Source of the DNA: Dysgonomonas sp. PH5-45
GTDB lineage: Bacteria > Bacteroidota > Bacteroidia > Bacteroidales > Dysgonomonadaceae
Assembly (NCBI RefSeq): GCF_029893235.1
Contig: NZ_JARXWE010000016.1
Location: 1 to 64,000, forward strand
Length of the DNA: 64,000 nucleotides
Reading direction: 5' to 3'
Shown here: in pieces, positions 1 through 64,000 of the stretch
Position numbering within the stretch: position 1 is the first letter of the stretch
How the letters are laid out: each line of letters begins with the position of its first letter
Made by a program: the position numbers and the translations under genes
The notes under the pieces: model-generated
Database searches by the model: none
What the model saw: the letters and a program-made list of their open reading frames with translations, nothing else
What the model was told of the DNA's origin: nothing

Positions 1-259
1 ATAATTAAAAAAATAATGGGAATTATTCTTTTAAGTTAATGATTTTCAAGAGATTGAGCAAATATTCAACGCGCTTATTTCATTGATAATAAATATTTTA
101 ACTAAACAAATCAGCGAATTGTTTCAACTACTGATTCGCATTAATAACCAATTCCTTACCTATACACAACAAACTTTTAACTATATTTTCACCCTCGAGA
201 TGTGACTTTTGCGGGCACTTGCCGACTTATAGAATAAAAACAAATATCAGAGATATCCC
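1..259. other. AT-rich intergenic start of window
   Basis: I see no coding frame of useful length on either strand and no clear hairpin. It should hold the promoter of the sigma-factor gene that starts at 260, but I find no good TAnnTTTG box close to that start. ECF operons are often autoregulated through a sigma-specific promoter, which would not match the housekeeping pattern; this is inference. Confidence 0.5.
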
Positions 260-739
260 GTGAGCGAAAAGATACAAGAGAAAGAGTTCTTGAATATGGT
301 GCGGCAAAACGAGCGCATCATCTATAAAGTTACCTCTTTCTATGCTAATGACGACGAGCCTATCAGCGACCTGTATCAGGAGGTTGTCATCAATCTTTGG
401 AAGGCTTACCCTAATTTCAGGGGCGAGAGCAAGCAGTCTACATGGATATATCGTATAGCACTGAACACCTGCGTCACGTTTTTTCGCCGCAGCAAAAACA
501 AACCCTCGTATGTCGATATTACAATGGACGTACCGGACGTAAGCGACAACAATGACGAGATAAAAGAGCTATACAGGTTGATAAATAAGCTCGGTAAAAT
601 TGAAAGGGCGCTTGTGCTGCTTTACCTTGACGAAAAGTCGTATAAGGAGATTGCCGAAATCACAGGCCTATCGACCACCAATGTTGCCACCAAGCTGAGC
701 CGCATTAAGGATAAACTGAAAAAAATGTCGAACGAGTAA
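260..739 (+). CDS. ECF-type RNA polymerase sigma factor (sigma-70 family)
   Basis: A 159-residue protein of normal ECF size. It directs RNA polymerase to a small set of promoters. Region 2 lies at about residues 15-80, with the typical DLYQEVVINLWKAY and STWIYRIALNTC stretches. Region 4 lies at about 105-155, with the helix-turn-helix LDEKSYKEIAEITGLSTTNV. The start used is a GTG at 260; no in-frame ATG fits region 2 better. It is followed after 17 nt by a four-helix membrane protein, the usual place of an anti-sigma factor, so the two genes probably form one unit. The signal it answers cannot be told from the sequence. Confidence 0.92.
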   Translation: MSEKIQEKEFLNMVRQNERIIYKVTSFYANDDEPISDLYQEVVINLWKAYPNFRGESKQSTWIYRIALNTCVTFFRRSKNKPSYVDITMDVPDVSDNNDEIKELYRLINKLGKIERALVLLYLDEKSYKEIAEITGLSTTNVATKLSRIKDKLKKMSNE

Positions 740-756
740 AAAAACTTTATTATAAT

Positions 757-1362
757 ATGGATTTGGATAATTTAAAAGCCAAATGGAACGAAATTGATGT
801 TACACCCACCATCAGCGAAGATAAAATCCAGCAAATGGTAAACAACAAAGGCAAGAGTGCCCTTGGCAAACTGTTGAGGCTGGAAAAAATAGGACTGGTT
901 GTGCTGTTTCTCTGTATCGGGATACCTTTTTTGCACAATCACCTATCGCACGAAAGATTGGGTTACACTCCTTTTCTGTTGTACGGATACATACTCCTGT
1001 GTGTGGGTGGTATCTTTTGGCAATATTATAAAATAAAATTATTGAGAGGAATCAACCTCGACAAACTTGATATCGTGACTTGCTTAAAGTCGATACTGCG
1101 GTATAAGAAATACATAAACAACGAATTGTTTGTTGGTATCATTATCCTCATTCTGTTTCTGGGTTGCTATACATGGTCTGTCATTGACCTGATACCCGAT
1201 GCGCAAAAAGTGGTCTTTGCTGTTTATGTAGCCGTTATCACACTGATTTTTATCGGTATCATTTTTATATTTTACCGAAAAATGTATAAGAAACGAATAG
1301 TACAAATAGAAGACTCTTTGCAGGAAGTTAAAGACTTTGAAGAGAAAACCGGGCAGGAATAA
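757..1362 (+). CDS. Membrane protein paired with ECF sigma factor, putative anti-sigma factor
   Basis: This 201-residue protein has a soluble N-terminal part (about residues 1-40, beginning MDLDNLKAKWNEID) followed by four hydrophobic segments near 44-60, 72-90, 122-142 and 152-170, and a charged cytoplasmic-looking tail. Bacteroidota sigma operons often carry a protein of this build right after the sigma gene. No zinc-binding HxxxCxxC anti-sigma motif is present, so the role as sigma inhibitor rests on position and topology only. The N-terminal segment is the likely sigma-contacting part. Confidence 0.6.
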   Translation: MDLDNLKAKWNEIDVTPTISEDKIQQMVNNKGKSALGKLLRLEKIGLVVLFLCIGIPFLHNHLSHERLGYTPFLLYGYILLCVGGIFWQYYKIKLLRGINLDKLDIVTCLKSILRYKKYINNELFVGIIILILFLGCYTWSVIDLIPDAQKVVFAVYVAVITLIFIGIIFIFYRKMYKKRIVQIEDSLQEVKDFEEKTGQE

Positions 1363-1439
1363 GCAAAGAGATACCCGTACCAATAAAAAACACTTTGCCT
1401 CTTAGCAAAGAGAATACTAAATATTATAAATGAATGCAC

Positions 1440-1481
1440 AAAAGGTTAATGCCCTGTATATTTAGGGTGTTAATCTTTTTT
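1440..1481. terminator. Bidirectional terminator-like hairpin
   Basis: The arms AAAAGGTTAATGCCCT (1440-1455) and AGGGTGTTAATCTTTT (from 1464) pair around an 8-nt loop and run into a T tract on the plus strand. The element sits between the sigma operon and the convergent gene ending at 1470, overlapping that gene's stop codon. Confidence 0.7.
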
Positions 1482-1688
1482 GTTTCGCCCTGCCGAATAG
1501 TTTTTAAAGAACAGGAAATAAAACAGATAAACAAGAAGCGCAACTGCTCCCACAATCATAATTGTCACCCCCGATTTCCATATTATGGTCCACGATATGG
1601 GCTTTATGCCCCAAAGGGCTAAAACGGTAAGCGTTGCCCCTGTCAAGACAACCACCGTTGAGACGATACCTACTACTGCTCTCATCAT
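1470..1688 (-). CDS. Small conserved-type membrane protein (72 aa)
   Basis: The protein has two hydrophobic segments, at about residues 5-27 and 38-60, with a short WGIKPISWTIIWKSG connector and a basic tail. The balanced hydrophobic pattern and positively charged end (KNYSAGRNKKD) look like a real small inner-membrane protein rather than chance. It begins with two consecutive ATG codons and is convergent with the sigma-factor unit. I believe similar two-helix proteins exist in other Bacteroidales, but I know no function. Confidence 0.65.
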   Translation of the reverse strand: MMRAVVGIVSTVVVLTGATLTVLALWGIKPISWTIIWKSGVTIMIVGAVALLVYLFYFLFFKNYSAGRNKKD

Positions 1689-1848
1689 TATAACATTACT
1701 TTTTGTTTGGAAAGAAAGATTTAACCTCGCATAAAAGTAAGAATATTTTCCCAGAACAAACCGTATATTAGAATCTTTTAAAGCTTGTCTGTCATAACAA
1801 TTACTCTAAAATGAGGCTGATGGGCAGGCGTAAAACAAAAAAATGTGT

Positions 1849-1856
1849 TTACTTTG
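1849..1856 (+). promoter_or_regulatory. Probable -7 box for glycyl-tRNA synthetase
   Basis: TTACTTTG is close to the Bacteroidota -7 consensus TAnnTTTG. It lies about 45 nt before the ATG at 1901 and inside the longer open frame starting at 1811, which argues that the upstream start is not used. Confidence 0.5.
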
Positions 1857-1900
1857 TAATCGCTTTTTTTGAGATTTTTAAAAGAAACACTAAAAAATAT

Positions 1901-3442
1901 ATGGCACAAGAAGATGTTTTCAAGAAAATAGTTTCGCACTGTAAAGAATACGGATTTGTTTTCCCTTCGAGCGAAATATACGATGGTTTGAGCGCTGTTT
2001 ACGACTACGGGCAGATGGGGGTTGAACTGAAAAACAACATAAAAAAATATTGGTGGGACAGCATGGTGCTTCTCAACGACAATGTTGTGGGTATCGACTC
2101 CGCAATCTTTATGCACCCCACCATCTGGAAGGCTTCGGGACATGTCGATGCTTTTAACGACCCTCTGATAGACAATAAAGACAGCAAGAAACGCTATCGT
2201 GCCGATGTATTAATTGAAGACCATCTGGCCAAAATAGACGAAAAAATAAATAAGGAGGTCGAAAAGGCTGCCAAAAGGTTTGGCGACAGTTTCGACGCGG
2301 CAATGTTTCGCGAAACAAACCCACGGGTAAAGGAATATCAGGCAAAACGGGACGAGATTCACACTCGTTTTGCAGACGCGTTGAACGACAATAATCTTGA
2401 AGAACTACGAAACATTATCGTGGACTGCGAGATTGTTTGCCCTATAAGCGGAACCCGCAACTGGACGGAAGTCCGCCAGTTTAATCTTATGTTTGCAACC
2501 GAGATGGGCTCTACGGCCGACGGTGCAATGAAGGTATATCTCCGCCCCGAAACGGCACAAGGCATATTTGTTAACTTCCTGAATGTTCAAAAAACCGGAC
2601 GGATGAAGATACCCTTCGGTATAGCCCAGATAGGAAAAGCGTTTCGTAACGAGATTGTAGCCCGTCAGTTCATATTCCGCATGCGTGAGTTCGAACAGAT
2701 GGAAATGCAGTTTTTTGTTCGCCCCGGCGAGGAACTCGAATGGTTCAAGCACTGGAAAGAAACCCGTATAAAATGGCATAAGTCGCTTGGGTTTGGCGAA
2801 GGGAAGTATCGTTTTCACGACCATGAAAAACTGGCTCACTATGCTAACGCGGCCACCGATATAGAGTTTGAAATGCCCTTCGGATTTAAAGAAGTGGAGG
2901 GAATACACTCACGTACGGATTTCGATTTGAAGAGCCACGAAGAGTTTTCGGGCAAAAAATTACAGTATTTCGATCCCGAACTGAATCAGTCGTACACTCC
3001 TTATGTTGTAGAAACATCAATAGGGGTAGACCGCATGTTCCTATCCATACTATCGGCGGCATACAACGAAGAAACTCTCGAAAATGGCGAAAGCCGTGTG
3101 GTTTTGAGGCTGCCTGCTCCGCTTGCTCCAATAAAACTCGGAGTATTCCCGTTAGTAAAGAAAGACGGATTGCCCGAAAAAGCCCGCGAGATTATCAATA
3201 CTCTCAAATTTGAATTTAAATGCCAGTATGACGAAAAAGACAGTATCGGCAAGCGTTATCGCCGCAGTGATGCCTTGGGCACACCGTTCTGCGTCACAGT
3301 AGACCACCAAACACTGGAAGACAACACCGTGACCATCCGCTACCGCGACACAATGGAGCAAGAACGTGTTGCCATAGGCCAACTTGCCGGTATCATTGGC
3401 GACAAAGTAAGCATGAAGGAATTACTGAAAGGTTTGTTATAG
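1901..3442 (+). CDS. glyQS: Glycyl-tRNA synthetase, class II single-chain (alpha2) type
   Basis: It charges tRNA-Gly with glycine in the cytoplasm. The 513-residue length fits the single-chain bacterial/archaeal/eukaryotic-type GlyRS. Visible signatures are the N-terminal EIYDGLSAVYDYGQMG, the motif 2 region with FRNEIVARQFIFRMREFEQ, the ETSIGVDRMFLSIL motif 3, and a C-terminal anticodon-binding domain over about the last 100 residues. The frame stays open back to 1811, but I place the start at the ATG at 1901: MAQEDVFKK is the normal N-terminus, and a promoter-like box lies between the two starts. It is transcribed alone; the next gene has its own promoter box. Confidence 0.96.
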   Translation: MAQEDVFKKIVSHCKEYGFVFPSSEIYDGLSAVYDYGQMGVELKNNIKKYWWDSMVLLNDNVVGIDSAIFMHPTIWKASGHVDAFNDPLIDNKDSKKRYRADVLIEDHLAKIDEKINKEVEKAAKRFGDSFDAAMFRETNPRVKEYQAKRDEIHTRFADALNDNNLEELRNIIVDCEIVCPISGTRNWTEVRQFNLMFATEMGSTADGAMKVYLRPETAQGIFVNFLNVQKTGRMKIPFGIAQIGKAFRNEIVARQFIFRMREFEQMEMQFFVRPGEELEWFKHWKETRIKWHKSLGFGEGKYRFHDHEKLAHYANAATDIEFEMPFGFKEVEGIHSRTDFDLKSHEEFSGKKLQYFDPELNQSYTPYVVETSIGVDRMFLSILSAAYNEETLENGESRVVLRLPAPLAPIKLGVFPLVKKDGLPEKAREIINTLKFEFKCQYDEKDSIGKRYRRSDALGTPFCVTVDHQTLEDNTVTIRYRDTMEQERVAIGQLAGIIGDKVSMKELLKGLL

Positions 3443-3524
3443 AGTTTATGATATTTAGTATCACTTTTTTGATTATTCGTAGCGTATTCACATTTTTTAT
3501 ATAGCCTGTTCGGCTTAAATATCC

Positions 3525-3532
3525 TATTTTTG
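3525..3532 (+). promoter_or_regulatory. -7 promoter box of FKBP lipoprotein gene
   Basis: TATTTTTG matches TAnnTTTG exactly and ends 29 nt before the ATG at 3562. No convincing -33 TTTG is found at the usual 19-21 nt spacing. Confidence 0.6.
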
Positions 3533-3561
3533 CCACAATAAATTAAGTAACATATAATTAA

Positions 3562-4146
3562 ATGAAAAAACAGATATATTTTCTCCTGCTGTTGATTCCA
3601 ATTCTTTCTTTCGGTTTTTCATCGTGCGAAGATGATGATGACAATTACGATAAAGAATGGCATAAAGAGAATAAAGACGCTTTTGACAAATTTGACGGCA
3701 TACGCATATATTCTGGTATGGATGTCGGTTATGGTGAGAGCAGTTTGCATGTCAAATACAAAACGGCAAGTTCCATTCGGGACAATACTGTGCCGGAAAT
3801 CCCTGTAACAAACGTCAGTCCATTATTTACCGACACAGTGGTTGTTCGCTTTACGGGATGGTTTATCGACAAAAAAGGAGAAAAAATAATATTCGACTCA
3901 ACAGAAGAACCTAAACACGGAAGTTCTGTGAATCCGAATAAGGTGGCTCAAAAATTTGCGGTCAACGCGGTTATAAATGGTTGGACAACGGCTCTCCAAA
4001 ATATGCATGAAGGTGAAGAACGTGAAATTTGGGTTCCTTACGAGCTTGGTTATGGAGGCGTTGCCTATGGAGACATCCCGGCTTATACCACGCTCCGTTT
4101 CGACTTGGTTTTGGTAAAGGTAATCCCAATGTCCGGAAGAAGTTGA
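3562..4146 (+). CDS. FKBP-type peptidyl-prolyl cis-trans isomerase, lipoprotein
   Basis: A 194-residue exported folding catalyst. The N-terminus is a lipoprotein signal with lipobox GFSSC (Cys at about residue 22), followed by an acidic EDDDD linker that in Bacteroidota fits surface or outer-membrane sorting. The FKBP domain covers about residues 85-190 and ends with the family signature VPYELGYGGVAYGDIPAYTT and FDLVLVKV. It probably speeds proline isomerisation of periplasmic or outer-membrane proteins. A strong hairpin terminator follows, so the gene is a single unit. Confidence 0.9.
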   Translation: MKKQIYFLLLLIPILSFGFSSCEDDDDNYDKEWHKENKDAFDKFDGIRIYSGMDVGYGESSLHVKYKTASSIRDNTVPEIPVTNVSPLFTDTVVVRFTGWFIDKKGEKIIFDSTEEPKHGSSVNPNKVAQKFAVNAVINGWTTALQNMHEGEEREIWVPYELGYGGVAYGDIPAYTTLRFDLVLVKVIPMSGRS

Positions 4147-4188
4147 CAAGATGCTCATTTAAACCTATTTATGATGTAAAATAAGTTG

Positions 4189-4225
4189 AAAAGGGATTTT
4201 TATAGTATTAAAAAAATCCCTTTTT
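4189..4225 (+). terminator. Rho-independent terminator
   Basis: AAAAGGGATTTTT pairs with AAAAAATCCCTTTT across a short AT loop and ends in a T run. It closes the FKBP gene at 4146. Confidence 0.8.
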
Positions 4226-4722
4226 CCCGTTTTAAGAATATGCTAAAAGACATATTGCCTATGATTGCTTCGAGCGACTGGCAAATATCAGAATAGCGAT
4301 TGAGGGAAAATCTTTTGAGATACACATATTTACGTATTATATCAGCATTGCCAAAAGTGTGAAAATATGCTATGAAACAGGAAAAACACATATCATTTGG
4401 TTTCAAAATGACTGAAAACAGCCTGAAATAATACCATCGGAACGAACATTTAACATTTTTAGTTTTTTTTGTTTATTTTTTTTGAACTAAATTTGTGTTT
4501 AGAATTCACTAAGTGTGTACGGTGTGAATTCTGTGATTTAAAGATGCATAAACAAAATGAGCATGTCGTTGATAGAATAAGTCAAGTTTTTTAGTAAATT
4601 TGGCCGATTTTATCACCTCTTTTTCCTTTACTGAAGAATCGCATTTTTAGTCCTAATTTATTGGTGAGAGTTTTATTTAATTGAATATTCATTTATAATT
4701 AGTAATTAATCATATCATTTTT
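4226..4722 (+). promoter_or_regulatory. Long upstream region of susC with two candidate promoters
   Basis: There is no convincing gene in these 497 bases. Two perfect TAnnTTTG boxes (TAAATTTG) occur at 4488-4495 and 4595-4602, both on the plus strand and 120-235 nt before the susC ATG. This implies an untranslated leader of more than 100 nt. Such leaders before susC genes are known places for control by small RNAs or RNA structure in Bacteroides; I see no named riboswitch here. Confidence 0.5.
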
Positions 4723-7713
4723 ATGAAGAAAATTACCTTTTTATTCTTAGCGTTATGCTTTTTGGCGGGCATCATAAATGCTCAAGCCCAAACAAGCATA
4801 AGTGGTAAGGTTACCGACTCCAAAGACGGGTCGGCCCTGATAGGTGTTACAATCTTGGTAGAAGGAACTCAAGTCGGAACATCAACCGATTTGGATGGTA
4901 ACTTTAACCTTACGGTTCCGGCAGGCGGAAAAGAGCTTGTGGTTTCGTATGTTGGTTACAAACAAAAGAAAGTGGCTGTTAAGCCGGGAGTTATGAACAT
5001 TACAATGGAGCCGGATGAGCTTGTTATCGGAGGTGACGAGGGTATTGTTGTCATGGGATATGGTTCTGGCCGTAAGGTTGGAACGGTTATCGGTTCTGTT
5101 AAGAAAGTCGATTCGAAAGACATTCAGGAAAAACCGGTAGCCAATATGATGGACGCCCTTCAAGGTAAAGTTGCAGGTTTGCAGGTTTATACTTCCAGTG
5201 GAGAACCAACCGAGGCATCTTCTTTGCGTCTGCATGGTGTTGGATCTCTTGTTGCAAGTAATACTCCACTCTATATTATAGATGGTGCGCCTTTTGCGGG
5301 TAATATTACAGCTATTAACCAAAATGATATTGAAAGTATTACAGTATTGAAGGATGCTTCGGCAACTTCTATCTACGGTTCGCGTGCGGCTAACGGTGTA
5401 ATCGTTATCACAACAAGACAAGGAAAAAGAGGCGAAGGTAAAGCTACAATAACCTTTAGAGGCCAATACGCAATCAATAATATGATTGATACAGACTTCT
5501 TTGGAAATTTGATGAATAGTAATCAATTGGCAGAAATGCACTCCAGCATGGGGCTTCCTAATGCATCAACTGCCAAATCGCTTGCTGCCAGAGGAATAAA
5601 CACTGACTGGGAGAAAATTTACTTCAAACAAGATGTTGCTTCATATACTGCCGACCTTTCTATTTCGGGTGGTAGCGACAGAAGTTCTTACTATGTATCT
5701 GGGTCGTATCTTGATCAACCGGGGTTAGCTTATCGTTCTAATTATGAAAGATATACTGTGCGCACAAACTTGCAATTAACAGCCAACGATTGGTTGAGGT
5801 TTGGAGCTACAATTTCCGGTTCTTACGACAAACGTAACTCTAACCCATACAATTCGTCGAACAACACGAATGGTACAATGTCTTATATGTTTGCTCCTTG
5901 GTATAGTCCATATGATGCAAATGGAAAATTAGTAGATAAGCAAAGAGACTTAAATGCAACCTTACCTCATTATCAAGAGAAAAAATTTCAAGCTGATAAT
6001 AATGTAACTCAAGTTATTGGTAATGTTTATGCTGAAATAAGACCTATGGCGGGTTTGACTTTCAAGACTCAATTGGCTTTGAATGCTTTTGATCAACGTA
6101 TTACTTCAAAACAATTGCCTTCTTTCATGGATTCGTATGAAAACGGATATGTGTCAGAATCTTTTTATCGTTCTGTAAACCAAAGTATTACCAATACATT
6201 GGAGTATAAGTTTAATTTAGACAATGCTAAACATGCTTTTACTGTTTTGGTTGGGCAAGAAGGTATAAAGAATGAGTATTCAGGATTTAGAGGGACAGGA
6301 GAAAAAACTCAAGATGACAGATTCTCAGATCTACAACATGCCATAGGTACAAGAAATGCTACAAATACATCTCTTGATGAATATAACTATTTATCGTTCT
6401 TTGGTCGTGCAGATTATAGTTACCTTGGAAAATATTTTGTTGACTTTTCACTTCGTAATGATGCTTCTTCTCGTTTCGGTTCTGGCAAGCGTAATGGTAC
6501 GTTCGTATCAGGAGGTCTTATGTGGAAAGCAAAAGCTGAGAAATTCTTAGAAAACAATAAGATAATCAATGACTTGGATGTTAAATTCAGTATTGGTACG
6601 ATTGGTAACTCTTCTTTACCTTCAAATTACGGGCACTTAGACCTAATGGCTCAAACTCAATACCAGCATCGTTTTGCTTACTATTTTGCACAATACGGCA
6701 ATCCTAATTTAAGTTGGGAAGCTCAAACTAAAACTACTTTAGGTTTCACTGCAGGATTATTTAACAAAGTACGTCTAAACTTAGACTTTTACGATCGTTA
6801 TACTCGCGATATGTTGATTCCGGTAGCTTATGCACCTTCTTCGGGTATCACTACACGCTACGAAAATGTAGGTGAAATGGACAACAAGGGTATTGATATC
6901 CAGCTTGACTTTGATATTGTTCGTGGAGACAATTACTATGTAACTCCCTATATCAATTATAACTACAACCATAATGAGATAAAAAAACTATTTGATAATA
7001 GAGATCGTTGGGTGTTGGCAGGAACAGGTATTTGCTGGATTGTAGACAAACCGATAAGTTTCTACTATCCGCTATATGCAGGTCTTAACGATAAAGGTTA
7101 TCCAACATGGTATTTGCCAGGGGAGGATAGAACAAAAACAAGAAAAGATCCTAATCATACAACTACTAATTTTGACACAGCTAACCTTGAGCAAAATACA
7201 GGTAAATCGCAATATGCAAAACAATCGGGAGGATTTGGTTTTAGTGCCGGATACAAGAATTTTGCAATGCAGGCCGATTTCTCTTTTGTGTTGAATAAGT
7301 CACTTATCAATAATGACCGTTTTTTCACAGAAAACCCATCTGTTTTTGGCAATATTTATTATAACCAAAGCAAAAATGTGATGAACTATTGGACTGAAGA
7401 GAATAAAAACGCGCGTTTCCCTCGTTTAAAAGATGAATCGGGAAGCCGTATCCAATTTACTCAGTTTGATGACCGTTTAATAGAAAACGCTTCATTCTTG
7501 AGATTGAAAAACCTTTCGTTTAGCTACAATATTCCTGCAAAGATTTTAGCAAAAACGAACTTCTTCTCTGCTGCTAAAGTATATGTTACAGGACGTAATT
7601 TATTTACTGTGACTGATTATACTGGTATCGATCCGGAGGTTGACAGCAACATTTCTATTGGATCCAACCCAAATACTAAGCAGTATATGATAGGTGTTGA
7701 ATTAACATTTTAA
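4723..7713 (+). CDS. SusC/RagA-family TonB-dependent outer-membrane transporter
   Basis: A complete 996-residue outer-membrane importer that works with the SusD-like lipoprotein next to it. In order: signal peptide (1 to about 22, ending NAQAQ), CarboxypepD_reg-like domain (about 25-105, with SGKVTDSKDGSALIGVTILV), TonB-box-like stretch GIVVMGYG near residue 108, plug domain (about 125-235, ending DASATSIYGSRAANGVIVIT), then the beta barrel to the terminal phenylalanine of VELTF. Size is at the low end of the family (usually 1000-1100). There is no regulator, glycoside hydrolase or peptidase beside the pair, so the imported substrate (glycan, peptide or other) cannot be inferred. The second half looks more AT-rich than the first. 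Confidence 0.95.
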   Translation: MKKITFLFLALCFLAGIINAQAQTSISGKVTDSKDGSALIGVTILVEGTQVGTSTDLDGNFNLTVPAGGKELVVSYVGYKQKKVAVKPGVMNITMEPDELVIGGDEGIVVMGYGSGRKVGTVIGSVKKVDSKDIQEKPVANMMDALQGKVAGLQVYTSSGEPTEASSLRLHGVGSLVASNTPLYIIDGAPFAGNITAINQNDIESITVLKDASATSIYGSRAANGVIVITTRQGKRGEGKATITFRGQYAINNMIDTDFFGNLMNSNQLAEMHSSMGLPNASTAKSLAARGINTDWEKIYFKQDVASYTADLSISGGSDRSSYYVSGSYLDQPGLAYRSNYERYTVRTNLQLTANDWLRFGATISGSYDKRNSNPYNSSNNTNGTMSYMFAPWYSPYDANGKLVDKQRDLNATLPHYQEKKFQADNNVTQVIGNVYAEIRPMAGLTFKTQLALNAFDQRITSKQLPSFMDSYENGYVSESFYRSVNQSITNTLEYKFNLDNAKHAFTVLVGQEGIKNEYSGFRGTGEKTQDDRFSDLQHAIGTRNATNTSLDEYNYLSFFGRADYSYLGKYFVDFSLRNDASSRFGSGKRNGTFVSGGLMWKAKAEKFLENNKIINDLDVKFSIGTIGNSSLPSNYGHLDLMAQTQYQHRFAYYFAQYGNPNLSWEAQTKTTLGFTAGLFNKVRLNLDFYDRYTRDMLIPVAYAPSSGITTRYENVGEMDNKGIDIQLDFDIVRGDNYYVTPYINYNYNHNEIKKLFDNRDRWVLAGTGICWIVDKPISFYYPLYAGLNDKGYPTWYLPGEDRTKTRKDPNHTTTNFDTANLEQNTGKSQYAKQSGGFGFSAGYKNFAMQADFSFVLNKSLINNDRFFTENPSVFGNIYYNQSKNVMNYWTEENKNARFPRLKDESGSRIQFTQFDDRLIENASFLRLKNLSFSYNIPAKILAKTNFFSAAKVYVTGRNLFTVTDYTGIDPEVDSNISIGSNPNTKQYMIGVELTF

Positions 7714-7731
7714 TAAATAGAAAAAAACGAT

Positions 7732-9351
7732 ATGAAAAATATATTTAAAATTGGCTCTATTTTGCTTTTGTCCGCTTTTATCTGGACATCTTGTAGTCAA
7801 GACTTAGACCCTCATGGTACAGCTAAATTTGAAGTCAAAACAGTAAAAGATGCTGAAGGTTTTAAGAATGGGTTGTATGCTCAATTAAGAAGTGTAGCTT
7901 ATGGTGGTGCTGCTCTCATGTCAGATATACAAGCTGATGAGTTTAATGCAACGGCAAGGTTTGGTAACAGTTTAGGCAGTTTCCATACTTGGAATGGACT
8001 TCAGTCTAACGATAGTGATTTGACCAGCGTTTGGACAAGCTATTATAACGTAATAAAAAATGCCAACCTTTTGCTTAGCGAAAGTGCGAAATTAAACTTG
8101 AACGAGTTAACAACCACTGAGAAGGAATTAAAAGATCAAAGTAAACTTCTTACACAATACAGAGGCGCGGCATTTGCAACAAGGGCTTATTGCTATTTTA
8201 ATTTGGCTTTGAGATTTTGCGAATTTTATGATGTTAACGATGCGGCAAGTGGAGAAAAATATGGACTACCTATTCATAAAGTATTCAATCCTAAGGCTCA
8301 CCCCAGCAGATCAACATTAAAAGAAACTTACGATTTTATAAAACAAGATTTGGATTCTGCAGCACTTTACTTGGACGGAATTAGCGGGCAAGCAGGCTCT
8401 CCAGAATTCACAATTGACGCGATAAAAGCTATTCAGGCACAGGTAGCATTCTATACTTCAGATTATACTAAGGCAATTGAGAAAGCTGAAGCATTAGTAA
8501 ATGCAGGGACTTATAAATTATATGATTCTACAGTCGATCAAAATGCTCTCTCTTATTATTGGAGATATGATGAGATACAAGAAGATATAGTTCAGTTGTT
8601 TGTATCTAATCCTAACGAACTTTCTTCAACTTTTGGATTTTACAACGGTTCGGCAGCCACAGCTTTAGGTAAAGTATATTTTACTCCTAATTATTTACCA
8701 ACAAAAGCTACAAAAGACTTATTTAATTGTAAACTAAGCGAATCTGCAATTAACGATTCTCTTGATTGTAGATATAGAATTTATTTTCAAAAACAATATG
8801 TGCTTACCGCAGATGGAGCAGGTATAGAGGATGATGAAGTAAGTATATTTACTAAATTTTTAGGAAATCCACTATTATCTGATGGGTTGACAAACTACCA
8901 ACAAGCTCCTAAACTATTACGTATTGCCGAAATGTATTTGATTTTAGCAGAATCAGCTTTCCATATAGGAGAGGAAGGTACAGCTCTTAAATATTTTAAC
9001 GCTTTACGTTATAGTCGTGGATATATAAGATCTACATCACTTGCTGGAACGGCTTTATTGGAAGCGATAAAGTTGGAAAGACAACGGGAGTTAATGGGCG
9101 AAGGTAAGCGTTTGTTAGACCTACGCCGTTGGAAACAAGATGTAGTGAGAGGTGAAACTCAAAATACAAAATATCTAAGCGGAGTAGGAGAAAATGATTT
9201 TACAAATTTGAAAGTAATATATGGTTCTATAGAACCAGGAGGTAAGGACTATCGCCAAATGGTTTGGGGGATTCCTTACAATGAAATGCTTCTTAACAAA
9301 GGTGTTGCTGGTCAACAAAACCCAGGTTGGGGGGATGCTTCTTCTAAATAA
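7732..9351 (+). CDS. SusD/RagB-family outer-membrane nutrient-binding lipoprotein
   Basis: This 539-residue lipoprotein forms the lid over the SusC-like barrel and captures the substrate at the cell surface. The signal ends with a lipobox TSC at about residue 21. The N-terminal SusD domain (about 55-200, with TPR-type helices) and the C-terminal RagB/SusD domain are both present; the latter shows the family signature ERQRELMGEGKRLLDLRRWK. It starts 18 nt after susC, so both are made from one message, and a strong terminator follows. Substrate unknown. Confidence 0.95.
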   Translation: MKNIFKIGSILLLSAFIWTSCSQDLDPHGTAKFEVKTVKDAEGFKNGLYAQLRSVAYGGAALMSDIQADEFNATARFGNSLGSFHTWNGLQSNDSDLTSVWTSYYNVIKNANLLLSESAKLNLNELTTTEKELKDQSKLLTQYRGAAFATRAYCYFNLALRFCEFYDVNDAASGEKYGLPIHKVFNPKAHPSRSTLKETYDFIKQDLDSAALYLDGISGQAGSPEFTIDAIKAIQAQVAFYTSDYTKAIEKAEALVNAGTYKLYDSTVDQNALSYYWRYDEIQEDIVQLFVSNPNELSSTFGFYNGSAATALGKVYFTPNYLPTKATKDLFNCKLSESAINDSLDCRYRIYFQKQYVLTADGAGIEDDEVSIFTKFLGNPLLSDGLTNYQQAPKLLRIAEMYLILAESAFHIGEEGTALKYFNALRYSRGYIRSTSLAGTALLEAIKLERQRELMGEGKRLLDLRRWKQDVVRGETQNTKYLSGVGENDFTNLKVIYGSIEPGGKDYRQMVWGIPYNEMLLNKGVAGQQNPGWGDASSK

Positions 9352-9393
9352 AAAAGCGAAATTGTAAATTTTTATTTAATAAAAATAACTTAT

Positions 9394-9434
9394 CAGATAG
9401 TAGCAAGGTTTTTCTTGCTACTATCTGTTTTTTT
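9394..9434 (+). terminator. Rho-independent terminator of the susCD unit
   Basis: A perfect 14-bp stem, CAGATAGTAGCAAG with CTTGCTACTATCTG, has a 6-nt loop and is followed by seven T residues. Confidence 0.93.
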
Positions 9435-9588
9435 AGCGATATCCTCGAAAAACTAAAACACTGCATATTTATTGCACTATTGTAGTTTATGGGCATAAGG
9501 TTAAAATATCTGCCATTTATATGAAAAAGAATGATTGATATGCCTCATCCTATTTGCATTTCTTTTATTTTTGTAAATCCGAAACAGA

Positions 9589-9596
9589 TATTTTTG
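9589..9596 (+). promoter_or_regulatory. -7 promoter box before cysS
   Basis: TATTTTTG matches TAnnTTTG and lies only 10 nt before the ATG at 9607, which predicts a very short leader. It is probably the promoter for the five-gene cysS operon. Confidence 0.6.
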
Positions 9597-9606
9597 CATT
9601 ACGATT

Positions 9607-11082
9607 ATGGAACAAACATTAACTATATACAATACGCTGAGTCGTCAAAAAGAAGTATTCGAACCCCTGCACGCTCCACATGTGGGCATGTATGTTTGTG
9701 GGCCAACAGTGTATGGAGATGCTCATTTAGGGCATGCACGCCCGGCCATAACCTTCGATTTGCTGTTCCGTTATCTGACTCATATCGGTTACAAGGTGCG
9801 TTATGTACGTAATATTACCGATGTAGGGCATCTCGAAAATGATTCGGACGCAGGCGAAGATAAGATAGCGAAAAAAGCCCGCTTGGAACAATTAGAGCCA
9901 ATGGAGGTGGTTCAGTATTTTCTGAACCGTTATCACAAGGAAATGGATGCGCTGAATGTTCTATCGCCCTCTATCGAGCCCCATGCTTCGGGGCACATCA
10001 TAGAACAAATCGAAACCATAAAGGAAATACTGAAAAACGGCTATGCTTACGAAAGTAACGGGTCGGTCTATTTCGATGTAGTGAAGTATAATAAGGACTA
10101 TGACTATGGCATACTCTCGCGCCGTAACATAGAAGATATGCTGAACACAACGCGCGAACTTGACGGACAGGAAGAAAAGCACAACAGTGTGGATTTCGCC
10201 CTGTGGAAAAAAGCTTCGCCCGAACATATCATGCGATGGCCTTCGCCTTGGAGCGATGGTTTTCCCGGATGGCATATCGAATGCTCGTCTATGGGAATGA
10301 AATATCTGGGAACGGAAATTGATATTCACGGGGGTGGAATGGATTTAATTTTTCCCCACCATGAGGCCGAGATAGCCCAAAACACAGCAGCCGAAAAACA
10401 CAAAGTTGTGAAATATTGGATGCACAACAACATGATAACCATAGGCGGACAGAAAATGGGAAAATCGCTGGGTAATTTTATCACTCTCGGTGAGTTTTTT
10501 ACGGGCAATCATAAGCTTCTGGAAAGAGCTTATTCGCCTATGACTATCCGCTTCTTTATCCTTCAGGCTCACTATCGCAGTACGGTCGATTTTGGCAACG
10601 AAGCCCTTCAGGCAGCCGAAAAAGGGCTTAACCGCCTGTTGGAAGCATATGCAAGGATAGAAAAAATTATTCCTGCCGCGTCATCTTCGGCCGATGTAAA
10701 AACAATTCGCCAGAAATGTTATGAAGCCTTGAATGACGATTTAAACTCGGCAATGGTTATATCTCAATTGTCGCAAGCGGCAACTACTATTAATTCGGCC
10801 GTTGACGGGAAAACCAACCTGACAAAAGAAGATATTGGCGAGCTGAAATCTGTATTCGATACTTTCTTATTCCAGATATTGGGTATAAAGAACGAACTGG
10901 CAAGCGGAGGAGATTCCAGCCAAGAGGCTTTCTCTAAAGCAATAGATTTGTTGCTCGAAATCCGCAACGAAGCCAAAGCTAACAAAGACTGGGCTACCTC
11001 CGACAAAATACGCAATGAACTGAACAGCATAGGCTTTGAGATAAAAGACGGTAAAGACGGTTCGCAGTGGAAGCTTAAATAA
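9607..11082 (+). CDS. cysS: Cysteinyl-tRNA synthetase
   Basis: It attaches cysteine to tRNA-Cys. The 491-residue length is normal. Class I signatures are clear: HIGH-type DAHLGHAR near residue 40, preceded by the zinc ligand Cys31 in YVCGPTVYG; the zinc/cysteine site region [10 protein letters not shown] and [10 protein letters not shown]; and the KMSKS-type KMGKSLGN. The C-terminal DALR-type helical domain follows. The ATG at 9607 gives the normal [11 protein letters not shown] start. It is the first gene of a compact operon; the next gene starts 12 nt after its stop. Confidence 0.97.
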
Positions 11083-11094
11083 CAGTTCATCACG

Positions 11095-12591
11095 GTGACC
11101 GGCACAATAACAAAACAGCGCAATAAATACACATACATCTGTGTGTCTGTTGTGCTGTTTGCTTTGGTGATGTTCATTTACAGGCTTGCTATTAAGGGTT
11201 GGTTCTGGTATGACGAAGCGTATTCTATGGCAATGATACAGCATTCGTATTGCGAAATACTGCAAATAACTTCTACCGACGTTCATCCTCCTTTATATTA
11301 CTTCATGCTGAAAGGCTTTGCCGCATTGTTCGGTCATTCGCTTCTCTCTTTATCTGTATTCTCTTTTCTTGGTGTTGTAGCCAGTTATTTGTTAGCTTTA
11401 TTCCCTATCCGAAAGCTTTTTGGGATTAAAGTAGCAACGCTGTTTATTATATTACTCACCGTTTTGCCTATAACACAATTTCTGGCGCTTGAAGTGCGGA
11501 TGTACTCGTGGGTTATGTTTTTTGTGCTGACTTGTTCTGTATATGCGTATAAAAGTTATTTGAGAGGAGGAGTGGCAGCATACACCATAATGACGATTTG
11601 CGCTATTTGTGCCGCATATACACACAACTATGGGTTAGTTGCGGCGGGAAGCATTTATCTCGTATTTCTTTTTACTGGTCTGCGTAACAAAAGGCCGATA
11701 GGTAAGTTTATTGTATCTTTGTTGATATTCTTATTCGTTTACTCATTTTGGATACCTCATTTGTGGACGCAGTTCAGCAATGTGCAAGAGTCGTATTGGA
11801 TAGGGACACCTACACCCAAGGAGTTGCTACTATATTGTTATTATTTCTTTTCGCCCAAGAATCCGGAATACCCTTACATTTTTTTCTCGAAAACAACAAT
11901 GTCTGTTCTGCTGATGCTGATGCTTATTTTGTTGACATTGATTATTGTAGCCGGAGTAAAATTACATGGAAAAGAGAAGACAATTAAGCTCAAAACCGCA
12001 AATGGATTTATTGCAGTATTCCTGTTAACTATGATTATACCGATAACCGTCTCTTTTTTGTTAACACCAATATTTGTTCCCCGGTACGAATGTAGTGTAT
12101 TGGGGCCGCTGTTATTGAGCGCATCTATATATGTGGTAGAATTGAGTACAAAACCCAAAAATCGGAATCTTTTAATAGCAGCAATCACCATTCTGTTAAT
12201 TTTGTTTGTCCTGCGTTTTTTTCACGAAAGAGCATATAGTATAAAAAACAGTGCGATCGATTTGGACATCAAGGAGTTTGTGGAATCGGAGAAGAAAACA
12301 GACAATGTTATTATATCCTCATGGAAATGTCCGTCAACAATGGCGAGATTGTCCGCTTACATTACCGACAATCGCTATTATATAATAGGGTCGGACAGTG
12401 ATAAGCCTTACCCTCCGTTCAACATGAAAGGAATTATGGCATTGCCCGACACAGGCATGTTTTATATTGTAACTTCGGCTAAAGAACCGGATTTAAGATT
12501 ACGGGAAGAATATAAGATTAAAAATGTTTTTTCGACACATCGCAGAGGTCCTAAAATATATCGGGTTGAATGTACAAAGGATAAAAGATAA
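11095..12591 (+). CDS. Membrane glycosyltransferase, GT39/PMT-like (ArnT-type fold)
   Basis: A 498-residue multi-pass protein with about ten hydrophobic segments and a soluble C-terminal part from about residue 400. The first periplasmic loop carries the acidic pair Asp40-Glu41 in WFWYDEAYS and a second motif TDVHPPLYYF (about 61-70). Both are typical of GT-C enzymes that move a sugar from a polyprenyl-phosphate donor to a protein or lipid acceptor outside the inner membrane. Acceptor and sugar are unknown. The start is a GTG 12 nt behind cysS and the next gene follows after 11 nt, so expression follows cysS. It could act in protein O-glycosylation, which is common in Bacteroidota, or in lipid A decoration. 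Confidence 0.75.
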   Translation: MTGTITKQRNKYTYICVSVVLFALVMFIYRLAIKGWFWYDEAYSMAMIQHSYCEILQITSTDVHPPLYYFMLKGFAALFGHSLLSLSVFSFLGVVASYLLALFPIRKLFGIKVATLFIILLTVLPITQFLALEVRMYSWVMFFVLTCSVYAYKSYLRGGVAAYTIMTICAICAAYTHNYGLVAAGSIYLVFLFTGLRNKRPIGKFIVSLLIFLFVYSFWIPHLWTQFSNVQESYWIGTPTPKELLLYCYYFFSPKNPEYPYIFFSKTTMSVLLMLMLILLTLIIVAGVKLHGKEKTIKLKTANGFIAVFLLTMIIPITVSFLLTPIFVPRYECSVLGPLLLSASIYVVELSTKPKNRNLLIAAITILLILFVLRFFHERAYSIKNSAIDLDIKEFVESEKKTDNVIISSWKCPSTMARLSAYITDNRYYIIGSDSDKPYPPFNMKGIMALPDTGMFYIVTSAKEPDLRLREEYKIKNVFSTHRRGPKIYRVECTKDKR

Positions 12592-12602
12592 AAAAAACAT
12601 AT

Positions 12603-13919
12603 ATGAAAAAACAAGACGAAAAAAAGATAGTGTTGGCTATCAACGAAAAACCTAAACTATCGCAATGGCTGTTGCTCAGCATACAGCATCTTTTTGCTAT
12701 GTTCGGCGCAACGGTGCTTGTGCCTGCCCTTACGGGTATGAGTCCGGCTGTGGCATTGGTATCGAGTGGTATCGGTACACTTTCTTTTATACTGATAACC
12801 CGTGGCAAAGTACCTTCCTATCTGGGTTCGTCGTTCGCTTTTATAAACCCGATTATTGCCGTTAAGGCTCTGGAACTCGATCCGGCTTCGGGTGTGTCGC
12901 ATGGCAGCTTCTTGGTGGGTAGTTTTCTTGTGGGGGTAACATATGCCCTCATTGCCCTTATCATAGCCAAAGCAGGCACAAAGTGGCTGATGAAGCTACT
13001 GCCACCCATAGTTGTGGGGCCTGTTATAATGGTTATCGGTCTGGGATTGTCGGTAACGGCCGTCAATATGGCAACCAACAATCCGGCGGGCGAATACGAC
13101 CTCAACTACGTGTTGGTAGGCTTGGTTACACTCACTATTACGATACTGACAGCTATCTTCACCAGAGGTTTCTTGAGTGTGATTCCTGTACTTATAGGCA
13201 TAGTTGGCGGATATATTTTTTCGATCTGTTTGGGTATTGTTAATTTACAGGCAGTTGCCGAAGCTCCTTGGTTTCAGATACCTCCGTTTCAGATTCCGTT
13301 TGTTGACTATTCCCCTTCGTTTACGTGGCGGGTGTTTTTGATGATGGTTCCTGTGGCTATTGTGCCTATTGCCGAGCACATAGGGCATCAGTTGGTGCTG
13401 AGCAAGGTTGTGGGTAAAGATCTGATTGAAGACCCCGGATTGGATAAGTCGATGCTGGGCGATGGGGTTGCCACCATGTTTGCTTCGCTGATTGGCGGAC
13501 CTCCCAACACAACGTATGGCGAAAACATCGGGGTGTTGGCCATAACCCGTGCATTCAGCATTTATTTGTTTGTAGGAGCAGCCATTTTTGCTATCCTTTT
13601 CGGTTTCTGCGGAAAAATAGCAGTATTGCTATCAACTATACCTACCCCTGTTATGGGTGGCGTATCAATTCTTCTGTTCGGCATTATAGCTTCGAGCGGT
13701 TTGCGTATGTTGGTCGAAAACAAAGTCGATTTCAGCCGTAAGCGTAACCTCATTGTTGCATCGGTTATACTTGTTATAGGAATCGGCGGAGCGGCACTTC
13801 ATATAGGTCAGGTTTTTTCGCTCGAAGGCATGGCTTTGGCTTCTATCATAGGAGTGGTGCTGAATCAGGTATTACCCGGGAAACAGGTTGTAGACTTCAA
13901 AGAAATGTTTAAAGAATAA
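12603..13919 (+). CDS. uraA: Uracil permease, NCS2 nucleobase:cation symporter
   Basis: A 438-residue inner-membrane transporter with about 12-14 membrane segments. Family landmarks are the N-terminal LSIQHLFAMFGATVLVPALTG, the conserved glutamates in VAIVPIAEHIGH and PNTTYGENIGVLAITR, and TPVMGGVSILLFGIIASSGLRML. These fit UraA-type uracil/proton symport better than the xanthine/urate branch. It lies third in the cysS operon (11 and 14 nt from its neighbours); no pyrimidine genes are close. Confidence 0.9.
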   Translation: MKKQDEKKIVLAINEKPKLSQWLLLSIQHLFAMFGATVLVPALTGMSPAVALVSSGIGTLSFILITRGKVPSYLGSSFAFINPIIAVKALELDPASGVSHGSFLVGSFLVGVTYALIALIIAKAGTKWLMKLLPPIVVGPVIMVIGLGLSVTAVNMATNNPAGEYDLNYVLVGLVTLTITILTAIFTRGFLSVIPVLIGIVGGYIFSICLGIVNLQAVAEAPWFQIPPFQIPFVDYSPSFTWRVFLMMVPVAIVPIAEHIGHQLVLSKVVGKDLIEDPGLDKSMLGDGVATMFASLIGGPPNTTYGENIGVLAITRAFSIYLFVGAAIFAILFGFCGKIAVLLSTIPTPVMGGVSILLFGIIASSGLRMLVENKVDFSRKRNLIVASVILVIGIGGAALHIGQVFSLEGMALASIIGVVLNQVLPGKQVVDFKEMFKE

Positions 13920-13933
13920 CCGGTACAATTGTT

Positions 13934-14830
13934 ATGCTATTACTCGAACCAACATCTTGGAAAGATTACGAACTGATCGACTCCGGCGGATACGAAAAAC
14001 TGGAACGTTTCGGCAAATACATCGTAGCTCGCCCCGAGCCACAAGCCGTTTGGCGTAAGTCGTTGCCTGACAAAGAGTGGGAGCGATTGGCCGACGCCAC
14101 ATTCAGACGGGAGAAAGGAAAATCTTTGGCCGACGGAAACGAACGTGGCCAGTGGTTGCAAAAACCATCCATGCCCGACCAGTGGTTCATCGGGTACGAT
14201 TATAAAGGAATGCACTTACAATTCCGCTTGGGGCTGACTTCCTTCAAGCATGTAGGTATATTTCCGGAGCAAGCCGAAAATTGGAACTTCATCTACAACA
14301 CCATAAAAGCGATGAAAACCGCCGAACCAAAAGTATTGAACCTGTTTGCCTATACCGGTGGCGCATCCATTGCTGCCAAAAGCGCAGGTGCGGACGTAAC
14401 GCATGTCGATTCTGTGAAGCAGGTGATATCGTGGTCGCGGCAGAATATGGAAGCATCGGGGTTGGACGGTATCCGTTGGATAGTGGAAGATGCCTTGAAA
14501 TTTTGCCGTCGTGAGGTGAAGCGGGGCAAAAAGTATAACGGAATCATTCTCGATCCTCCGGCTTATGGCAGAGGCCCCGATGGAGAAAAGTGGATTCTGG
14601 AAGAACATATTGCCGAAATAATGTCCCTGTGCAACGAATTGTTGGAAGGCGCAGACTCATTCCTTATACTGAACCTTTACTCTATGGGATTTTCGGCAGT
14701 CATAGCAGAAAACCTGCTGAAAGACTATTTCCCTGACGTAGAGTGTTGTGAGTATGGCGAACTGGTTATCCCCGAAAAATCGGGTAAACGCTTGCCTTTA
14801 AGTATCTTTGTGCGATTTGTCCGAAAATAA
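13934..14830 (+). CDS. Class I SAM-dependent methyltransferase, RlmI/RlmK-like
   Basis: This 298-residue protein has an N-terminal region of about 130 residues and a Rossmann methyltransferase domain. Motif I is VLNLFAYTGGASIAAKSAGA (about 137-156), the acidic end of strand 2 is THVDSVKQ, and the catalytic-type motif is ILDPPAYGRGP (about 212-222). DPPAY in this setting is seen in the COG1092-type 23S rRNA methyltransferase relatives, so a ribosomal RNA base is the likely target, though the exact position cannot be given. No PUA domain is evident. It lies between uraA and the DAHP synthase gene. Confidence 0.8.
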   Translation: MLLLEPTSWKDYELIDSGGYEKLERFGKYIVARPEPQAVWRKSLPDKEWERLADATFRREKGKSLADGNERGQWLQKPSMPDQWFIGYDYKGMHLQFRLGLTSFKHVGIFPEQAENWNFIYNTIKAMKTAEPKVLNLFAYTGGASIAAKSAGADVTHVDSVKQVISWSRQNMEASGLDGIRWIVEDALKFCRREVKRGKKYNGIILDPPAYGRGPDGEKWILEEHIAEIMSLCNELLEGADSFLILNLYSMGFSAVIAENLLKDYFPDVECCEYGELVIPEKSGKRLPLSIFVRFVRK

Positions 14831-14847
14831 TATATATATAATATCAT

Positions 14848-15918
14848 ATGGAACTGGAATCTATTTTATTGCCCGGAATACCCGTACAGCGTCCTTTGGT
14901 TATAGCAGGCCCTTGCAGTGCCGAAACCGAAGAACAGGTGTTATTGACAGCTAAAGCATTGGCTGCCGGGGGAATAAAAATGTTCCGCGCAGGGGTATGG
15001 AAACCCCGTACAAAACCCGGAGGTTTTGAAGGGGTGGGTAGTCAAGGGTTGAAGTGGCTAAAAAGAGTGAAGCAAGAAACCGGAATGTACACCCTGACCG
15101 AAGTTGCCACCGCAAAGCATGCCGACGAAGCTCTGAAACAAGGCATCGATACCCTTTGGATAGGTGCGCGCACTACTACAAACCCATTTGCCGTACAGGA
15201 GATAGCCGAGGCTCTGCGAGGAGTGGATATTCCGGTTTTGGTGAAAAACCCCGTGAATCCCGACTTGGAACTTTGGGTAGGCGCTTTGGAGCGATTGAAC
15301 AACGTGGGACTGAAAAGAATAGGAGCTATCCACCGTGGATTTAGCTCATACAACAAAAAGGTGGTATATCGCAATTCTCCCCACTGGAATATCCCTATCG
15401 AGCTCAAACGCCGCTATCCCCAATTGCCTGTTATTTCAGACCCCAGTCATATAGGCGGGCGGCGAGACTTAATCTATCTGCTTGCACAGCAGGCAATGGA
15501 CATGAATTTTGACGGACTTATGATAGAAGCTCATCCCGACCCTGAAAACGCATGGAGCGATGCCGCGCAGCAGCTTACACCCGACGGGCTAAGAGAAGTG
15601 CTGTTGGCACTGGTGATTCGCAACGGAGCGGTTTCGGACGAGAAACTCTCGGAACTACGTCAACAGATAGATGATTTGGATAGCCAAATGCTGGAACTGT
15701 TGGCAAGGCGCATGCAGGTTTCGCAAGAGATAGGCATCTTCAAAAAAGAACATGGCCTCACTGTGGTACAAAACAGCCGCTATAACGAGATTCTGATGAA
15801 GCGTATGGCTCAAGCCCGTGAGATGGGTATCCGCCCCGAATTTGTACGTATGCTCTTGGAAGCTATTCACGATGAATCGGTGAGGCAACAGGTGGAAATG
15901 ATGAACAGAAAAGAATGA
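14848..15918 (+). CDS. Bifunctional DAHP synthase / chorismate mutase
   Basis: A 356-residue fusion that works at the entry and the branch point of aromatic amino acid synthesis. Residues about 1-260 form a KDO8P-synthase-like (type I-beta) DAHP synthase with IAGPCSAETEEQ, the KPRTKPGGFEG substrate loop and SDPSHIGGRRD. Residues about 265-350 form an AroQ-type chorismate mutase (SELRQQIDDLDSQMLELLARR, QEIGIFKKEHG). The fusion is usual in Bacteroidales and lets chorismate or prephenate control the synthase. In many relatives it clusters with pheA, an aminotransferase and tyrA; here it ends the cysS operon alone. Confidence 0.95.
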   Translation: MELESILLPGIPVQRPLVIAGPCSAETEEQVLLTAKALAAGGIKMFRAGVWKPRTKPGGFEGVGSQGLKWLKRVKQETGMYTLTEVATAKHADEALKQGIDTLWIGARTTTNPFAVQEIAEALRGVDIPVLVKNPVNPDLELWVGALERLNNVGLKRIGAIHRGFSSYNKKVVYRNSPHWNIPIELKRRYPQLPVISDPSHIGGRRDLIYLLAQQAMDMNFDGLMIEAHPDPENAWSDAAQQLTPDGLREVLLALVIRNGAVSDEKLSELRQQIDDLDSQMLELLARRMQVSQEIGIFKKEHGLTVVQNSRYNEILMKRMAQAREMGIRPEFVRMLLEAIHDESVRQQVEMMNRKE

Positions 15919-16007
15919 AGATAAAGAGAAGTGAGACAGCCTCATCGCCGCTTTTGAGAGCGTACTCAAAAAATTACAGGACAAAGAGAAATGATTGCTC
16001 TTAAATA

Positions 16008-16038
16008 TTTGTTTGTCAAAAAATAACTTCTATCTTTG
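16008..16038 (+). promoter_or_regulatory. Near-perfect Bacteroidota promoter of rpsO
   Basis: The -33 TTTG (16008-16011) and -7 TATCTTTG (16031-16038) are separated by exactly 19 nt, matching the TTTG-N19-TAnnTTTG consensus. It gives rpsO its own strong start. Confidence 0.88.
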
Positions 16039-16073
16039 CACCCACATTTTAATATTATATATAAATAAACGCT

Positions 16074-16343
16074 ATGTATTTAGATTCAGCTAAAAAGCAA
16101 GAAATCTTTGCAAAGTACGGAAAGTCTAACACTGATACTGGCTCGGCCGAGGCTCAGATTGCATTGTTTTCATACCGTATTTCGCATTTGACTGAACACT
16201 TGAAGTCAAATCATAAAGATTATAACACAGAAAGATCTTTGAAAATGTTGGTAGGTAAACGCCGTCGTCTTTTAGATTATCTTATCGAAAAAGACATTAA
16301 CCGTTACCGTACAATCATCAAAGAACTTGGTATCAGAAAGTAA
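16074..16343 (+). CDS. rpsO: 30S ribosomal protein S15
   Basis: An 89-residue protein of exact family length. It binds 16S rRNA and helps assemble the central domain of the small subunit. Family stretches NTDTGSAEAQIALFSYRI, LTEHLKSNHKDYNTERSL and LVGKRRRLLDYL are all present. It has its own consensus promoter and terminator, so it is a single-gene unit; pnp, its neighbour in many other bacteria, is absent. Confidence 0.98.
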   Translation: MYLDSAKKQEIFAKYGKSNTDTGSAEAQIALFSYRISHLTEHLKSNHKDYNTERSLKMLVGKRRRLLDYLIEKDINRYRTIIKELGIRK

Positions 16344-16370
16344 TTTCTGTCTTGTAACGAAACAAAAACG

Positions 16371-16408
16371 AAGAGCTTGTCCATTGCGGGCAGGCTCTTT
16401 TTGTTTTT
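16371..16408 (+). terminator. Rho-independent terminator of rpsO
   Basis: AAGAGCTTGTCC pairs with GGGCAGGCTCTT (with GT wobble) across a 5-nt loop and is followed by a T-rich run. Confidence 0.88.
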
Positions 16409-16572
16409 ACCTACAAGCAATGAATAACGTATTATAGATTATAAACCAATATTTTTCTTGATTTTTTCATTGTGTTTTTCTTGATTTTTTTTACCTTGCT
16501 CTGTAGTTATAGAAACAATTAACCGACTCGTTTTAACCTTACTGAGGTGTATGGCGGGTAAAACTTATCGCT

Positions 16573-17793
16573 ATGAAAAAATTTCTTCTTAAAACTTCCG
16601 TTTTACTTTTTATGTTCTGTACCTTGCTCTCTTGCGATAATGACGAAGAAGGCGGCACAAAAGGTACAACTTCAATTATTAAAGAGAACATCAACGGCAT
16701 TATCCAGAAAGGACCTTATATTGTAGGCTCTTCGGTTTCTTTTATAGAACTCGATTACGACTTAAACCTGACAGGACGGGCGTATGAGACTTTGGTTGTA
16801 GATAACGCCGGGAACTTTGAACAAAAAAACATTGAGTTGAAGTCAAATTATATCTTGCTGAAAGCCGATGGATACTATTTCAATGAAATATCAGGAGCCG
16901 TTTCGGATGGAACACTCTCTTTATACGCCTTGGTTGATGTAAACGATATAAGTACGGTTAATGTTAATGTTCTAACCCACTTGGAGAGACCTCGCATTGA
17001 ATACCTTATTAAAGAACAAGGCTTAAGCTATGCCCTTGCAAAAAAACAAGCGGCTACCGATGTATTAAAAGTATTTGGATTTGAAGGAGACGGTCTTTCT
17101 TCCGAAGATATGGATATCAGCCAGAATGAAATGCTACTAGTAATATCAGCTATTTGTCAAGGAAATTTATCGACCGGAGAATTATCAGAACTTATTGCTA
17201 AAATCAGTAATGATATAAAAACAGACGGGAAGCTTAACGATGCAACTTTAGGTTCAGTACTTATCAATAATATAGCGTATGTTGACTTGGATAAGGTATG
17301 CGAAAATGTAATAAAAAAATATGGCGAGTTAGGGCAAAATGCCAACCTATCCCTTTCGAAGATGGAAGAGTATGTACACCAATTCGTAACCAACAGCGGT
17401 TTTGAACAAACTTCTTTTATTTCGTATCCTGAATTCGGAATGTATGGTCCGAATATTTTGAATACAGATTTAATAGAGGTACGTTCATCGGATTATATTA
17501 GCTATTCGCTTAAAGCGGTACTACCTAAGGGAAATTCAAGCCTGAAAATTGTAATAAGGTCAAAAAGCCTAAAGGATAGTTTCTGGGGAAAATACCGGAA
17601 TGGTACGGAACAGAACTGGTTATGCAGTTCTTACGAATTTGAAACAAGAAGCAATATGTTTACCATAAAAAACAATCAAGAAGAGAGTGATTTAGAAGTA
17701 TATTTTTCGGGCCCCGATTGCATTGTCGAGTATTATGAAAACGGATCGATTTTTCCTTCCCGAACAAAAGAAATTAAAGTTATAGTAAACTAA
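16573..17793 (+). CDS. Lipoprotein of unknown function (406 aa)
   Basis: The start is a lipoprotein signal with lipobox LLSC at about residues 18-21, followed by the acidic DNDEEGG linker typical of surface-exposed Bacteroidota lipoproteins. Next comes a small beta-rich domain around INGIIQKGPYIVGSSVSFIE (about residues 39-130) that resembles carboxypeptidase-regulatory-like sandwiches, then a helical part (about 135-280) and a beta-rich C-terminal part. I cannot assign an activity; a structural or adhesion role is possible. It stands alone, with no gene on the same strand within 200 nt upstream. Confidence 0.75.
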   Translation: MKKFLLKTSVLLFMFCTLLSCDNDEEGGTKGTTSIIKENINGIIQKGPYIVGSSVSFIELDYDLNLTGRAYETLVVDNAGNFEQKNIELKSNYILLKADGYYFNEISGAVSDGTLSLYALVDVNDISTVNVNVLTHLERPRIEYLIKEQGLSYALAKKQAATDVLKVFGFEGDGLSSEDMDISQNEMLLVISAICQGNLSTGELSELIAKISNDIKTDGKLNDATLGSVLINNIAYVDLDKVCENVIKKYGELGQNANLSLSKMEEYVHQFVTNSGFEQTSFISYPEFGMYGPNILNTDLIEVRSSDYISYSLKAVLPKGNSSLKIVIRSKSLKDSFWGKYRNGTEQNWLCSSYEFETRSNMFTIKNNQEESDLEVYFSGPDCIVEYYENGSIFPSRTKEIKVIVN

Positions 17794-17841
17794 CAAAGAT
17801 TAGTCTCGTCTTTTTTTGTCTTTACTTGTTGGCTAAAATAG

Positions 17842-17849
17842 TATCTTTG
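17842..17849 (+). promoter_or_regulatory. -7 promoter box of SUI1/addA unit
   Basis: TATCTTTG matches the -7 consensus and ends 25 nt before the ATG at 17875. This places the likely transcription start downstream of the TTG at 17851 and so supports the ATG as translation start. Confidence 0.65.
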
Positions 17850-17874
17850 TTTGGCAGACAAATATCAAAATCAG

Positions 17875-18231
17875 ATGGCTAAGAACAATAATAACGACTG
17901 GAAAGACCGCCTGAACGTGGTATATTCCACGAATCCCGATTTCCGCTTTCAAACCGAAGACGAAAGCGAAGAGGTTGAAACCGCCCCCAAAGAAAAACAA
18001 CCATTGCGGATACAACTCGATAAACGGAATCGCAAGGGCAAAGCCGTAACGCTTGTCACGGGTTTTGTGGGTAGTGAGGAGGACTTAGAAAGCCTTGGCA
18101 AGTTTCTGAAAGTGAAGTGCGGAGTAGGAGGCAGCGCCAAAGATGGCGAAATAATAGTGCAGGGCGACCTCCGAAACAAGGTGTTAGAGTTGTTGCAGAA
18201 GGAAGGTTATGCCAAATCGAGAATCATCTGA
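17875..18231 (+). CDS. SUI1/YciH-type translation initiation factor
   Basis: A 118-residue protein (from ATG 17875; a TTG eight codons earlier also keeps the frame open). The SUI1 domain, related to eukaryotic eIF1, lies in the C-terminal 80 residues with RKGKAVTLVTGFVGSEEDLE, LKVKCGVGGSAKDGEIIVQG and a final LLQKEGY. Bacterial YciH-like factors influence the accuracy of start selection; whether that is its job here is inference. The last 23 nt overlap the start of the helicase-nuclease gene, so the two are translationally linked. Confidence 0.88.
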   Translation: MAKNNNNDWKDRLNVVYSTNPDFRFQTEDESEEVETAPKEKQPLRIQLDKRNRKGKAVTLVTGFVGSEEDLESLGKFLKVKCGVGGSAKDGEIIVQGDLRNKVLELLQKEGYAKSRII

Positions 18232-21200
18232 GAACACCAACCTGATTGTTTACAGGGCATCGGCTGGGTCGGGCAAGACGCACCGCCTGACGGGTGAATA
18301 CCTGCGTCTGCTTTTTTCCTCGCCCTACGCTTACAGGCATATCCTTGCCGTTACGTTTACCAACAAGGCTACCGACGAAATGAAAAGCCGTATAGTGGAC
18401 GAATTGGCAAATTTGGCATCGGGCAAGCCTTCGGACTATATACCCAAGCTGATAAGCTCCCGCTTTGACAGTGAAGAAAAGATACGGGAGGAAGCCCGCA
18501 TTATTCTACAACGGATTCTGCACGATTATTCGGCTTTCTCGGTCAGTACCATCGACCGTTTTTTTCAGCAAACCATGCGTGCCTTTACCCGCGAGTTGGG
18601 CTTGGGAGGTGGCTATAATGTAGAGCTCGACACCGAAAAGGTATTGAACGAAGCTATCGACTCTATGCTCTACGATTTGGAAAAAACGGGCAATAAACAG
18701 CTACTGGAATGGTTGATACGATTTTCGGAAGAAAAAATAGAGAGCGGCGAAACGTGGAACATCCGCAATGATATCCGTACCCTCTCGAACGAGATATTCA
18801 AGGAGAGTTACAAGGCTTTTAGCGATAAAGTTCAGCAAGACATAGCCAACAAACAGCTCTTGGACGATTACAAACAAATGCTCCGTGCATATATCCGTCA
18901 GTTTGAAGCGACTTCGCAGCAGATAGGCGAAAAAGCCCTAAACGTGATGGAACGGTACGGACTCCTTCCCGACGATTTTAAGGGCGGCACACGCTCCCCG
19001 TTTTTCTCTTTTTTGCGATGGGCCAAAGGCGAAGTGAAAGAGCCTACGGCTACCTTCTGCAAATTGGCAGGTGATGTGTCGGTATGGTATCTGGCAAAAG
19101 ATACAGACGAAAAAAAGCAGAAGATAGAAAGTGCTTTTTCGGGCGGGCTTAACGAGTGCGTTTGCGATATCATAGAACATTACCAGAATTCACGAAACTA
19201 CCAAACTGCCGTTGAGATTAACCGCTATTATTTCACGCTGGGTATTCTGGGCGATGTAGACAAGAAGATACGCGAATATGCTGCCGAAAATAATATTATG
19301 CTGATTTCGGACACCACCGAACTACTCAACAAAATAATAAGCGGAACAGATACCCCTTTTATTTATGAAAAAGTGGGAACCCACATCGACAACTATATGA
19401 TAGACGAATTTCAAGACACGTCTAACATGCAGTGGATAAATTTTTCGCCTCTCCTGAAAGACAGTTTGGCGGCGGGGCGCACCAATCTGATAGTGGGCGA
19501 TGTTAAACAGAGCATATATCGTTGGCGTAATTCCGACTGGAAACTGTTGGACGAGCAGCTCGATATCGACTTCCGCACGGAGGGTATAACCCATCGGTCG
19601 CTCAACACTAATTGGCGAAGCCTGCCCAATGTGGTGAACTTCAACAATGCCGTTTTTACCCGTGGCGCTAAGCTTGTGCAAGAAGAATACAATAACGCTT
19701 TGCCTGAAGGAGTGGCAGACGAACGGCTTCTGCCCTTTCGCACTAAAATAGAAAAAGCTTATAAGGATTCGTTTCAGGAAATACCCGCCAAAGGGAAGCA
19801 GACGGATGGGCATGTGTCTATCAGATTCCTTGACAAGGAAGATGCTACCGACTGGCAAGCCGAATCGCTGAACGCGCTGCCTGGTGTTATTGAAAGCTTG
19901 CAGGATAAAGGCTACCGCCTGCGCGACATAGCCATCCTTGTGCGTACTAAGAAAGAAGGAACCGAGGTTGCGAATGTTTTGCTGGAACATAAAGAAAAAT
20001 CGGCAAACACTAAGTATCGGTACGATATAATATCGGACGAGGCTCTGTTGCTGAACGCCTCGAAAAGCGTAAAGCTGATAGTTTCCCTGTTTCGGTATCT
20101 CCAAAATCCAACCGATGAGTCGCTACATGCGCTTGCTGTTTACGAATATTACAAACTCGAAAAACGGCTTTCGCCCGAAAGTGCGCTGAATTTCTATTTT
20201 TCGGCATCGCAAGATTTTCCGGACGAGGTGAAGGTTAAGCTGGAAAGGATACAAGAATTGTCTTTGTACGAGATGGCAGAAGAGATATTCGACCTTTTTG
20301 GCGAAGCAATGGAACAGAACGAAAGTGTTTATATACAGTCCTTTTTGGATACGGTCCTTGATTTCACGGTCAGGAACACCCCCGATTTGGAATCATTCCT
20401 GAAGTGGTGGGACGAGGCTGGTGTCAGGAAAACCGTTTTCACCCCCGATGGACAAGATGCCATAAGGATCATGACCATCCATAAGTCTAAAGGGCTTGGC
20501 TTCGATGTAGTACTCTTGCCGTTTTGCAACTGGGAGCTGGATCATAAAATGCCCAACATCCTGTGGTGCAGGCCTCACCAAGAGCCTTTCAACCGCTTGC
20601 ACCTTGTGCCTGTAAAATATTCTAAAAACTTGCGCAACACTATCTTCGAATACGAATACTATGATGAGCGTTTGCATGCCTTTGTCGATAATCTGAACAT
20701 TCTGTACGTGGCCTTCACCCGTGCAAAAAAAGAACTGATAGCCTTTTCGCCCCGCCCTAAGGACGATGGGCGTATCACCGATATTTCGTCCCTGCTGTGG
20801 CAGTGCGTCAATAATCCTACGGTTACGGAAAATAATGGCAAGCCGGTTATCAGGCTGGAAGAAAATATTGACGGTGAGTCGGGCGTTTTTGAAATTGGGG
20901 GCGATCACAATCCTGCCGTAACCGCGGAAGAAGATACTGCGGGGCACGAAATTCCGATGGGAGCCCTGAAAAGCACATCTTTCGACAACAGACTAAAACT
21001 CAAGCTGAAAAACAAATATTTCTTTTCCGATTTCGGTCAGCGCGATTATGGTAATATGATGCACGACATTCTGAGCCGTATAAAAACCATCCACGATTTG
21101 GAGAACGTTATCGACTCATATTGCGCCGAAGGATTGATAACCACCGACGAAAAACGGAAGGTGTATGCTCAATTAACGGATTACTTATCCGCCCCTATGG

Positions 21201-21460
21201 TTGCAGACTGGTATTCGGGGCAGTATAAGGTATTGAACGAAGTGCAGATACTCCAAACCGAAGGCCCCTTTGTACGCCCCGACCGTGTTATGCTCAAAGA
21301 CGGCGAAGTAGTGGTGGTCGATTATAAATTCGGGCAACACGAATCGCCCCGGTACGTTAAACAGGTGGAATATTACAAAGATCGTATTCAGCAAATGGGA
21401 TATACCCGCCTACGGGGATATATTTGGTACGTACACTTGCAGAAGGTGGTTGAAGTGTAA
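18209..21460 (+). CDS. addA: UvrD/RecB-like helicase with PD-(D/E)XK nuclease domain (AddA-type)
   Basis: A 1083-residue enzyme that unwinds and trims double-strand breaks for RecA loading. Superfamily 1 helicase motifs are in order: Walker A RASAGSGKTHRL (about residues 14-25), AVTFTNKATDEM, DEFQDTSNMQW (motif II), GDVKQSIYRWRNSD (motif III), MTIHKSKGLGFDVVLLPF and LYVAFTRAKKEL. The nuclease is at the C-terminus, with RDYGNMMHDILSRI and PDRVMLKDGEVVVVDYKFG around residue 1036. The partner AddB-like PD-(D/E)XK protein, often adjacent in Bacteroidota, is not in this window. It runs convergent with pdxB, the stops only 4 nt apart. Confidence 0.9.
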   Translation: MPNRESSENTNLIVYRASAGSGKTHRLTGEYLRLLFSSPYAYRHILAVTFTNKATDEMKSRIVDELANLASGKPSDYIPKLISSRFDSEEKIREEARIILQRILHDYSAFSVSTIDRFFQQTMRAFTRELGLGGGYNVELDTEKVLNEAIDSMLYDLEKTGNKQLLEWLIRFSEEKIESGETWNIRNDIRTLSNEIFKESYKAFSDKVQQDIANKQLLDDYKQMLRAYIRQFEATSQQIGEKALNVMERYGLLPDDFKGGTRSPFFSFLRWAKGEVKEPTATFCKLAGDVSVWYLAKDTDEKKQKIESAFSGGLNECVCDIIEHYQNSRNYQTAVEINRYYFTLGILGDVDKKIREYAAENNIMLISDTTELLNKIISGTDTPFIYEKVGTHIDNYMIDEFQDTSNMQWINFSPLLKDSLAAGRTNLIVGDVKQSIYRWRNSDWKLLDEQLDIDFRTEGITHRSLNTNWRSLPNVVNFNNAVFTRGAKLVQEEYNNALPEGVADERLLPFRTKIEKAYKDSFQEIPAKGKQTDGHVSIRFLDKEDATDWQAESLNALPGVIESLQDKGYRLRDIAILVRTKKEGTEVANVLLEHKEKSANTKYRYDIISDEALLLNASKSVKLIVSLFRYLQNPTDESLHALAVYEYYKLEKRLSPESALNFYFSASQDFPDEVKVKLERIQELSLYEMAEEIFDLFGEAMEQNESVYIQSFLDTVLDFTVRNTPDLESFLKWWDEAGVRKTVFTPDGQDAIRIMTIHKSKGLGFDVVLLPFCNWELDHKMPNILWCRPHQEPFNRLHLVPVKYSKNLRNTIFEYEYYDERLHAFVDNLNILYVAFTRAKKELIAFSPRPKDDGRITDISSLLWQCVNNPTVTENNGKPVIRLEENIDGESGVFEIGGDHNPAVTAEEDTAGHEIPMGALKSTSFDNRLKLKLKNKYFFSDFGQRDYGNMMHDILSRIKTIHDLENVIDSYCAEGLITTDEKRKVYAQLTDYLSAPMVADWYSGQYKVLNEVQILQTEGPFVRPDRVMLKDGEVVVVDYKFGQHESPRYVKQVEYYKDRIQQMGYTRLRGYIWYVHLQKVVEV

Positions 21461-21464
21461 ATCT

Positions 21465-22574
21465 CTAAATCACGTTAAAGCCCAATTCTTTCAGCACAGC
21501 GGCTTCGCCCGCGTTGGCGTTCATTACGCTGTATGCGCAATATTCCCTACGCAGAGGATAGTAACTCCGTAGGTAATTAAACTTCTGGGGTTCGGTTCTT
21601 AGCTTATCGTTGTCTGTAAGCAGATGGTAAGGGTAGAGTATGGCTTCGTACAGGCGGTTACCCGTAAAAAGGGTCATATCTATAACCGGATTGGGGGCTT
21701 CGGGAGCTTTTATGGCTTCGATAGGCTGTTTGCTCAGTCCATAAAAGTCGGCAACGGCTTGCAAGGCCATACGTGTGGCATTGGCTTTCCCATCGGCCGA
21801 ATAACCTGCGATGTGCGATGTAGCCACATCCGCAAGTTGCATATACTCTATATCTATATCGGGTTCGTTTTCCCAACAATCTATAACCGTACCCGACACC
21901 TTGCCCATCCGGATAACTTCCTTTATGGCATCCGTTTTCACTACTCCCCCTCTTGCCGCGTTTATTATTATGGGGTTACGGCGAAGGTTGGCAAAGAAAC
22001 TTTCGTTAGCCAAGTGCAGGGTCTTATATTCACCCTCTTTGGTGAGTGGTGTATGGAAGGTGATGATGTCGGCTTCGCCCACAATGGTATCCATGTCCAC
22101 AAACTGGGCAGAACCTTCGGCTTTTTGTCTGGGTGGGTCGTTCAGCAGCACTCGCATACCCAATATCCGGCATGCTTGGGCAACTTTTTTCCCTACATTA
22201 CCCACGCCTACAATACCTATGGTTTTATCTTTCAAGTCAAAACCTTTTGTTTGTGCCATGTGTATAAGTGCCGAAACAATATACTGCTGCACCGAGCCCG
22301 AATTGCATCCCGGAGCATTTGTCCAGCGGATACCGTTTTGCTCGCAATAGCGGGTGTCTATATGGTCAAAACCTATGCTTGTGGTACAAATCAGCTTTAC
22401 GGCCGAGTCTTTCAGGTTCTCTTCGCCAAAGCGGGTAAGTGTGCGTACAATCAACGTGTCGGCATCTTTTATTATTTGGGGTGTAAACTCGTTTCCTGCC
22501 AGATAGGTTACATCGCCGTAGTGTTCGGCAGCACCTTTCAGAAAAGGGATATTGGCGTCGGCAAGTATTTTCAT
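21465..22574 (-). CDS. pdxB: Erythronate-4-phosphate dehydrogenase
   Basis: It oxidises 4-phosphoerythronate in the DXP-dependent route to pyridoxal phosphate. The 369-residue protein is a D-2-hydroxyacid dehydrogenase: NAD-binding GIVGVGNVGKKVAQACRILG (about 118-137), substrate/catalytic INAARGGVVKTDAI, ENEPDID and the catalytic-His region TSHIAGYSADGK, followed by a PdxB dimerisation domain of about 80 residues. That tail separates it from SerA. Its start overlaps the stop of the upstream ABC ATPase gene by 4 nt, so they are co-transcribed. Confidence 0.93.
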   Translation of the reverse strand: MKILADANIPFLKGAAEHYGDVTYLAGNEFTPQIIKDADTLIVRTLTRFGEENLKDSAVKLICTTSIGFDHIDTRYCEQNGIRWTNAPGCNSGSVQQYIVSALIHMAQTKGFDLKDKTIGIVGVGNVGKKVAQACRILGMRVLLNDPPRQKAEGSAQFVDMDTIVGEADIITFHTPLTKEGEYKTLHLANESFFANLRRNPIIINAARGGVVKTDAIKEVIRMGKVSGTVIDCWENEPDIDIEYMQLADVATSHIAGYSADGKANATRMALQAVADFYGLSKQPIEAIKAPEAPNPVIDMTLFTGNRLYEAILYPYHLLTDNDKLRTEPQKFNYLRSYYPLRREYCAYSVMNANAGEAAVLKELGFNVI

Positions 22575-23272
22575 ACGTTCTTTTTGGTCAGTTTATAGAA
22601 AGTATCTTCGATGGATGATGCGGTGCCACCCAATGCGGTGTCGTCAAAAACGATGCGTCCGCCATCTATAATAATGTAACGGGAGCAGATGCTTGTAACC
22701 TCTTGCAGTATGTGCGACGAAAACAGAACGACTTTCGACTGTGCAAAGCCTGCCAGTATCTCTCTGATTTCCATTCGCTGATTGGGGTCTAAGCCGCTTG
22801 TGGGTTCGTCCAGAATCAAGAAACGGGGATTATGGATAAGCGCCTGAGCCAGCCCCACACGTTGGCGATTGCCTTTCGAGAGGCTTACTATCTTTTTGTG
22901 ATATTCTCCCTGCAAACCCATTTGTTCAACTATCTGTTCTACGGCTTCTTTCGTCCCTTTGAGCGAGTACATTTGGGCTACATAGAGCAGGTATTCTTTT
23001 ACATACATGCTGCCGTAAAGCGGGTTGTCTTCGGGCAGATAGCCGATTGTTTGCTTTGCCTGAAGGGCATCGTTAACGATGCTGTTGCCAAAAACACTAA
23101 CCGTGCCTTTGTCGGCATTGAGGGCTCCGGCCAGTATCTTGAGGGTGGTCGATTTGCCTGCCCCGTTCACTCCGAGGAAGCCTGCTATTTCACCCCTTTT
23201 CAGGGTGAACGAAACATCGTTCACGGCGAGGTGGTTGCCGTAGCTTTTTGATATGTTTTTGACTTCTATCAC
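22571..23272 (-). CDS. ABC transporter ATP-binding protein, GldA-like
   Basis: A 233-residue ATPase subunit with Walker A GVNGAGKST (about 33-41), signature LSKGNRQRVGLAQALIHNP, Walker B FLILDEPTSG and the H-loop SSHIL. It is most like the ATPases of ABC-2 type exporters such as gliding protein GldA, known in Bacteroidota also outside gliding species. The cognate permease (GldF/GldG type) is not adjacent; the next gene upstream is a complete half-transporter that needs no separate ATPase. Its partner must be elsewhere. Confidence 0.85.
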   Translation of the reverse strand: MIEVKNISKSYGNHLAVNDVSFTLKRGEIAGFLGVNGAGKSTTLKILAGALNADKGTVSVFGNSIVNDALQAKQTIGYLPEDNPLYGSMYVKEYLLYVAQMYSLKGTKEAVEQIVEQMGLQGEYHKKIVSLSKGNRQRVGLAQALIHNPRFLILDEPTSGLDPNQRMEIREILAGFAQSKVVLFSSHILQEVTSICSRYIIIDGGRIVFDDTALGGTASSIEDTFYKLTKKNV

Positions 23273-23289
23273 CGTGCTTTATTGAAAGG

Positions 23290-25149
23290 TTAGAAATTTT
23301 GCATATCGCACAGTTTGCGGTAATATCCGTTTTTGGCATGCAGTTCGTCGTGGTGTCCACGCTCCACTATCTCGCCTTCGTGCATCACGCAGATTTCGTC
23401 GGCCGACTTGATGGTCGACAAGCGGTGTGCTATAACAATCGTAGTGCGGTTCTTCATCAGGTTTTCGAGGGCATCCTGCACCAAGCGTTCCGATTCGGTG
23501 TCGAGTGCCGAAGTGGCCTCGTCAAGAATCAGTATTTGCGGGTTTTTCAGTATGGCGCGAGCTATGCTGATGCGCTGGCGTTGGCCTCCGGATAGTTTTC
23601 CACCACGGTCGCCGATGTTTGTGTCGTAACCGTTTTCGGTGGCTATAATGAAATCGTGTGCGTTGGCTATCTTGGCGGCTTCTACAACCTGTTCCATGGT
23701 TGCGCTTTCTACCCCAAAGGTGATGTTATTGAAAAACGTGTCGTTAAAAAGAATCGCTTCCTGATTTACGTTACCCATCAGCGAGCGCAATTGGTGAACT
23801 TCTCCGCGGCGGATATCTACCCCATCGATAAAGATGCCGCCTTTCTGCACATCGTAGAAGCGGGGCAAGAGGTCTACCATGGTCGATTTGCCCGACCCCG
23901 ACTGACCTACCAGAGCAATGGTCTTCCCTTTGGGAACGGTCAGGCTTACGTTTTTGATTACCCAATGGGCGTTTTCGCGATACTCGAACCACACATCACG
24001 GTATTCTATCTTTTCGTTGAATTTTATTTCGACAGGTTTTTCGGGACTAAGGATATTATTTTCGGCAAGCAGAATTTTGTCGATACGCTCCATCGATGCC
24101 AAGCCTTTTTGTATAGAGTAAAACGATTTGGAAAGGTCTTTTGCCGGATTGATGATACTATAAAAAATAACCAGATAGTATATGAAACTGGGTGCCGTGA
24201 TAGACGCGTTTTCGCCCAGAATAAGCGTACCACCGTACCAGAGAACAACGGCAATGGTGGCCGTGCCCAAAAACTCGCTCATGGGGTGTGCCAACTGCTG
24301 GCGGCGGGCAATGCGGTTACTCATCGAGCGGAGCACATCGCCTTCGCGGTGAAATTTGCCGGATACCTTCCCCTCGGCGTTGAACGCCTTGATGATGCGC
24401 AGTCCACCAAGTGTTTCCTCTATCTGTGCCATCAGTTCGCCCCACTTATTTTGTGCTTCAAACGATTTGCGTTTCAGTTTTTTACCTACCCGCCCCATAA
24501 CAATGCCCGATATTGGCAGCAATACAATCACAAAAACCGTTAACTGCCAGCTGATAGCCAACATGGTAAAGAAATATACAAGTATGAGTATGGGGTTTTT
24601 GAAAAACATGTCGAGCGAACTCATTATAGAGTTTTCAACTTCGCCCACGTCGCCCGTCATACGCCCTATAATGTCGCCTTTGCGCTCTTCCGAAAAAAAC
24701 GAAAGCGGCAGCGATAGTATCTTGTCGTTTATCTGGTTGCGCAGGTCGCGAACCACACCTGTGCGTATGGGAACAAGGTAAAACGAACTTAGGTAAGTGA
24801 CTCCCGTTTTTATAAGAGTCATCACAACCAAGGCTATGGCAAGAAACAACAGGGTGTTTGCCTCCCCATAGGTTTCTACGGCATCAGCCGAATACCAATA
24901 GAAATTGTTTTTGGCAACGCTAAACAACTCTCCTATCTTCGAAAAAAACGAACCGTCGCCCAACTCATTCCAAGGCATGAAGTGATAAACCTCGTCGTCG
25001 GTTTTAAACAATATTCCTAAAATAGGTATGATAAGGGCAAACGAAAAAACGTTCATAAAAGCCGAAAGGATATTGAATATAAAGCTGAGGATAAGTTGCC
25101 TCTTGTAGGGAGGGACAAAACGTTTCAGAATCTTAATGAAATCTCTCAT
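23290..25149 (-). CDS. MsbA-like ABC exporter (fused membrane and ATPase domains)
   Basis: A 619-residue half-transporter that works as a homodimer. A six-helix ABC transmembrane domain covers about residues 15-340, with an unusually long first periplasmic loop (about 50-95). The ATPase domain has Walker A LVGQSGSGKSTMVDLLPRF, signature KLSGGQRQRISIARAIL, Walker B ILILDEATSALD and the H-loop IAHRLSTI. Architecture fits lipid A-core flippase MsbA and related lipid or drug exporters; I do not assign the substrate. It starts the msbA-like / gldA-like / pdxB minus-strand unit (17 nt to the next gene). Confidence 0.87.
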   Translation of the reverse strand: MRDFIKILKRFVPPYKRQLILSFIFNILSAFMNVFSFALIIPILGILFKTDDEVYHFMPWNELGDGSFFSKIGELFSVAKNNFYWYSADAVETYGEANTLLFLAIALVVMTLIKTGVTYLSSFYLVPIRTGVVRDLRNQINDKILSLPLSFFSEERKGDIIGRMTGDVGEVENSIMSSLDMFFKNPILILVYFFTMLAISWQLTVFVIVLLPISGIVMGRVGKKLKRKSFEAQNKWGELMAQIEETLGGLRIIKAFNAEGKVSGKFHREGDVLRSMSNRIARRQQLAHPMSEFLGTATIAVVLWYGGTLILGENASITAPSFIYYLVIFYSIINPAKDLSKSFYSIQKGLASMERIDKILLAENNILSPEKPVEIKFNEKIEYRDVWFEYRENAHWVIKNVSLTVPKGKTIALVGQSGSGKSTMVDLLPRFYDVQKGGIFIDGVDIRRGEVHQLRSLMGNVNQEAILFNDTFFNNITFGVESATMEQVVEAAKIANAHDFIIATENGYDTNIGDRGGKLSGGQRQRISIARAILKNPQILILDEATSALDTESERLVQDALENLMKNRTTIVIAHRLSTIKSADEICVMHEGEIVERGHHDELHAKNGYYRKLCDMQNF

Positions 25150-25353
25150 TATGCAATTGATGGATATAAGTGTTTGAAAACGGCCGCAAGTTAGTAATTT
25201 TTTTGCTGTGAGCGCCTGTCGGCAGTTGAAAGAAAACCTTAAAGACAGAATGCTAAAACTAAAAAAATATTTTTTTTCACTATCAAATTAAACCTTTTGG
25301 AGTGGAATTTGTCATAATCCCAGTTTTTAAGTCGAAATGTATTTCAACAAAAC

Positions 25354-28113
25354 ATGAAAAAGAATTTACTTTTATTACTTCTTTTATTTTTATCTGCCGG
25401 AGCTTTTGCCCAAAGCAGAGCTACAATCACGGGGACAATACTTGATAGTAACAGCGAGCCTATCATACAGGCCAGCGTGCGTGTGCTGAATGCCAAAGAC
25501 AGCAGCTATGTGAATGGCGCGGTGTCGGGCGCGAATGGCAAATTCTCCGTTTCGGTCAATCAAGGTCGGTACATCATACATGTTTCGTATCTGGGGTATG
25601 CCGATTATTATCGCAACCTAAACACGGCTCAGGGCACATCTTTGGGACAGATAAAGCTGAAGGAAAGCTCTGTACTGCTGGCCGAAGCCGTGATTACGGC
25701 AAAAGCCGTGGAGATAGTGGTGAAAGACGATACCGTAGAATACAATGCCGATTCGTATAAAGTGCAGCAAAGCGCCATGGTTGAAGATTTGGTGAAACGA
25801 ATGCCCGGCGCCGAGGTAGACTCCGAAGGTAAGATCACTGTAAACGGAAAAGAAGTAAAAAAGATTCTGCTCGATGGTAAGGAGTTTTTTAGCGACGACC
25901 CTAAGGTTGCCTCCAAAAACCTTCCGGCATCGATGGTCGATAAACTGCAGGTATTCGACAAAAAGTCGGATATGGCAATGATGACCGGCTTTGACGATGG
26001 CAACGAAGAAACCGTTATCAACCTTGTAGTGAAGCCCGGTATGAAAGAAGGTGTATTTGGGAATGCTTATGCCGGATATGGCAGCCACGACCGCTACGAA
26101 GCCAATGCCATGGTCAATTATATGCGCAACAACAATCAGTTCTCGTTTCTGGGGGGGCTGAACAATACCAACAATGCCGGCTTCTCGGACTTTGCCTCCT
26201 CTATGTTTGGCGGAAACCGTCCGCACCGGGGGATGCGCTTTGGGGGGAACAATGGTATAACCAAATCGGTGAACGGAGGGATGAACTTCGGGGTAGAAGT
26301 TTCGCCAAAGTTGGAACTGGGTGGCAACGCACGCTACGGTAGTTCCGACAACACGGTCGAAACCCGTACATTTACCAATTATACCTTGCAAGACCGTTTG
26401 GAAACCCGGTTCGGAAACGGTGATAACAAAAGTGATAACGTAGGAGCCAACCTACGCATGGAGTGGAAACCCGACGATAAAACGCAGATAACTTTCCGCC
26501 CCTCGCTCCAATACAACAAAAACGAAAACTATCAGGTGGAAGATTTCTGGACTACCCGGCAAACAAGCCTCACCGACACTCTTACACGGGGAAATACCGA
26601 CTATTATTCGAAGGGCGATGGCATTACTTTGAGCGGAGACCTCAACGTGAGCCGCAAACTGAGCGATTCGGGGCGTGTGTTGAGCTTCAGGGTACAGGGC
26701 GGACTGAGCGACTCAGACAGCGATGGGACAAATAAATCGTCAACATGGCGGCAAGACGATTCGGGCTCGGTGATTAACGAACTGCAGAACCAAACATTCA
26801 AGCAAAAAGACGATAGTTACAACTGGCGGGGATATGTTTCGTACGTGGAACCGGTAGGACGGAACAACTTTTTGCAGGTCGATTACAGTTACCGCAAAAA
26901 TTATTCCGAATCGGACAAGAAAACATACGATTGGCAAAACGGTGGAGCCATAGACATTGACTATACACGCAAAACGGAAAACGACTTTATAAACCAACAG
27001 GTTGGATTGAAGTTTAAGTCCATGCGCCAAAAATATAACTATACGGTGGGGTTTGCCGTGCAACCGTCTAATTCAAAAACAACGATAATCAGCCCCGATA
27101 CTACATACATCACAAAAAACGATGTAGTTAACTTTGCGCCCGAATTGCAATTCAATTACAATTGGGACAAACGCTCCAATCTGCGGATAGAGTACAACGG
27201 TAACACCAATCAGCCTACCACAGCACAACTATCGGATGCCAAGATAACTTCCGATCCTCTGAATCAGACTGTGGGTAACCCCAATCTGAAACCGAGTTTC
27301 GAGAACCGCTTGCGGATTCGCTTCCGCAAATTCAATCCCGAACAGGGTAGCGCCATCATGCTTTTCAGTAACATGAGCTATACACTCAACGACATTGTTA
27401 CCACCTCTACGCTGATAGACAACGTTACCTACAAGACCTATAAGAACGTTAACGGTAACTTTAGCGGAATGGCAAGGCTTATATATAACACTCCGCTCAG
27501 GAACAAGAAGTTTTCGGTCAACAGCATGACTTTCGCTTCTTATGCGCACTCTAAAGGCTTTATAGATGGGAACGACAATACGGCAAACACTTTGCGGCTA
27601 ACCGAGCGGTTGGGCGTAGAATACCGTTCCGATTTGTTCGACGTGAGTTTGAGGGGTAACCTCTCGTTCTACAATATCAACAACTCGGCTGCCTCCGCAA
27701 ATTCTTCTTTGCAAAACCAAAAAACTTACGATTATGGAGGTACGCTCGGCACAACCCTGTATTTGCCTTACAACTGGACTCTGGAAACCGATATCGAATA
27801 TTCGACCAACTCGGGCTACGAAAACGGGTATAAACTCAATCAATGGCTTTGGAACGCATCCATATCGAAACAGATATTTAAAGACAAGAACGGTACACTC
27901 CGCATAAAGATGTACGATATCCTTAACGACCGTAACAACATAACCCGTACCTCGGCCAACGGTAGTTATTCCGATTTATCCACAAGCACAATCAACAGTT
28001 ACTTTATGGTACACTTCGTGTATAAATTCCAACTGTTTAAAGGCGGCGCAAAAGCCTCGGATATGAATCCTATGGGGCGCGGCGGTTTTGGAGGCCATCC
28101 ACGCAGAATGTAA
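25354..28113 (+). CDS. Outer-membrane beta-barrel protein with CarboxypepD_reg and plug-like domains
   Basis: A 919-residue TonB-receptor-like protein. Order: signal peptide (1-20, ending AFA-Q), CarboxypepD_reg-like domain (about 22-105, ATITGTILDSNSEPIIQASV), a plug-like region (about 120-225, with the typical VEDLVKRMPGAEVDSEGKI and KKILLDGKEFFSDDP), then a long beta barrel of the OMP_b-brl_3 kind. There is no SusD partner. The C-terminus is odd: instead of ending in an aromatic barrel strand it runs on into a Gly/Met/Arg-rich tail (GRGGFGGHPRRM). Proteins of this family are common in Bacteroidota and mostly of unknown substrate. Confidence 0.85.
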   Translation: MKKNLLLLLLLFLSAGAFAQSRATITGTILDSNSEPIIQASVRVLNAKDSSYVNGAVSGANGKFSVSVNQGRYIIHVSYLGYADYYRNLNTAQGTSLGQIKLKESSVLLAEAVITAKAVEIVVKDDTVEYNADSYKVQQSAMVEDLVKRMPGAEVDSEGKITVNGKEVKKILLDGKEFFSDDPKVASKNLPASMVDKLQVFDKKSDMAMMTGFDDGNEETVINLVVKPGMKEGVFGNAYAGYGSHDRYEANAMVNYMRNNNQFSFLGGLNNTNNAGFSDFASSMFGGNRPHRGMRFGGNNGITKSVNGGMNFGVEVSPKLELGGNARYGSSDNTVETRTFTNYTLQDRLETRFGNGDNKSDNVGANLRMEWKPDDKTQITFRPSLQYNKNENYQVEDFWTTRQTSLTDTLTRGNTDYYSKGDGITLSGDLNVSRKLSDSGRVLSFRVQGGLSDSDSDGTNKSSTWRQDDSGSVINELQNQTFKQKDDSYNWRGYVSYVEPVGRNNFLQVDYSYRKNYSESDKKTYDWQNGGAIDIDYTRKTENDFINQQVGLKFKSMRQKYNYTVGFAVQPSNSKTTIISPDTTYITKNDVVNFAPELQFNYNWDKRSNLRIEYNGNTNQPTTAQLSDAKITSDPLNQTVGNPNLKPSFENRLRIRFRKFNPEQGSAIMLFSNMSYTLNDIVTTSTLIDNVTYKTYKNVNGNFSGMARLIYNTPLRNKKFSVNSMTFASYAHSKGFIDGNDNTANTLRLTERLGVEYRSDLFDVSLRGNLSFYNINNSAASANSSLQNQKTYDYGGTLGTTLYLPYNWTLETDIEYSTNSGYENGYKLNQWLWNASISKQIFKDKNGTLRIKMYDILNDRNNITRTSANGSYSDLSTSTINSYFMVHFVYKFQLFKGGAKASDMNPMGRGGFGGHPRRM

Positions 28114-28156
28114 ATAATACATCTATAAGAAAAGGTAGAAAGATTGTTATTAATGG

Positions 28157-28190
28157 AAAGGTTCGGTGCATACTTGTGCCGAGCCTTTTT
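28157..28190 (+). terminator. Rho-independent terminator
   Basis: AAAGGTTCGG pairs with CCGAGCCTTT over a 12-nt loop and ends in a T run. It lies between the beta-barrel gene and typA and overlaps an upstream extension of the typA frame, which supports the later typA start. Confidence 0.8.
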
Positions 28191-28256
28191 ACATATTATT
28201 AGATTCTTGCCGACAGATAAAATCAAGACATGTAATGCACTTGCCAATATTTGTTG

Positions 28257-28264
28257 TAAATTTG
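28257..28264 (+). promoter_or_regulatory. -7 promoter box of typA
   Basis: TAAATTTG is a perfect TAnnTTTG match, 17 nt before the ATG at 28282. It falls inside the longer open frame that begins at 28144, so that longer frame is not the gene. Confidence 0.7.
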
Positions 28265-28281
28265 CACCCTCAATTTTGAAT

Positions 28282-30087
28282 ATGCAAAAAATAAGGAATA
28301 TTGCAATTATTGCACACGTAGACCACGGGAAAACAACCTTGGTAGACAAAATGTTGCTGGCAGGAAAGCTGTTTCGCAACAATCAACAAACCGGCGAGCT
28401 GATTCTCGACAACAACGATCTGGAACGCGAACGCGGGATAACGATACTCTCCAAAAACGTATCAATAGACTATAAAGGAACCAAGATAAACATCATAGAC
28501 ACTCCCGGCCACGCCGATTTTGGCGGCGAGGTGGAGCGTGTGCTGAACATGGCCGACGGCTGTTTGCTGCTTGTGGATGCTTTTGAAGGGCCTATGCCAC
28601 AAACACGCTTCGTATTGCAGAAGGCAATTGAAATAGGGTTGAAGCCGATAGTTGTTATCAACAAGGTAGACAAGCCCAATTGCCGCCCCAGCGAAGTACA
28701 CGAAATGGTTTTCGACCTCATGTTCAGTCTGGATGCTACCGAAGACCAGCTGGACTTCCCTACCATCTACGGCTCGGCTAAGCAAGGGTGGATGTCGGAC
28801 GATTTCAGGAAACCTACCGAAGATATCACTCCCCTGCTGGACGCCATTGTAGAGTACATACCTGCACCACAGGTATTGGAGGGTACGCCGCAAATGTTGA
28901 TAACATCGCTCGATTATTCGAAATACGTAGGCCGTATCGCCGTAGGCCGCATTCATCGCGGCGAATTGCGCGAGGGCATGGACGTTTCGCTATGCAAGCG
29001 CGATGGTTCGGTAGTGAAAACAAAGATTAAAGAACTGAACGTTTTTGAGGGCTTAGGGCGTATAAAGGCTCAATCGGTGCAGTGTGGCGATATTTGCGCG
29101 CTGATTGGCATTGACGGCTTCGAGATTGGCGATTCGATTGCCGACCCTGAAAACCCCGAACCGCTCGACCCCATTGATATAGACGAGCCTACCATGTCGA
29201 TGCTCTTCACGATAAACAATTCGCCATTCTTTGGTAAGGACGGAAAATTCGTTACCTCACGCCATATCTACGAACGCTTGGAACGGGAACTCGATAAGAA
29301 CCTCGCCTTGCGTGTAGAACCTACCGACAGCGCCGATGCGTGGATCGTTTACGGGCGTGGTGTACTTCACCTATCGGTGTTGATAGAGACAATGCGCCGC
29401 GAAGGCTACGAGCTGCAAGTGGGGCAACCACGAGTGATAGTGAAAGAGATAGACGGCATCAGGCACGAACCGGTGGAGACACTGACCGTTAATCTGCCCG
29501 AAGAATATTCGAGCAAAATTATAGACCTCGTTACCCGCCGCAAAGGCGAACTAACGATGATGGACACCAAAAACGACCGTGTTTTCTTGGAGTTCAAAAT
29601 GCCATCGAGGGGTATTATCGGGCTGAACACCATCGCACTGACCTTGTCGGCAGGCGAGGCGGTGATAGCTCACCGCTTTTTGGGCTTCGAACCGTGGAAA
29701 GGCGATATAGAGAAACGTGTAAACGGGTCTATCATTGCCAGCGAGTCGGGCAACGCCTTTGCTTATGCTCTGGATAAACTTCAAGACCGTGGGCGTTTCT
29801 TTATCGAACCTCAGACCGATATTTATATGGGGCAGGTTGTGGGCGAACACTCGAAGGAAGGCGATTTGGTGGTAAACCTTACCAAATCGAAAAAACTGAC
29901 AAACGTGCGGGCTTCGGGAACGGACGACAAGGTGCATCTTGCGCCTGCCGTTATTTTCAGTTTGGAAGAGGCTCTCGAATATATCAAGGAAGACGAGTAT
30001 GTTGAAGTAACGCCAAGCGCCATTCGCCTCCGCAAAATATATCTGGACGAAAACGACCGCAAACGTTTGGCCAAAAATAAAGAATAA
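28282..30087 (+). CDS. typA: Translational GTPase TypA/BipA
   Basis: A 601-residue ribosome-binding GTPase of the EF-G family that helps large-subunit assembly and stress growth. G motifs: [16 protein letters not shown] (G1), RERGITI (G2), [15 protein letters not shown] (G3), NKVDKP (G4) and GSAK (G5). Then come domain II, EF-G-like domains III and V, and the TypA-specific C-terminal domain that begins near residue 480 ([20 protein letters not shown]). The frame is open from 28144, but a terminator and a promoter box lie in that stretch and [17 protein letters not shown] is the normal start. Confidence 0.97.
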
Positions 30088-30115
30088 GTTGCATGTAACT
30101 TTCAAAAATACATTT

Positions 30116-30146
30116 AAGCCGGTTAGGAAAGCTCTTAATCGGCTTT
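30116..30146 (+). terminator. Weak terminator-like hairpin after typA
   Basis: AAGCCGGTTA pairs with TTAATCGGCTT around a purine-rich loop. The following T tract is short and broken, so termination may be partial. Confidence 0.45.
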
Positions 30147-30199
30147 GTTATTTCCGGTTAATTTGGTTGCTACACCAATGGGCATAGATAAAAATATTA

Positions 30200-30207
30200 T
30201 ACCTTTG
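30200..30207 (+). promoter_or_regulatory. -7 promoter box of ispG
   Basis: TACCTTTG matches TAnnTTTG and lies 30 nt before the ATG at 30238. Confidence 0.65.
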
Positions 30208-30237
30208 TTATTCTGATATATAAACGTAAAACCGGTT

Positions 30238-32085
30238 ATGGATTTATTCAATTATAAAAGACGTGTTTCGATCGAAGTACGGATTGGCAAAGTTCCGCTT
30301 GGCGGTAGCAACCCCATCCGCATACAGTCGATGACAAATACCGATACCAACAACACGGCGGCCAGCGTAGAGCAGATTGTTCGCATCATCGAAGCGGGAG
30401 CCGACTATGTGCGCCTTACGGCACAAGGTGTTCGCGAAGCCGAAAATCTGGCAAACATAAAAGCCGAAGTTCGCAAGCGGGGCTATGATACACCGCTTGT
30501 TGCCGATATCCACTTCAACCCACGGGCGGCCGATGCGGCGGCAAAGTGTGTGGAAAAAGTGCGTATCAACCCCGGCAATTATGTGGATGGAGTAAAACGG
30601 TTTAGCGAAAAAGAATATACCAACCAAGAATATGCCTTGGAGCTTGAAAAACTGAGAACCAAGTTTATTTCTTTCCTGAACATTTGTAAAGAGAATCAGA
30701 CGGCTATCCGGATAGGAGTGAATCATGGTTCACTGTCCGACCGTATCATGTCGCGCTACGGCGATACTCCCCAAGGGATGGTGGAGTCGTGCATGGAGTT
30801 CCTCCGGATTTGCGTAGAACAGGATTTTACGGATGTTGCCATTTCCATGAAAACATCCAATACGGTGCTGATGACTAAGGCTGTACGCCTATTGGTGGAA
30901 CGGATGGATGCCGAAGGATTGGCTTTCCCTCTGCATCTGGGTGTAACCGAAGCCGGCGACGGAGAGGATGGGCGCATAAAATCGGCGGTAGGAATCGGAG
31001 CTTTGCTTTCGGACGGAATAGGCGATACCATCCGTGTTTCGCTCAGCGAAGACCCCGAACTGGAAGTGCCCGTAGCACGAAAACTCGTTGACTATATTCT
31101 TCAAAGAGAAAACCATCCACATATACAGGCCGAAGCGAATAAAGATTATTCGCCGTTTTCTACTCAACGCCGTGCAACTTATCCCGTAGGCAACATAGGA
31201 GGGGAGCAGATTCCCGTTGTTATATCCGACAGGCGCGAAGGTGATTTCCGGTTTAATACACACCTCCTACCCGATTATATTTACGTGGGTGCGGAACTGA
31301 AATCCGAAGCTCCACGCTCTATCCCTGCTATTATTGACTTCCCCGGATGGAAGGCTGAGGAAAACACTTACCCCTTGTTCAACAAAACGAACTACAATAA
31401 GATTGCGGATTGCGATGTTCCCATTAAATTCCTGCAACTATCTTATCCCGATTTGACGGACGAAATAAAAGCTTTACTGAAAGCAGACCGTACTGTTGTT
31501 GTAATCCTCACCACCAATCATGCGAATGGCGTAGGCGAGCAACGGGCTTTTTTCCACACCTTGCTCAACGAAGGGTGCGCCGTCCCCGTTATTTTACAAC
31601 GTAATTACCGTGAAAGTGAGGCCGAAGATATCCAGATAAAAGCGGCTACCGATTTTGGCACAGTCCTGCTGGATGGTTTTGGCAATGGTTTGATGATCGG
31701 TAACGAGGGCCATTTACCGGCTAAAGACATAGACACTTGTTCTTTCGGTATATTGCAAGCGGCTCGTGTAAGGACAAGCAAAACCGAATACATATCCTGC
31801 CCCAGTTGCGGACGAACGTTGTTCGATTTGCAATCGACCGTTGCACGGATAAAAGCGGCGACTTCGCACCTTAAACATCTGAAAATAGGAATTATGGGCT
31901 GTATAGTGAACGGACCGGGCGAGATGGCCGATGCCGATTACGGATATGTGGGCGCCGAGCGGGGAAAGATATCCCTTTATAAAAAACAAGAGTGTATAGA
32001 ACGCAATATCCCTACGGAAGAGGCTGTCGATAGGCTCATAGAACTCATAAAAGCCAATAACGATTGGCTTGAACCGGAAGGGTAA
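30238..32085 (+). CDS. ispG: 4-hydroxy-3-methylbut-2-enyl diphosphate synthase, long (insert-containing) form
   Basis: The sixth enzyme of the MEP isoprenoid pathway, converting MEcPP to HMBPP with a [4Fe-4S] cluster. The N-terminal TIM barrel starts with IRIQSMTNTDTNNTAAS (about residues 22-38). The C-terminal cluster domain holds Cys521 and Cys524 (CPSCGR) and Cys555 with Glu562 (GCIVNGPGE). At 615 residues it is much longer than the E. coli type (about 370), because of an extra domain at about 270-510. This long form is known from plants, Chlamydia and Bacteroidota. It has its own promoter box and terminator. Confidence 0.96.
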   Translation: MDLFNYKRRVSIEVRIGKVPLGGSNPIRIQSMTNTDTNNTAASVEQIVRIIEAGADYVRLTAQGVREAENLANIKAEVRKRGYDTPLVADIHFNPRAADAAAKCVEKVRINPGNYVDGVKRFSEKEYTNQEYALELEKLRTKFISFLNICKENQTAIRIGVNHGSLSDRIMSRYGDTPQGMVESCMEFLRICVEQDFTDVAISMKTSNTVLMTKAVRLLVERMDAEGLAFPLHLGVTEAGDGEDGRIKSAVGIGALLSDGIGDTIRVSLSEDPELEVPVARKLVDYILQRENHPHIQAEANKDYSPFSTQRRATYPVGNIGGEQIPVVISDRREGDFRFNTHLLPDYIYVGAELKSEAPRSIPAIIDFPGWKAEENTYPLFNKTNYNKIADCDVPIKFLQLSYPDLTDEIKALLKADRTVVVILTTNHANGVGEQRAFFHTLLNEGCAVPVILQRNYRESEAEDIQIKAATDFGTVLLDGFGNGLMIGNEGHLPAKDIDTCSFGILQAARVRTSKTEYISCPSCGRTLFDLQSTVARIKAATSHLKHLKIGIMGCIVNGPGEMADADYGYVGAERGKISLYKKQECIERNIPTEEAVDRLIELIKANNDWLEPEG

Positions 32086-32104
32086 CAACCTTTTATAGAA
32101 AAAT

Positions 32105-32140
32105 AAACGAGGCTATCCTACTTTTGAGACAGCCTCGTTT
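32105..32140. terminator. Bidirectional terminator between ispG and the RRM gene
   Basis: AAACGAGGCT and AGCCTCGTTT form a perfect 10-bp stem with a 16-nt loop. It lies between the two convergent genes and has A/T runs on both sides. Confidence 0.85.
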
Positions 32141-32158
32141 ACTTATATTATAACGTTC

Positions 32159-32455
32159 TTAGTAACGGTTTCTATTGTATCCACCGTTTCCGCCACGATT
32201 ATTGTAACCTTCGCTTTTAGGGCGAGCCACATTTACATTGATTGTTTTTCCTTCAAAATCAGTATTGTTCAGTTCGTCGATAGCTTTCTGACCTTCAGCA
32301 TCGTTTGGCATTTCTACAAAACCGAATCCGCGCGATCTTCCTGTTTCGCGGTCTGTAATAATTTTAGCAGAATCTACTGTTCCGTATTCTGCAAATAGTT
32401 CTTGTAAACTTTCACTTGCTGTGCTAAAGTTTAGATTTGATACATAAATGTTCAT
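32159..32455 (-). CDS. RRM-domain RNA-binding protein
   Basis: A 98-residue protein made of one RNA recognition motif with RNP2 IYVSNLNF (residues 2-9) and RNP1 SRGFGFVEM (about 43-51), then a Gly/Asn/Arg-rich tail (YNNRGGNGGYNRNRY). Such one-RRM, glycine-tailed proteins are abundant cold-induced RNA chaperones in Bacteroidota, where no Hfq of the usual type is found in many species. It is the last gene of a minus-strand set with a cold-shock protein and a DEAD-box helicase (26 nt spacing), which suggests joint action on structured RNA. Confidence 0.93.
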   Translation of the reverse strand: MNIYVSNLNFSTASESLQELFAEYGTVDSAKIITDRETGRSRGFGFVEMPNDAEGQKAIDELNNTDFEGKTINVNVARPKSEGYNNRGGNGGYNRNRY

Positions 32456-32481
32456 CTGTTTTCTTAATTAATTGTTATTGA

Positions 32482-32928
32482 TTATTGTTTATCCTTATTG
32501 GCAAAAGCAATCTTTACAGCATTCATGCCTTTCTGACCGCGTTCCAATTCGAATGTTACCATATTTCCTTCTGTAATAGAAGATGGGGCACTGCTGACAT
32601 GAAAAAAATATTTGTCGGTGCTTCCCGTATGTTTAATAAAACCATACCCTTTGTCGGAATTAAAGTACTCTACCCTACCCTCCAACACAGGGTCTTCGTC
32701 TTCTTTTTTAGGGGTAGATATAGCGATATTCTCTATCTCTACTTTCTGCTTATTCGACAGATCGGGAGGTGTGCTTGTAATCACCCCATTCTCGTCTACA
32801 TAAGCTATCATGTCTTCGAAGGAGGTGCCGCCTCCATGTGCTTTGCGCTCTTCTTTGCGTTTTAGCTTCTCTTGTTTTTTCTGTTCTTTTTTCTTTTCTA
32901 ATTCTCTTTTGTTGAATGATATAGCCAT
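32482..32928 (-). CDS. Cold-shock-domain protein with basic coiled N-terminus
   Basis: A 148-residue protein in two parts. Residues 1-35 are a highly charged, Lys/Glu-rich helix (KRELEKKKEQKKQEKLKRK). Residues about 82-146 are a cold-shock OB fold with RNP1 KGYGFIKH and RNP2-type YFFHVSSA. The linker contains an ITSTPPDL segment also seen in relatives with this layout. It is a single-strand nucleic-acid binder, likely an RNA chaperone, sitting between the helicase and RRM genes with 25-26 nt gaps. Confidence 0.9.
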   Translation of the reverse strand: MAISFNKRELEKKKEQKKQEKLKRKEERKAHGGGTSFEDMIAYVDENGVITSTPPDLSNKQKVEIENIAISTPKKEDEDPVLEGRVEYFNSDKGYGFIKHTGSTDKYFFHVSSAPSSITEGNMVTFELERGQKGMNAVKIAFANKDKQ

Positions 32929-32953
32929 GGGCGTTGTTATAGTTTTTAATATT

Positions 32954-34078
32954 TTATGCAGAAATTGATACTGTATTCAATTTCTTTCCTGTCAGTTTTT
33001 GTATATCCTTTAGCATTCCTCTTTCTTCATTGGCACAGAAAGTCATGGCCACACCTGTATTTCCGGCTCTTCCGGTGCGCCCGATGCGATGTATATATGT
33101 TTCGGCAACATCAGGCAAATCGTAATTGATAACCAATTCCAGATTATTGATGTCAATACCTCTGGCGGCAATATCGGTTGCTATTAAGGCCTGTATCTCG
33201 TGCGATTTAAAATCGGACAAAGCTCTTTGCCGTGCATTTTGCGATTTATTACCATGAATAGCGGCACTGCCTATTCCGGCTTTAGACAGAATCCGTGCTA
33301 TTCTGTCGGCACCATGTTTTGTACGGGAAAATATCAGTGCGGATTTTTCCTTGTCTTTTTTAAGCAAACTTATCAACAAATCTTTCTTTTCTGTTTTTTC
33401 CACAAAATAGAGACGTTGTTCTATGGTATCCACAACCGATGAGGCAGGCGTTACTTCTACCTTTACAGGGTTATGAAGGATAGACCGCGAAAGCGTTGCT
33501 ATGGACGAGGGCATGGTGGCCGAAAAGAAAAGCGTTTGTTTTTTCTTTGGTAGTTTAGGCAACAGGCGTTTAATGTCGTGGATGAATCCCATATCCAGCA
33601 TACGGTCGGCTTCGTCCAATACAAAGTGACGGATAGAGTTTAGGCTGATAATGCCCTGGCTCATCAAATCCAGTAACCGCCCCGGAGTAGCAACCAGTAT
33701 GTCTATACCGGCTTTCAATTCGTTCACCTGAGCATTTTGTTTTACACCCCCATAAATCACACAATGGCGTATGCCTGTATATTGGGTATAGTCATTCAAG
33801 CAGTCGTTTATCTGAATTGCCAACTCGCGCGTTGGTGTTAATATCAAAGCCTTAATGTTTTTTTTCTCTCCATTGTTTTTATTCAAATACAATTGTTGGA
33901 TGATTGGCAGGGAAAAAGCCGCAGTTTTGCCTGTACCGGTTTGGGCTAATCCTAAAATGTCGCGATTGTCTAATGCCGGTTTAATGGCCTGCTGCTGGAT
34001 AGGTGTTGGGGTTATATATTCTTTTTCGTTCAGAGCCTTCAAAATCGGCTCAATAATATCTAATTCTTTAAATGTCAT
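32954..34078 (-). CDS. DEAD-box ATP-dependent RNA helicase
   Basis: A 374-residue RhlE/CsdA-type helicase core. Motifs: Q-motif YITPTPIQQQAI, Walker A AQTGTGKTAAF, PTRELAIQ, VATPGRLLDL, DEAD in LDEADRMLDMGF, SAT in FFSATMPSS, and HRIGRTGRAGN. There is almost no C-terminal extension. The frame can be opened 11 codons earlier, but only at a TTG that overlaps a promoter-like TTGTTTTG; the ATG at 34078 starts the usual MTFKELDI. It is the first gene of the helicase / cold-shock / RRM unit and probably acts in ribosome assembly or mRNA unwinding at low temperature. Confidence 0.93.
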   Translation of the reverse strand: MTFKELDIIEPILKALNEKEYITPTPIQQQAIKPALDNRDILGLAQTGTGKTAAFSLPIIQQLYLNKNNGEKKNIKALILTPTRELAIQINDCLNDYTQYTGIRHCVIYGGVKQNAQVNELKAGIDILVATPGRLLDLMSQGIISLNSIRHFVLDEADRMLDMGFIHDIKRLLPKLPKKKQTLFFSATMPSSIATLSRSILHNPVKVEVTPASSVVDTIEQRLYFVEKTEKKDLLISLLKKDKEKSALIFSRTKHGADRIARILSKAGIGSAAIHGNKSQNARQRALSDFKSHEIQALIATDIAARGIDINNLELVINYDLPDVAETYIHRIGRTGRAGNTGVAMTFCANEERGMLKDIQKLTGKKLNTVSISA

Positions 34079-34161
34079 ATTTTTATAATTCACCGTTGCA
34101 AAACAAGGCAACAGCCGTCTACATAGATTAATAGATTAACAATATACGATTTTTTTCGCAT

Positions 34162-35238
34162 TTATATTCCTCCCTCAAGTTTTGCTGTCAGAAATTCGGC
34201 TTTTAGATTGGCAATCACTTCCTTTACGGTTGATATCTTTTCTGACAGATGGACATTAATCCCTGTAAATGCGTAACCTTTTTTCATATTGCCTCTTGCC
34301 GCCTGATAAAGACACTGGACAATGCAATAAGGACTTTTCGTATAATCGCATGTTTTTATGCAATGGAAAGGACAACTTTTAGGTTTTTCCAGTCCTTTCT
34401 CAACGCTTCTGATAAATTCGCCATCAATGGCTCTTCCCGGCATTCCTACCGGACTTTGTATTATTTTTATATCCTCTTGCCGGGCGTTTACAAAAACCGT
34501 TTTGAATGTGTGAGACGCGTCGCATTCGGTTGTGGTAACAAACATAGTTCCCATTTGTATGCCGGAAGCCCCCATTTCAATAAAACGGAACATGTCTTTT
34601 CCCGACGAAATTCCTCCGGCGGCAATAACAGGTATGTCTTTTTCGGCTTTATATGAATTGGCAATGCTCACTACTTCGGGGACAAGCTGCTCCAGAGAGT
34701 ATTGTTCGTCTTCCAACTGATTTACCTTAAACCCTAAATGGCCTCCCGCCTTGGGCCCTTCAACAACAATGGCATCGGGTAGGTAATCATAATTGTTTTT
34801 CCATTTGTCGCATATTATTTTCGCAGCCCGCGGGGACGAAACAATAGGTACCAACTTTGTTGTGCTTTCCGGGGTAAGGTAAGAGGGCAAATCGAAGGGA
34901 AGTCCCGCACCTACAAAGAGGATATCAACTTTCTCTGCGATAGAAGTTTTTACCATATCGGCATAATTGGTCAGAGCAACCATGATGTTTACTCCTATTA
35001 TACCTTTACTTTTTTCTTTAGCTTTTTGGATTTCTTCTTTCAATCCGGAAATGCACTTATTTAAATAATCGCCGGGGCATTTATTATAAATCAGCCCCAA
35101 TCCGGCACACGATATAACTCCTATACCACCTTCGTTGGCTACAGCCGAGGCCAACCCCGACAAGGAAACGCCTACGCCCATTCCCCCTTGAATAATAGGA
35201 AGTTTCACTTCCAGATTACCGATACAAAATGACTTCAT
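34162..35238 (-). CDS. Nitronate monooxygenase-like flavoprotein (2-nitropropane dioxygenase family)
   Basis: A 358-residue FMN-dependent TIM-barrel enzyme. Signatures are the N-terminal PIIQGGMGVGVSLSGLASAV, the central AIVVEGPKAGGHLGF with its histidine, and the FMN phosphate site PVIAAGGISSGKDM ... GASGIQMGTMF. The C-terminal part carries a cysteine-rich patch CPFHCIKTCDYTKSPYCIVQC, spaced Cx3Cx3Cx7Cx3C, which could bind a metal or Fe-S centre and is uncommon in the classic enzyme. Substrate may be a nitronate, or it may be an enoyl-reductase-like activity (FabK relatives share this fold). Confidence 0.85.
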   Translation of the reverse strand: MKSFCIGNLEVKLPIIQGGMGVGVSLSGLASAVANEGGIGVISCAGLGLIYNKCPGDYLNKCISGLKEEIQKAKEKSKGIIGVNIMVALTNYADMVKTSIAEKVDILFVGAGLPFDLPSYLTPESTTKLVPIVSSPRAAKIICDKWKNNYDYLPDAIVVEGPKAGGHLGFKVNQLEDEQYSLEQLVPEVVSIANSYKAEKDIPVIAAGGISSGKDMFRFIEMGASGIQMGTMFVTTTECDASHTFKTVFVNARQEDIKIIQSPVGMPGRAIDGEFIRSVEKGLEKPKSCPFHCIKTCDYTKSPYCIVQCLYQAARGNMKKGYAFTGINVHLSEKISTVKEVIANLKAEFLTAKLEGGI

Positions 35239-35412
35239 CTTATTTGCAAAAATGTGTCACGATACTGTGTTACACACCTTCGCGACTTGTTGATATTATA
35301 AACAAGAAAGTTGATTTTGTTGTCGATTTTGACGATGGGAAGATCCGCAGATTAAGGGCGGAGCAAAACATTGTGACGAAAAGATACAATAAAAACTTGA
35401 TTGCTCTGACGG

Positions 35413-35420
35413 CAAAGATA
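35413..35420 (-). promoter_or_regulatory. -7 promoter box upstream of the nitronate monooxygenase-like gene
   Basis: On the minus strand the bases read TATCTTTG, a perfect -7 match. It would give a leader of about 165 nt before the start at 35238. Within that leader, 35253-35276 contains TGTGTCAC and GTGTTACACA, an imperfect dyad that might be an operator. Confidence 0.5.
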
Positions 35421-35499
35421 CGAAATAAATTGACTTATTTGCTGTATTTCAGTATTATATTCAGGTAAATGATAAATACCCAGCAACGGTATCATTTAT

Positions 35500-35643
35500 T
35501 CACGGTTTAGAGCAGGTCGGCATAAATTCATCAAAACCAAACCCTTGCAAGCAAAGAATTCGCCAAGCTCCGTTCTCTTTCAGAGCTTTTAGGCTGTAAG
35601 CCAAAAATACAAAGACGGACAACAGTATAACTATATATTTCAT
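35500..35643 (-). CDS. Small exported peptide candidate (47 aa)
   Basis: An ATG at 35643 opens a 47-residue frame with a clean signal-like start MKYIVILLSVFVFLAYSLKA, then ALKENGAWRILCLQGFGFDE and FMPTCSKP. The mature part would be about 29 residues with two cysteines about 16 apart. Hydrophobic core, lysine at position 2 and two cysteines suggest a real exported peptide, but I recognise no family. It lies alone in a 1-kb non-coding stretch, on the same strand as the membrane regulator gene at 36270-38033. Confidence 0.45.
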   Translation of the reverse strand: MKYIVILLSVFVFLAYSLKALKENGAWRILCLQGFGFDEFMPTCSKP

Positions 35644-35930
35644 TTTCGCGGAATATTATGTAGTGAATTTACTTAAAAATTTGTTGTATAAGCCCAGCCC
35701 TTACTTTTAATGTTTCGTCAGCAAGCACTCTGAATATATACTCCGCTTGCAACATGCTGTGGGCATAATTCACCTGCAATACTATGTCTCTACACCTGTT
35801 TTAACAAAAATATCCATTGTTAAAAATAGAATTCTTATACAATTTACACAAAACATTAATACGATTTTAGCTTGTTCTGCAATCACAAGGCGAGATACAC
35901 CCTACTAACAATGAATGAGTTAAACAACAA

Positions 35931-35953
35931 ACGTAGTTTTAATGTACTACGTA
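35931..35953. promoter_or_regulatory. 23-bp interrupted palindrome, copy A
   Basis: It reads ACGTAGT-N8-ACTACGT-A, a perfect 7-bp inverted repeat with an 8-bp spacer. 20 of its 23 bases recur at 38467-38489. It lies 116 nt upstream of the small membrane-peptide frame starting at 36070. Symmetry and length suit a dimeric DNA-binding protein. Confidence 0.55.
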
Positions 35954-36069
35954 AATAAAAAAATAGAGGTAATTAAGTAGAAAGGAATTCAAATATTTAT
36001 CTCAATTGCTTTTTCTTTGACCTTGGTTAGTTTCCCCAAACTTGTATTGATACCTTATAGTAAATAACG

Positions 36070-36237
36070 ATGAAGCCTCTTCATCTATTATCGAAACAAA
36101 GAATAAAACCTGATATAGATATGCCCATCAAAACGAAAAACAAAAAACTTCAGCCAAAAGCTAAGATCAGAATTATATTGGGAGTGTATGCAATAGTTGC
36201 AGTTGCTATATTAGTTCTGATATTCAACATTATATAG
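36070..36237 (+). CDS. Tiny single-pass membrane peptide (55 aa, or 38 aa from inner start)
   Basis: The frame starts at ATG 36070 or, in the same frame, at ATG 36121. The C-terminal half is a basic stretch KTKNKKLQPKAKIRI followed by one hydrophobic helix GVYAIVAVAILVLIFNII ending at the stop. This fits an inner-membrane peptide with its N-terminus inside. The 38-residue version is the neater one. A 23-bp palindrome upstream is shared with the T9SS cargo operon. No known function. Confidence 0.5.
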   Translation: MKPLHLLSKQRIKPDIDMPIKTKNKKLQPKAKIRIILGVYAIVAVAILVLIFNII

Positions 36238-36269
36238 CAGCATTTAGCTTCTACGTAATTTCACGAAGG

Positions 36270-38033
36270 TTAGTCGTCCAATAGTTTTCTGAGAAACTGC
36301 ACAGTTTTTTCGTCTGTGGGAATATTCAAATTCCTGCGCAACCGGTAAATCAGCGTCTCGATGGTTCTTACCGAACGGTTGGTTATTTGCGCTATTTCCT
36401 TTGTATTCATGTTCAACACCAGCAGAGCGCAAAGACGTTGCTCCATCTTTGTGAGGTTTGGATTTATTTTATCCAGATTTGTGTAGAATGAATGGTGTAT
36501 CTGTTCGAAATAGAGCTTAAACTCGTCCCAGCCTTGGTGCGAGTTATAGGAACTGATAACAGAGGCCATTTCTTCCGTAATACTTTTTTGCTTATCCTGC
36601 TCTTTGGTTATCAGCAATTGCTTTATGCTTCTGTCGAGGCTACCCAACATCTCGTTCGTTTTCATCAGGAATAAGGCATTGCTTGCCAGTTTGCGGTCTT
36701 TCTCTTCGAGCGAAACCTCGTATTCTTTCCTTATCACTTCCTGCTGAGCGCTGGTTTCTTTTTCAATATTCTTTACCGAACTTCGGTATATACGGCGCAC
36801 CAAAACAAAAGCCACTACACTCACCACCAACAACAAAAAAAGCAAGATGATGAGTATAACATTCTTCTTTAAATTAGAAAGGTTGGCCAGCTGCAACTCT
36901 TTCTCCAACAGGTTTTTTTCGGTACTGATTTTATAATTATCGAACTGTTGCGAAAGTATGGAAATCTTCTCCATATTCTGGTTGCTGAACAAGGAATCGC
37001 GTATCACCATCCCTTGTTTCATATAATCGCACGCTTTTTGGTACTGATGGGTGTTGTAGTACAGGTCAGACAATTCGATAAGCACCGAACCTTTTATCTG
37101 GATAGCACCGGCAGCCTCCGCGGCTTGCAATGCCCGGAGGTAGTATTCTTCCGAAGCCCCCAGCTCTTTAATCTCGTACAATAGGAAAGCCATATTCTGC
37201 AAAAGACGGGCATAGTTGTACGGTTCCTTATGCGAAACATCTATCGCCTTCTGCAGATAGTCTTTAGCCATGGCATATTCGCCCATGTCCTGATATATTA
37301 TTGCCATATTATGAAACATATACGACTTAGACGATATATCTTCGGCATAGTCGTAATATTTGACCGACAGATTCAGATAATACAGAGCCGAATCCAGCTG
37401 CTTTGTTGTATAATAATATCCTGCCAATGAGTTATATACGGTCGACGATGTTTTCATCATGGTTGCACTGTCTGTTTCGGACAGCAACTTCAAGGCCATG
37501 CTATTGTACGTTTTGGACTTTTCCATTTGCCGCACATGCATAAAAACAAACCCTAAATACGAACAGGCATCTATTGTGTATCTGTTGACAGGCTGCTGTA
37601 CAATAGAAAAGAAATACGAAATACTTTCGTCATACATCCCCAAATTCCGGCAGTTCTTGCCCAAAATCAGACGTATTTTGTTCATCTCCAAGGAATCTTG
37701 GCGCGATAGAGACCGGAGGTTTTTCATTTCGTCCAATATTTTCGCCCCTGTCTTATACGACTCTATGTATCCACCGTTTTCGGACGAAAGCTGCATTTTC
37801 TTTATGGCCATCGTCCGTTCCATCTTATAGTCTTTTGCATTTCTATAATAGTTCAGGGTGCTATCATAGAAAGCTATTTTCTGTTGATAGGGCACTTTCT
37901 CATCTTCAATCATCGACCGGTAATATTGTATTTTGGCTTGGTCTTGCAAAGATTGGGCAAACATTGCCGGAGAAAGGCTTCCGAGGAATACAACTACGTA
38001 TATCTGAAGTAATCTTTTTATTATACAATTCAT
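36270..38033 (-). CDS. Membrane-spanning TPR regulator with C-terminal HTH
   Basis: This 587-residue protein joins an exported sensor to a DNA-binding end. A signal peptide (1-26, ending AMFA) is followed by TPR repeats over about residues 30-370 (e.g. YHNMAIIYQDMGEYAMAKDY-type units), one membrane helix at about 388-412 (VILIILLFLLLVVSVVAFVL), a coiled coil at about 420-460, and a LuxR-like helix-turn-helix near 545-575 (MNTKEIAQITNRSVRTIETL). Similar TPR-TM-HTH proteins are frequent in Bacteroidota and thought to be one-component membrane regulators. It is transcribed away from the T9SS cargo operon, and shared palindromes flank it, so it is the best candidate for that operon's regulator (inference). 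Confidence 0.82.
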   Translation of the reverse strand: MNCIIKRLLQIYVVVFLGSLSPAMFAQSLQDQAKIQYYRSMIEDEKVPYQQKIAFYDSTLNYYRNAKDYKMERTMAIKKMQLSSENGGYIESYKTGAKILDEMKNLRSLSRQDSLEMNKIRLILGKNCRNLGMYDESISYFFSIVQQPVNRYTIDACSYLGFVFMHVRQMEKSKTYNSMALKLLSETDSATMMKTSSTVYNSLAGYYYTTKQLDSALYYLNLSVKYYDYAEDISSKSYMFHNMAIIYQDMGEYAMAKDYLQKAIDVSHKEPYNYARLLQNMAFLLYEIKELGASEEYYLRALQAAEAAGAIQIKGSVLIELSDLYYNTHQYQKACDYMKQGMVIRDSLFSNQNMEKISILSQQFDNYKISTEKNLLEKELQLANLSNLKKNVILIILLFLLLVVSVVAFVLVRRIYRSSVKNIEKETSAQQEVIRKEYEVSLEEKDRKLASNALFLMKTNEMLGSLDRSIKQLLITKEQDKQKSITEEMASVISSYNSHQGWDEFKLYFEQIHHSFYTNLDKINPNLTKMEQRLCALLVLNMNTKEIAQITNRSVRTIETLIYRLRRNLNIPTDEKTVQFLRKLLDD

Positions 38034-38056
38034 TTTCTACCAAATTCACTTATACA

Positions 38057-38064
38057 CAAAAATA
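38057..38064 (-). promoter_or_regulatory. -7 promoter box of the TPR/HTH regulator
   Basis: The minus strand reads TATTTTTG, a perfect -7 match, 23 nt before the ATG at 38033, giving a short leader. Confidence 0.6.
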
Positions 38065-38638
38065 ATTCTTTTCGCATATAATAAAGAATATTATTACATA
38101 TTAACACAAACTGTTTAATGAAACCGGAAACCGCAATATTTACATTTAAGTAATTTTTAGAAATAGTGTGGCGATCAAATACACCGTTTCAAAATATCCA
38201 CAATACCACCAATCCGGTCATTCGTCAAACTATTTGTAAACATATATGGAATAATCCATAAATTACGAAAACCAATAAGCCATTTTTTGATAAAAAAAGA
38301 AAGAATAACACCCTATTGTAGTGACATAAATGAGCTTTTTTTTCGTGAAAGAAGAAAAATACGGATATTTAGGCCCAAATAACCAATAAAAAGATACGTT
38401 TTTAAACCATAAATTAAAAATTTTACACCACTTAAATATCTATTTATCAATACATATACGCACCATACGTAGTTTTTACGTATTACGTATTTTGTTTTGT
38501 AGGGATAATAGAGTAAAAATAAAAATCCGTTTTCATTTAATAAAGCTTTTCTTTGATATTGGACAAGAGTCTTCAATAACATAAAATAATATTTAAATAT
38601 CATATTTGACTAAATTAATCTAAATAAACTTCTTTGTT
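38065..38638. other. AT-rich divergent intergenic region between regulator and T9SS operon
   Basis: It has no convincing gene; an open minus-strand frame at 38313-38603 is AT-driven and resembles nothing. It contains palindrome copy B (38467-38489) and, closer to the cargo operon, CATATTTG at 38601-38608 (7 of 8 consensus bases of the -7 box), about 30 nt before the ATG at 38639. Confidence 0.5.
38467..38489. promoter_or_regulatory. 23-bp interrupted palindrome, copy B
   Basis: ACGTAGT-N8-ATTACGT-A, the same arrangement as copy A at 35931-35953 with one mismatch in the second arm. It ends 149 nt upstream of the leucine-rich-repeat gene and about 430 nt upstream of the divergent regulator gene. 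Confidence 0.55.
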
Positions 38639-41600
38639 ATGAAAAAACTATTACTCTTTTCTGCAGCCCTGTTAATTGGGATATTTTATATCATAGGGCA
38701 AGAGTGGCAAACAAAGGCTGTCACGGATTATGAAACGCCGGCAATAACAATGACTACAACCGACGAAGTACAAAACCAGACATTGACTATAACCGTAAAA
38801 GCAAATGCCGCGGGCAATATCATGGTCGATTTTGGGAATGACACGCAAGTATCATTTACCGCCACAGCAAACTCAACCCTCAATATGAGTGGAACTGTTG
38901 CTGGCTCCAGCGTAAAGGTTTATACACCCGACGGTATGTCTATCACAGATTTACAAATAAAGGGTATTGCCGAAGCTCCGGCTCTCAAAACAATCAACAT
39001 CACGGCTCTGACCGGACTAAAAATGCTGACTCTTTCTTATCACAAGTTCACGACGCTCGATGTTTCTAAAAATACCGAGTTGGTTTCGGCCACTTGTACA
39101 TACACCGATTTAGCGGCATTGAATCTGAACAGCAACAAGAAGATGCATACCATAAACTGTTCTTACAACAAATTAAGGACACTAACCGTAAACGATGCAA
39201 CTACATTGAAAAACATTACTTGTAACAACAACCAACTTTCTCAACTTAAACTCTCTGATACAGGAAACGGGGGAACAGTAGAAAAACTTGTTTGTTCTGA
39301 CAATAAACTGACCGCACTCGACCTGACAAAGAACACATGGCTCAGTGACATAGAATGTGCCAATAACGAATTAACCACACTCAACTTAACCGGCCAGAAC
39401 AGCTCATGGAGAGTATTGAATGTGGCTAATAACAAACTGACCGAACTTATTTTGCCAGCATCAATGAATGGTGGAATGTCTGCAAAAAAGCTGTATTGCG
39501 AAAACAATCAGATTGCCAAACTGGATGTACCCCTTGGCTTACGCTACACAGCATTCCATTGCTATGGTAATAATTTAAAATATAGCACCTTGCCAATACT
39601 TACAGGCGATATGAACAGCAACGTAAAATATGCTCCTCAAAACGGAGTGGTAATACCCCGAATAGGAACCGTTGCCGACCTAAGCAGTGAATATACCGTA
39701 AATGGAGTAACCACAGAGTATAAATGGTTTAAAACAAGCGGTACACTCCTTCTGCAAGGAACAGATTATACATTCAACGCAGGGGTTACCACATTCACCC
39801 GCGAACAAGACGAAGACGTGTATGGAGTACTATCGAACACAACCTTCCCCGACTTCGACCTAAGCGATACCGACAAACTGAAAACAATGCCAATCACAAT
39901 TACATCGGCATCCAACATGGGACCCGTCATAACAATGGAAGCAACCGAAGCATACAAAGGCAGTTCTTTATCGATAAGAATGACCCCTACAACATCAGGT
40001 AATGTTTATGTTGATTATGGAAATGGGTACTTCGAGCCATTCACCGCAACAGCAAATACTACCCTTAACGCCGCAAAACCATGCCAAGGCAAGGATGTTA
40101 CCGTTTATCTGCCTAAGGGAATGGATTTGAAGGATATTCGTGTAAACGGCAGTTCCACAACATCTGCCTTGTCATCGATCGACCTTTCGCAAATAGACTC
40201 TTTAAATTCGGTGATTCTCAACTACAATGCAATAGAACGATTGGATTTAACAAACAAACGTAAGCTCGAAACCCTTACTGTTACTTATGGCACCCTAAAG
40301 GAACTTATCCTTACTGGCGACACCCTGCTTACAACCTTGTCGTTATACAGCAACGAACTCGAAACGCTCGATTTTACCGGAAACTACAAAGTTCGCAGCA
40401 TCAATGCGAACACCAACAAACTAAAGAGCGTAAATACCAGTGCACTGCCCGAACTTTACTTATTGGACGTATCCGGTAATGAATTAACATCAATCGATGT
40501 ATCCAAAAACGGCAAACTCTCTAATTTTAAAATAAATAGCAATAAAATAGCAGCCATTGATGTTTCTAAAAACCTCGAACTGTCCGATTTCAACTGTTAC
40601 GACAACGAATTGGGGGCACTTGACCTCAGTACAAACAAGAAAATCTCTAATTTGCAATGTGGAAAAAATAAATTGACAGCCATAGATGTAACCCAGTTAG
40701 GTGAAAAACTAACAACATTCCGATGCGAAGACAATCTGCTCACAAGCATCGATGTTTCTAAAAATGAGTTTCTACGCCAGTTCCATTGTCAAAACAATCA
40801 ACTTACCGAACTGGATATAACTCAAAATCCGTCTATCAATAACTTCTTCTGCCATAACAATCAGCTAAGGACTCTCGACTTGTCTAAGCAGCAAGGGCTT
40901 ATGCAATACAATTGCTCAGGCAATTATTTCAAGTTCAGCACATTGCCAAGCCCATTCTCTATAATGAGTTTCACATATGCACCACAGCATGATGTAGAAA
41001 TACCCGCTTCGGCAAACATTGTTGACTTCAGTGCCGAAGATAGTATATCAGTAGATATGTATGGCGAAAAAAAGACATTCTATACAACTTACAAATGGAC
41101 AACATCATCGGGAACAGAACTAACCGAGGGTGAAGACTACAAAATAGAAAAGGGCGTAACAACCTTCCTGAAACCTCAGCAAGACAGTGTTTTCTGTACA
41201 TTGGCAAACGAGGCATTCCATAGCTTCAAGGACAACAATGCCTTGAAAACAACAATGACAAAAGTTGTTCTGTACAACCCTGTGGTTACACTCACCACAA
41301 CCGACGATGCTCAAGAAAAACGGGTTACAATATCTGTAACAACTGATGCCGAAGGAACTATCAAGGCTGATTTTGGCGATGGTAACCTTACCGATTTCGA
41401 AATTGCTTCGGCAGGAAGAGGCGTCAACATTCAGGGCGAAGTAAATGGCAACAATATTACTTTGTATGCTTCCAGCGGAATGAACATCACAGCTTTGCAG
41501 GCAAACGGAAGTTCTTCTGCTCCATATTATAGCACTTTGGATGTTAGTACTCTTACTACGTTAACTTCGTTGAGCGCAAATTATAATGCCTTGACCGCGT

Positions 41601-43078
41601 TAGACCTCACTAATAACACCGCCCTTAAAACGCTAAACGTTGCCAACAATCAACTGGCATCGATCGATGTATCGAAAAACGTAGAGTTGACAACTTTGAA
41701 TTTGGCAAACAATAAACTTGCTGATATAGATGTTTCGAAACTGACCGATTTGCAAACACTGAACATTCAGAAAAACGAATTGACAAGCCTCAACGTTTCG
41801 GCAAACACAGCTCTGAAAACACTGGAAGTATTCGACAACGGGCTTAGCATTCTGAATGTATCGACCAATACCCATCTCGAAACGCTTAACCTTCAGAATA
41901 ACCAGATTACAGGTCTTAATCTGACCGGCAATACAGGACTGCGGTTCCTGAACTGTGCAAACAACAAATTGACAGCACTTAATCTGGCTACAAATACAAA
42001 CCTATCCAGCGTTAATTGCAGTAACAACGAAATCGCATCGCTCGATTTGAACAATTCTACAAAAGCGCATACGCTCGATTGTTCTTCCAACAAACTGACG
42101 TCTTTAAGCATCAATTTATCGGTAGGGCTGAAAAACATTATTTGCAGCAGCAACCAGCTCACTGCCTTAGAGCTTCCTGATGCTGGCGATGGAGGTAATA
42201 TCGCAAATATCACTTGTTCCGACAATAAGATTACGTCTCTCGACCTTTCAAAGAACAACCTGATATCCATCCTTGTATGTGCCAACAACCTGTTGACGGA
42301 ATTGTCGGTAGCAGACCAAACAATAATGCGGACACTGAATGTTGCCAATAATAAACTGACAACACTCAATCTGCCGGAATCGAAAGAAATGAAGTACCTC
42401 AATTGCGAAAACAATATGCTAACCGAACTCACATTACCTACTGTGATGTGGAAAACACTTGAATGTTACGGAAATAAACTTAAATTCAGTACATTGCCTA
42501 CACCTTTCTATGCCGAAGTATTCAATTACGCGCCGCAAGAAGACATCGAAATTCCTGCTACAATCAACGTAGGGAACGAACTCGACCTCAGCAGCGAATA
42601 TAAGATAGGGTATCAGGTGTTAGAAGACGAAAACATGGTCGACAAAACAGCTTTCTCTGCCTACAAGTGGATAACAACCGCCGGAACAGAGCTTGTGGAA
42701 GGAACAGACTATACCATTACCGACGGGAAAACAACATTCCTCAAAGCATTTGATGCTGTGTATTGTGTTCTGGAAAATGAATTATTCCCTAACTTCGAAG
42801 ATGATAATCAATTTAAGACTTCGGTTATTAAAGTTGAGGCCGGAAGCGGCATTACCAACCATCAGGTACAGGTTTGCATATATGCCCTCAATCAAACCAT
42901 CTTTATAGAAGGTCAAAACGGTGCTAATGTTACAGTGTACACCATAACCGGAAAAGCAATCGCAACCGCAAGGCTCGATAGCGATTATAGCCAAATTCCG
43001 ATGGAAGCACAGGGTGTCTTTATTGTGAAGCTCACCAATAATGGCCACACAACAAACCATAAGGTTTTAATTAAATAG
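38639..43078 (+). CDS. Giant leucine-rich-repeat surface protein with T9SS sorting domain, three tandem modules
   Basis: A 1479-residue secreted protein. After a signal peptide (about 1-20) come three homologous modules starting near residues 34, 428 and 881. Each has a beta domain (e.g. VITMEATEAYKGSS, with VDFGN / VDYGN / ADFGD), a run of roughly 21-residue leucine-rich repeats of the L-x-x-L-x-C/V-x-x-N-x-L-x-x-L-D-V-S-x-N kind as in internalin J, and an Ig-like closing domain (YAPQ...IP, EYKW, TTFL). From about 1406 a T9SS type A sorting domain follows, ending KVLIK. LRR arrays of this type bind proteins, so adhesion to a host or polymer is likely. First gene of a four-gene operon. Confidence 0.9.
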   Translation: MKKLLLFSAALLIGIFYIIGQEWQTKAVTDYETPAITMTTTDEVQNQTLTITVKANAAGNIMVDFGNDTQVSFTATANSTLNMSGTVAGSSVKVYTPDGMSITDLQIKGIAEAPALKTINITALTGLKMLTLSYHKFTTLDVSKNTELVSATCTYTDLAALNLNSNKKMHTINCSYNKLRTLTVNDATTLKNITCNNNQLSQLKLSDTGNGGTVEKLVCSDNKLTALDLTKNTWLSDIECANNELTTLNLTGQNSSWRVLNVANNKLTELILPASMNGGMSAKKLYCENNQIAKLDVPLGLRYTAFHCYGNNLKYSTLPILTGDMNSNVKYAPQNGVVIPRIGTVADLSSEYTVNGVTTEYKWFKTSGTLLLQGTDYTFNAGVTTFTREQDEDVYGVLSNTTFPDFDLSDTDKLKTMPITITSASNMGPVITMEATEAYKGSSLSIRMTPTTSGNVYVDYGNGYFEPFTATANTTLNAAKPCQGKDVTVYLPKGMDLKDIRVNGSSTTSALSSIDLSQIDSLNSVILNYNAIERLDLTNKRKLETLTVTYGTLKELILTGDTLLTTLSLYSNELETLDFTGNYKVRSINANTNKLKSVNTSALPELYLLDVSGNELTSIDVSKNGKLSNFKINSNKIAAIDVSKNLELSDFNCYDNELGALDLSTNKKISNLQCGKNKLTAIDVTQLGEKLTTFRCEDNLLTSIDVSKNEFLRQFHCQNNQLTELDITQNPSINNFFCHNNQLRTLDLSKQQGLMQYNCSGNYFKFSTLPSPFSIMSFTYAPQHDVEIPASANIVDFSAEDSISVDMYGEKKTFYTTYKWTTSSGTELTEGEDYKIEKGVTTFLKPQQDSVFCTLANEAFHSFKDNNALKTTMTKVVLYNPVVTLTTTDDAQEKRVTISVTTDAEGTIKADFGDGNLTDFEIASAGRGVNIQGEVNGNNITLYASSGMNITALQANGSSSAPYYSTLDVSTLTTLTSLSANYNALTALDLTNNTALKTLNVANNQLASIDVSKNVELTTLNLANNKLADIDVSKLTDLQTLNIQKNELTSLNVSANTALKTLEVFDNGLSILNVSTNTHLETLNLQNNQITGLNLTGNTGLRFLNCANNKLTALNLATNTNLSSVNCSNNEIASLDLNNSTKAHTLDCSSNKLTSLSINLSVGLKNIICSSNQLTALELPDAGDGGNIANITCSDNKITSLDLSKNNLISILVCANNLLTELSVADQTIMRTLNVANNKLTTLNLPESKEMKYLNCENNMLTELTLPTVMWKTLECYGNKLKFSTLPTPFYAEVFNYAPQEDIEIPATINVGNELDLSSEYKIGYQVLEDENMVDKTAFSAYKWITTAGTELVEGTDYTITDGKTTFLKAFDAVYCVLENELFPNFEDDNQFKTSVIKVEAGSGITNHQVQVCIYALNQTIFIEGQNGANVTVYTITGKAIATARLDSDYSQIPMEAQGVFIVKLTNNGHTTNHKVLIK
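39000..42500 (+). repeat. Three-fold modular repeat inside the LRR gene
   Basis: The gene contains three LRR blocks, at about 39000-39600, 40160-40950 and 41520-42500, each flanked by related beta and Ig-like segments. The DNA has diverged, with no long exact identity, so the triplication is old rather than a recent slippage. Confidence 0.75.
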
Positions 43079-43091
43079 TACTCTTAGCTTT

Positions 43092-43126
43092 GAGTTGTCC
43101 CGGGTTTTCCTATCCGGGGCAACTTC
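43092..43126 (+). promoter_or_regulatory. GC-rich hairpin in the 97-nt gap of the T9SS operon
   Basis: GAGTTGTCCCGG pairs with CCGGGGCAACTT with two wobble pairs. No T run follows, so it is not a classic terminator. It may be a processing or stabilising element, or a leaky stop that lowers expression of the three genes downstream. Confidence 0.5.
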
Positions 43127-43175
43127 AATTAAAGCCCGTTAAACAGGAAAAATCAAAAAACTAAATATAACAACT

Positions 43176-44951
43176 ATGAGAAAATCACTACTATCGCTTA
43201 TAATACCCTTATTTGCTTTTTGCTACGGGTATTCGCAAGTACTTTTTGAGGCCAACTTCGACGTTCAGGCCGACAGAGAAAAATGGGTCAACATCGACAA
43301 CGATGGCGATGGCTTTAAATGGGGGGCAGGCCCTCTTGGTGTAGACGACGATTGGGCTATGACCTCGCCGTCCATCCATCCCCAGCTTGGCACTCCTCTC
43401 ACTCCCGACGATTGGTGGGTAACCCCCATAATAGATTTAACATCGCTACCCGAGGGCGAAAAGATAACCCTTTCGTACTACATTGGCGTTCTGGACGAGG
43501 AAGAACTGATGAGTTATAAGGTTTACATAACCGAAACAATACATCAGGACACGGCGTATGTAGCCGACTTCTCTAAAATAATCAGAAGCGAAACTGTTCG
43601 CGAATGGCCTAACGATTACTACCTTTTCCGTTCCCTCAACCTAAGTGCTTATTCCGGCAAAAAAGTCAGAATAGCCTTCCAGCACAATGGTTCCATAGGC
43701 TCCTCTTACCTGCTGTTGGATAAGGTTAAAATACAGAAAACGGGCGCGGGCGCAGACTTGTTTCTCGATCAGATATATAGTCCCGGAAGGGGATACGCTT
43801 ACAACCTGAATAAAGAGATACCCGCTCAGGTAAAAATAGGAAACACAGGCCTTTCAACAGCCACAGGTGTAAAACTGTCATATACGGTGAATGGCGCTAA
43901 AACAACGGAAAGCATACCCGACCTCGAAGCCGGCGAAACGTTCACTTACGAGTTCGAGAATAGCATTCCGGGGTTTTCCCAAATACAAGATCCTACCGAT
44001 ATCGTATTTACCATTACTTGCGACAATGACGGGAACAGTGCCAATAACTCAAAAAGCTCCTCTTTCTATGTTTTCCCACCGAATCCCGGTATTAAATGGG
44101 ATTTCGAAACAGTGGAATGTTTCAATCTGTTTACCAAAACAAAATACGACGACAATACTATCTACCCTGACAAAGTGTTGCGATCGCTTTTCCCTAAGAA
44201 TGAGGCATGGAACCTGATTAAAGGACAGAGCGGAGAAGACAATCCGTTCCCCGAAGGATGGGGAATAGGATTTGCGGCAAGTACATCTTGTTTCGAACCT
44301 AACGGACAGGCCGACCGTTGGCTGATAACACCCCGGATTAACCTTAAAATCGACGATGGCAACCAATTCCTTTTGTACTGGTATGGAGCCACATACGCAA
44401 CAAACATCTCCGGTGGTATCGGGCTGGTAATACCCGAATCGTACGAAATTTTGGTTTCGGAAAAAGGGTTGGAGAAAGAAGACTTTAAACTGATAGGGAA
44501 AGTAGACCACGAAAACGGAGAAATGGAATATCCTATCAGGCATTGGTTAGATGTTTCAGAGTATGCCGGCAAGGATGTGTACTTTGCCTTCCGCAATCAT
44601 AGCAATCCTGTTGGCGTAATCAGCCCTACAATATTGGTTATAGACAACATCACCATCTACCACCAAGGTACGGTGGGCGGAATGTCTGTACTCGAAACAG
44701 AATTGACAAACCCCGACACCAATGTTTCGGTATATCCTAATCCGGTGGTAACCGAGTTGACTGTTTCGTGTGCTACGGATATCAATTCCATTAATATTTA
44801 CAACCTGTTCGGGCAATTGGTTTACAGCCTTAAATCCGGTGCAACCAATACCCATATTATCAACGTGAGCGACCTCCCTGCCGAAATGTATCTGCTGAAG
44901 GTGGAAACAACCGATGGACAGGTTACAACAAAGAAATTTATCAAGAAATAA
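43176..44951 (+). CDS. Choice-of-anchor-J domain protein with T9SS sorting domain
   Basis: A 591-residue secreted protein. Order: signal peptide (1-20), a first choice-of-anchor-J/cleaved-adhesin domain (about 22-190, VLFEANFDVQADREKWVNID ... LDKVKI), a CARDB-like beta domain (about 195-300, GYAYNLNKEIPAQVKIGNTG), a second J domain (about 305-505, IKWDFETVECF ... VIDNITIY), and a T9SS sorting domain from about 515 (VSVYPNPVVTELTV ... KKFIKK). J domains occur in gingipain haemagglutinin regions and bind proteins or glycans. Second gene of the cargo operon; the next gene follows after 27 nt. Confidence 0.88.
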   Translation: MRKSLLSLIIPLFAFCYGYSQVLFEANFDVQADREKWVNIDNDGDGFKWGAGPLGVDDDWAMTSPSIHPQLGTPLTPDDWWVTPIIDLTSLPEGEKITLSYYIGVLDEEELMSYKVYITETIHQDTAYVADFSKIIRSETVREWPNDYYLFRSLNLSAYSGKKVRIAFQHNGSIGSSYLLLDKVKIQKTGAGADLFLDQIYSPGRGYAYNLNKEIPAQVKIGNTGLSTATGVKLSYTVNGAKTTESIPDLEAGETFTYEFENSIPGFSQIQDPTDIVFTITCDNDGNSANNSKSSSFYVFPPNPGIKWDFETVECFNLFTKTKYDDNTIYPDKVLRSLFPKNEAWNLIKGQSGEDNPFPEGWGIGFAASTSCFEPNGQADRWLITPRINLKIDDGNQFLLYWYGATYATNISGGIGLVIPESYEILVSEKGLEKEDFKLIGKVDHENGEMEYPIRHWLDVSEYAGKDVYFAFRNHSNPVGVISPTILVIDNITIYHQGTVGGMSVLETELTNPDTNVSVYPNPVVTELTVSCATDINSINIYNLFGQLVYSLKSGATNTHIINVSDLPAEMYLLKVETTDGQVTTKKFIKK

Positions 44952-44978
44952 GTATTAATCTTTTAAAAACACAAAAAG

Positions 44979-47780
44979 ATGAAAAAATATATCTCACTCG
45001 CGGTAATTCTGTGCTTCGCGGCTCTTTGCAGCCTTTTGGCACAAGACGGCACATGGAAAGTATTGAATTCGACCGACTTAATGAAAGAATACAACTTCAA
45101 TCAGGTAACTTTCGCCCCCGGTCTTAATTATCATCAGGGTTATGCCTCAGGGTTCATTTTTGCCGAAAACATTGATGGTACAGGAGCTGTACTGAAAACT
45201 ATGGACGGCGGTGATACGTGGGCTATCTTGAAAACAACAAACGAATCGTATGGCGGACTGACCAACGGAAAAATGTTTGGCTCCATATTTTACGCATGGG
45301 GAAAAGAAAAAACCCTTTTAAAAGGTGAAAGCGGTGGCCTTATATGGTCTTTGCTCACCCTCCCGGAAACAAGCGAAAGCGAAATACTTGATGCCGAATT
45401 CAAATCGGACGGTGTTACAGGCATCATTACCGATGGCAAACACATATATTATACTTCTAACGGAGGAACAGCTTGGGGCGAATCTGAATTGCCCAACGGT
45501 GTTACGGGTATCAGTGACCTTGTTTATGCGGGTGGCAATCTATTCTTTGCCGTTGGCCAAAAAGGGCAAATACTCAAATCGACCAACAGCGGATATCAAT
45601 GGACTGTAGTAAACAACAGTAATACAACTATAAACTTTACGGCAGCCATCTTTAGGGATAGCGACTACGGGGTTTTTGCAGGGGTTTCAACCGTAAGCCC
45701 CAAGAAAGCGTGTATCTGGCTTACCACCAATGGCGGTTTGGATATATTTGAAGCGCAAACAATCGAAACCACCAATATCTTCAAGAGTTTTACTTCTACA
45801 AACGACGGACATTTATATACCATCAGCGATGGCGGTAAGCTTATCCGTTCGATTGACGAAGGTCTTACATGGAACAATGTGGCGCTTGATATGCCTGTCG
45901 GCCAAACAGCAAAAGCATTCACCATAACTCCGCACAATGTAATGTATGCCGTAGGCGAACTGGGTTTAGTAGAAATCAATGCTCCGAAACTGAAAGCCGA
46001 TTTTGCGTCGTACTTACCAGACAACAGCAAAAAAAATGAATTTGCCTTCACCAATAAATCGGAGGGGTATATCTCATCTATAAAATGGAGGTTCGAGAGT
46101 GCCAATCCTTCGGAAGGTTTTGGTAGGGAAGTCCCTCTTGTTTCTTTCAATAAATCGGGCTCGTGGGACGTAACATTGGTTGTAACCGGAAAATGCCCCG
46201 GAACCACTGCTACTGTATCAGACACAATAATCAAGCCTATCGAGGCAATAGCCGATTTCGATTGGGAACTATTTGTTATAGGCGATTACCGGAATACAAG
46301 AGTTGTGTTCCCCGAAGGGCAAAACCTTATAGGATTTATGACCACAAGCTATATGACCACCGGACAAAAAGGGGAAATCTGGAAAACTACCGATGGTGGT
46401 AATACTTGGAGATGTGTGCTGAAATCGACCGACGATCTTGTTGTTAAAGGACTTGAAGGATTAGATTTTTGTAATCTTCAGAAAGGTTATGCCTGTGGAT
46501 TTGGTGCTTCATTTACCGGAAAAGGAGGTAAAGACTCTCAATTGTGGAGAACCACCGACGAAGGCGAAACATGGAGTCTTGTAGATTTGAGCGGCGTTGA
46601 GAGCTATGGTACTGAAGAGTATTTCGGGAATATCGTTTTCTCGGACGAGAACACAGGGGTATTGCTGTACACAACAAAGGTATTTTATACAGAAGACGGT
46701 GGTACAACGTGGAATTTAGGAAAAATAAAATCCAATATCTGGAATGGCATCAGGGCTAATATGTCTTTATGGGATATTTGTTCGGCCGACGACAGCACAT
46801 TCTACGGTGTGGGTAAAGACAATCAGGTGTTCAAATCGGACGATGGCGGGAAAAACTGGGTCCTTGTATATTCAGCCGAACAAGGAGCGCAACAGTATTA
46901 CACATCTGTTGGTTTCCGCGATGCCAATTACGGTATTGTAGGCCCTGACGACACCAGCGACGGAAACGTTTACCTAACAACCGACGGTGGCACAACATGG
47001 TCGGAAATCCCTACCAAAACATATGCCATATTCAATACCGTCGATTTTGTTAACGATACCACTGTTTACATAGGCGGTACAACCTATTCTTCAACCATTC
47101 TTAAAAGTATAGATGGCGGCCTTACATGGACAGAAGAAAAACATCCGAGCATCGGCGAAGCTCTGAATGATATAAGCCACTCCTCAACCGGTGTTGTTTA
47201 TGCTACCGGATCAAGTGGTGTATTCAAACGCTATATTCCTGAAATCAACGCGGAATTTTCTTTTGTACAAGACGATGAAAAGAAAAACCTTGACGTAGAA
47301 TTCCGTAACGGTTCGTTCGGATTCCTTACAGACTACGAATGGAAAGTGAACGGAGAAGTTAAATCAACAAAATTCAACCCGGTAATAACATTCCCCGGAG
47401 CAGGTACTTACCAAGTCACTCTGACCGTATCGGGAAATCATCCCGACAAGGGTTTATTATCAGCCACCGTTACCAAGAGCATCGAAATAGTTGGAGGTTC
47501 TTCTATCGAGGACGAAACATTATCGGGTGGCGATTTGAATGTCTTTCCAAATCCTGTTGTCGATATGCTGAATTATTCTTTCAGTCTGAACAAATCGGCC
47601 AATGTTAAAGTCGACATCATGAATGTAAACGGGCAGACAATCGCCACGCAACAGTATACAAGCCTCGAAGCCGGAGAATACTTGTATAAAGTAAACGCCG
47701 AGTCTTGGAACAAAGGTGTATATCTTCTTCAACTCGTTGTTGACGGAAGTGTAGTGAAAACTGTTAAGATTATCAAGTAA
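44979..47780 (+). CDS. Ycf48/BNR-type beta-propeller protein with two PKD domains and T9SS sorting domain
   Basis: A 933-residue secreted protein. It carries at least ten short propeller motifs of the DGGxTW kind (e.g. MDGGDTWAILK, TTDGGTTWSEIP, SIDGGLTWTEEK) in two groups, about residues 25-335 and 420-745. A PKD-like domain follows each group (about 338-415 and 756-845, with GAGTYQVTLTVSG). A T9SS sorting domain starts near 854 (LNVFPNPVVDMLNYSFSLN) and ends KTVKIIK. The propellers resemble BNR/sialidase and photosystem assembly factor folds but no catalytic sialidase residues are evident, so binding is the likely role. Third gene of the operon. Confidence 0.88.
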   Translation: MKKYISLAVILCFAALCSLLAQDGTWKVLNSTDLMKEYNFNQVTFAPGLNYHQGYASGFIFAENIDGTGAVLKTMDGGDTWAILKTTNESYGGLTNGKMFGSIFYAWGKEKTLLKGESGGLIWSLLTLPETSESEILDAEFKSDGVTGIITDGKHIYYTSNGGTAWGESELPNGVTGISDLVYAGGNLFFAVGQKGQILKSTNSGYQWTVVNNSNTTINFTAAIFRDSDYGVFAGVSTVSPKKACIWLTTNGGLDIFEAQTIETTNIFKSFTSTNDGHLYTISDGGKLIRSIDEGLTWNNVALDMPVGQTAKAFTITPHNVMYAVGELGLVEINAPKLKADFASYLPDNSKKNEFAFTNKSEGYISSIKWRFESANPSEGFGREVPLVSFNKSGSWDVTLVVTGKCPGTTATVSDTIIKPIEAIADFDWELFVIGDYRNTRVVFPEGQNLIGFMTTSYMTTGQKGEIWKTTDGGNTWRCVLKSTDDLVVKGLEGLDFCNLQKGYACGFGASFTGKGGKDSQLWRTTDEGETWSLVDLSGVESYGTEEYFGNIVFSDENTGVLLYTTKVFYTEDGGTTWNLGKIKSNIWNGIRANMSLWDICSADDSTFYGVGKDNQVFKSDDGGKNWVLVYSAEQGAQQYYTSVGFRDANYGIVGPDDTSDGNVYLTTDGGTTWSEIPTKTYAIFNTVDFVNDTTVYIGGTTYSSTILKSIDGGLTWTEEKHPSIGEALNDISHSSTGVVYATGSSGVFKRYIPEINAEFSFVQDDEKKNLDVEFRNGSFGFLTDYEWKVNGEVKSTKFNPVITFPGAGTYQVTLTVSGNHPDKGLLSATVTKSIEIVGGSSIEDETLSGGDLNVFPNPVVDMLNYSFSLNKSANVKVDIMNVNGQTIATQQYTSLEAGEYLYKVNAESWNKGVYLLQLVVDGSVVKTVKIIK

Positions 47781-47796
47781 AACAGCACCAAGAATC

Positions 47797-50700
47797 ATGC
47801 AAAAAAAGAATAAATATTGGATTTTAGCCGGATTCTTCGTCTTCTTTATAGCCTGTTTCGGTATTCAGGCGCAAGAGGTGGAATATGTACCGGGACGCAT
47901 AAGCGTGAAGCTCGACCGGGAGGCCGCTTTCAAAATATCGCCCCGGCTACGGTCGGGACAGATAAAGTCCGCATCGCCCACGTATGTGCAAACAGGTATT
48001 TCGGGGCTCGATGCTGTTTTGAAGCAAGCCAAAACAACCCGCCTAAGGCGCTTACTGCCTTACAGTCCGAAGTATGAAGAACGTTACAAAGCCGAAGGAC
48101 TGGATTTGTGGTACGAACTGGAAGTGGAAGAGGCTAATATCCTTCAGATTGTTAAAAACTTGGCCAGCCAGCAGGGAATCCTGCTGGCCGAGCCTGTTTA
48201 TCCGATAAAACAAGCCTCCGCAGCCAACAACGATTACCCTTTTAACGACCCGCATATAGGCAAACAATGGAGTTATAACAATACCGGATTCAACCCCGAA
48301 AGCGGTTTGCCGGCCGGAACAGCCGGAACGGACATAAACCTCTATAAGGCGTGGGAAATAACAGCCGGTTCGCCCAACGTTGTTGTTGCCATAATGGATG
48401 CCGGAGTCGATGTGAAACATCCCGACTTGGTTGCCAACCTATGGGTCAACACTGCCGAAAAAGGTGGGGCATCGGGGGTAGACGATGATGGCAACGGATA
48501 TATAGACGACATACACGGACACGACTTCGTTAACCACAACCTAACCATCGAAGCCAGCGACCACGGAACCCATGTGGCAGGAACGGTAGCCGCCACCAAT
48601 AACAACGGGGTAGGTGTTGCCGGAGTTGCCGGAGGAACCGGAAAAGGCGATGGCGCGCGTATAATGTCGTGCCAGGTAATGACAGCCAACGGAGCCAGCG
48701 GAGATATATTCGAAGCCTTTGTTTATGCCGCCAACAATGGTGCTGTTATAGCACAATGCAGTTGGGCATGGATGACGGCAGGGTACAAGAACCAAGCCGT
48801 ATTGGATGGTATAGACTATTTTGTTAAATACGCGGGTAAGGATAGCGAAGGTAATCCCCTTACAAGAACACCCATGAACGGTGGCTTAGTTGTTTTTGCC
48901 GCAGGGAATAACGGTTTTGACGATGCCTACTATCCTGCCTATTACGAAAAATGCTATGCCGTAGCTGCCGTGAACATAGACAAAGAACGTGCGGTTTATT
49001 CCAACTACGGCTCATGGATAGACATAACCGCGCCGGGAGGATGGGACAAATCGCCAAGCGGACAGTTTGGTAATATACTGAGCACACGCCCCCACTCTGC
49101 GTATGGCTACGACTTCGGCACATCCATGGCCTGCCCCCATGTATCGGGCGTTGCCGCGTTAATCTTGTCTAAGTACGGAAATGGTAATTTCACCCCCGAG
49201 ATGTTGAAACAGCGAATATCGTCAACAGCACGGGTATTAACTTCCGATCCCGGTAAAATGGGTGCAGGGTTCGTTGATGCTTTTGCCGCGCTTAGTTCCG
49301 ATATACCCGATGCTGAGGCAAACCTGTACTTTGGGTCTTTCCTGCTGGAAGAAAACAACGACGGGTCTTTTGTTACATACGAACAGCCTTTCAGAATATT
49401 AAATTCCGGAAGCGGGGAAATGGTTATATCAGCAATGGAGTTTTCGAGCAACCAATACACTATAACAGGCTTCACCGCGGGGCAAAAACTGAAATCCGGA
49501 GAATATGCCGATTTTACAGTCCGGTTCACTCCCACAGCTGTTGGAGGATACAAAGACAAACTTACGGTAACTTACGGGGGAAGCTTTTCGGGAAAATCAA
49601 CGGAGACTTTCCTGCATGCAAACATAACAGGCTGGGCAACCACCCGCAAAGTTGTTCTTTTCAAGGACGACTTCGAAAGAGGCATGTACAAATGGAGCTC
49701 GTCCGATCAGGATGGCGACCGCCGCAATTGGTTTTACGAAATAAATAGCAGCTATATACTCGCTAAGTCGGGCTCTTTCTTCGTAACATCCGAAAGCGGA
49801 TCATCTACCGAAAGTTATACTCCTAACAATTGGCTCATATCGCCCGTTATAGACCTTACGGAATGTCCCGAAAACTCAGATGTGGTGCTTTCGTACTGGG
49901 TTCGCATCATCTCTTCTACCTTCGGTGCGGAAAACTACAAAGTAGCTGTTTCTACTGTACCCGAGAAGGATTTTGCACCGGCCGACTTCAGCAATATACT
50001 TATATCGGAAGCCGTAGAACCTTCCGACTTTAACGACGGATACAACCACAAAACCGTATCACTGAGCGCGTTTTCAGGGAAGAAAATTAAAATTGCCTTT
50101 ATACATGCCGAAACATCGCCAAGCAGGGTGCTTGTTCTGGACGATGTTGAAGTAGCACATTTCCCTAAGAAAGATTTTGCCCAAGTGGTTATCAATAAGA
50201 TGGTTTCGCCCGGATACGAAATAGTGAAGGGGGCAAATTACCCTCTCACCATATCGGTAAGTAATATCGGTAACCTCGCGGCTCAGAACGTTGAGGTAGC
50301 ATATACTTTTGGCCAGAATTCTAAGGTGAAGGGCACAATACCAAACATTGCGGCAGGCAAAACGGTTTCCTATACATTCAGCACAGAAATAAGTGCCGAT
50401 ATGGAAGGAGACAACGATTTGCTTATCGAGGCAAATTGCCCGGCCAACCTATTCAAAAATTCGGATAATGTAAAGAACTGGTTTACAGGCAAAATATGGA
50501 TTAACCCCTACCCTGCCGAATATACATGGGACTTTGAGAGGACTAACAGTCAGGGATTGTATTGGCCAAGTAATTTCACGAAATTCAATTACGACAAAAA
50601 CACGGTCGATCCTTTCCTTAAATACACATCGTGGGGAGCTCAATGGCCGTCAACCGACAATAATGCTTGTTTGGCAAACTACTTCTTGGCCAATAATACC

Positions 50701-51309
50701 GCTTTCGGGCAGCGGGTCATAGTATCTGCCTCGTACTTCAAACCCCAAGGCAAAGCCAATCGCGGATTTATAATTGACGTGCCCGAGGTGAAAGCCGATA
50801 AGGTGTACCTGAAGTGGACCGCACGCTCCTTCAGTGAGGATGCCCCCGAAAGCTATCAGGTGTTGATTGCCTCCGAAGATGTGAGCGACGTGGACGGATT
50901 CACTTTGCTGAAAACCGTGACAAACGAAAACTGGGAGTTGACAAACCATCTGATTGATGTTTCGCAATATGCCAACAAGCCTTTCCGGGTTGCTTTCCGC
51001 CAAATTACGGAAAACGGGCTAATATTGCTTTGGGACAACATCAGCATACTCAGTTCTTCGGCATCGTCTATCAACCCCGAAGTTCAAACAGACCAACTAT
51101 TGGTATATCCAAATCCTGCAAAAGACAGGATTACTATCAGGAATACAGCCTCTATGAATCAGCTACGCATAGTTGATCTAAAAGGGCGAACCCTGATGGA
51201 TATCAACAATATTAACAAAGAAGCGGTAGAAGTGAATATATCTGCATTTGAGAAAGGTATTTATATTGTTTATGTTGACGGCAAAGCAGCCAAGATTATA
51301 AAGCAATAA
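47797..51309 (+). CDS. Subtilisin-like (S8) serine protease with anchor-J domains and T9SS sorting domain
   Basis: A 1170-residue secreted protease. The catalytic residues are all visible: Asp201 (VVVAIMDAGVDVKHPD), His259 (DHGTHVAGTVAA), Asn371 in AAGNNGFDD and Ser443 (GTSMACPHVSGVAALI). A signal peptide (about 1-26) and a pro-region (about 28-145) precede the catalytic domain (about 165-500). Then come a beta domain, a first choice-of-anchor-J domain (about 618-790), a CARDB-like domain, a second J domain (about 908-1090) and a T9SS sorting domain from about 1102 (LLVYPNPAKDRITIRN). It is last in the cargo operon (16 nt gap), closed by a strong terminator. It may process its operon partners or degrade external protein (inference). 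Confidence 0.93.
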   Translation: MQKKNKYWILAGFFVFFIACFGIQAQEVEYVPGRISVKLDREAAFKISPRLRSGQIKSASPTYVQTGISGLDAVLKQAKTTRLRRLLPYSPKYEERYKAEGLDLWYELEVEEANILQIVKNLASQQGILLAEPVYPIKQASAANNDYPFNDPHIGKQWSYNNTGFNPESGLPAGTAGTDINLYKAWEITAGSPNVVVAIMDAGVDVKHPDLVANLWVNTAEKGGASGVDDDGNGYIDDIHGHDFVNHNLTIEASDHGTHVAGTVAATNNNGVGVAGVAGGTGKGDGARIMSCQVMTANGASGDIFEAFVYAANNGAVIAQCSWAWMTAGYKNQAVLDGIDYFVKYAGKDSEGNPLTRTPMNGGLVVFAAGNNGFDDAYYPAYYEKCYAVAAVNIDKERAVYSNYGSWIDITAPGGWDKSPSGQFGNILSTRPHSAYGYDFGTSMACPHVSGVAALILSKYGNGNFTPEMLKQRISSTARVLTSDPGKMGAGFVDAFAALSSDIPDAEANLYFGSFLLEENNDGSFVTYEQPFRILNSGSGEMVISAMEFSSNQYTITGFTAGQKLKSGEYADFTVRFTPTAVGGYKDKLTVTYGGSFSGKSTETFLHANITGWATTRKVVLFKDDFERGMYKWSSSDQDGDRRNWFYEINSSYILAKSGSFFVTSESGSSTESYTPNNWLISPVIDLTECPENSDVVLSYWVRIISSTFGAENYKVAVSTVPEKDFAPADFSNILISEAVEPSDFNDGYNHKTVSLSAFSGKKIKIAFIHAETSPSRVLVLDDVEVAHFPKKDFAQVVINKMVSPGYEIVKGANYPLTISVSNIGNLAAQNVEVAYTFGQNSKVKGTIPNIAAGKTVSYTFSTEISADMEGDNDLLIEANCPANLFKNSDNVKNWFTGKIWINPYPAEYTWDFERTNSQGLYWPSNFTKFNYDKNTVDPFLKYTSWGAQWPSTDNNACLANYFLANNTAFGQRVIVSASYFKPQGKANRGFIIDVPEVKADKVYLKWTARSFSEDAPESYQVLIASEDVSDVDGFTLLKTVTNENWELTNHLIDVSQYANKPFRVAFRQITENGLILLWDNISILSSSASSINPEVQTDQLLVYPNPAKDRITIRNTASMNQLRIVDLKGRTLMDINNINKEAVEVNISAFEKGIYIVYVDGKAAKIIKQ

Positions 51310-51337
51310 CAAACCTCTTCTCGGTTCATACAACCAC

Positions 51338-51380
51338 AAACGAGGTTGTGCCGAATGGCGCGGCCTCGTTTTTTAGTTTT
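51338..51380 (+). terminator. Rho-independent terminator of the T9SS cargo operon
   Basis: AAACGAGG pairs with CCTCGTTT, with an inner TGTGCC/GGCGC stem, followed by a T-rich run. It ends the four-gene unit. Confidence 0.85.
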
Positions 51381-51399
51381 TTCCGCTCCGGCGTTTTAT

Positions 51400-51720
51400 G
51401 GCTCAGCGGATTTTCGTGGTTGATAAGCCTTAAAAATTGCAAATATGGATGGTTGTTTTCTGTAGAAAGTCCTGTTAGTCGAAGTATTCGTTTCATTACC
51501 TTTAAACAATGATAGGGACTTTGTTCTGTATCTACACATAGATGACATTCGACTTGTCGGCAGGAAACGAGGCTGAATAATTCAATGTCATACCGTTTTT
51601 TAAGGCGGCAGCTACAATTGCAGATACATTGAATGTTTTTTTGCTTTTGGCTTTACCAATAAACCATTGTCAACACATGTCAACTAATGCCTCAGTGTGA
51701 CATCGGGCTTCACCGCAAAA
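51400..51720 (-). pseudogene. Decayed RepA-like AAA ATPase of a mobile element
   Basis: On the minus strand two frames join into one recognisable protein piece. One frame reads ALVDMC-stop-QWFIGKAKSKKTF and NVSAIVAAALKNGM. The next frame continues VDTEQSPYHCLKVMKRILRL. GKAKSKKTF and VDTEQSPYH are the Walker A- and Walker B-like stretches of AAA/RepA-like ATPases carried by Bacteroides mobilizable and integrative elements. An in-frame TGA (at 51670-51672) and a frameshift near 51535-51540 break it, and the C-terminal half is missing. Both outer limits are approximate. Confidence 0.55.
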
Positions 51721-51861
51721 TTGTTTCGCGGTAGAAATACGGTACGAAAACAGGGTGAAAAACAGGTACTAACAAAAAGTGATGGGTAAGTGTTAAAACG
51801 AAGGGAGGCCCTCAAAATGAGAAACTTATTGCTAATTGATTACCGTTGTTTACAGTTAATT

Positions 51862-52056
51862 CTAAGGCTTCATTCGAAGAAGATATTGGCGAAAAAAATC
51901 CTCTTTACAATGTCCGAAATACTCTATATCTTCCCAATCCTGCGCTCCACAGATTACAGCGGCTACAGTTATAAAGACAATATCACAGGCTTGGTGTTGT
52001 ACTTTTACTTCCTGGCGAAAATCAGGAATACGATGTGCGAAATCTAATATATTCAT
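51862..52056 (-). mobile_element. ISAs1-family transposase remnant (N-terminal 64 aa)
   Basis: The frame holds the DDE_Tnp_1-associated N-terminal domain: FAHRIPDFRQEVKVQHQAC, ITVAAVICGAQDWEDIEYFG and HCKEDFFRQYL. The match to ISAs1/H-repeat transposases is clear, but the frame stops after LRMKP where the family continues for another 300 residues or so with the DDE catalytic domain. None of that domain is found downstream, so this is a dead fragment. No terminal inverted repeats were identified. Confidence 0.75.
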
Positions 52057-52205
52057 CTGGTTTTATTTGTTTGAATATCAGACAAATATACGAATTTTTA
52101 TTGATGGGAACAAATAATAACGAGCTTATATTCAGATGATTACGAAAATATACACATCTTCGTTATTGATTAATTTTCATGCGTTTGCCCTGATTGGCCC
52201 CCCAT

Positions 52206-52337
52206 TCATACATATACTCCATAACAGAAAGGTACGCCAATAGTTGCCTGAGTACTAAGCCGGGGCATAGCAAAAAAATATGTAATTGATAGAATCGTGG
52301 CCGGCAGCCACAGTTTTGTATATTTGTTTGTTTTCAT
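52206..52337 (-). CDS. Tiny hydrophobic peptide candidate (43 aa)
   Basis: The frame from ATG 52337 encodes MKTNKYTKLWLPATILSITY then FFAMPRLSTQATIGVPFCYG and VYV: a basic N-terminus, a hydrophobic segment with possible signal cleavage, and one cysteine. It starts 22 nt after the next small frame upstream on the same strand. No family recognised; it may be a leftover of a decayed region. Confidence 0.3.
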   Translation of the reverse strand: MKTNKYTKLWLPATILSITYFFAMPRLSTQATIGVPFCYGVYV

Positions 52338-52359
52338 AAAGTTAATGTTACACTCTCTG

Positions 52360-52482
52360 TTATTTAGTTAAGTAATCTTTCAAAGAAATAGATACGGGGT
52401 CCATGCCGGGCTTAATTAAATAGAGACACTGTCCGCTATTTTCACAAATAGCTGGGCAATTGATAAAAGGCAAAATAGGCAT
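52360..52482 (-). CDS. Tiny cysteine-containing peptide candidate (40 aa)
   Basis: The frame from ATG 52482 encodes MPILPFINCPAICENSGQCL then YLIKPGMDPVSISLKDYLTK, with three cysteines in a CPAIC-x5-C layout. It has no signal peptide. It could also be the end of a frameshifted longer gene, since the preceding minus-strand stretch (MLLLQNDKEEVVIKTKYGG) is open in another frame. Function unknown. Confidence 0.3.
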   Translation of the reverse strand: MPILPFINCPAICENSGQCLYLIKPGMDPVSISLKDYLTK

Positions 52483-52549
52483 GGAGTGCCCCCGTACTTA
52501 GTCTTGATAACCACTTCTTCTTTATCGTTTTGAAGTAACAGCATAAGAA

Positions 52550-52732
52550 TTATGAACAGAATTTTTCGCAAAAAAATGAAGGGATACCGCCTTTATTTTT
52601 TGCATAATCAAAAAAAGCAATTGTGTTAGTTGTGATTTTTGTGAACATCACCCCCTTGGCAAGATTACAATACCATCCAATTTTTCGGACAGCAAGAGCG
52701 ATATTATAAATAATCGTCATTTGGCCTTTCAT
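52550..52732 (-). CDS. Small ORF of unknown function behind a consensus promoter box (60 aa)
   Basis: It encodes MKGQMTIIYNIALAVRKIGW ... NKGGIPSFFCEKFCS, with three cysteines overall, two of them near the C-terminus. A perfect TAAATTTG box lies 25 nt upstream on the same strand, which is the only support that it is expressed. No homology is recognised. Confidence 0.3.
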   Translation of the reverse strand: MKGQMTIIYNIALAVRKIGWYCNLAKGVMFTKITTNTIAFFDYAKNKGGIPSFFCEKFCS

Positions 52733-52756
52733 TATTTCGATTCATTATTCAGTTGG

Positions 52757-52764
52757 CAAATTTA
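52757..52764 (-). promoter_or_regulatory. -7 promoter box in the scrapyard region
   Basis: The minus strand reads TAAATTTG. It points toward the three small frames at 52732, 52482 and 52337. Confidence 0.45.
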
Positions 52765-53097
52765 ATGATAAAAATGAAACGAAAAACACAAAAGGCCTCC
52801 CAAACAACAGTTGTTAAAATTTAGATAACCGATTTTATCTTATTGGAAGTATTTATTTTTGCTTGTTTTTCTCCTGTCGAAACTCCTTGTTTCCGGTTTC
52901 GGAATCCTTTCTCCATCTATGTTGTTGCATATTGGGCAAGTACACAAACTTAAACTCTTTTTAGTGTTTTTTATGACGGCTGCGTAATTATATTTCCACA
53001 CGTTAATTCTTTATTTATTTGCAATTTTTAAAACAAACAAGCAGTTATTTAACAATATGGCAACAAGTGTTCGTTTGTACCCTTCTATCAATTTTCC
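52765..53097. other. AT-rich non-coding stretch
   Basis: I find no gene, hairpin or known repeat here. It may hold remains of the gene once beyond the porin fragment, but nothing can be named. Confidence 0.4.
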
Positions 53098-53589
53098 CTA
53101 TATATTTATATCCAGATTCACAAACAGATATTGTTCCGACTTAGCTCTGTCGGGATTGATATTGCGGAAGTTGGGCGATACCTTAACCTGCTTCAATGGT
53201 TGATATTCAATTCCTCCCACCATCAGTTGTCCGCCAAGGTTGTTCCATGCCGAAGAAAAGTTGTGGGGTGTTTTCGAATCCATCAAATCGTAGCGCGCAT
53301 ACACCCGCCACTTAGGAGCAAAACTGTACGAAACGTATGCGAAATAACCATAGTAGTCTTTATCTTTTACGAAACCTTTGTTAAAAACACGGTTATATTC
53401 AACTCCCCCCGAAAGTTCTTTATTCTGATAGCCTGCAAACAAAGCCAGTGAATACTGGTTTCCGAACTTTCCGAGAACGCCCTCAGGTAGTGCATCGTGC
53501 TGTTCGTCTGTTTCGGAATAAACATCTCCATAAACCCTAAACACAACATTTCTGATTGGGAATACGCTAATGCCCGCCGCATAACGCAT
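53098..53589 (-). pseudogene. 5'-truncated porin (OprO/OprP-like), C-terminal fragment
   Basis: The 163 residues are the last strands of a 16-stranded-type phosphate-selective porin or related barrel: alternating strands such as QYSLALFAGYQNKELSGGVE and YGYFAYVSYSFAPKWRVYAR, and an end VNLDINI. Family members are about 350-450 residues, so more than half is missing. The open frame fades near 53600, where a fragment of an unrelated gene begins on the other strand. No signal peptide is present, so it cannot be exported; treat it as a pseudogene. Confidence 0.75.
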
Positions 53590-53600
53590 AGAATTAAATA

Positions 53601-53864
53601 TTGATTATAAGCGCATCTGTTGAAAATTGGATTAGACCTTGGTCCGAAAAAAATGGAATAGATCTGACTCTTTCTACTTTGATAGAAGTAAAAAACGGTT
53701 TGCTTACGGGGCTATTTTTGTCAAAGAACTGTTATGGAAAAGAAAAGGTTAACAGGCTTTTAGCAGAATTCCCCAATCGAAGCGATTATCATTTAATTGT
53801 TTATGGCGATAGTGCTGGAGATAAGGAGTTAATTGATTTTGCGGATGAAGGGTATTACCTGTAA
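53601..53864 (+). pseudogene. 5'-truncated HAD-superfamily (SerB-like, HAD-IB) phosphatase, C-terminal fragment
   Basis: The 87 residues match the second half of a HAD-IB hydrolase: IISASVENWIRPWSEKNGID (motif II serine), the K-containing NCYGKEKVNRLLAEFP and motif III/IV VYGDSAGDKELIDFADEGYY. The catalytic DxD motif I and the cap domain, about 100 residues, are missing. The only available start is a TTG inside the conserved core. It cannot be an active phosphatase. Confidence 0.78.
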
Positions 53865-53886
53865 GAATAATTCACTGTTTTGTATG

Positions 53887-53894
53887 TAATTTTG
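53887..53894 (+). promoter_or_regulatory. -7 promoter box of the GNAT gene
   Basis: TAATTTTG matches TAnnTTTG and ends 28 nt before the ATG at 53923, supporting that start over the TTG at 53911. Confidence 0.6.
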
Positions 53895-53922
53895 CCGTAT
53901 AAACGGAAACTTGCCAAGGTAT

Positions 53923-54354
53923 ATGATTTGTAAAGTACAGGAAAACGATTATCCTCGCTTACAGCAGATTTGGGAAAATGCTGTGAGGAATACCCACGAT
54001 TTTTTAGAACCTAACGACTTTGAATATTATAAGTCGCAACTACCCGTGTATTTCAAACATGTAGATTTGTACGCTTATAAAGATGAATCGGGAGAAGCGA
54101 GAGGCTTTCTGGGTATATCGGTCGATAGAATAGAAATGCTTTTTGTTGAAGACTCCTTGCGAGGTACAGGAATAGGGAAGACGTTGGTGCAGTTTGCCGT
54201 CTCCGATTTAGGCGCTTGTAAAGTTGATGTGAACGAACAAAACAAGCAGGCAGTAGGTTTCTATCTTCATTTAGGGTTTAAAACAATGGGGCGGTCTGAG
54301 TTTGATGGCGATGGCCGGCACTATCCGTTGCTCCATATGGAAAGGAATGTATAA
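53923..54354 (+). CDS. GNAT-family N-acetyltransferase (YjaB-like)
   Basis: A 143-residue acetyl-CoA-dependent transferase. The acetyl-CoA loop is LRGTGIGKTLVQFA (about residues 84-97), preceded by strand RIEMLFVED and followed by KVDVNEQNKQAVGFYLHLGF, the usual C-terminal GNAT signature. YjaB-like proteins share the ending DGRHYPLLHMER. Substrate unknown. Start chosen at ATG 53923; a TTG four codons earlier would add MPRY. Its stop lies against the 3' end of the convergent RNase P RNA gene. Confidence 0.88.
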   Translation: MICKVQENDYPRLQQIWENAVRNTHDFLEPNDFEYYKSQLPVYFKHVDLYAYKDESGEARGFLGISVDRIEMLFVEDSLRGTGIGKTLVQFAVSDLGACKVDVNEQNKQAVGFYLHLGFKTMGRSEFDGDGRHYPLLHMERNV

Positions 54355-54358
54355 AAAA

Positions 54359-54743
54359 TGCAGCCGGTCTGTAAGCCGGGTTCTGTTCTTTTAAATCAGA
54401 AACTGAAATTAAAAGTGTTTGCCATTTATCTACGCCTGCCGTCACCGACAGGCTCAAGCGACCTACCCCCCGACATCGGACGAGCAATCCTACATACGCC
54501 GGTATACATGGTCTTACAACCCGCAAGAGGTACGGCTCACGATATCGCTACCGCAACCGGTGGGCTCTTACCCCGCCTTTTCACCCTTACCCGTTTGTTT
54601 CCGCACGGGCGGTTATTTTCTGTTACCCTTGCTCTACCCTCACGGATAGCTTCCACATTAAGAAGTGCGGTGCTCTGTGTTGCCCGGACTTTCCTCTTTC
54701 ATCCCCCCGAAGGAGGGTGCCAGCGGCAAACCAACCTGCTGCA
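54359..54743 (-). ncRNA. rnpB: RNase P RNA (class A)
   Basis: The catalytic RNA that removes tRNA 5' leaders. On the minus strand the conserved blocks appear in order: GAGGAAAGTCCGGGC, AGGGTGAAAAGGCGGGGTAA, AGAGCCCACCG, GTAGATAAATGGC and the closing AACAGAACCCGGCTTACAG. The 5' TGCAGC and 3' GCTGCA pair as helix P1 and set the ends at 54743 and 54359, about 385 nt. A run of T residues after the 3' end (plus strand 54353-54358) acts as terminator. Open frames across this locus are artefacts. Confidence 0.95.
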
Positions 54744-54749
54744 TAGATG

Positions 54750-54781
54750 CAAAGGTAAGCTTATTTGACGGATACGGCAAA
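54750..54781 (-). promoter_or_regulatory. Consensus promoter of rnpB
   Basis: On the minus strand, TTTG (54781-54778) and TACCTTTG (54757-54750) are spaced by 20 nt. The start predicted from the -7 box agrees with the 5' end of the RNA at 54743. The -33 box lies just past the mltF stop codon. Confidence 0.85.
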
Positions 54782-54783
54782 GA

Positions 54784-56184
54784 TTATTTCTGTTCTTGAT
54801 ATTTGTGCCAACGTGCCAGAACCTTATCTACGTAGTTCAGGGTTTCTGTACTTCTGAAATATCCGTTCTTACAAACAGGGTCGTTATAGTATTCGGGTTT
54901 ACTTTTCAGGTTTATATATTTACGGACATTGTTTTCCCATACATGAGGGTCGGCTCCGTATTTGCGGGCAAGGGCTTGCGCGTCGCTTACATGCCCTCCT
55001 CCGGCGTTGTAAGCCGCCAGAACGAACTTTATTCGTTCGTGGGGGTCGTGAATCGACGCATACGATTTTTCCAATTTAGACAGCAGTTTTGTTGCAGCTT
55101 TTATGCTTAGGTCGGGGTTGGTGCGGTCTTCGCTTCTGATGCCCATCGCAACGGCAGTTCTGGGCATCAGTCCCATCAACCCTGTTGCTCCGGCCCATGA
55201 CGAAAGGTTGGTCTTGAAATTCGATTCGTGATAAGCTATCGCAGCCAATAGGCGCCAGTCTAAATCTGAGTTTTGAGCATGTTTCTTGAACAGGTCGTCG
55301 AACGGAGACAGATGCCCTTTTGGGATGGATGGGTTGGTTAAAGAAGAGGAGATGTCATCGTCAAGGTCTGCTTTACTCAGTTCGAAGTATTTTTTTGTTA
55401 TTGACTTATAGACAGGAGTATTCCCGTTTTTGGAGAACCATTCGTCAAGGGCATTTGCCAGTTTAGGTGTGTTTTTTCTCACCACCCACGATGAGAGTTG
55501 TTCAAAGCTGATAGGAATGGATACGTCAATATTGCGGAAGTAGGTTTTGTTCAGTTTTGCAATATTTTCATCGCTGACGGTGTATCTTATTTCACCATCG
55601 GCAACCATTGCGATGAGGTCTTCGGTGGTGATGGAGTCGCCTTCCACATCTTTTATCAGAATACCTCCGCCGAGTTCGGCGTTCAGGTTTTCGAGCCGGG
55701 TATGGTATTTTGTTTTGTGCCTTACATACACTTCTTTCCCAATCAGGTCGGGAACATCGCGCAGAAGCGTATCACCTTTGTTTGCCGACTGAACAAGCAC
55801 TTGGTGGCTTATCTGTCCCAGTCCGCAGTATATGATGGAGTCTTTCAGGCTATTCTGTACGGGTATGCCGTAGGCCACAAGGTCGCCCTCGCCATTTTCG
55901 AGCATTTCGAGCAGCTGAGTCTGGTTCTTAGCAATTTTAATATTGAGCGATAACCCATAATGATCGCAAAAATCACGGCATAGGTCGTAATCGTAGCCCA
56001 TAGGTTCGTCTTTGTATATGAAGTACGATGTAGAGCTGTTCAACGTGATCACGGTGAGTTGTCCCGAAGCCTTTATCTGGTCAAAATCGTACACGTCTTT
56101 CTTTTGGGGTTTACAACCCGATAGGGCGAGCACGGTAATCGTGCACCAGATGATGATATATTTGATATGTAAAGGATGTGCCAT
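54784..56184 (-). CDS. mltF: Membrane-bound lytic murein transglycosylase F-like
   Basis: A 466-residue lipoprotein that cuts peptidoglycan glycan strands. A lipobox SGC (Cys at about 24) is followed by a solute-binding SBP_bac_3-type domain (about 35-265), then an SLT lysozyme-like domain (about 295-460) with catalytic Glu in AAIAYHESNFKTN, SWAGATGLMGLMPRTA and LAAYNAGGGHV. This two-domain form is MltF; the first domain is thought to sense cell-wall fragments. crcB lies 36 nt upstream on the same strand. Confidence 0.92.
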   Translation of the reverse strand: MAHPLHIKYIIIWCTITVLALSGCKPQKKDVYDFDQIKASGQLTVITLNSSTSYFIYKDEPMGYDYDLCRDFCDHYGLSLNIKIAKNQTQLLEMLENGEGDLVAYGIPVQNSLKDSIIYCGLGQISHQVLVQSANKGDTLLRDVPDLIGKEVYVRHKTKYHTRLENLNAELGGGILIKDVEGDSITTEDLIAMVADGEIRYTVSDENIAKLNKTYFRNIDVSIPISFEQLSSWVVRKNTPKLANALDEWFSKNGNTPVYKSITKKYFELSKADLDDDISSSLTNPSIPKGHLSPFDDLFKKHAQNSDLDWRLLAAIAYHESNFKTNLSSWAGATGLMGLMPRTAVAMGIRSEDRTNPDLSIKAATKLLSKLEKSYASIHDPHERIKFVLAAYNAGGGHVSDAQALARKYGADPHVWENNVRKYINLKSKPEYYNDPVCKNGYFRSTETLNYVDKVLARWHKYQEQK

Positions 56185-56220
56185 ATATTATGAGTATGAT
56201 GATGAATAAGGACGATATCC

Positions 56221-56589
56221 TTACCCTTTTGTTGTTATATACATTCCCAACCAAACGGCGCAAACGCCAATCAAGCAGCTTGCTACCGTATATGCAAGTG
56301 CCAATCCCGGCTGATTGTTTTGCATAAGGGAGAGTGTTTCTTTGGCAAAGGCCGAAAAAGTGGTGAATCCACCACAAAAACCTGCCATGAGCATAATTTT
56401 CAGGCTTTGGTTGTTTGCCGGAATGAGGTTTGCCAGCAATCCGATGCAAAAACAACCCAGTATGTTGACAACGAAAGTGGCAACAGGTAGTGCTGCAAAG
56501 TGATATTTATGCGTCAGTTCGGATATCAGAAACCGCAATATGCTTCCCACACCTCCCCCAAGGCCTACCAATAAGATATATTTCATCAT
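56221..56589 (-). CDS. crcB: Fluoride ion channel CrcB/Fluc
   Basis: A 122-residue inner-membrane protein with four helices, forming a dual-topology dimer that expels fluoride. Family marks are GLGGGVGSILRFLISE at the N-terminus, the central VNILGCFCIGLL (conserved Asn) and GFCGGFTTFSAFAKE (TTFS track). Start at ATG 56589, which follows an ATG codon pair. It sits alone upstream of mltF. No fluoride riboswitch was recognised in front of it. Confidence 0.94.
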   Translation of the reverse strand: MMKYILLVGLGGGVGSILRFLISELTHKYHFAALPVATFVVNILGCFCIGLLANLIPANNQSLKIMLMAGFCGGFTTFSAFAKETLSLMQNNQPGLALAYTVASCLIGVCAVWLGMYITTKG

Positions 56590-56951
56590 AATTTCCCCTC
56601 CTCTCGTTACGGTTATCGCCGGAATGATAAAAAACGAGGCGATAAATTTTCTTTATGCCAAACTTATTTCATTTCCCTGTGATAATCAGCCTTGAGACCC
56701 CAAAATCATAAAAGACAGAAAGGTTATTTTTTATCAAAAAATGAACTTTTCTCTGTTTCATTTGTAAAAATAAGAAAAGAAATGTTTTTAAAGAACAAGA
56801 ACAGAAACTAACTTGTTTTTCATTTGCGTTAAATAATGTTTTTGAGGAGAAGTTCTTTTAAGAAAAACATTGGCAGGAAAACGAAAAAAGAGTAATATTA
56901 ATCCGTATTTCGTATTTTAAGGGTTAACCTTATAACTAAAAACTAACTATC
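56590..56951. other. Divergent intergenic region crcB / lldP
   Basis: These 362 bases hold no gene. They must contain promoters for both crcB and the lactate operon, but no full TAnnTTTG box with good spacing stands out. A short inverted stretch, CCTTATAAC-type AT pairs near 56920-56940, is too weak to call. Confidence 0.4.
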
Positions 56952-58568
56952 ATGCTGTTTGTGTTAAATATTCTGCTTCAGACTCCTGTGTTGGCAGAGG
57001 GAGGGAGTGTTTCGTGGTTGGATGTGGCTCTTGCTGCGGTTCCTGTCGTTCTGCTGATTGTACTCATGGGTTTCCTTAAAATGGCAGGACACAAAAGTGC
57101 GCTGATAACCCTTATCGCGGCAGTGGTTATCGGTCTTTTTGCTTTTCACCTGCCGGTGGGCGATGTTGGCCTGTCTTTGATATATGGAGTGTTGAAGGCT
57201 ATTTTTCCGATACTGATTATCATAATTATGGCCATATTTAGCTATAATGTTTTGGTACACACCGGTAAGATGGAGATAATAAAGGAACAATTTTCGTCCA
57301 TATCGTCCGACAAGTGCATACAGGTTCTTCTGCTTACCTGGGGCTTTGGCGGATTGCTTGAAGGTATGGCCGGATTCGGAACAGCAGTAGCCATTCCCGC
57401 GGCAATATTGATCAGTTTAGGATTTAAACCTGTATTCTCGGCAGTAACCAGCCTGATAGCCAATAGTGTGGCAACAGGATTCGGGGCAGTGGGAACACCC
57501 GTAAAGGTTCTTGCCGAGCAGGCAGGTGTTACCGATATACAGACATTGAGTACCCATGTGGTGTTGCAATTATCGCCCTTGATGATTTTGATACCCTTTG
57601 TGCTGGTGTTTATGACCGACCCTCGCCTGAAGGCCTTGCCTAAACATATACTATTGAGTGTAATTGTGGGAGTGGTTTCTCTTATAACACAGTATATTGC
57701 CGCAAAATATATGGGAGCCGAAACACCGGCCATTATGGGTAGCATAGCCTCTATCGTAGCAATAATCATTTATGCACGGCTGACGGCAACCAAAGAAGAT
57801 AAGGAGCTGAAAGCAAAATTCCCCAAAAGGTCGTTCACGGAAGTTGCAAAGGCTTGGAGTGTGTATGGGCTGATACTTCTGTTGGTGGTACTGACCAGCC
57901 CCTTACTTCCCTTCAGGGATGTATTGGCGCCATTGTTGACAACGGTGTTCAGTTTCGATATATTCGACGTATCGGCACAGGCAGATGTTGCCCGTTCGGT
58001 AAAAATATCGTGGCTGGTCGATGCCGGGGTGTTGCTCTTTATAGGGTCTATAATAGGAGGACTGATTCAAGGAGCAAAGATAGGCAGTTTGTTCAGTCTT
58101 TTGGGGAAGGTGGTGAAGCAACAACAAAAAACCATTATTACCGTGTGTAGCCTCATAGCGTTGTCTTCGGTTATGGATTTTTCGGGTATGATTTCAGAGC
58201 TGGGCGTAGCTCTTGCGCTTGTCACCGGATCGCTGTATCCATTGTTTGCCCCTACCATAGGTTGTTTGGGAACGTTCCTTACGGGAAGCGATACGTCGTC
58301 GAACATACTGTTTGGCAAGTTGCAGGCATCAGTTGCAACGGCAACCGGAGCCGACCCAAGCTGGTTGGCAGCGGCCAATACGGCAGGAGCAACGGGTGGT
58401 AAAATAATTTCACCGCAAAGTATTGCCGTAGCCACTTCGGCGTGCGGGCTGCAAGGCAAGGAGGGCGAAATAATGAAGAAAGCCATACCGTTTGCCTTAG
58501 GATACATAGTAGTGGCCGGGCTTATGGTTTATTTTGTGCCACTGATAATGGGCAACATATTGTTCTAA
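56952..58568 (+). CDS. lldP: L-lactate permease
   Basis: A 538-residue inner-membrane lactate:proton symporter with about 13 hydrophobic segments. Family marks: WGFGGLLEGMAGFGTAVAIP (about 131-150), NSVATGFGAVGTPVKVLAEQ, and the C-terminal GCLGTFLTGSDTSSNILFGK and AANTAGATGGKIISPQSIAV. It heads a four-gene operon with lutABC (35 nt to lutA), so uptake and oxidation of L-lactate are controlled together. No LutR/LldR-type regulator is adjacent. Confidence 0.95.
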   Translation: MLFVLNILLQTPVLAEGGSVSWLDVALAAVPVVLLIVLMGFLKMAGHKSALITLIAAVVIGLFAFHLPVGDVGLSLIYGVLKAIFPILIIIIMAIFSYNVLVHTGKMEIIKEQFSSISSDKCIQVLLLTWGFGGLLEGMAGFGTAVAIPAAILISLGFKPVFSAVTSLIANSVATGFGAVGTPVKVLAEQAGVTDIQTLSTHVVLQLSPLMILIPFVLVFMTDPRLKALPKHILLSVIVGVVSLITQYIAAKYMGAETPAIMGSIASIVAIIIYARLTATKEDKELKAKFPKRSFTEVAKAWSVYGLILLLVVLTSPLLPFRDVLAPLLTTVFSFDIFDVSAQADVARSVKISWLVDAGVLLFIGSIIGGLIQGAKIGSLFSLLGKVVKQQQKTIITVCSLIALSSVMDFSGMISELGVALALVTGSLYPLFAPTIGCLGTFLTGSDTSSNILFGKLQASVATATGADPSWLAAANTAGATGGKIISPQSIAVATSACGLQGKEGEIMKKAIPFALGYIVVAGLMVYFVPLIMGNILF

Positions 58569-58603
58569 GAAGAGAAATATCAATCAACTAAAACGATAAG
58601 GAA

Positions 58604-59344
58604 ATGAAAGTAGGATTATTTATTCCGTGCTACGTTAATGCCATATATCCCGAAGTGGGTGTAGCAGCTTACAAACTGCTCGATTATCTGGGGGTGGATG
58701 TCGATTATCCGCTCGACCAGACCTGCTGCGGCCAACCGATGGCTAATGCCGGGTTTGAAGACAAGGCCATACCTTTGGCACAGCGTTTCGAAGCACAATT
58801 CGAGAAATATGAATACGTAGTAGCGCCTTCGGCCAGTTGTGCAGCCTTTGTGAAGGAGAACTACCCACGACTGATGGAAAAAGAAGGGCATCTCTGCCAA
58901 ACCAGCGGAAAGATTTACGATTTGTGCGAATTCCTGCACGATATACTGAAGGTGAAGCAACTGCCCGGCAAATTCCCTCACAAAGTGAGTGTACACAATA
59001 GTTGCCACGGGGTGCGCGAGTTGCATCTGTCGTCGGCCAGCGAATTAAATATCCCCCGTTATTCTAAAATCAAAGACTTGCTCAGTTTGGTGGAGGGGAT
59101 AACCGTGCTTGAGCCTGCAATGCTGGACGAATGCTGCGGATTTGGCGGTATGTTTGCCGTTGAAGAACATTCCGTATCGGTTTGTATGGGGCAAGATAAG
59201 GTGAGGCATCATATGGATACCGGAGCCGAGTATATAACCGGAGCCGATAGTTCGTGCCTGATGCACATGCAGGGTATAGTGAGCAGGGAAAAGCTCCCTG
59301 TTAAGTTTATTCATGTTATTGAAATTTTAGCTGCCGGATTATGA
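58604..59344 (+). CDS. lutA: L-lactate utilisation protein LutA (Fe-S oxidoreductase)
   Basis: A 246-residue CCG-domain protein of the LutABC L-lactate dehydrogenase complex. It carries two cysteine-rich CCG motifs, LDQTCCGQPMANAGF (about 39-53) and LDECCGFGGMFAVEE (about 178-192), with further cysteines in APSASCAAFV and VHNSCHGVRE; these hold an Fe-S centre or bind the substrate side of the complex. Its stop overlaps the lutB start by 4 nt (ATGA), showing translational coupling. Confidence 0.95.
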   Translation: MKVGLFIPCYVNAIYPEVGVAAYKLLDYLGVDVDYPLDQTCCGQPMANAGFEDKAIPLAQRFEAQFEKYEYVVAPSASCAAFVKENYPRLMEKEGHLCQTSGKIYDLCEFLHDILKVKQLPGKFPHKVSVHNSCHGVRELHLSSASELNIPRYSKIKDLLSLVEGITVLEPAMLDECCGFGGMFAVEEHSVSVCMGQDKVRHHMDTGAEYITGADSSCLMHMQGIVSREKLPVKFIHVIEILAAGL

Positions 59345-60723
59345 GTACAAAACATGCTGAAGCCGCAAACCGCTTCATAGAGAATAAAGAACGCGAAACA
59401 TGGCATAACGAAACTCTTTGGTTTGTCCGTGAAAAAAGAGACCGTATGGCTATGGATGTTCCCGAATGGGAGCAACTGAGGGAGTTGGCAGGCAAAATAA
59501 AGATGCATACCATTACGCATCTTGACACCTATGCCCGCCAGTTTGCCGAAAAGGCCGAAGCCAATGGTGTGATTGTGCATTGGGCCAAAGATGCCGAAGA
59601 GCATAACGAGATTATCTTTAAAATACTGACCGACCACGGGGCAAAGAAACTGGTTAAAAGTAAATCTATGCTTGCCGAGGAGTGCGAACTGAATCCTTAT
59701 CTGATAAAACGGGGTATAGATGCCGTGGAAAGCGATTTAGGCGAACGGATTCTTCAACTGAAGAACGAGCCTCCCAGCCATATCGTGTTGCCTGCAATCC
59801 ACCTAACCCGCCAACAAGTGGGCAAGCTGTTTGAAGAAAAACTGCATACCGAAAAAGGGAATAGCGATCCCACTTACCTTACCCATGCAGCCCGTCAGCA
59901 TTTGCGCAATGAGTTTTTGACAGCCGATGCCTCGATGACAGGTTGTAACTTTGCCGTGGCCGATACAGGCGAAGTGGTGGTTTGTACCAACGAGGGTAAT
60001 GCCGATATGGGTACATCGCTGGCCAAACTGCATATAGTAACTATGGGTATCGAAAAGATTGTGCCTAACCACAAGGCTTTGAGCATATATACCCGCCTGC
60101 TGGCACGTTCGGCAACGGGGCAGCCCACTACTACTTATACATCGCATTACCGGAAGGCACGCTCGGAAGATGCCGAAATGCACATCGTCATTGTAGATAA
60201 CGGGCGTAGCGAAATACTCGGTAACGACGAGCATATACAAGCCCTGAAGTGTATCCGTTGCGGAGCCTGTATGAACACATGCCCTGTTTACCGCCGTAGC
60301 GGAGGATATTCGTACACGTATTTCATTCCCGGGCCGATAGGTATAAATCTGGGTATGCTGAAAGCGCCCGAAGAATATTACGACAATGTTTCGGCATGTT
60401 CGCTTTGCTATTCGTGCAATAATGTGTGTCCTGTAAAAATTGACCTTGCCGACCAGATATATCGTTGGCGGCAAAACTTGGATTTGCTTGGTCGTGCCGA
60501 CAAGATGAAAAAAATAATGTCGGACGGTATGAAGTTCCTTTTTGTGCATCCTTCGCTCTATAATGCCGCCTTGAACGTGGATACGGTTGTAAATCATTTG
60601 CCTCGGTTTATGATTTATAACGGATTGAACGATTGGGGCAAGGGGCGCGAAATGCCTGTGTTTGCAAAAGAATCGTTCACCTCTATGTGGAAAAAAGGCA
60701 AGGTAAAGAAAAGCAAAAAATAA
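59341..60723 (+). CDS. lutB: L-lactate utilisation protein LutB (Fe-S electron-transfer subunit)
   Basis: A 460-residue protein with an N-terminal LUD-type domain (about 60-290, e.g. LVKSKSMLAEECELN and VVCTNEGNADMGTS) and a ferredoxin-like part with two [4Fe-4S] motifs: CIRCGACMNTCPVYRRSGG (about 304-322) and CSLCYSCNNVCPVKIDLADQ (about 353-372). It passes electrons from lactate oxidation on to the respiratory chain with LutA and LutC. Length and domain order match the family. Confidence 0.95.
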   Translation: MSTKHAEAANRFIENKERETWHNETLWFVREKRDRMAMDVPEWEQLRELAGKIKMHTITHLDTYARQFAEKAEANGVIVHWAKDAEEHNEIIFKILTDHGAKKLVKSKSMLAEECELNPYLIKRGIDAVESDLGERILQLKNEPPSHIVLPAIHLTRQQVGKLFEEKLHTEKGNSDPTYLTHAARQHLRNEFLTADASMTGCNFAVADTGEVVVCTNEGNADMGTSLAKLHIVTMGIEKIVPNHKALSIYTRLLARSATGQPTTTYTSHYRKARSEDAEMHIVIVDNGRSEILGNDEHIQALKCIRCGACMNTCPVYRRSGGYSYTYFIPGPIGINLGMLKAPEEYYDNVSACSLCYSCNNVCPVKIDLADQIYRWRQNLDLLGRADKMKKIMSDGMKFLFVHPSLYNAALNVDTVVNHLPRFMIYNGLNDWGKGREMPVFAKESFTSMWKKGKVKKSKK

Positions 60724-60758
60724 TTTTGTCGTTTAAAATAACCCAAAAACAAAAGGAA

Positions 60759-61334
60759 ATGAGTAGCAAAGAAGATATATTGAACAGCATAAAACGGCAC
60801 ACCAGAGCGCAATACGATATGCCCGATCTGGACACTCTGGAGGGGATACAATATCCGGATAAGACACAGCAATTTATAGAAATAAGCAAGGGTGTTGGCG
60901 GCGATGCCCTGTTGTTGGACGGTGATATAAACCAACTGATACGCACGCTATATCCTGAGGCTAAAACAATAGCATCCAATCTGCCCGAAATAACAATTGC
61001 CACCACCAACCCCGATAATGTGGACGACCCCCATAGCCTGAACGGAACGGATTTGGCAATTGTGGAGGGCGAAATAGGTGTAGCCGAAAACGGGTGCGTA
61101 TGGATTCCGCAAAACGTAAAACAAAAAGTGATTTATTTCATAGCCGAATATTTGGTTATAGTTCTGGACAGGAACAAAATAGTGAACAATATGCACGAGG
61201 CATATGCTAAACTCGATTTGGGCGATAAACGCTTCGGGGTGTTTATTTCAGGTCCTTCAAAAACCGCCGATATAGAACAGGCCTTGGTCGTGGGCGCACA
61301 TGGCGCGCGGGGAGTAACGGTGGTTTTGAGGTAA
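60759..61334 (+). CDS. lutC: L-lactate utilisation protein LutC
   Basis: A 191-residue LUD-domain protein, third subunit of the lactate oxidation complex. The end VFISGPSKTADIEQALVVGAHGARGVTVV is the LutC/YkgG signature. The frame is open from 60633 inside lutB, but the ATG at 60759 follows an AGGA-type ribosome site (unusual here) and gives the normal start MSSKEDIL. The N-terminal part (about 1-60) is more divergent than the core. Confidence 0.92.
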   Translation: MSSKEDILNSIKRHTRAQYDMPDLDTLEGIQYPDKTQQFIEISKGVGGDALLLDGDINQLIRTLYPEAKTIASNLPEITIATTNPDNVDDPHSLNGTDLAIVEGEIGVAENGCVWIPQNVKQKVIYFIAEYLVIVLDRNKIVNNMHEAYAKLDLGDKRFGVFISGPSKTADIEQALVVGAHGARGVTVVLR

Positions 61335-61481
61335 AAAAGGAAGAAAAATGCAGAAATATGAAGTCGCAAAGCTTTTGTTTTCCTCCTTGGAGGGGTAACT
61401 TGCTGATTATCTTCGTATTTTGTACTCTAACGTTTAAGTTCATTATTCCCATACAATTCGCCTTGTATGGAGATTGTAATA

Positions 61482-61634
61482 AAAAGAGGGTGTGTTAAAA
61501 GTCGATTGATGATATCAAATTGATATACTCTACTGTCATGTTGAACGATAGTGAAACATCTTTTCCTGTAAAAGGAGATTCTTCCCTACGGTCAGAATGA
61601 CAAAAAGAAATTTACTTTTGGCACACCCTCTTTT
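61482..61634. repeat. MITE-like inverted-repeat element
   Basis: Outer arms AGAGGGTGTGTTAAAAGT (61485-61502) and ACTTTTGGCACACCCTCT (61614-61631) match at 16 of 18 bases as inverted repeats, and flanking A/T bases extend the pairing to about 21. Inside lies a second imperfect dyad, from GTCATGTTGAACG (61535) to GGTCAGAATGAC (ending 61601). The element has no coding capacity and lies in the 320-nt gap between lutC and a convergent gene. Similar small repeats that read like GTCATTCTGAACG...CAGAATGAC are known as extragenic repeats in Bacteroidota. Confidence 0.65.
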
Positions 61635-61654
61635 AGACGATGAGGGGTAATAAA

Positions 61655-63244
61655 TTATTTTTGTAAATTTACAATACCCCATTGTATAGATGGACCACTC
61701 ATAAATCCGCCATAATGTGTTCTGTTAAGCAAGAATTTGCCATCACCAAGGCTTCGTGTGTTTCTTGGGGAGAAGCTTTTAGTAACATCATTGTTATCGG
61801 TAAATAATTCGTTCCACGATTCAGTACCATCGTTTCCTAATTTTATCAAGATAGTTTGGATGCTCCCTGATTTGGCTTTACCCAAAAACATTTTTACTGT
61901 ATTGTAAATAATGTAGGCAGCATCATTCTGGTCGAAACCAAGAGCATAAGAGGCTCTGTTGCGATCTTCGTTCTGTAAGTTTTGGTTTTTAGGTATTTTA
62001 TACGCCCAAAGCAAGTTCCCGTTCTTGTCGAAATTCAATAACGATATATCACTATAATGATAGATGTTGTATTTGAAAACAACTCCTTGTTGTCTTTTTT
62101 CAATTAGAGTAATTGCTCTTTTTTCCGCACTTATATAGAATCCTCCGTCATTTTTGAAATGAATGTCTTCAAATTTGTAATAATATCCATCGTCGAAGTC
62201 TTTATTTTTATCTTTTTTCTCTAAAGTCTTTTCGGCTTCTTTTTCATTCATTCCTTTGGTAAGGTAATTGTTGTCGAAGAGTTTTTCATTCATCCGGAAA
62301 TCTTTTATCGAACCCGAAGGTAAGATGATAGAAAAAGAGCCGATAGCACTTTTATTCCCTATTCTTGAAAAGAATCCGGCACAAATAAGGTCGTTATTGT
62401 TGTTTATTCCAAGATGTTGAGACAATGCGTAGTTCTGACCGGAAAAGGTTATTTCTTTGATTCCTGCATCTGAACCATCACCGGGATAATGGGTGAGAAA
62501 CAATTTTTTATCTTTCCCCTTCTTTTTATACACATGGCTTGTCAGATAGGCGTTTGCATTGTTATCGACCACATACTGGCCTAAATAAACTTTCTCGTCT
62601 TTGGTAAGGGTTGGGAAGTCGTTGGCGCGTTTCCATATAGAGGTCAATTTATTATCGAATACTTCTAAACCAAAACTCAATATCTCGTTCTTTTTATTCA
62701 GTAAGCTGTAAGATATTAATATTTTCGATTCGTCGGGAGAAGTTACGAACGACATGTTACTCAACTTACCTCCTTTTATTTTACTATAATCGATTTCACC
62801 TATCATCCGTTCATCGCGGTTTAAGCTGAAAGGTTCTTTCTTTACGGTTTCGGCAAAGAAGTAATATTTTTTATCTTTCTTGTTTTTGAACGACGAAAAT
62901 AGATATATATCGCCGTTTATTACCTTTGCTCCTTCATAATTGCGATCTACCTTTTTTATATTGTTTAATTCAATCTTGAAATATTCCATTTTCCCGTCTT
63001 TCAAGTTGTGTTTCACTATATAATCTCCGGTATTTTGCCGTTCCGGGGGGATGCCTGTTTGGTATAGATAAAAAATAACATTGTCATCTCCTGTCAGATA
63101 GACGCAATCTTTTATTCTTTTCCCTTTTTGCCCTGGAGTTTTTTTATCAGTCCACTCAACATTTAGAAATAGAGGCTTTTCTTGAGCAAGAAGTATTGTC
63201 GATATGGTTAAAGGTATCAATAGGGTTAAAATAAATTTTTTCAT
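61655..63244 (-). CDS. Secreted protein of unknown function (529 aa)
   Basis: A signal peptide (1-20, ending TILLAQ) precedes a Lys-rich, beta-rich protein. Repeating stretches such as DENKILISYSLLNKKNEIL-like strands and several N-D-N and D-G-D loops suggest a beta-propeller type fold; ANAYLTSHVYKKKGKDKKLF and NAAYIIYNTVKMFLGKAKSG are examples of strand-loop units. No catalytic motif, lipobox or T9SS sorting domain is seen, so it is probably periplasmic. It is followed upstream by outer-membrane barrel genes on the same strand (35 nt gap), hinting at a shared envelope role. Confidence 0.7.
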   Translation of the reverse strand: MKKFILTLLIPLTISTILLAQEKPLFLNVEWTDKKTPGQKGKRIKDCVYLTGDDNVIFYLYQTGIPPERQNTGDYIVKHNLKDGKMEYFKIELNNIKKVDRNYEGAKVINGDIYLFSSFKNKKDKKYYFFAETVKKEPFSLNRDERMIGEIDYSKIKGGKLSNMSFVTSPDESKILISYSLLNKKNEILSFGLEVFDNKLTSIWKRANDFPTLTKDEKVYLGQYVVDNNANAYLTSHVYKKKGKDKKLFLTHYPGDGSDAGIKEITFSGQNYALSQHLGINNNNDLICAGFFSRIGNKSAIGSFSIILPSGSIKDFRMNEKLFDNNYLTKGMNEKEAEKTLEKKDKNKDFDDGYYYKFEDIHFKNDGGFYISAEKRAITLIEKRQQGVVFKYNIYHYSDISLLNFDKNGNLLWAYKIPKNQNLQNEDRNRASYALGFDQNDAAYIIYNTVKMFLGKAKSGSIQTILIKLGNDGTESWNELFTDNNDVTKSFSPRNTRSLGDGKFLLNRTHYGGFMSGPSIQWGIVNLQK

Positions 63245-63279
63245 ATGACTATGATTTAAAGTTTGCTAAATACTTGCTG

Positions 63280-63912
63280 TTAAAAGAGGTAGCCGAGTTT
63301 AATAGCTATGGGAATAATTAGTCGATTCTTGGTAGGGAAACTTTCGTAAGAACTTTCGCTATGAGACATTCGTTCTTCGGCATGAAAAGCATACGATTTA
63401 CTGTCCATACTTTTTTGATGCTGAATACCTAAACCGATAGATACATCGAGCAGAAGCCTGTTATCCCACACCCATTGTTTGCCGGGAGCGAACGAAACTT
63501 CGTAAAGTTGTATCTGCCCCGGTATGAAACGGGCACGGCCAGGTATGCTTATGTAAAAAAAATCCATGCCGTCTTTATAATATTTCAGCACAGCCGACAA
63601 GCTGAATCCCATCTTAGGGTTTTTAAGAGAGTCGTCGCCTGTGTCGATAAAATTGTTTAAAGGGTCGTCATTGTAGTAGCCTAAAAGCACTCCGGCTCCG
63701 GCTTCAACCGAAAATTCTTTACTTACCAAATACTCCATTGAGAGATGGAGATCACCTTGATAGATGGAAGTTAAATTTACTTTGCCCAATAACTTAGCAT
63801 TAGAAAAACCTCCATCGTCCAGATATTGATCTATTCCGGAGGTTTTTTTTTGGGCAAACGCAACGGATGAGAATAACAAGATGTACAAAAAAGCAGTTAA
63901 TAGTGTTTTCAT
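63280..63912 (-). CDS. Outer-membrane beta-barrel protein (210 aa)
   Basis: A signal peptide (1-20, ending VAFAQ) is followed by alternating short strands typical of a small barrel of about 8-10 strands: SNAKLLGKVNLTSIYQGDLH, FSVEAGAGVLLGYYND, WVWDNRLLLDVSIGLGIQHQ and the terminal IPIAIKLGYLF, ending in an aromatic residue as outer-membrane barrels do. Function unknown. The neighbouring partial gene ends in a very similar strand, suggesting tandem duplication. Confidence 0.75.
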   Translation of the reverse strand: MKTLLTAFLYILLFSSVAFAQKKTSGIDQYLDDGGFSNAKLLGKVNLTSIYQGDLHLSMEYLVSKEFSVEAGAGVLLGYYNDDPLNNFIDTGDDSLKNPKMGFSLSAVLKYYKDGMDFFYISIPGRARFIPGQIQLYEVSFAPGKQWVWDNRLLLDVSIGLGIQHQKSMDSKSYAFHAEERMSHSESSYESFPTKNRLIIPIAIKLGYLF

Positions 63913-63930
63913 TTCAATTTGGGATTTATT

Positions 63931-64000
63931 TTATATAATGTAACCTAATTTTACGCTCATGTATATATCGAACAATAAGTCGTTCTTTTCTTTGTTGAAC
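63931..64000 (-). CDS. Partial outer-membrane beta-barrel protein (C-terminal end only)
   Basis: The last 22 residues, FNKEKNDLLFDIYMSVKLGY then II, run off the right edge of the window. The final strand MSVKLGYII parallels IAIKLGYLF of the neighbour at 63280-63912. It is cut by the window edge, so no length or start can be given. Confidence 0.6.
   Translation of the reverse strand, partial: FNKEKNDLLFDIYMSVKLGYII

Follow-up and report, generated by a model that had tools for sequence, protein, structure and literature searches.

Two interrupted palindromes in the genome of Dysgonomonas sp. PH5-45 bracket the gene of a membrane-anchored TPR-HTH regulator and head two promoters of the same layout, P1 and P2, the second of which precedes four T9SS cargo genes. 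The palindromes are best explained as activator sites to which this local regulator would bind, a reading with a probability of about 0.6. The window is the whole stretch of DNA analyzed, 64,000 nucleotides at the start of contig NZ_JARXWE010000016.1; the features discussed are collected in Table 1. A sequence-only reading had proposed the palindromes as an operator pair for the regulator encoded between them. Both lie where it placed them, and direct comparison verifies that the second copy is identical to the first at 20 of 23 bases. Within the 2.65-Mb genome they are the sole copies with fewer than two arm mismatches to ACGTAGT-N8-ACTACGT, and matches with two or three mismatches show no excess over a reversed control pattern (57 versus 156). 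When every 22-mer of the window whose arms match at 6 or more of 7 positions is considered, no other pair has 18 or more of 23 bases in common; for the one spacer length tested, a 20/23 pair arose in none of 100 dinucleotide shuffles. Other matches in a motif scan of the same genome, 101 genomes of the family and 393 of the order are almost all intragenic or at chance level. The exact 23-mer occurs nowhere else in the family and order genomes scanned, so retention of the motif at orthologous loci is not observed; this comparison has little power because the regulator itself has no close orthologue in the genus or family (101 family genomes).

Table 1. Features at and around the two palindromes (positions in the window)
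Feature	Position	Strand	Remark
Site 1, interrupted palindrome ACGTAGT-TTTAATGT-ACTACGT-A, proposed operator O1	35931..35953	+	0 arm mismatches (35931-35952)
P1 second conserved block TAGAGGTAATTAAGTAGAAA	35964..35983	+	15/20 identical to site 2 copy; near position of relatives' second GTAGT box
P1 -7-like core TTTTCTTTGACCTTGG	36011..36026	+	14/16 identical to P2, same 80-bp offset
Terminator-like hairpin GATGAAGAGGCTTCATC with T-rich tail	36069..36085	-	~185 bp past the regulator stop codon
Possible membrane peptide of 38 aa (55 aa from start 36070), unproven	36121..36237	+	Open frame downstream of P1
Regulator, 587 residues: signal peptide, periplasmic TPR, one TM helix, coiled linker, C-terminal LuxR/GerE-like HTH	36270..38033	-	
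Site 2, ACGTAGT-TTTTACGT-ATTACGT-A, proposed operator O2	38467..38489	+	1 mismatch (38467-38488)
P2 second conserved block TAGGGATAATAGAGTAAAAA	38500..38519	+	Twin alignment with P1
P2 -7-like core TTTTCTTTGATATTGG	38547..38562	+	Twin alignment with P1
First cargo gene, LRR protein with C-terminal T9SS sorting domain	38639..43078	+	LRR_4, DUF6383, TIGR04183
Cleaved-adhesin (choice_anch_J) T9SS cargo	43176..44951	+	Domain matches
BNR/Ycf48-like and PKD T9SS cargo	44979..47780	+	Domain matches
S8 subtilisin with cleaved-adhesin domain, T9SS cargo	47797..51309	+	Domain matches

The conserved unit is a promoter and larger than the palindrome alone. Counted from the start of the palindromes, the two copies share 59 of 96 bases without gaps. 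The runner-up within the window reaches 46, as does the best of 5000 shuffled pairs. Identity between sites 1 and 2 runs in successive segments of 20/23, 1/10, 15/20, 9/27 and 14/16, which leaves three conserved blocks at offsets 0-22, 33-52 and 80-95 with spacers at background level between them; the outer flanks of the unit are at background as well (16/60 and 19/64). The third block, the -7-like TTTTCTTTGAnnTTGG, lies exactly 80 bp downstream of the palindrome start at both sites. It resembles, with one mismatch, the Bacteroides -7 element, given as TAnnTTTG in PMC7366714, and the 8-mer TTTCTTTG at 36012 inside the P1 core is one base off this consensus. A clear -33 element is not visible at P1 or P2. 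Blocks 2 and 3, searched as one pattern, match P1 and P2 and no other place in the genome. Transcripts are predicted to start near 36026 and 38562, which would put the palindromes at about -95 to -73.

This layout also bears on two readings in which the palindromes are not operators. Site-specific recombination sites bounding a 2.5-kb element might be suspected from the 7-bp arms, the 8-bp spacer and the two copies around one gene, although the likeness appears superficial: conservation runs on for 70 bp on one side only, into promoter-like sequence, and no recombinase is recognized among the genes examined around the sites. On these grounds the reading is rejected as scarcely credible. RNA hairpins serving as terminators or attenuators, the second reading, would account for the predicted fold of the + strand (7-bp stems, -5.7 to -8.0 kcal/mol) and for the flagging of site 1 as terminator-like on the - strand. 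The stems are weak and A/U-rich, however, an Rfam match is absent, and an RNA stem would need neither an identical loop nor an 80-bp spacing. Since both palindromes lie upstream of the inferred promoter cores, they would fall outside the transcripts they precede, and the hairpin reading is likewise rejected as very improbable on account of this position, the weak stems and the missing Rfam match.

The two promoters face different surroundings. Behind site 2 stand four cargo genes in a row, and the label of T9SS operon given to them in the sequence-only reading is right, as all four products pass the cut-off of TIGR04183, the C-terminal T9SS type A sorting (Por_Secre_tail) domain. Adhesins, proteases and gliding proteins are among the T9SS cargo found across Bacteroidota, and to our knowledge little is established about how individual cargo operons are switched on. 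Behind P1, the tiny membrane-peptide gene described earlier is present as an open frame of 38 to 55 codons but is not established as a gene: it has no convincing homologue in 101 family genomes, and its first ATG falls within the terminator-like hairpin, which leaves the gene unproven. The hairpin itself is likely the terminator of the convergent regulator transcript. P1 could thus be taken for a relic, a promoter segment that arose by duplication or stayed in place after insertion or rearrangement of the regulator gene, with site 1 now functionless. Such a history would fit the lack of a convincing homologue of the frame, its overlap with the hairpin and the course of P1 toward the 3' end of the convergent regulator gene. 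Identities of 75-88% in the three blocks next to spacers at background point instead to selection on both copies and not to passive decay, and the relic is rather improbable.

The gene between the palindromes encodes a protein with an N-terminal TPR region (Pfam TPR_12 at 2.9e-15), a TM helix at about residues 391-412 and an HTH at about residues 525-587; signal peptide and single TM helix are predictions read off the sequence. Taken on its own, the HTH gives a weak Sigma70_r4_2 match below the Pfam cut-off. It aligns at 33-48% identity to the HTHs of the family, of which 15 of 24 members match GerE and all 24 match TPR models, and the earlier description of a LuxR-like HTH regulator between the palindromes holds through this alignment to GerE-matching relatives. 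The recognition helix reads SVRTIET.

Relatives of the regulator are tied to T9SS cargo. Their loci were picked solely by similarity to the regulator, and in the first set a T9SS-CTD gene lies within two genes of the regulator in 22 of 33 loci, with CTD genes making up 28/109 genes near regulators versus 6/140 farther off (p = 1e-6). A second, independent set shows a nearby CTD gene for 28 of 62 regulators, at 35/194 versus 0/30 genes. Both closest paralogues in the same genome are divergent from T9SS cargo; no such palindrome is found in their gaps. Several loci show further arrangements. One contig (L098, G228:C202, 3077-13275) carries two full TPR-TM-HTH regulators in alternation with T9SS cargo genes, all in the same orientation, and a third match at its end, suggesting regulator-cargo cassettes expanded by duplication. 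Five loci (L075, L076, L079, L080 and L081) form a one-genus block in which Omp28-like and CTD cargo genes are divergent from the regulator. A glycoside hydrolase family 2 gene lies right behind the regulator in L076, where it is confirmed by Pfam, and a gene of equal size does so in three other loci of that genus.

Paired GTAGT boxes 31-33 bp apart occur upstream of divergent T9SS cargo beside sister regulators from three other families. Among the nearest relatives, a genus of another family is covered by nine genomes, whose regulators share 56-78% identity with the query taken from that genus. In 9/9 genomes, the regulator-cargo gap retains GTAGT-type boxes 32-33 bp apart, while the rest of the gap has drifted; conserved are TGCAGTAGTA, then TGCMGTAGTAAAACnRTGGTG 32-33 bp later, then TAAATTTG. 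In eight of the nine, the strict two-box pattern has a single occurrence in the whole genome, at the regulator-cargo locus. Two further families show GTAGT pairs 31-32 bp apart in the equivalent gap, one of them (L164) from a later, independent draw. Pairs at 31-33 bp are found in 3 of 78 non-redundant regulator gaps, compared to 0.06 expected, and all three regulators concerned have the helix [KR]E[VIL]RS[IV]E (3/5 versus 0/73, p = 1.3e-4). A family-wide GTAGT motif was considered and rejected, as overall enrichment is absent in 51 further regulator gaps. For the broader R[ST][IV]E helix class, the association with GTAGT gives p = 0.23 in set 1 and 0.003 in set 2 and is confounded by gap length, these regulators having the longer gaps. 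Direct repeats with an 11-bp period number 9 in the gaps of set 1 versus 2.3 expected, and 11 versus 3.6 in set 2, but periods 12 and 24 also reach 10 there, which makes the excess of 11-bp repeats equivocal in set 2. A perfect direct repeat of this period, TTGTAGAGTTTTTGTAGAG, lies in the regulator-cargo gap of a paralogous regulator in the same genome (L037, C19, 6897-7353).

The arms of the window palindromes carry this GTAGT core as well. The distance from GTAGT to the -7 8-mer is 79 bp at both window sites and, measured from the first box, 78-79 bp in the nine genomes; the window -7 element had already been fixed by aligning P1 with P2 when the relatives were first compared. In a scan with a profile trained on the nine genomes alone, the window promoters come 25th and 154th among 127,760 positions, a suggestive result that falls short of proof. 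The alignment of block 2 to their second GTAGT box is only suggestive. Each window site has one GTAGT with an inverted partner and a partly similar block 2, and thus stands outside the two-box class; the relatives carry direct repeats, the window a palindrome. The helix SVRTIET of the window regulator is related to that of the regulators with paired boxes. In the tree, the window regulator falls outside the clade with paired GTAGT boxes, and the 41-48% identity of its HTH to the HTHs of that clade is within the family-wide range and not specially close.

These differences count against the local regulator as the ligand. In an alternative reading, a factor encoded elsewhere, such as an orphan LuxR/NarL-type protein, another regulator or an alternative sigma factor reading TTTTCTTTGAnnTTGG, would co-regulate the twin promoters, and the TPR-HTH gene would be incidental. 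Other LuxR-type HTH regulators are encoded in the genome, any of them a possible ligand; the typical operator of the family is a direct repeat; the gaps of the paralogues in this genome are without the palindrome; and the -7-like block, at 14/16, is shared nearly as strongly as the palindrome, as a special sigma factor would predict. Sigma factors make no DNA contact 80 bp upstream, however, a global factor would need more than the two sites the genome has, and position and GTAGT spacing agree with the loci of sister regulators. A factor encoded elsewhere is therefore unlikely, if the most serious of the alternatives considered. The proposal of an operator pair is strengthened by the uniqueness of the sites in the genome, their bracketing of the regulator gene, the twin promoters at activator distance and the recurrence of GTAGT. 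Its other half, the assignment to this particular regulator, stays provisional and draws on the recurrence of the GTAGT core and its distance to the -7 element at T9SS cargo beside related regulators.

Under the preferred reading, the palindromes would be the operators of two co-regulated promoters, with the TPR-TM-HTH protein encoded between them as the likeliest ligand. Its periplasmic TPR domain may respond to a signal, either a protein or a peptide, and the LuxR-like HTH, kept at the cytoplasmic face of the inner membrane, would bind the ACGTAGT half-sites. These would be centred about 80 bp upstream of the predicted start, and the conserved block at about -60 to -45 would offer a second contact. 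Binding would bring RNA polymerase to a weak promoter that has no obvious -33 element. P2 would drive the four-gene cargo operon and P1 a short transcript convergent with the regulator gene at its 3' end. Activation is favoured as the probable sign of regulation: with sites this far upstream of the core promoter, repression is the less likely outcome. Tentatively, the large Bacteroidales family of membrane-tethered TPR-HTH proteins may be seen as local one-component switches of T9SS surface proteins, each reading a genome-unique operator that is composed of short box repeats, GTAGT in one branch, and set at a fixed, helically phased distance from the promoter, with regulator, operator and cargo traveling and diverging as a cassette.

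In membrane-tethered one-component regulators of the ToxR/CadC type, a single polypeptide crosses the membrane with one helix and links a sensor in the periplasm to a DNA-binding domain in the cytoplasm. The window regulator is reversed in order, with a C-terminal HTH that is LuxR-like and not winged OmpR-like, and has a TPR sensor. LuxR-type HTH proteins can bind inverted repeats with 7-bp arms, and the lux box has a 6-bp spacer. The window arms are also 7 bp long, but their letters differ and the spacer is 8 bp, and the sister lineages use direct repeats 31-33 bp apart. In Porphyromonas gingivalis, FimS of the FimS-FimR system likewise joins a periplasmic TPR sensor to a membrane helix and controls surface proteins; its sensor domain is reported to have eight TPRs and controls fimbriae (PMC11053733). 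The NCBIfam FimS model matches residues 132-417 of the window regulator at 2e-12, with 46 bits against a cut-off of 600. FimS is a histidine kinase and acts through a separate response regulator, whereas no kinase domain is found in the window regulator, which joins its HTH directly to the membrane sensor. The BT3442 family, also located beside surface-protein genes, gives a weak full-length match (NCBIfam NF053779, window residues 116-577, 23.6 bits against a cut-off of 940), and the relative in L076 matches it better, at 2.8e-21. BT3442 is a TPR protein heading a Bacteroides MACPF/lipoprotein cluster and is described with neither a regulator role nor an operator (PMC2954219).

The literature covered, which leaves most subscription journals outside, nowhere describes the TPR-TM-HTH family as cargo regulators. 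The family is widespread and apparently undescribed; it is associated with T9SS cargo, and one of its branches also with a defined DNA box. Membrane one-component regulation is a known principle; the association of this family with T9SS cargo is the added result. If the reading is right, a widespread undescribed regulator family gains a candidate set of target genes and a first candidate DNA site. Just left of site 1, at 35500-35643 on the - strand, lies an ORF of 47 residues (MKYIVILLSVFVFLAYSLKAL...) that resembles a small membrane-anchored or exported peptide.

Follow-up and report, generated by a model that had tools for sequence, protein, structure and literature searches.

Two short open reading frames stand head to head in a 64,000-nucleotide stretch of contig NZ_JARXWE010000016.1 from Dysgonomonas sp. 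PH5-45 (the window, in what follows), and the question that they raise is how the 3' parts of two different genes came to meet at one point. A sequence-only reading of the window had proposed that a porin on the minus strand and a HAD phosphatase on the plus strand both lose their 5' halves here, and that one deletion of a shared upstream region would explain this, as would an assembly misjoin. The two frames were found to be present, the porin frame at 53098-53589 on the minus strand (163 aa) and the HAD frame at 53601-53864 on the plus strand (87 aa). Homology searches covered 101 genomes of the family, including the window's own (G000), and the suggested comparison with relatives did recover the genes at full length.

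Homologues of the porin were found in 30 of the 101 genomes, 29 of them other than the window's own. Outside that genome they occupy 30 places, and every frame among them measures 341-396 aa. An alignment with 29 of these (the second G085 copy had no locus), together with the homology search, identified a 3' remnant of this pst-linked beta-barrel at 53098-53595 on the minus strand, comprising roughly the last 165 of 340-370 codons, the stop codon counted in, and 50-69% identical to the relatives over the remnant. Some 180 codons are missing, i.e. the signal peptide and the N-terminal half. The apparent start codon (53589) is an internal codon of the longer gene: the first residues of the frame align at '(K/D)NSMRYAAG' of the relatives, its ATG corresponds to an internal Met in many of them, and the Asn and Ser codons upstream of the ATG (53590-53595) still match in the 29-porin alignment. 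A Pfam search of the remnant gave no match, and the full-length relative in G042 matched BBP2 at 5.2e-07. With the N-terminal half absent, the remnant has neither the signal peptide nor the complete barrel of a functional outer-membrane porin, and on sequence grounds a product devoid of the signal peptide should not work as its parent did.

The plus-strand frame was found to be a remnant of the same kind. HAD homologues were present in 12 of the 101 genomes, 11 of them other than the window's own, at 12 places outside that genome and, as an intact paralogue of about 200 aa, on its own contig C3. Frames of 182-229 aa were seen in 12 of these 13 homologues. The exception is a frame of 143 aa on contig C163 of G053 (locus L122, 127-2853), where a further DUF6080-UbiA-HAD copy has its UbiA split in two frames; this HAD gene is apparently another decaying copy. 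Pfam, homology search and alignment together placed the HAD-type 3' remnant of the window at 53598-53864 on the plus strand. It keeps roughly the final 88 of 200 codons and lacks about 110, and it is 49-65% identical to its homologues; its match to Pfam HAD (1.1e-11) spans positions 106-186 of the 189 in the profile. Here too the apparent start codon (53601) is an internal codon of the longer gene; in the 13-homologue alignment a single matching codon, ATA (53598-53600), stands before this TTG and is itself preceded by TAA. At the other end, the last five residues, after '...AD', are unlike those of the relatives, and the 3' end of the gene is therefore slightly altered. The relatives carry FDFDGT near residue 10, an instance of the DxDGT that we take to be the N-terminal nucleophile motif of a HAD phosphatase. 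The remnant starts past this motif, and its product, deprived of the nucleophile stretch, would not be expected to work as its parent did.

These two alignments set the limit of porin homology at 53595 and the first base of HAD homology at 53598, with at most two unassigned bases in between. The junction (53596-53597, given no strand) is thus confined to 53595-53598, and the loss of both 5' halves at one point holds within an interval narrower than the 'about 15 bases' first noted. A 601-base query over the junction had itself as its sole match in the window's own assembly, which puts the joint outside any repeat. No insertion sequence or long repeat was found at the joint, the repeats detected in 51250-54000 leave it untouched, and scans for promoter-like and terminator-like sequences returned nothing at the junction itself. 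Among the titles and abstract openings covered by a literature search, nothing concerned this porin/HAD locus.

The first explanation to be weighed was an assembly misjoin or chimeric read, by which two intact loci were wrongly connected at the junction. The assembly is a draft in 75 contigs and has repeats at contig ends, and the porin and HAD genes are adjacent and divergent in no relative, both of which speak for such an error. However, misjoins normally sit in repeats, and this joint does not. After a misjoin of intact loci, or after a clean inversion, the 5' halves would also be expected at some other place in the assembly, which is 99.99% complete. For the porin 5' half, two different queries gave no match in G000; strong matches were obtained in all four known carriers used as controls (G020, G057, G016 and G048), and of the two same-genus genomes, G002 gave no match and G001 a chance-level one only (E 0.225). 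UbiA, the partner of HAD in its cluster, was likewise without a match in G000. The query, taken from G016, did match its source genome as well as G048 and G057; neither G001 nor G002 yielded a match, and the single one in G020 was at chance level. The close, porin-linked type of PstC, 78-91% identical in six relatives, is also absent from G000, where the best hit was a 38% homologue on C2. A search with the HAD 5' half returned only the intact C3 paralogue. The absence of these parts favours a real net loss, and we consider a misjoin very unlikely.

We favour the reading that a real rearrangement, with DNA lost on balance, left its scar at the junction, and we regard it as highly probable that breakage and rejoining removed both 5' halves and fused the two 3' halves. 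Such an event would have taken the 5' half of the pst-linked porin and that of the HAD phosphatase, the latter probably along with the DUF6080-UbiA genes, and would have left the 3' halves joined head to head with an overlap of at most a few bases. It was probably one single event; the joining, with neither insertion sequence nor long repeat at the joint, would have been illegitimate, and both remnants are presumably non-functional. The simplest form of such an event would be a single deletion, which presupposes that porin and HAD were once divergent neighbours.

The gene order in relatives bears on this last point. The porin often heads a cluster porin-pstS-pstC-pstA-pstB-phoU-phoB-phoR, in which the pst and pho names are presumptive and assigned from the sequences. 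HAD sits in a DUF6080-UbiA-HAD cluster, behind DUF6080 and UbiA; UbiA shares the cluster at 11 of the 13 tabulated HAD loci, is not beside the window genome's own C3 paralogue and is not listed for G043. The porin is also present in 10 of the 11 other genomes that carry HAD (the exception being G067). In nine of these ten relatives the two genes lie on different contigs, and in the tenth, G078, both are on C43, convergent and separated by about 10 kb, so that divergent neighbours occur in none of the ten. Both same-genus genomes are without the porin and without HAD and thus give no view of the state before the loss. Regions of up to 19 kb flanking the homologues of GNAT, porin and HAD showed no synteny with the surroundings of the junction in the window, and RNase P RNA adjoins GNAT at none of 16 GNAT loci (blastn at 1e-6, a search that had no positive control). 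Gene order is poorly conserved here, and close relatives lack the genes, so that the absence of a divergent arrangement counts weakly against a single deletion. The proposal of one deletion thus survives in part: the lost interval is indeed missing from the genome, whereas the 'shared upstream region' of porin and HAD remains an assumption, and a single deletion needs an ancestral arrangement unseen in any of the relatives. Either the genes became neighbours through an earlier rearrangement, or the event was something other than a simple deletion.

One form that a net loss could have taken is an inversion or translocation with a breakpoint in each gene, whereby the 3' halves meet at the junction, the 5' halves once met elsewhere, and the reciprocal junction was later lost. 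Cutting both genes yields the head-to-head geometry on its own, with no need of a prior divergent arrangement, and the order around porin and HAD in the family is not conserved with the window. Against this, the reciprocal 5' halves are absent, which requires a second loss, and we judge this course of events unlikely. A tandem duplication starting from a convergent arrangement like that of G078 was also considered and rejected, as pst genes are missing downstream of the porin remnant in the window, and the genome has kept no intact copy.

Returning to the favoured scar, the condition of the remnants was examined. Neither remnant contains an internal stop or a frameshift over the 253 codons that they comprise together, and each runs to a stop codon close to where the complete gene would end. 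On the assumption that the two frames have been neutral ever since the break, the absence of stops holds the change since then to at most about 8.6% per site by our computation. The porin remnant retains 36 of the 39 residues that are invariant in the other 29 porins, as many as the intact gene of G016 does, and its terminal branch in the porin tree (0.241) is shorter than that of G016 (0.45). The HAD remnant retains 24 of 29 otherwise invariant residues and has changed five, a score that the intact C3 paralogue equals; of the 14 terminal branches in its tree, however, its own is the longest, at 0.533 (median 0.160). The branch length and changed residues of HAD are what a released remnant would show, as far as about 88 residues can tell; decay of the porin remnant is not clear, so that the evidence for decay is mixed overall, and the break may be recent. 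If the two frames, head to head as they stand, were retained and expressed to make new small proteins, this would account for about 250 stop-free codons, but we regard such a pair as extremely improbable.

The fragment could also have arrived by horizontal transfer, already broken, and the lack of both genes in the two same-genus genomes would fit such an arrival. In contrast, however, the codon usage of both remnants falls inside the range of the window genes, the porin tree places the window copy among family members, next to G016, and no plasmid match was found. We give transfer of a broken fragment very little credence.

The sequence to the left of the favoured scar carries further truncations. 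The mobile-element scrap reported nearby proved real: a terminal IS fragment with the start of a DDE transposase lies on the minus strand at 51876-52192 (the fragment match extends to 52195), as assigned by copy comparison and Pfam (DDE_Tnp_1_assoc, 3.9e-16). It is 95% identical to C37:3863-4182 and, over 80 bases, 99% identical to a sequence on C50; the outer end of the element lies near 52192, the point at which the three copies diverge. The fragment is mosaic in structure: the ~230 bases on the inner side are identical to the C37 copy, while the outer 80 bases are 99% C50-like and clearly diverged from the C37 copy. Comparison with repeats on C3 and C1 identified, at 52229-53060 on the minus strand, a repeated leader and the first ~35 codons of a truncated surface-protein gene (ATG at 52337), whose family is shared with genes on those contigs. 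The long leader upstream of such surface-type genes ('...AQVTIGSD...') is common to several copies on C3 and C1. With both an IS and a surface-protein gene cut short within 1.8 kb of the junction, this is a degraded stretch. Further left, 32 bases at 51400-51431 are 88% like a sequence found ~60-95 bases from several contig ends, the window's own contig included, and probably represent the margin of a repeat that interrupts the assembly. A broken gene of what we take to be GldA type had been suspected near 22574; this was rejected, the gene being intact with a non-ATG start. To the right of the junction, the first gene is an intact GNAT acetyltransferase (53911-54354, plus strand; Pfam), followed by a full-length RNase P RNA gene on the minus strand at 54356-54742 (Rfam RF00010, 244.5 bits, model positions 1-367 of 367).

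Gene remnants at deletion scars are a known pattern of decaying or shrinking bacterial genomes, and the locus resembles them in that adjacent genes are truncated at one breakpoint, no intact porin copy exists elsewhere and mobile-element fragments lie nearby. As at such scars, the genes are full length in relatives and the missing parts are absent from the genome, with the HAD 5' half present as a paralogue only. It differs from them in that the remnants stand head to head, with both frames open as far as a stop close to the regular gene end. Compared with the pst/pho-linked porin of Dysgonomonas-type genomes, the window copy is without the N-terminal half and without the pst cluster; compared with the DUF6080-UbiA-HAD cluster, the HAD remnant is homologous, and the HAD 5' half of that cluster and UbiA are missing from its own genome. 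The junction is most probably an ordinary degradation scar, with no new mechanism and no sign of a working unit, and an annotation should label the two short frames as remnants. For the organism, such a scar would testify to gene loss, in a species without an intact pst-linked porin, the close pst type or the UbiA of the HAD cluster.
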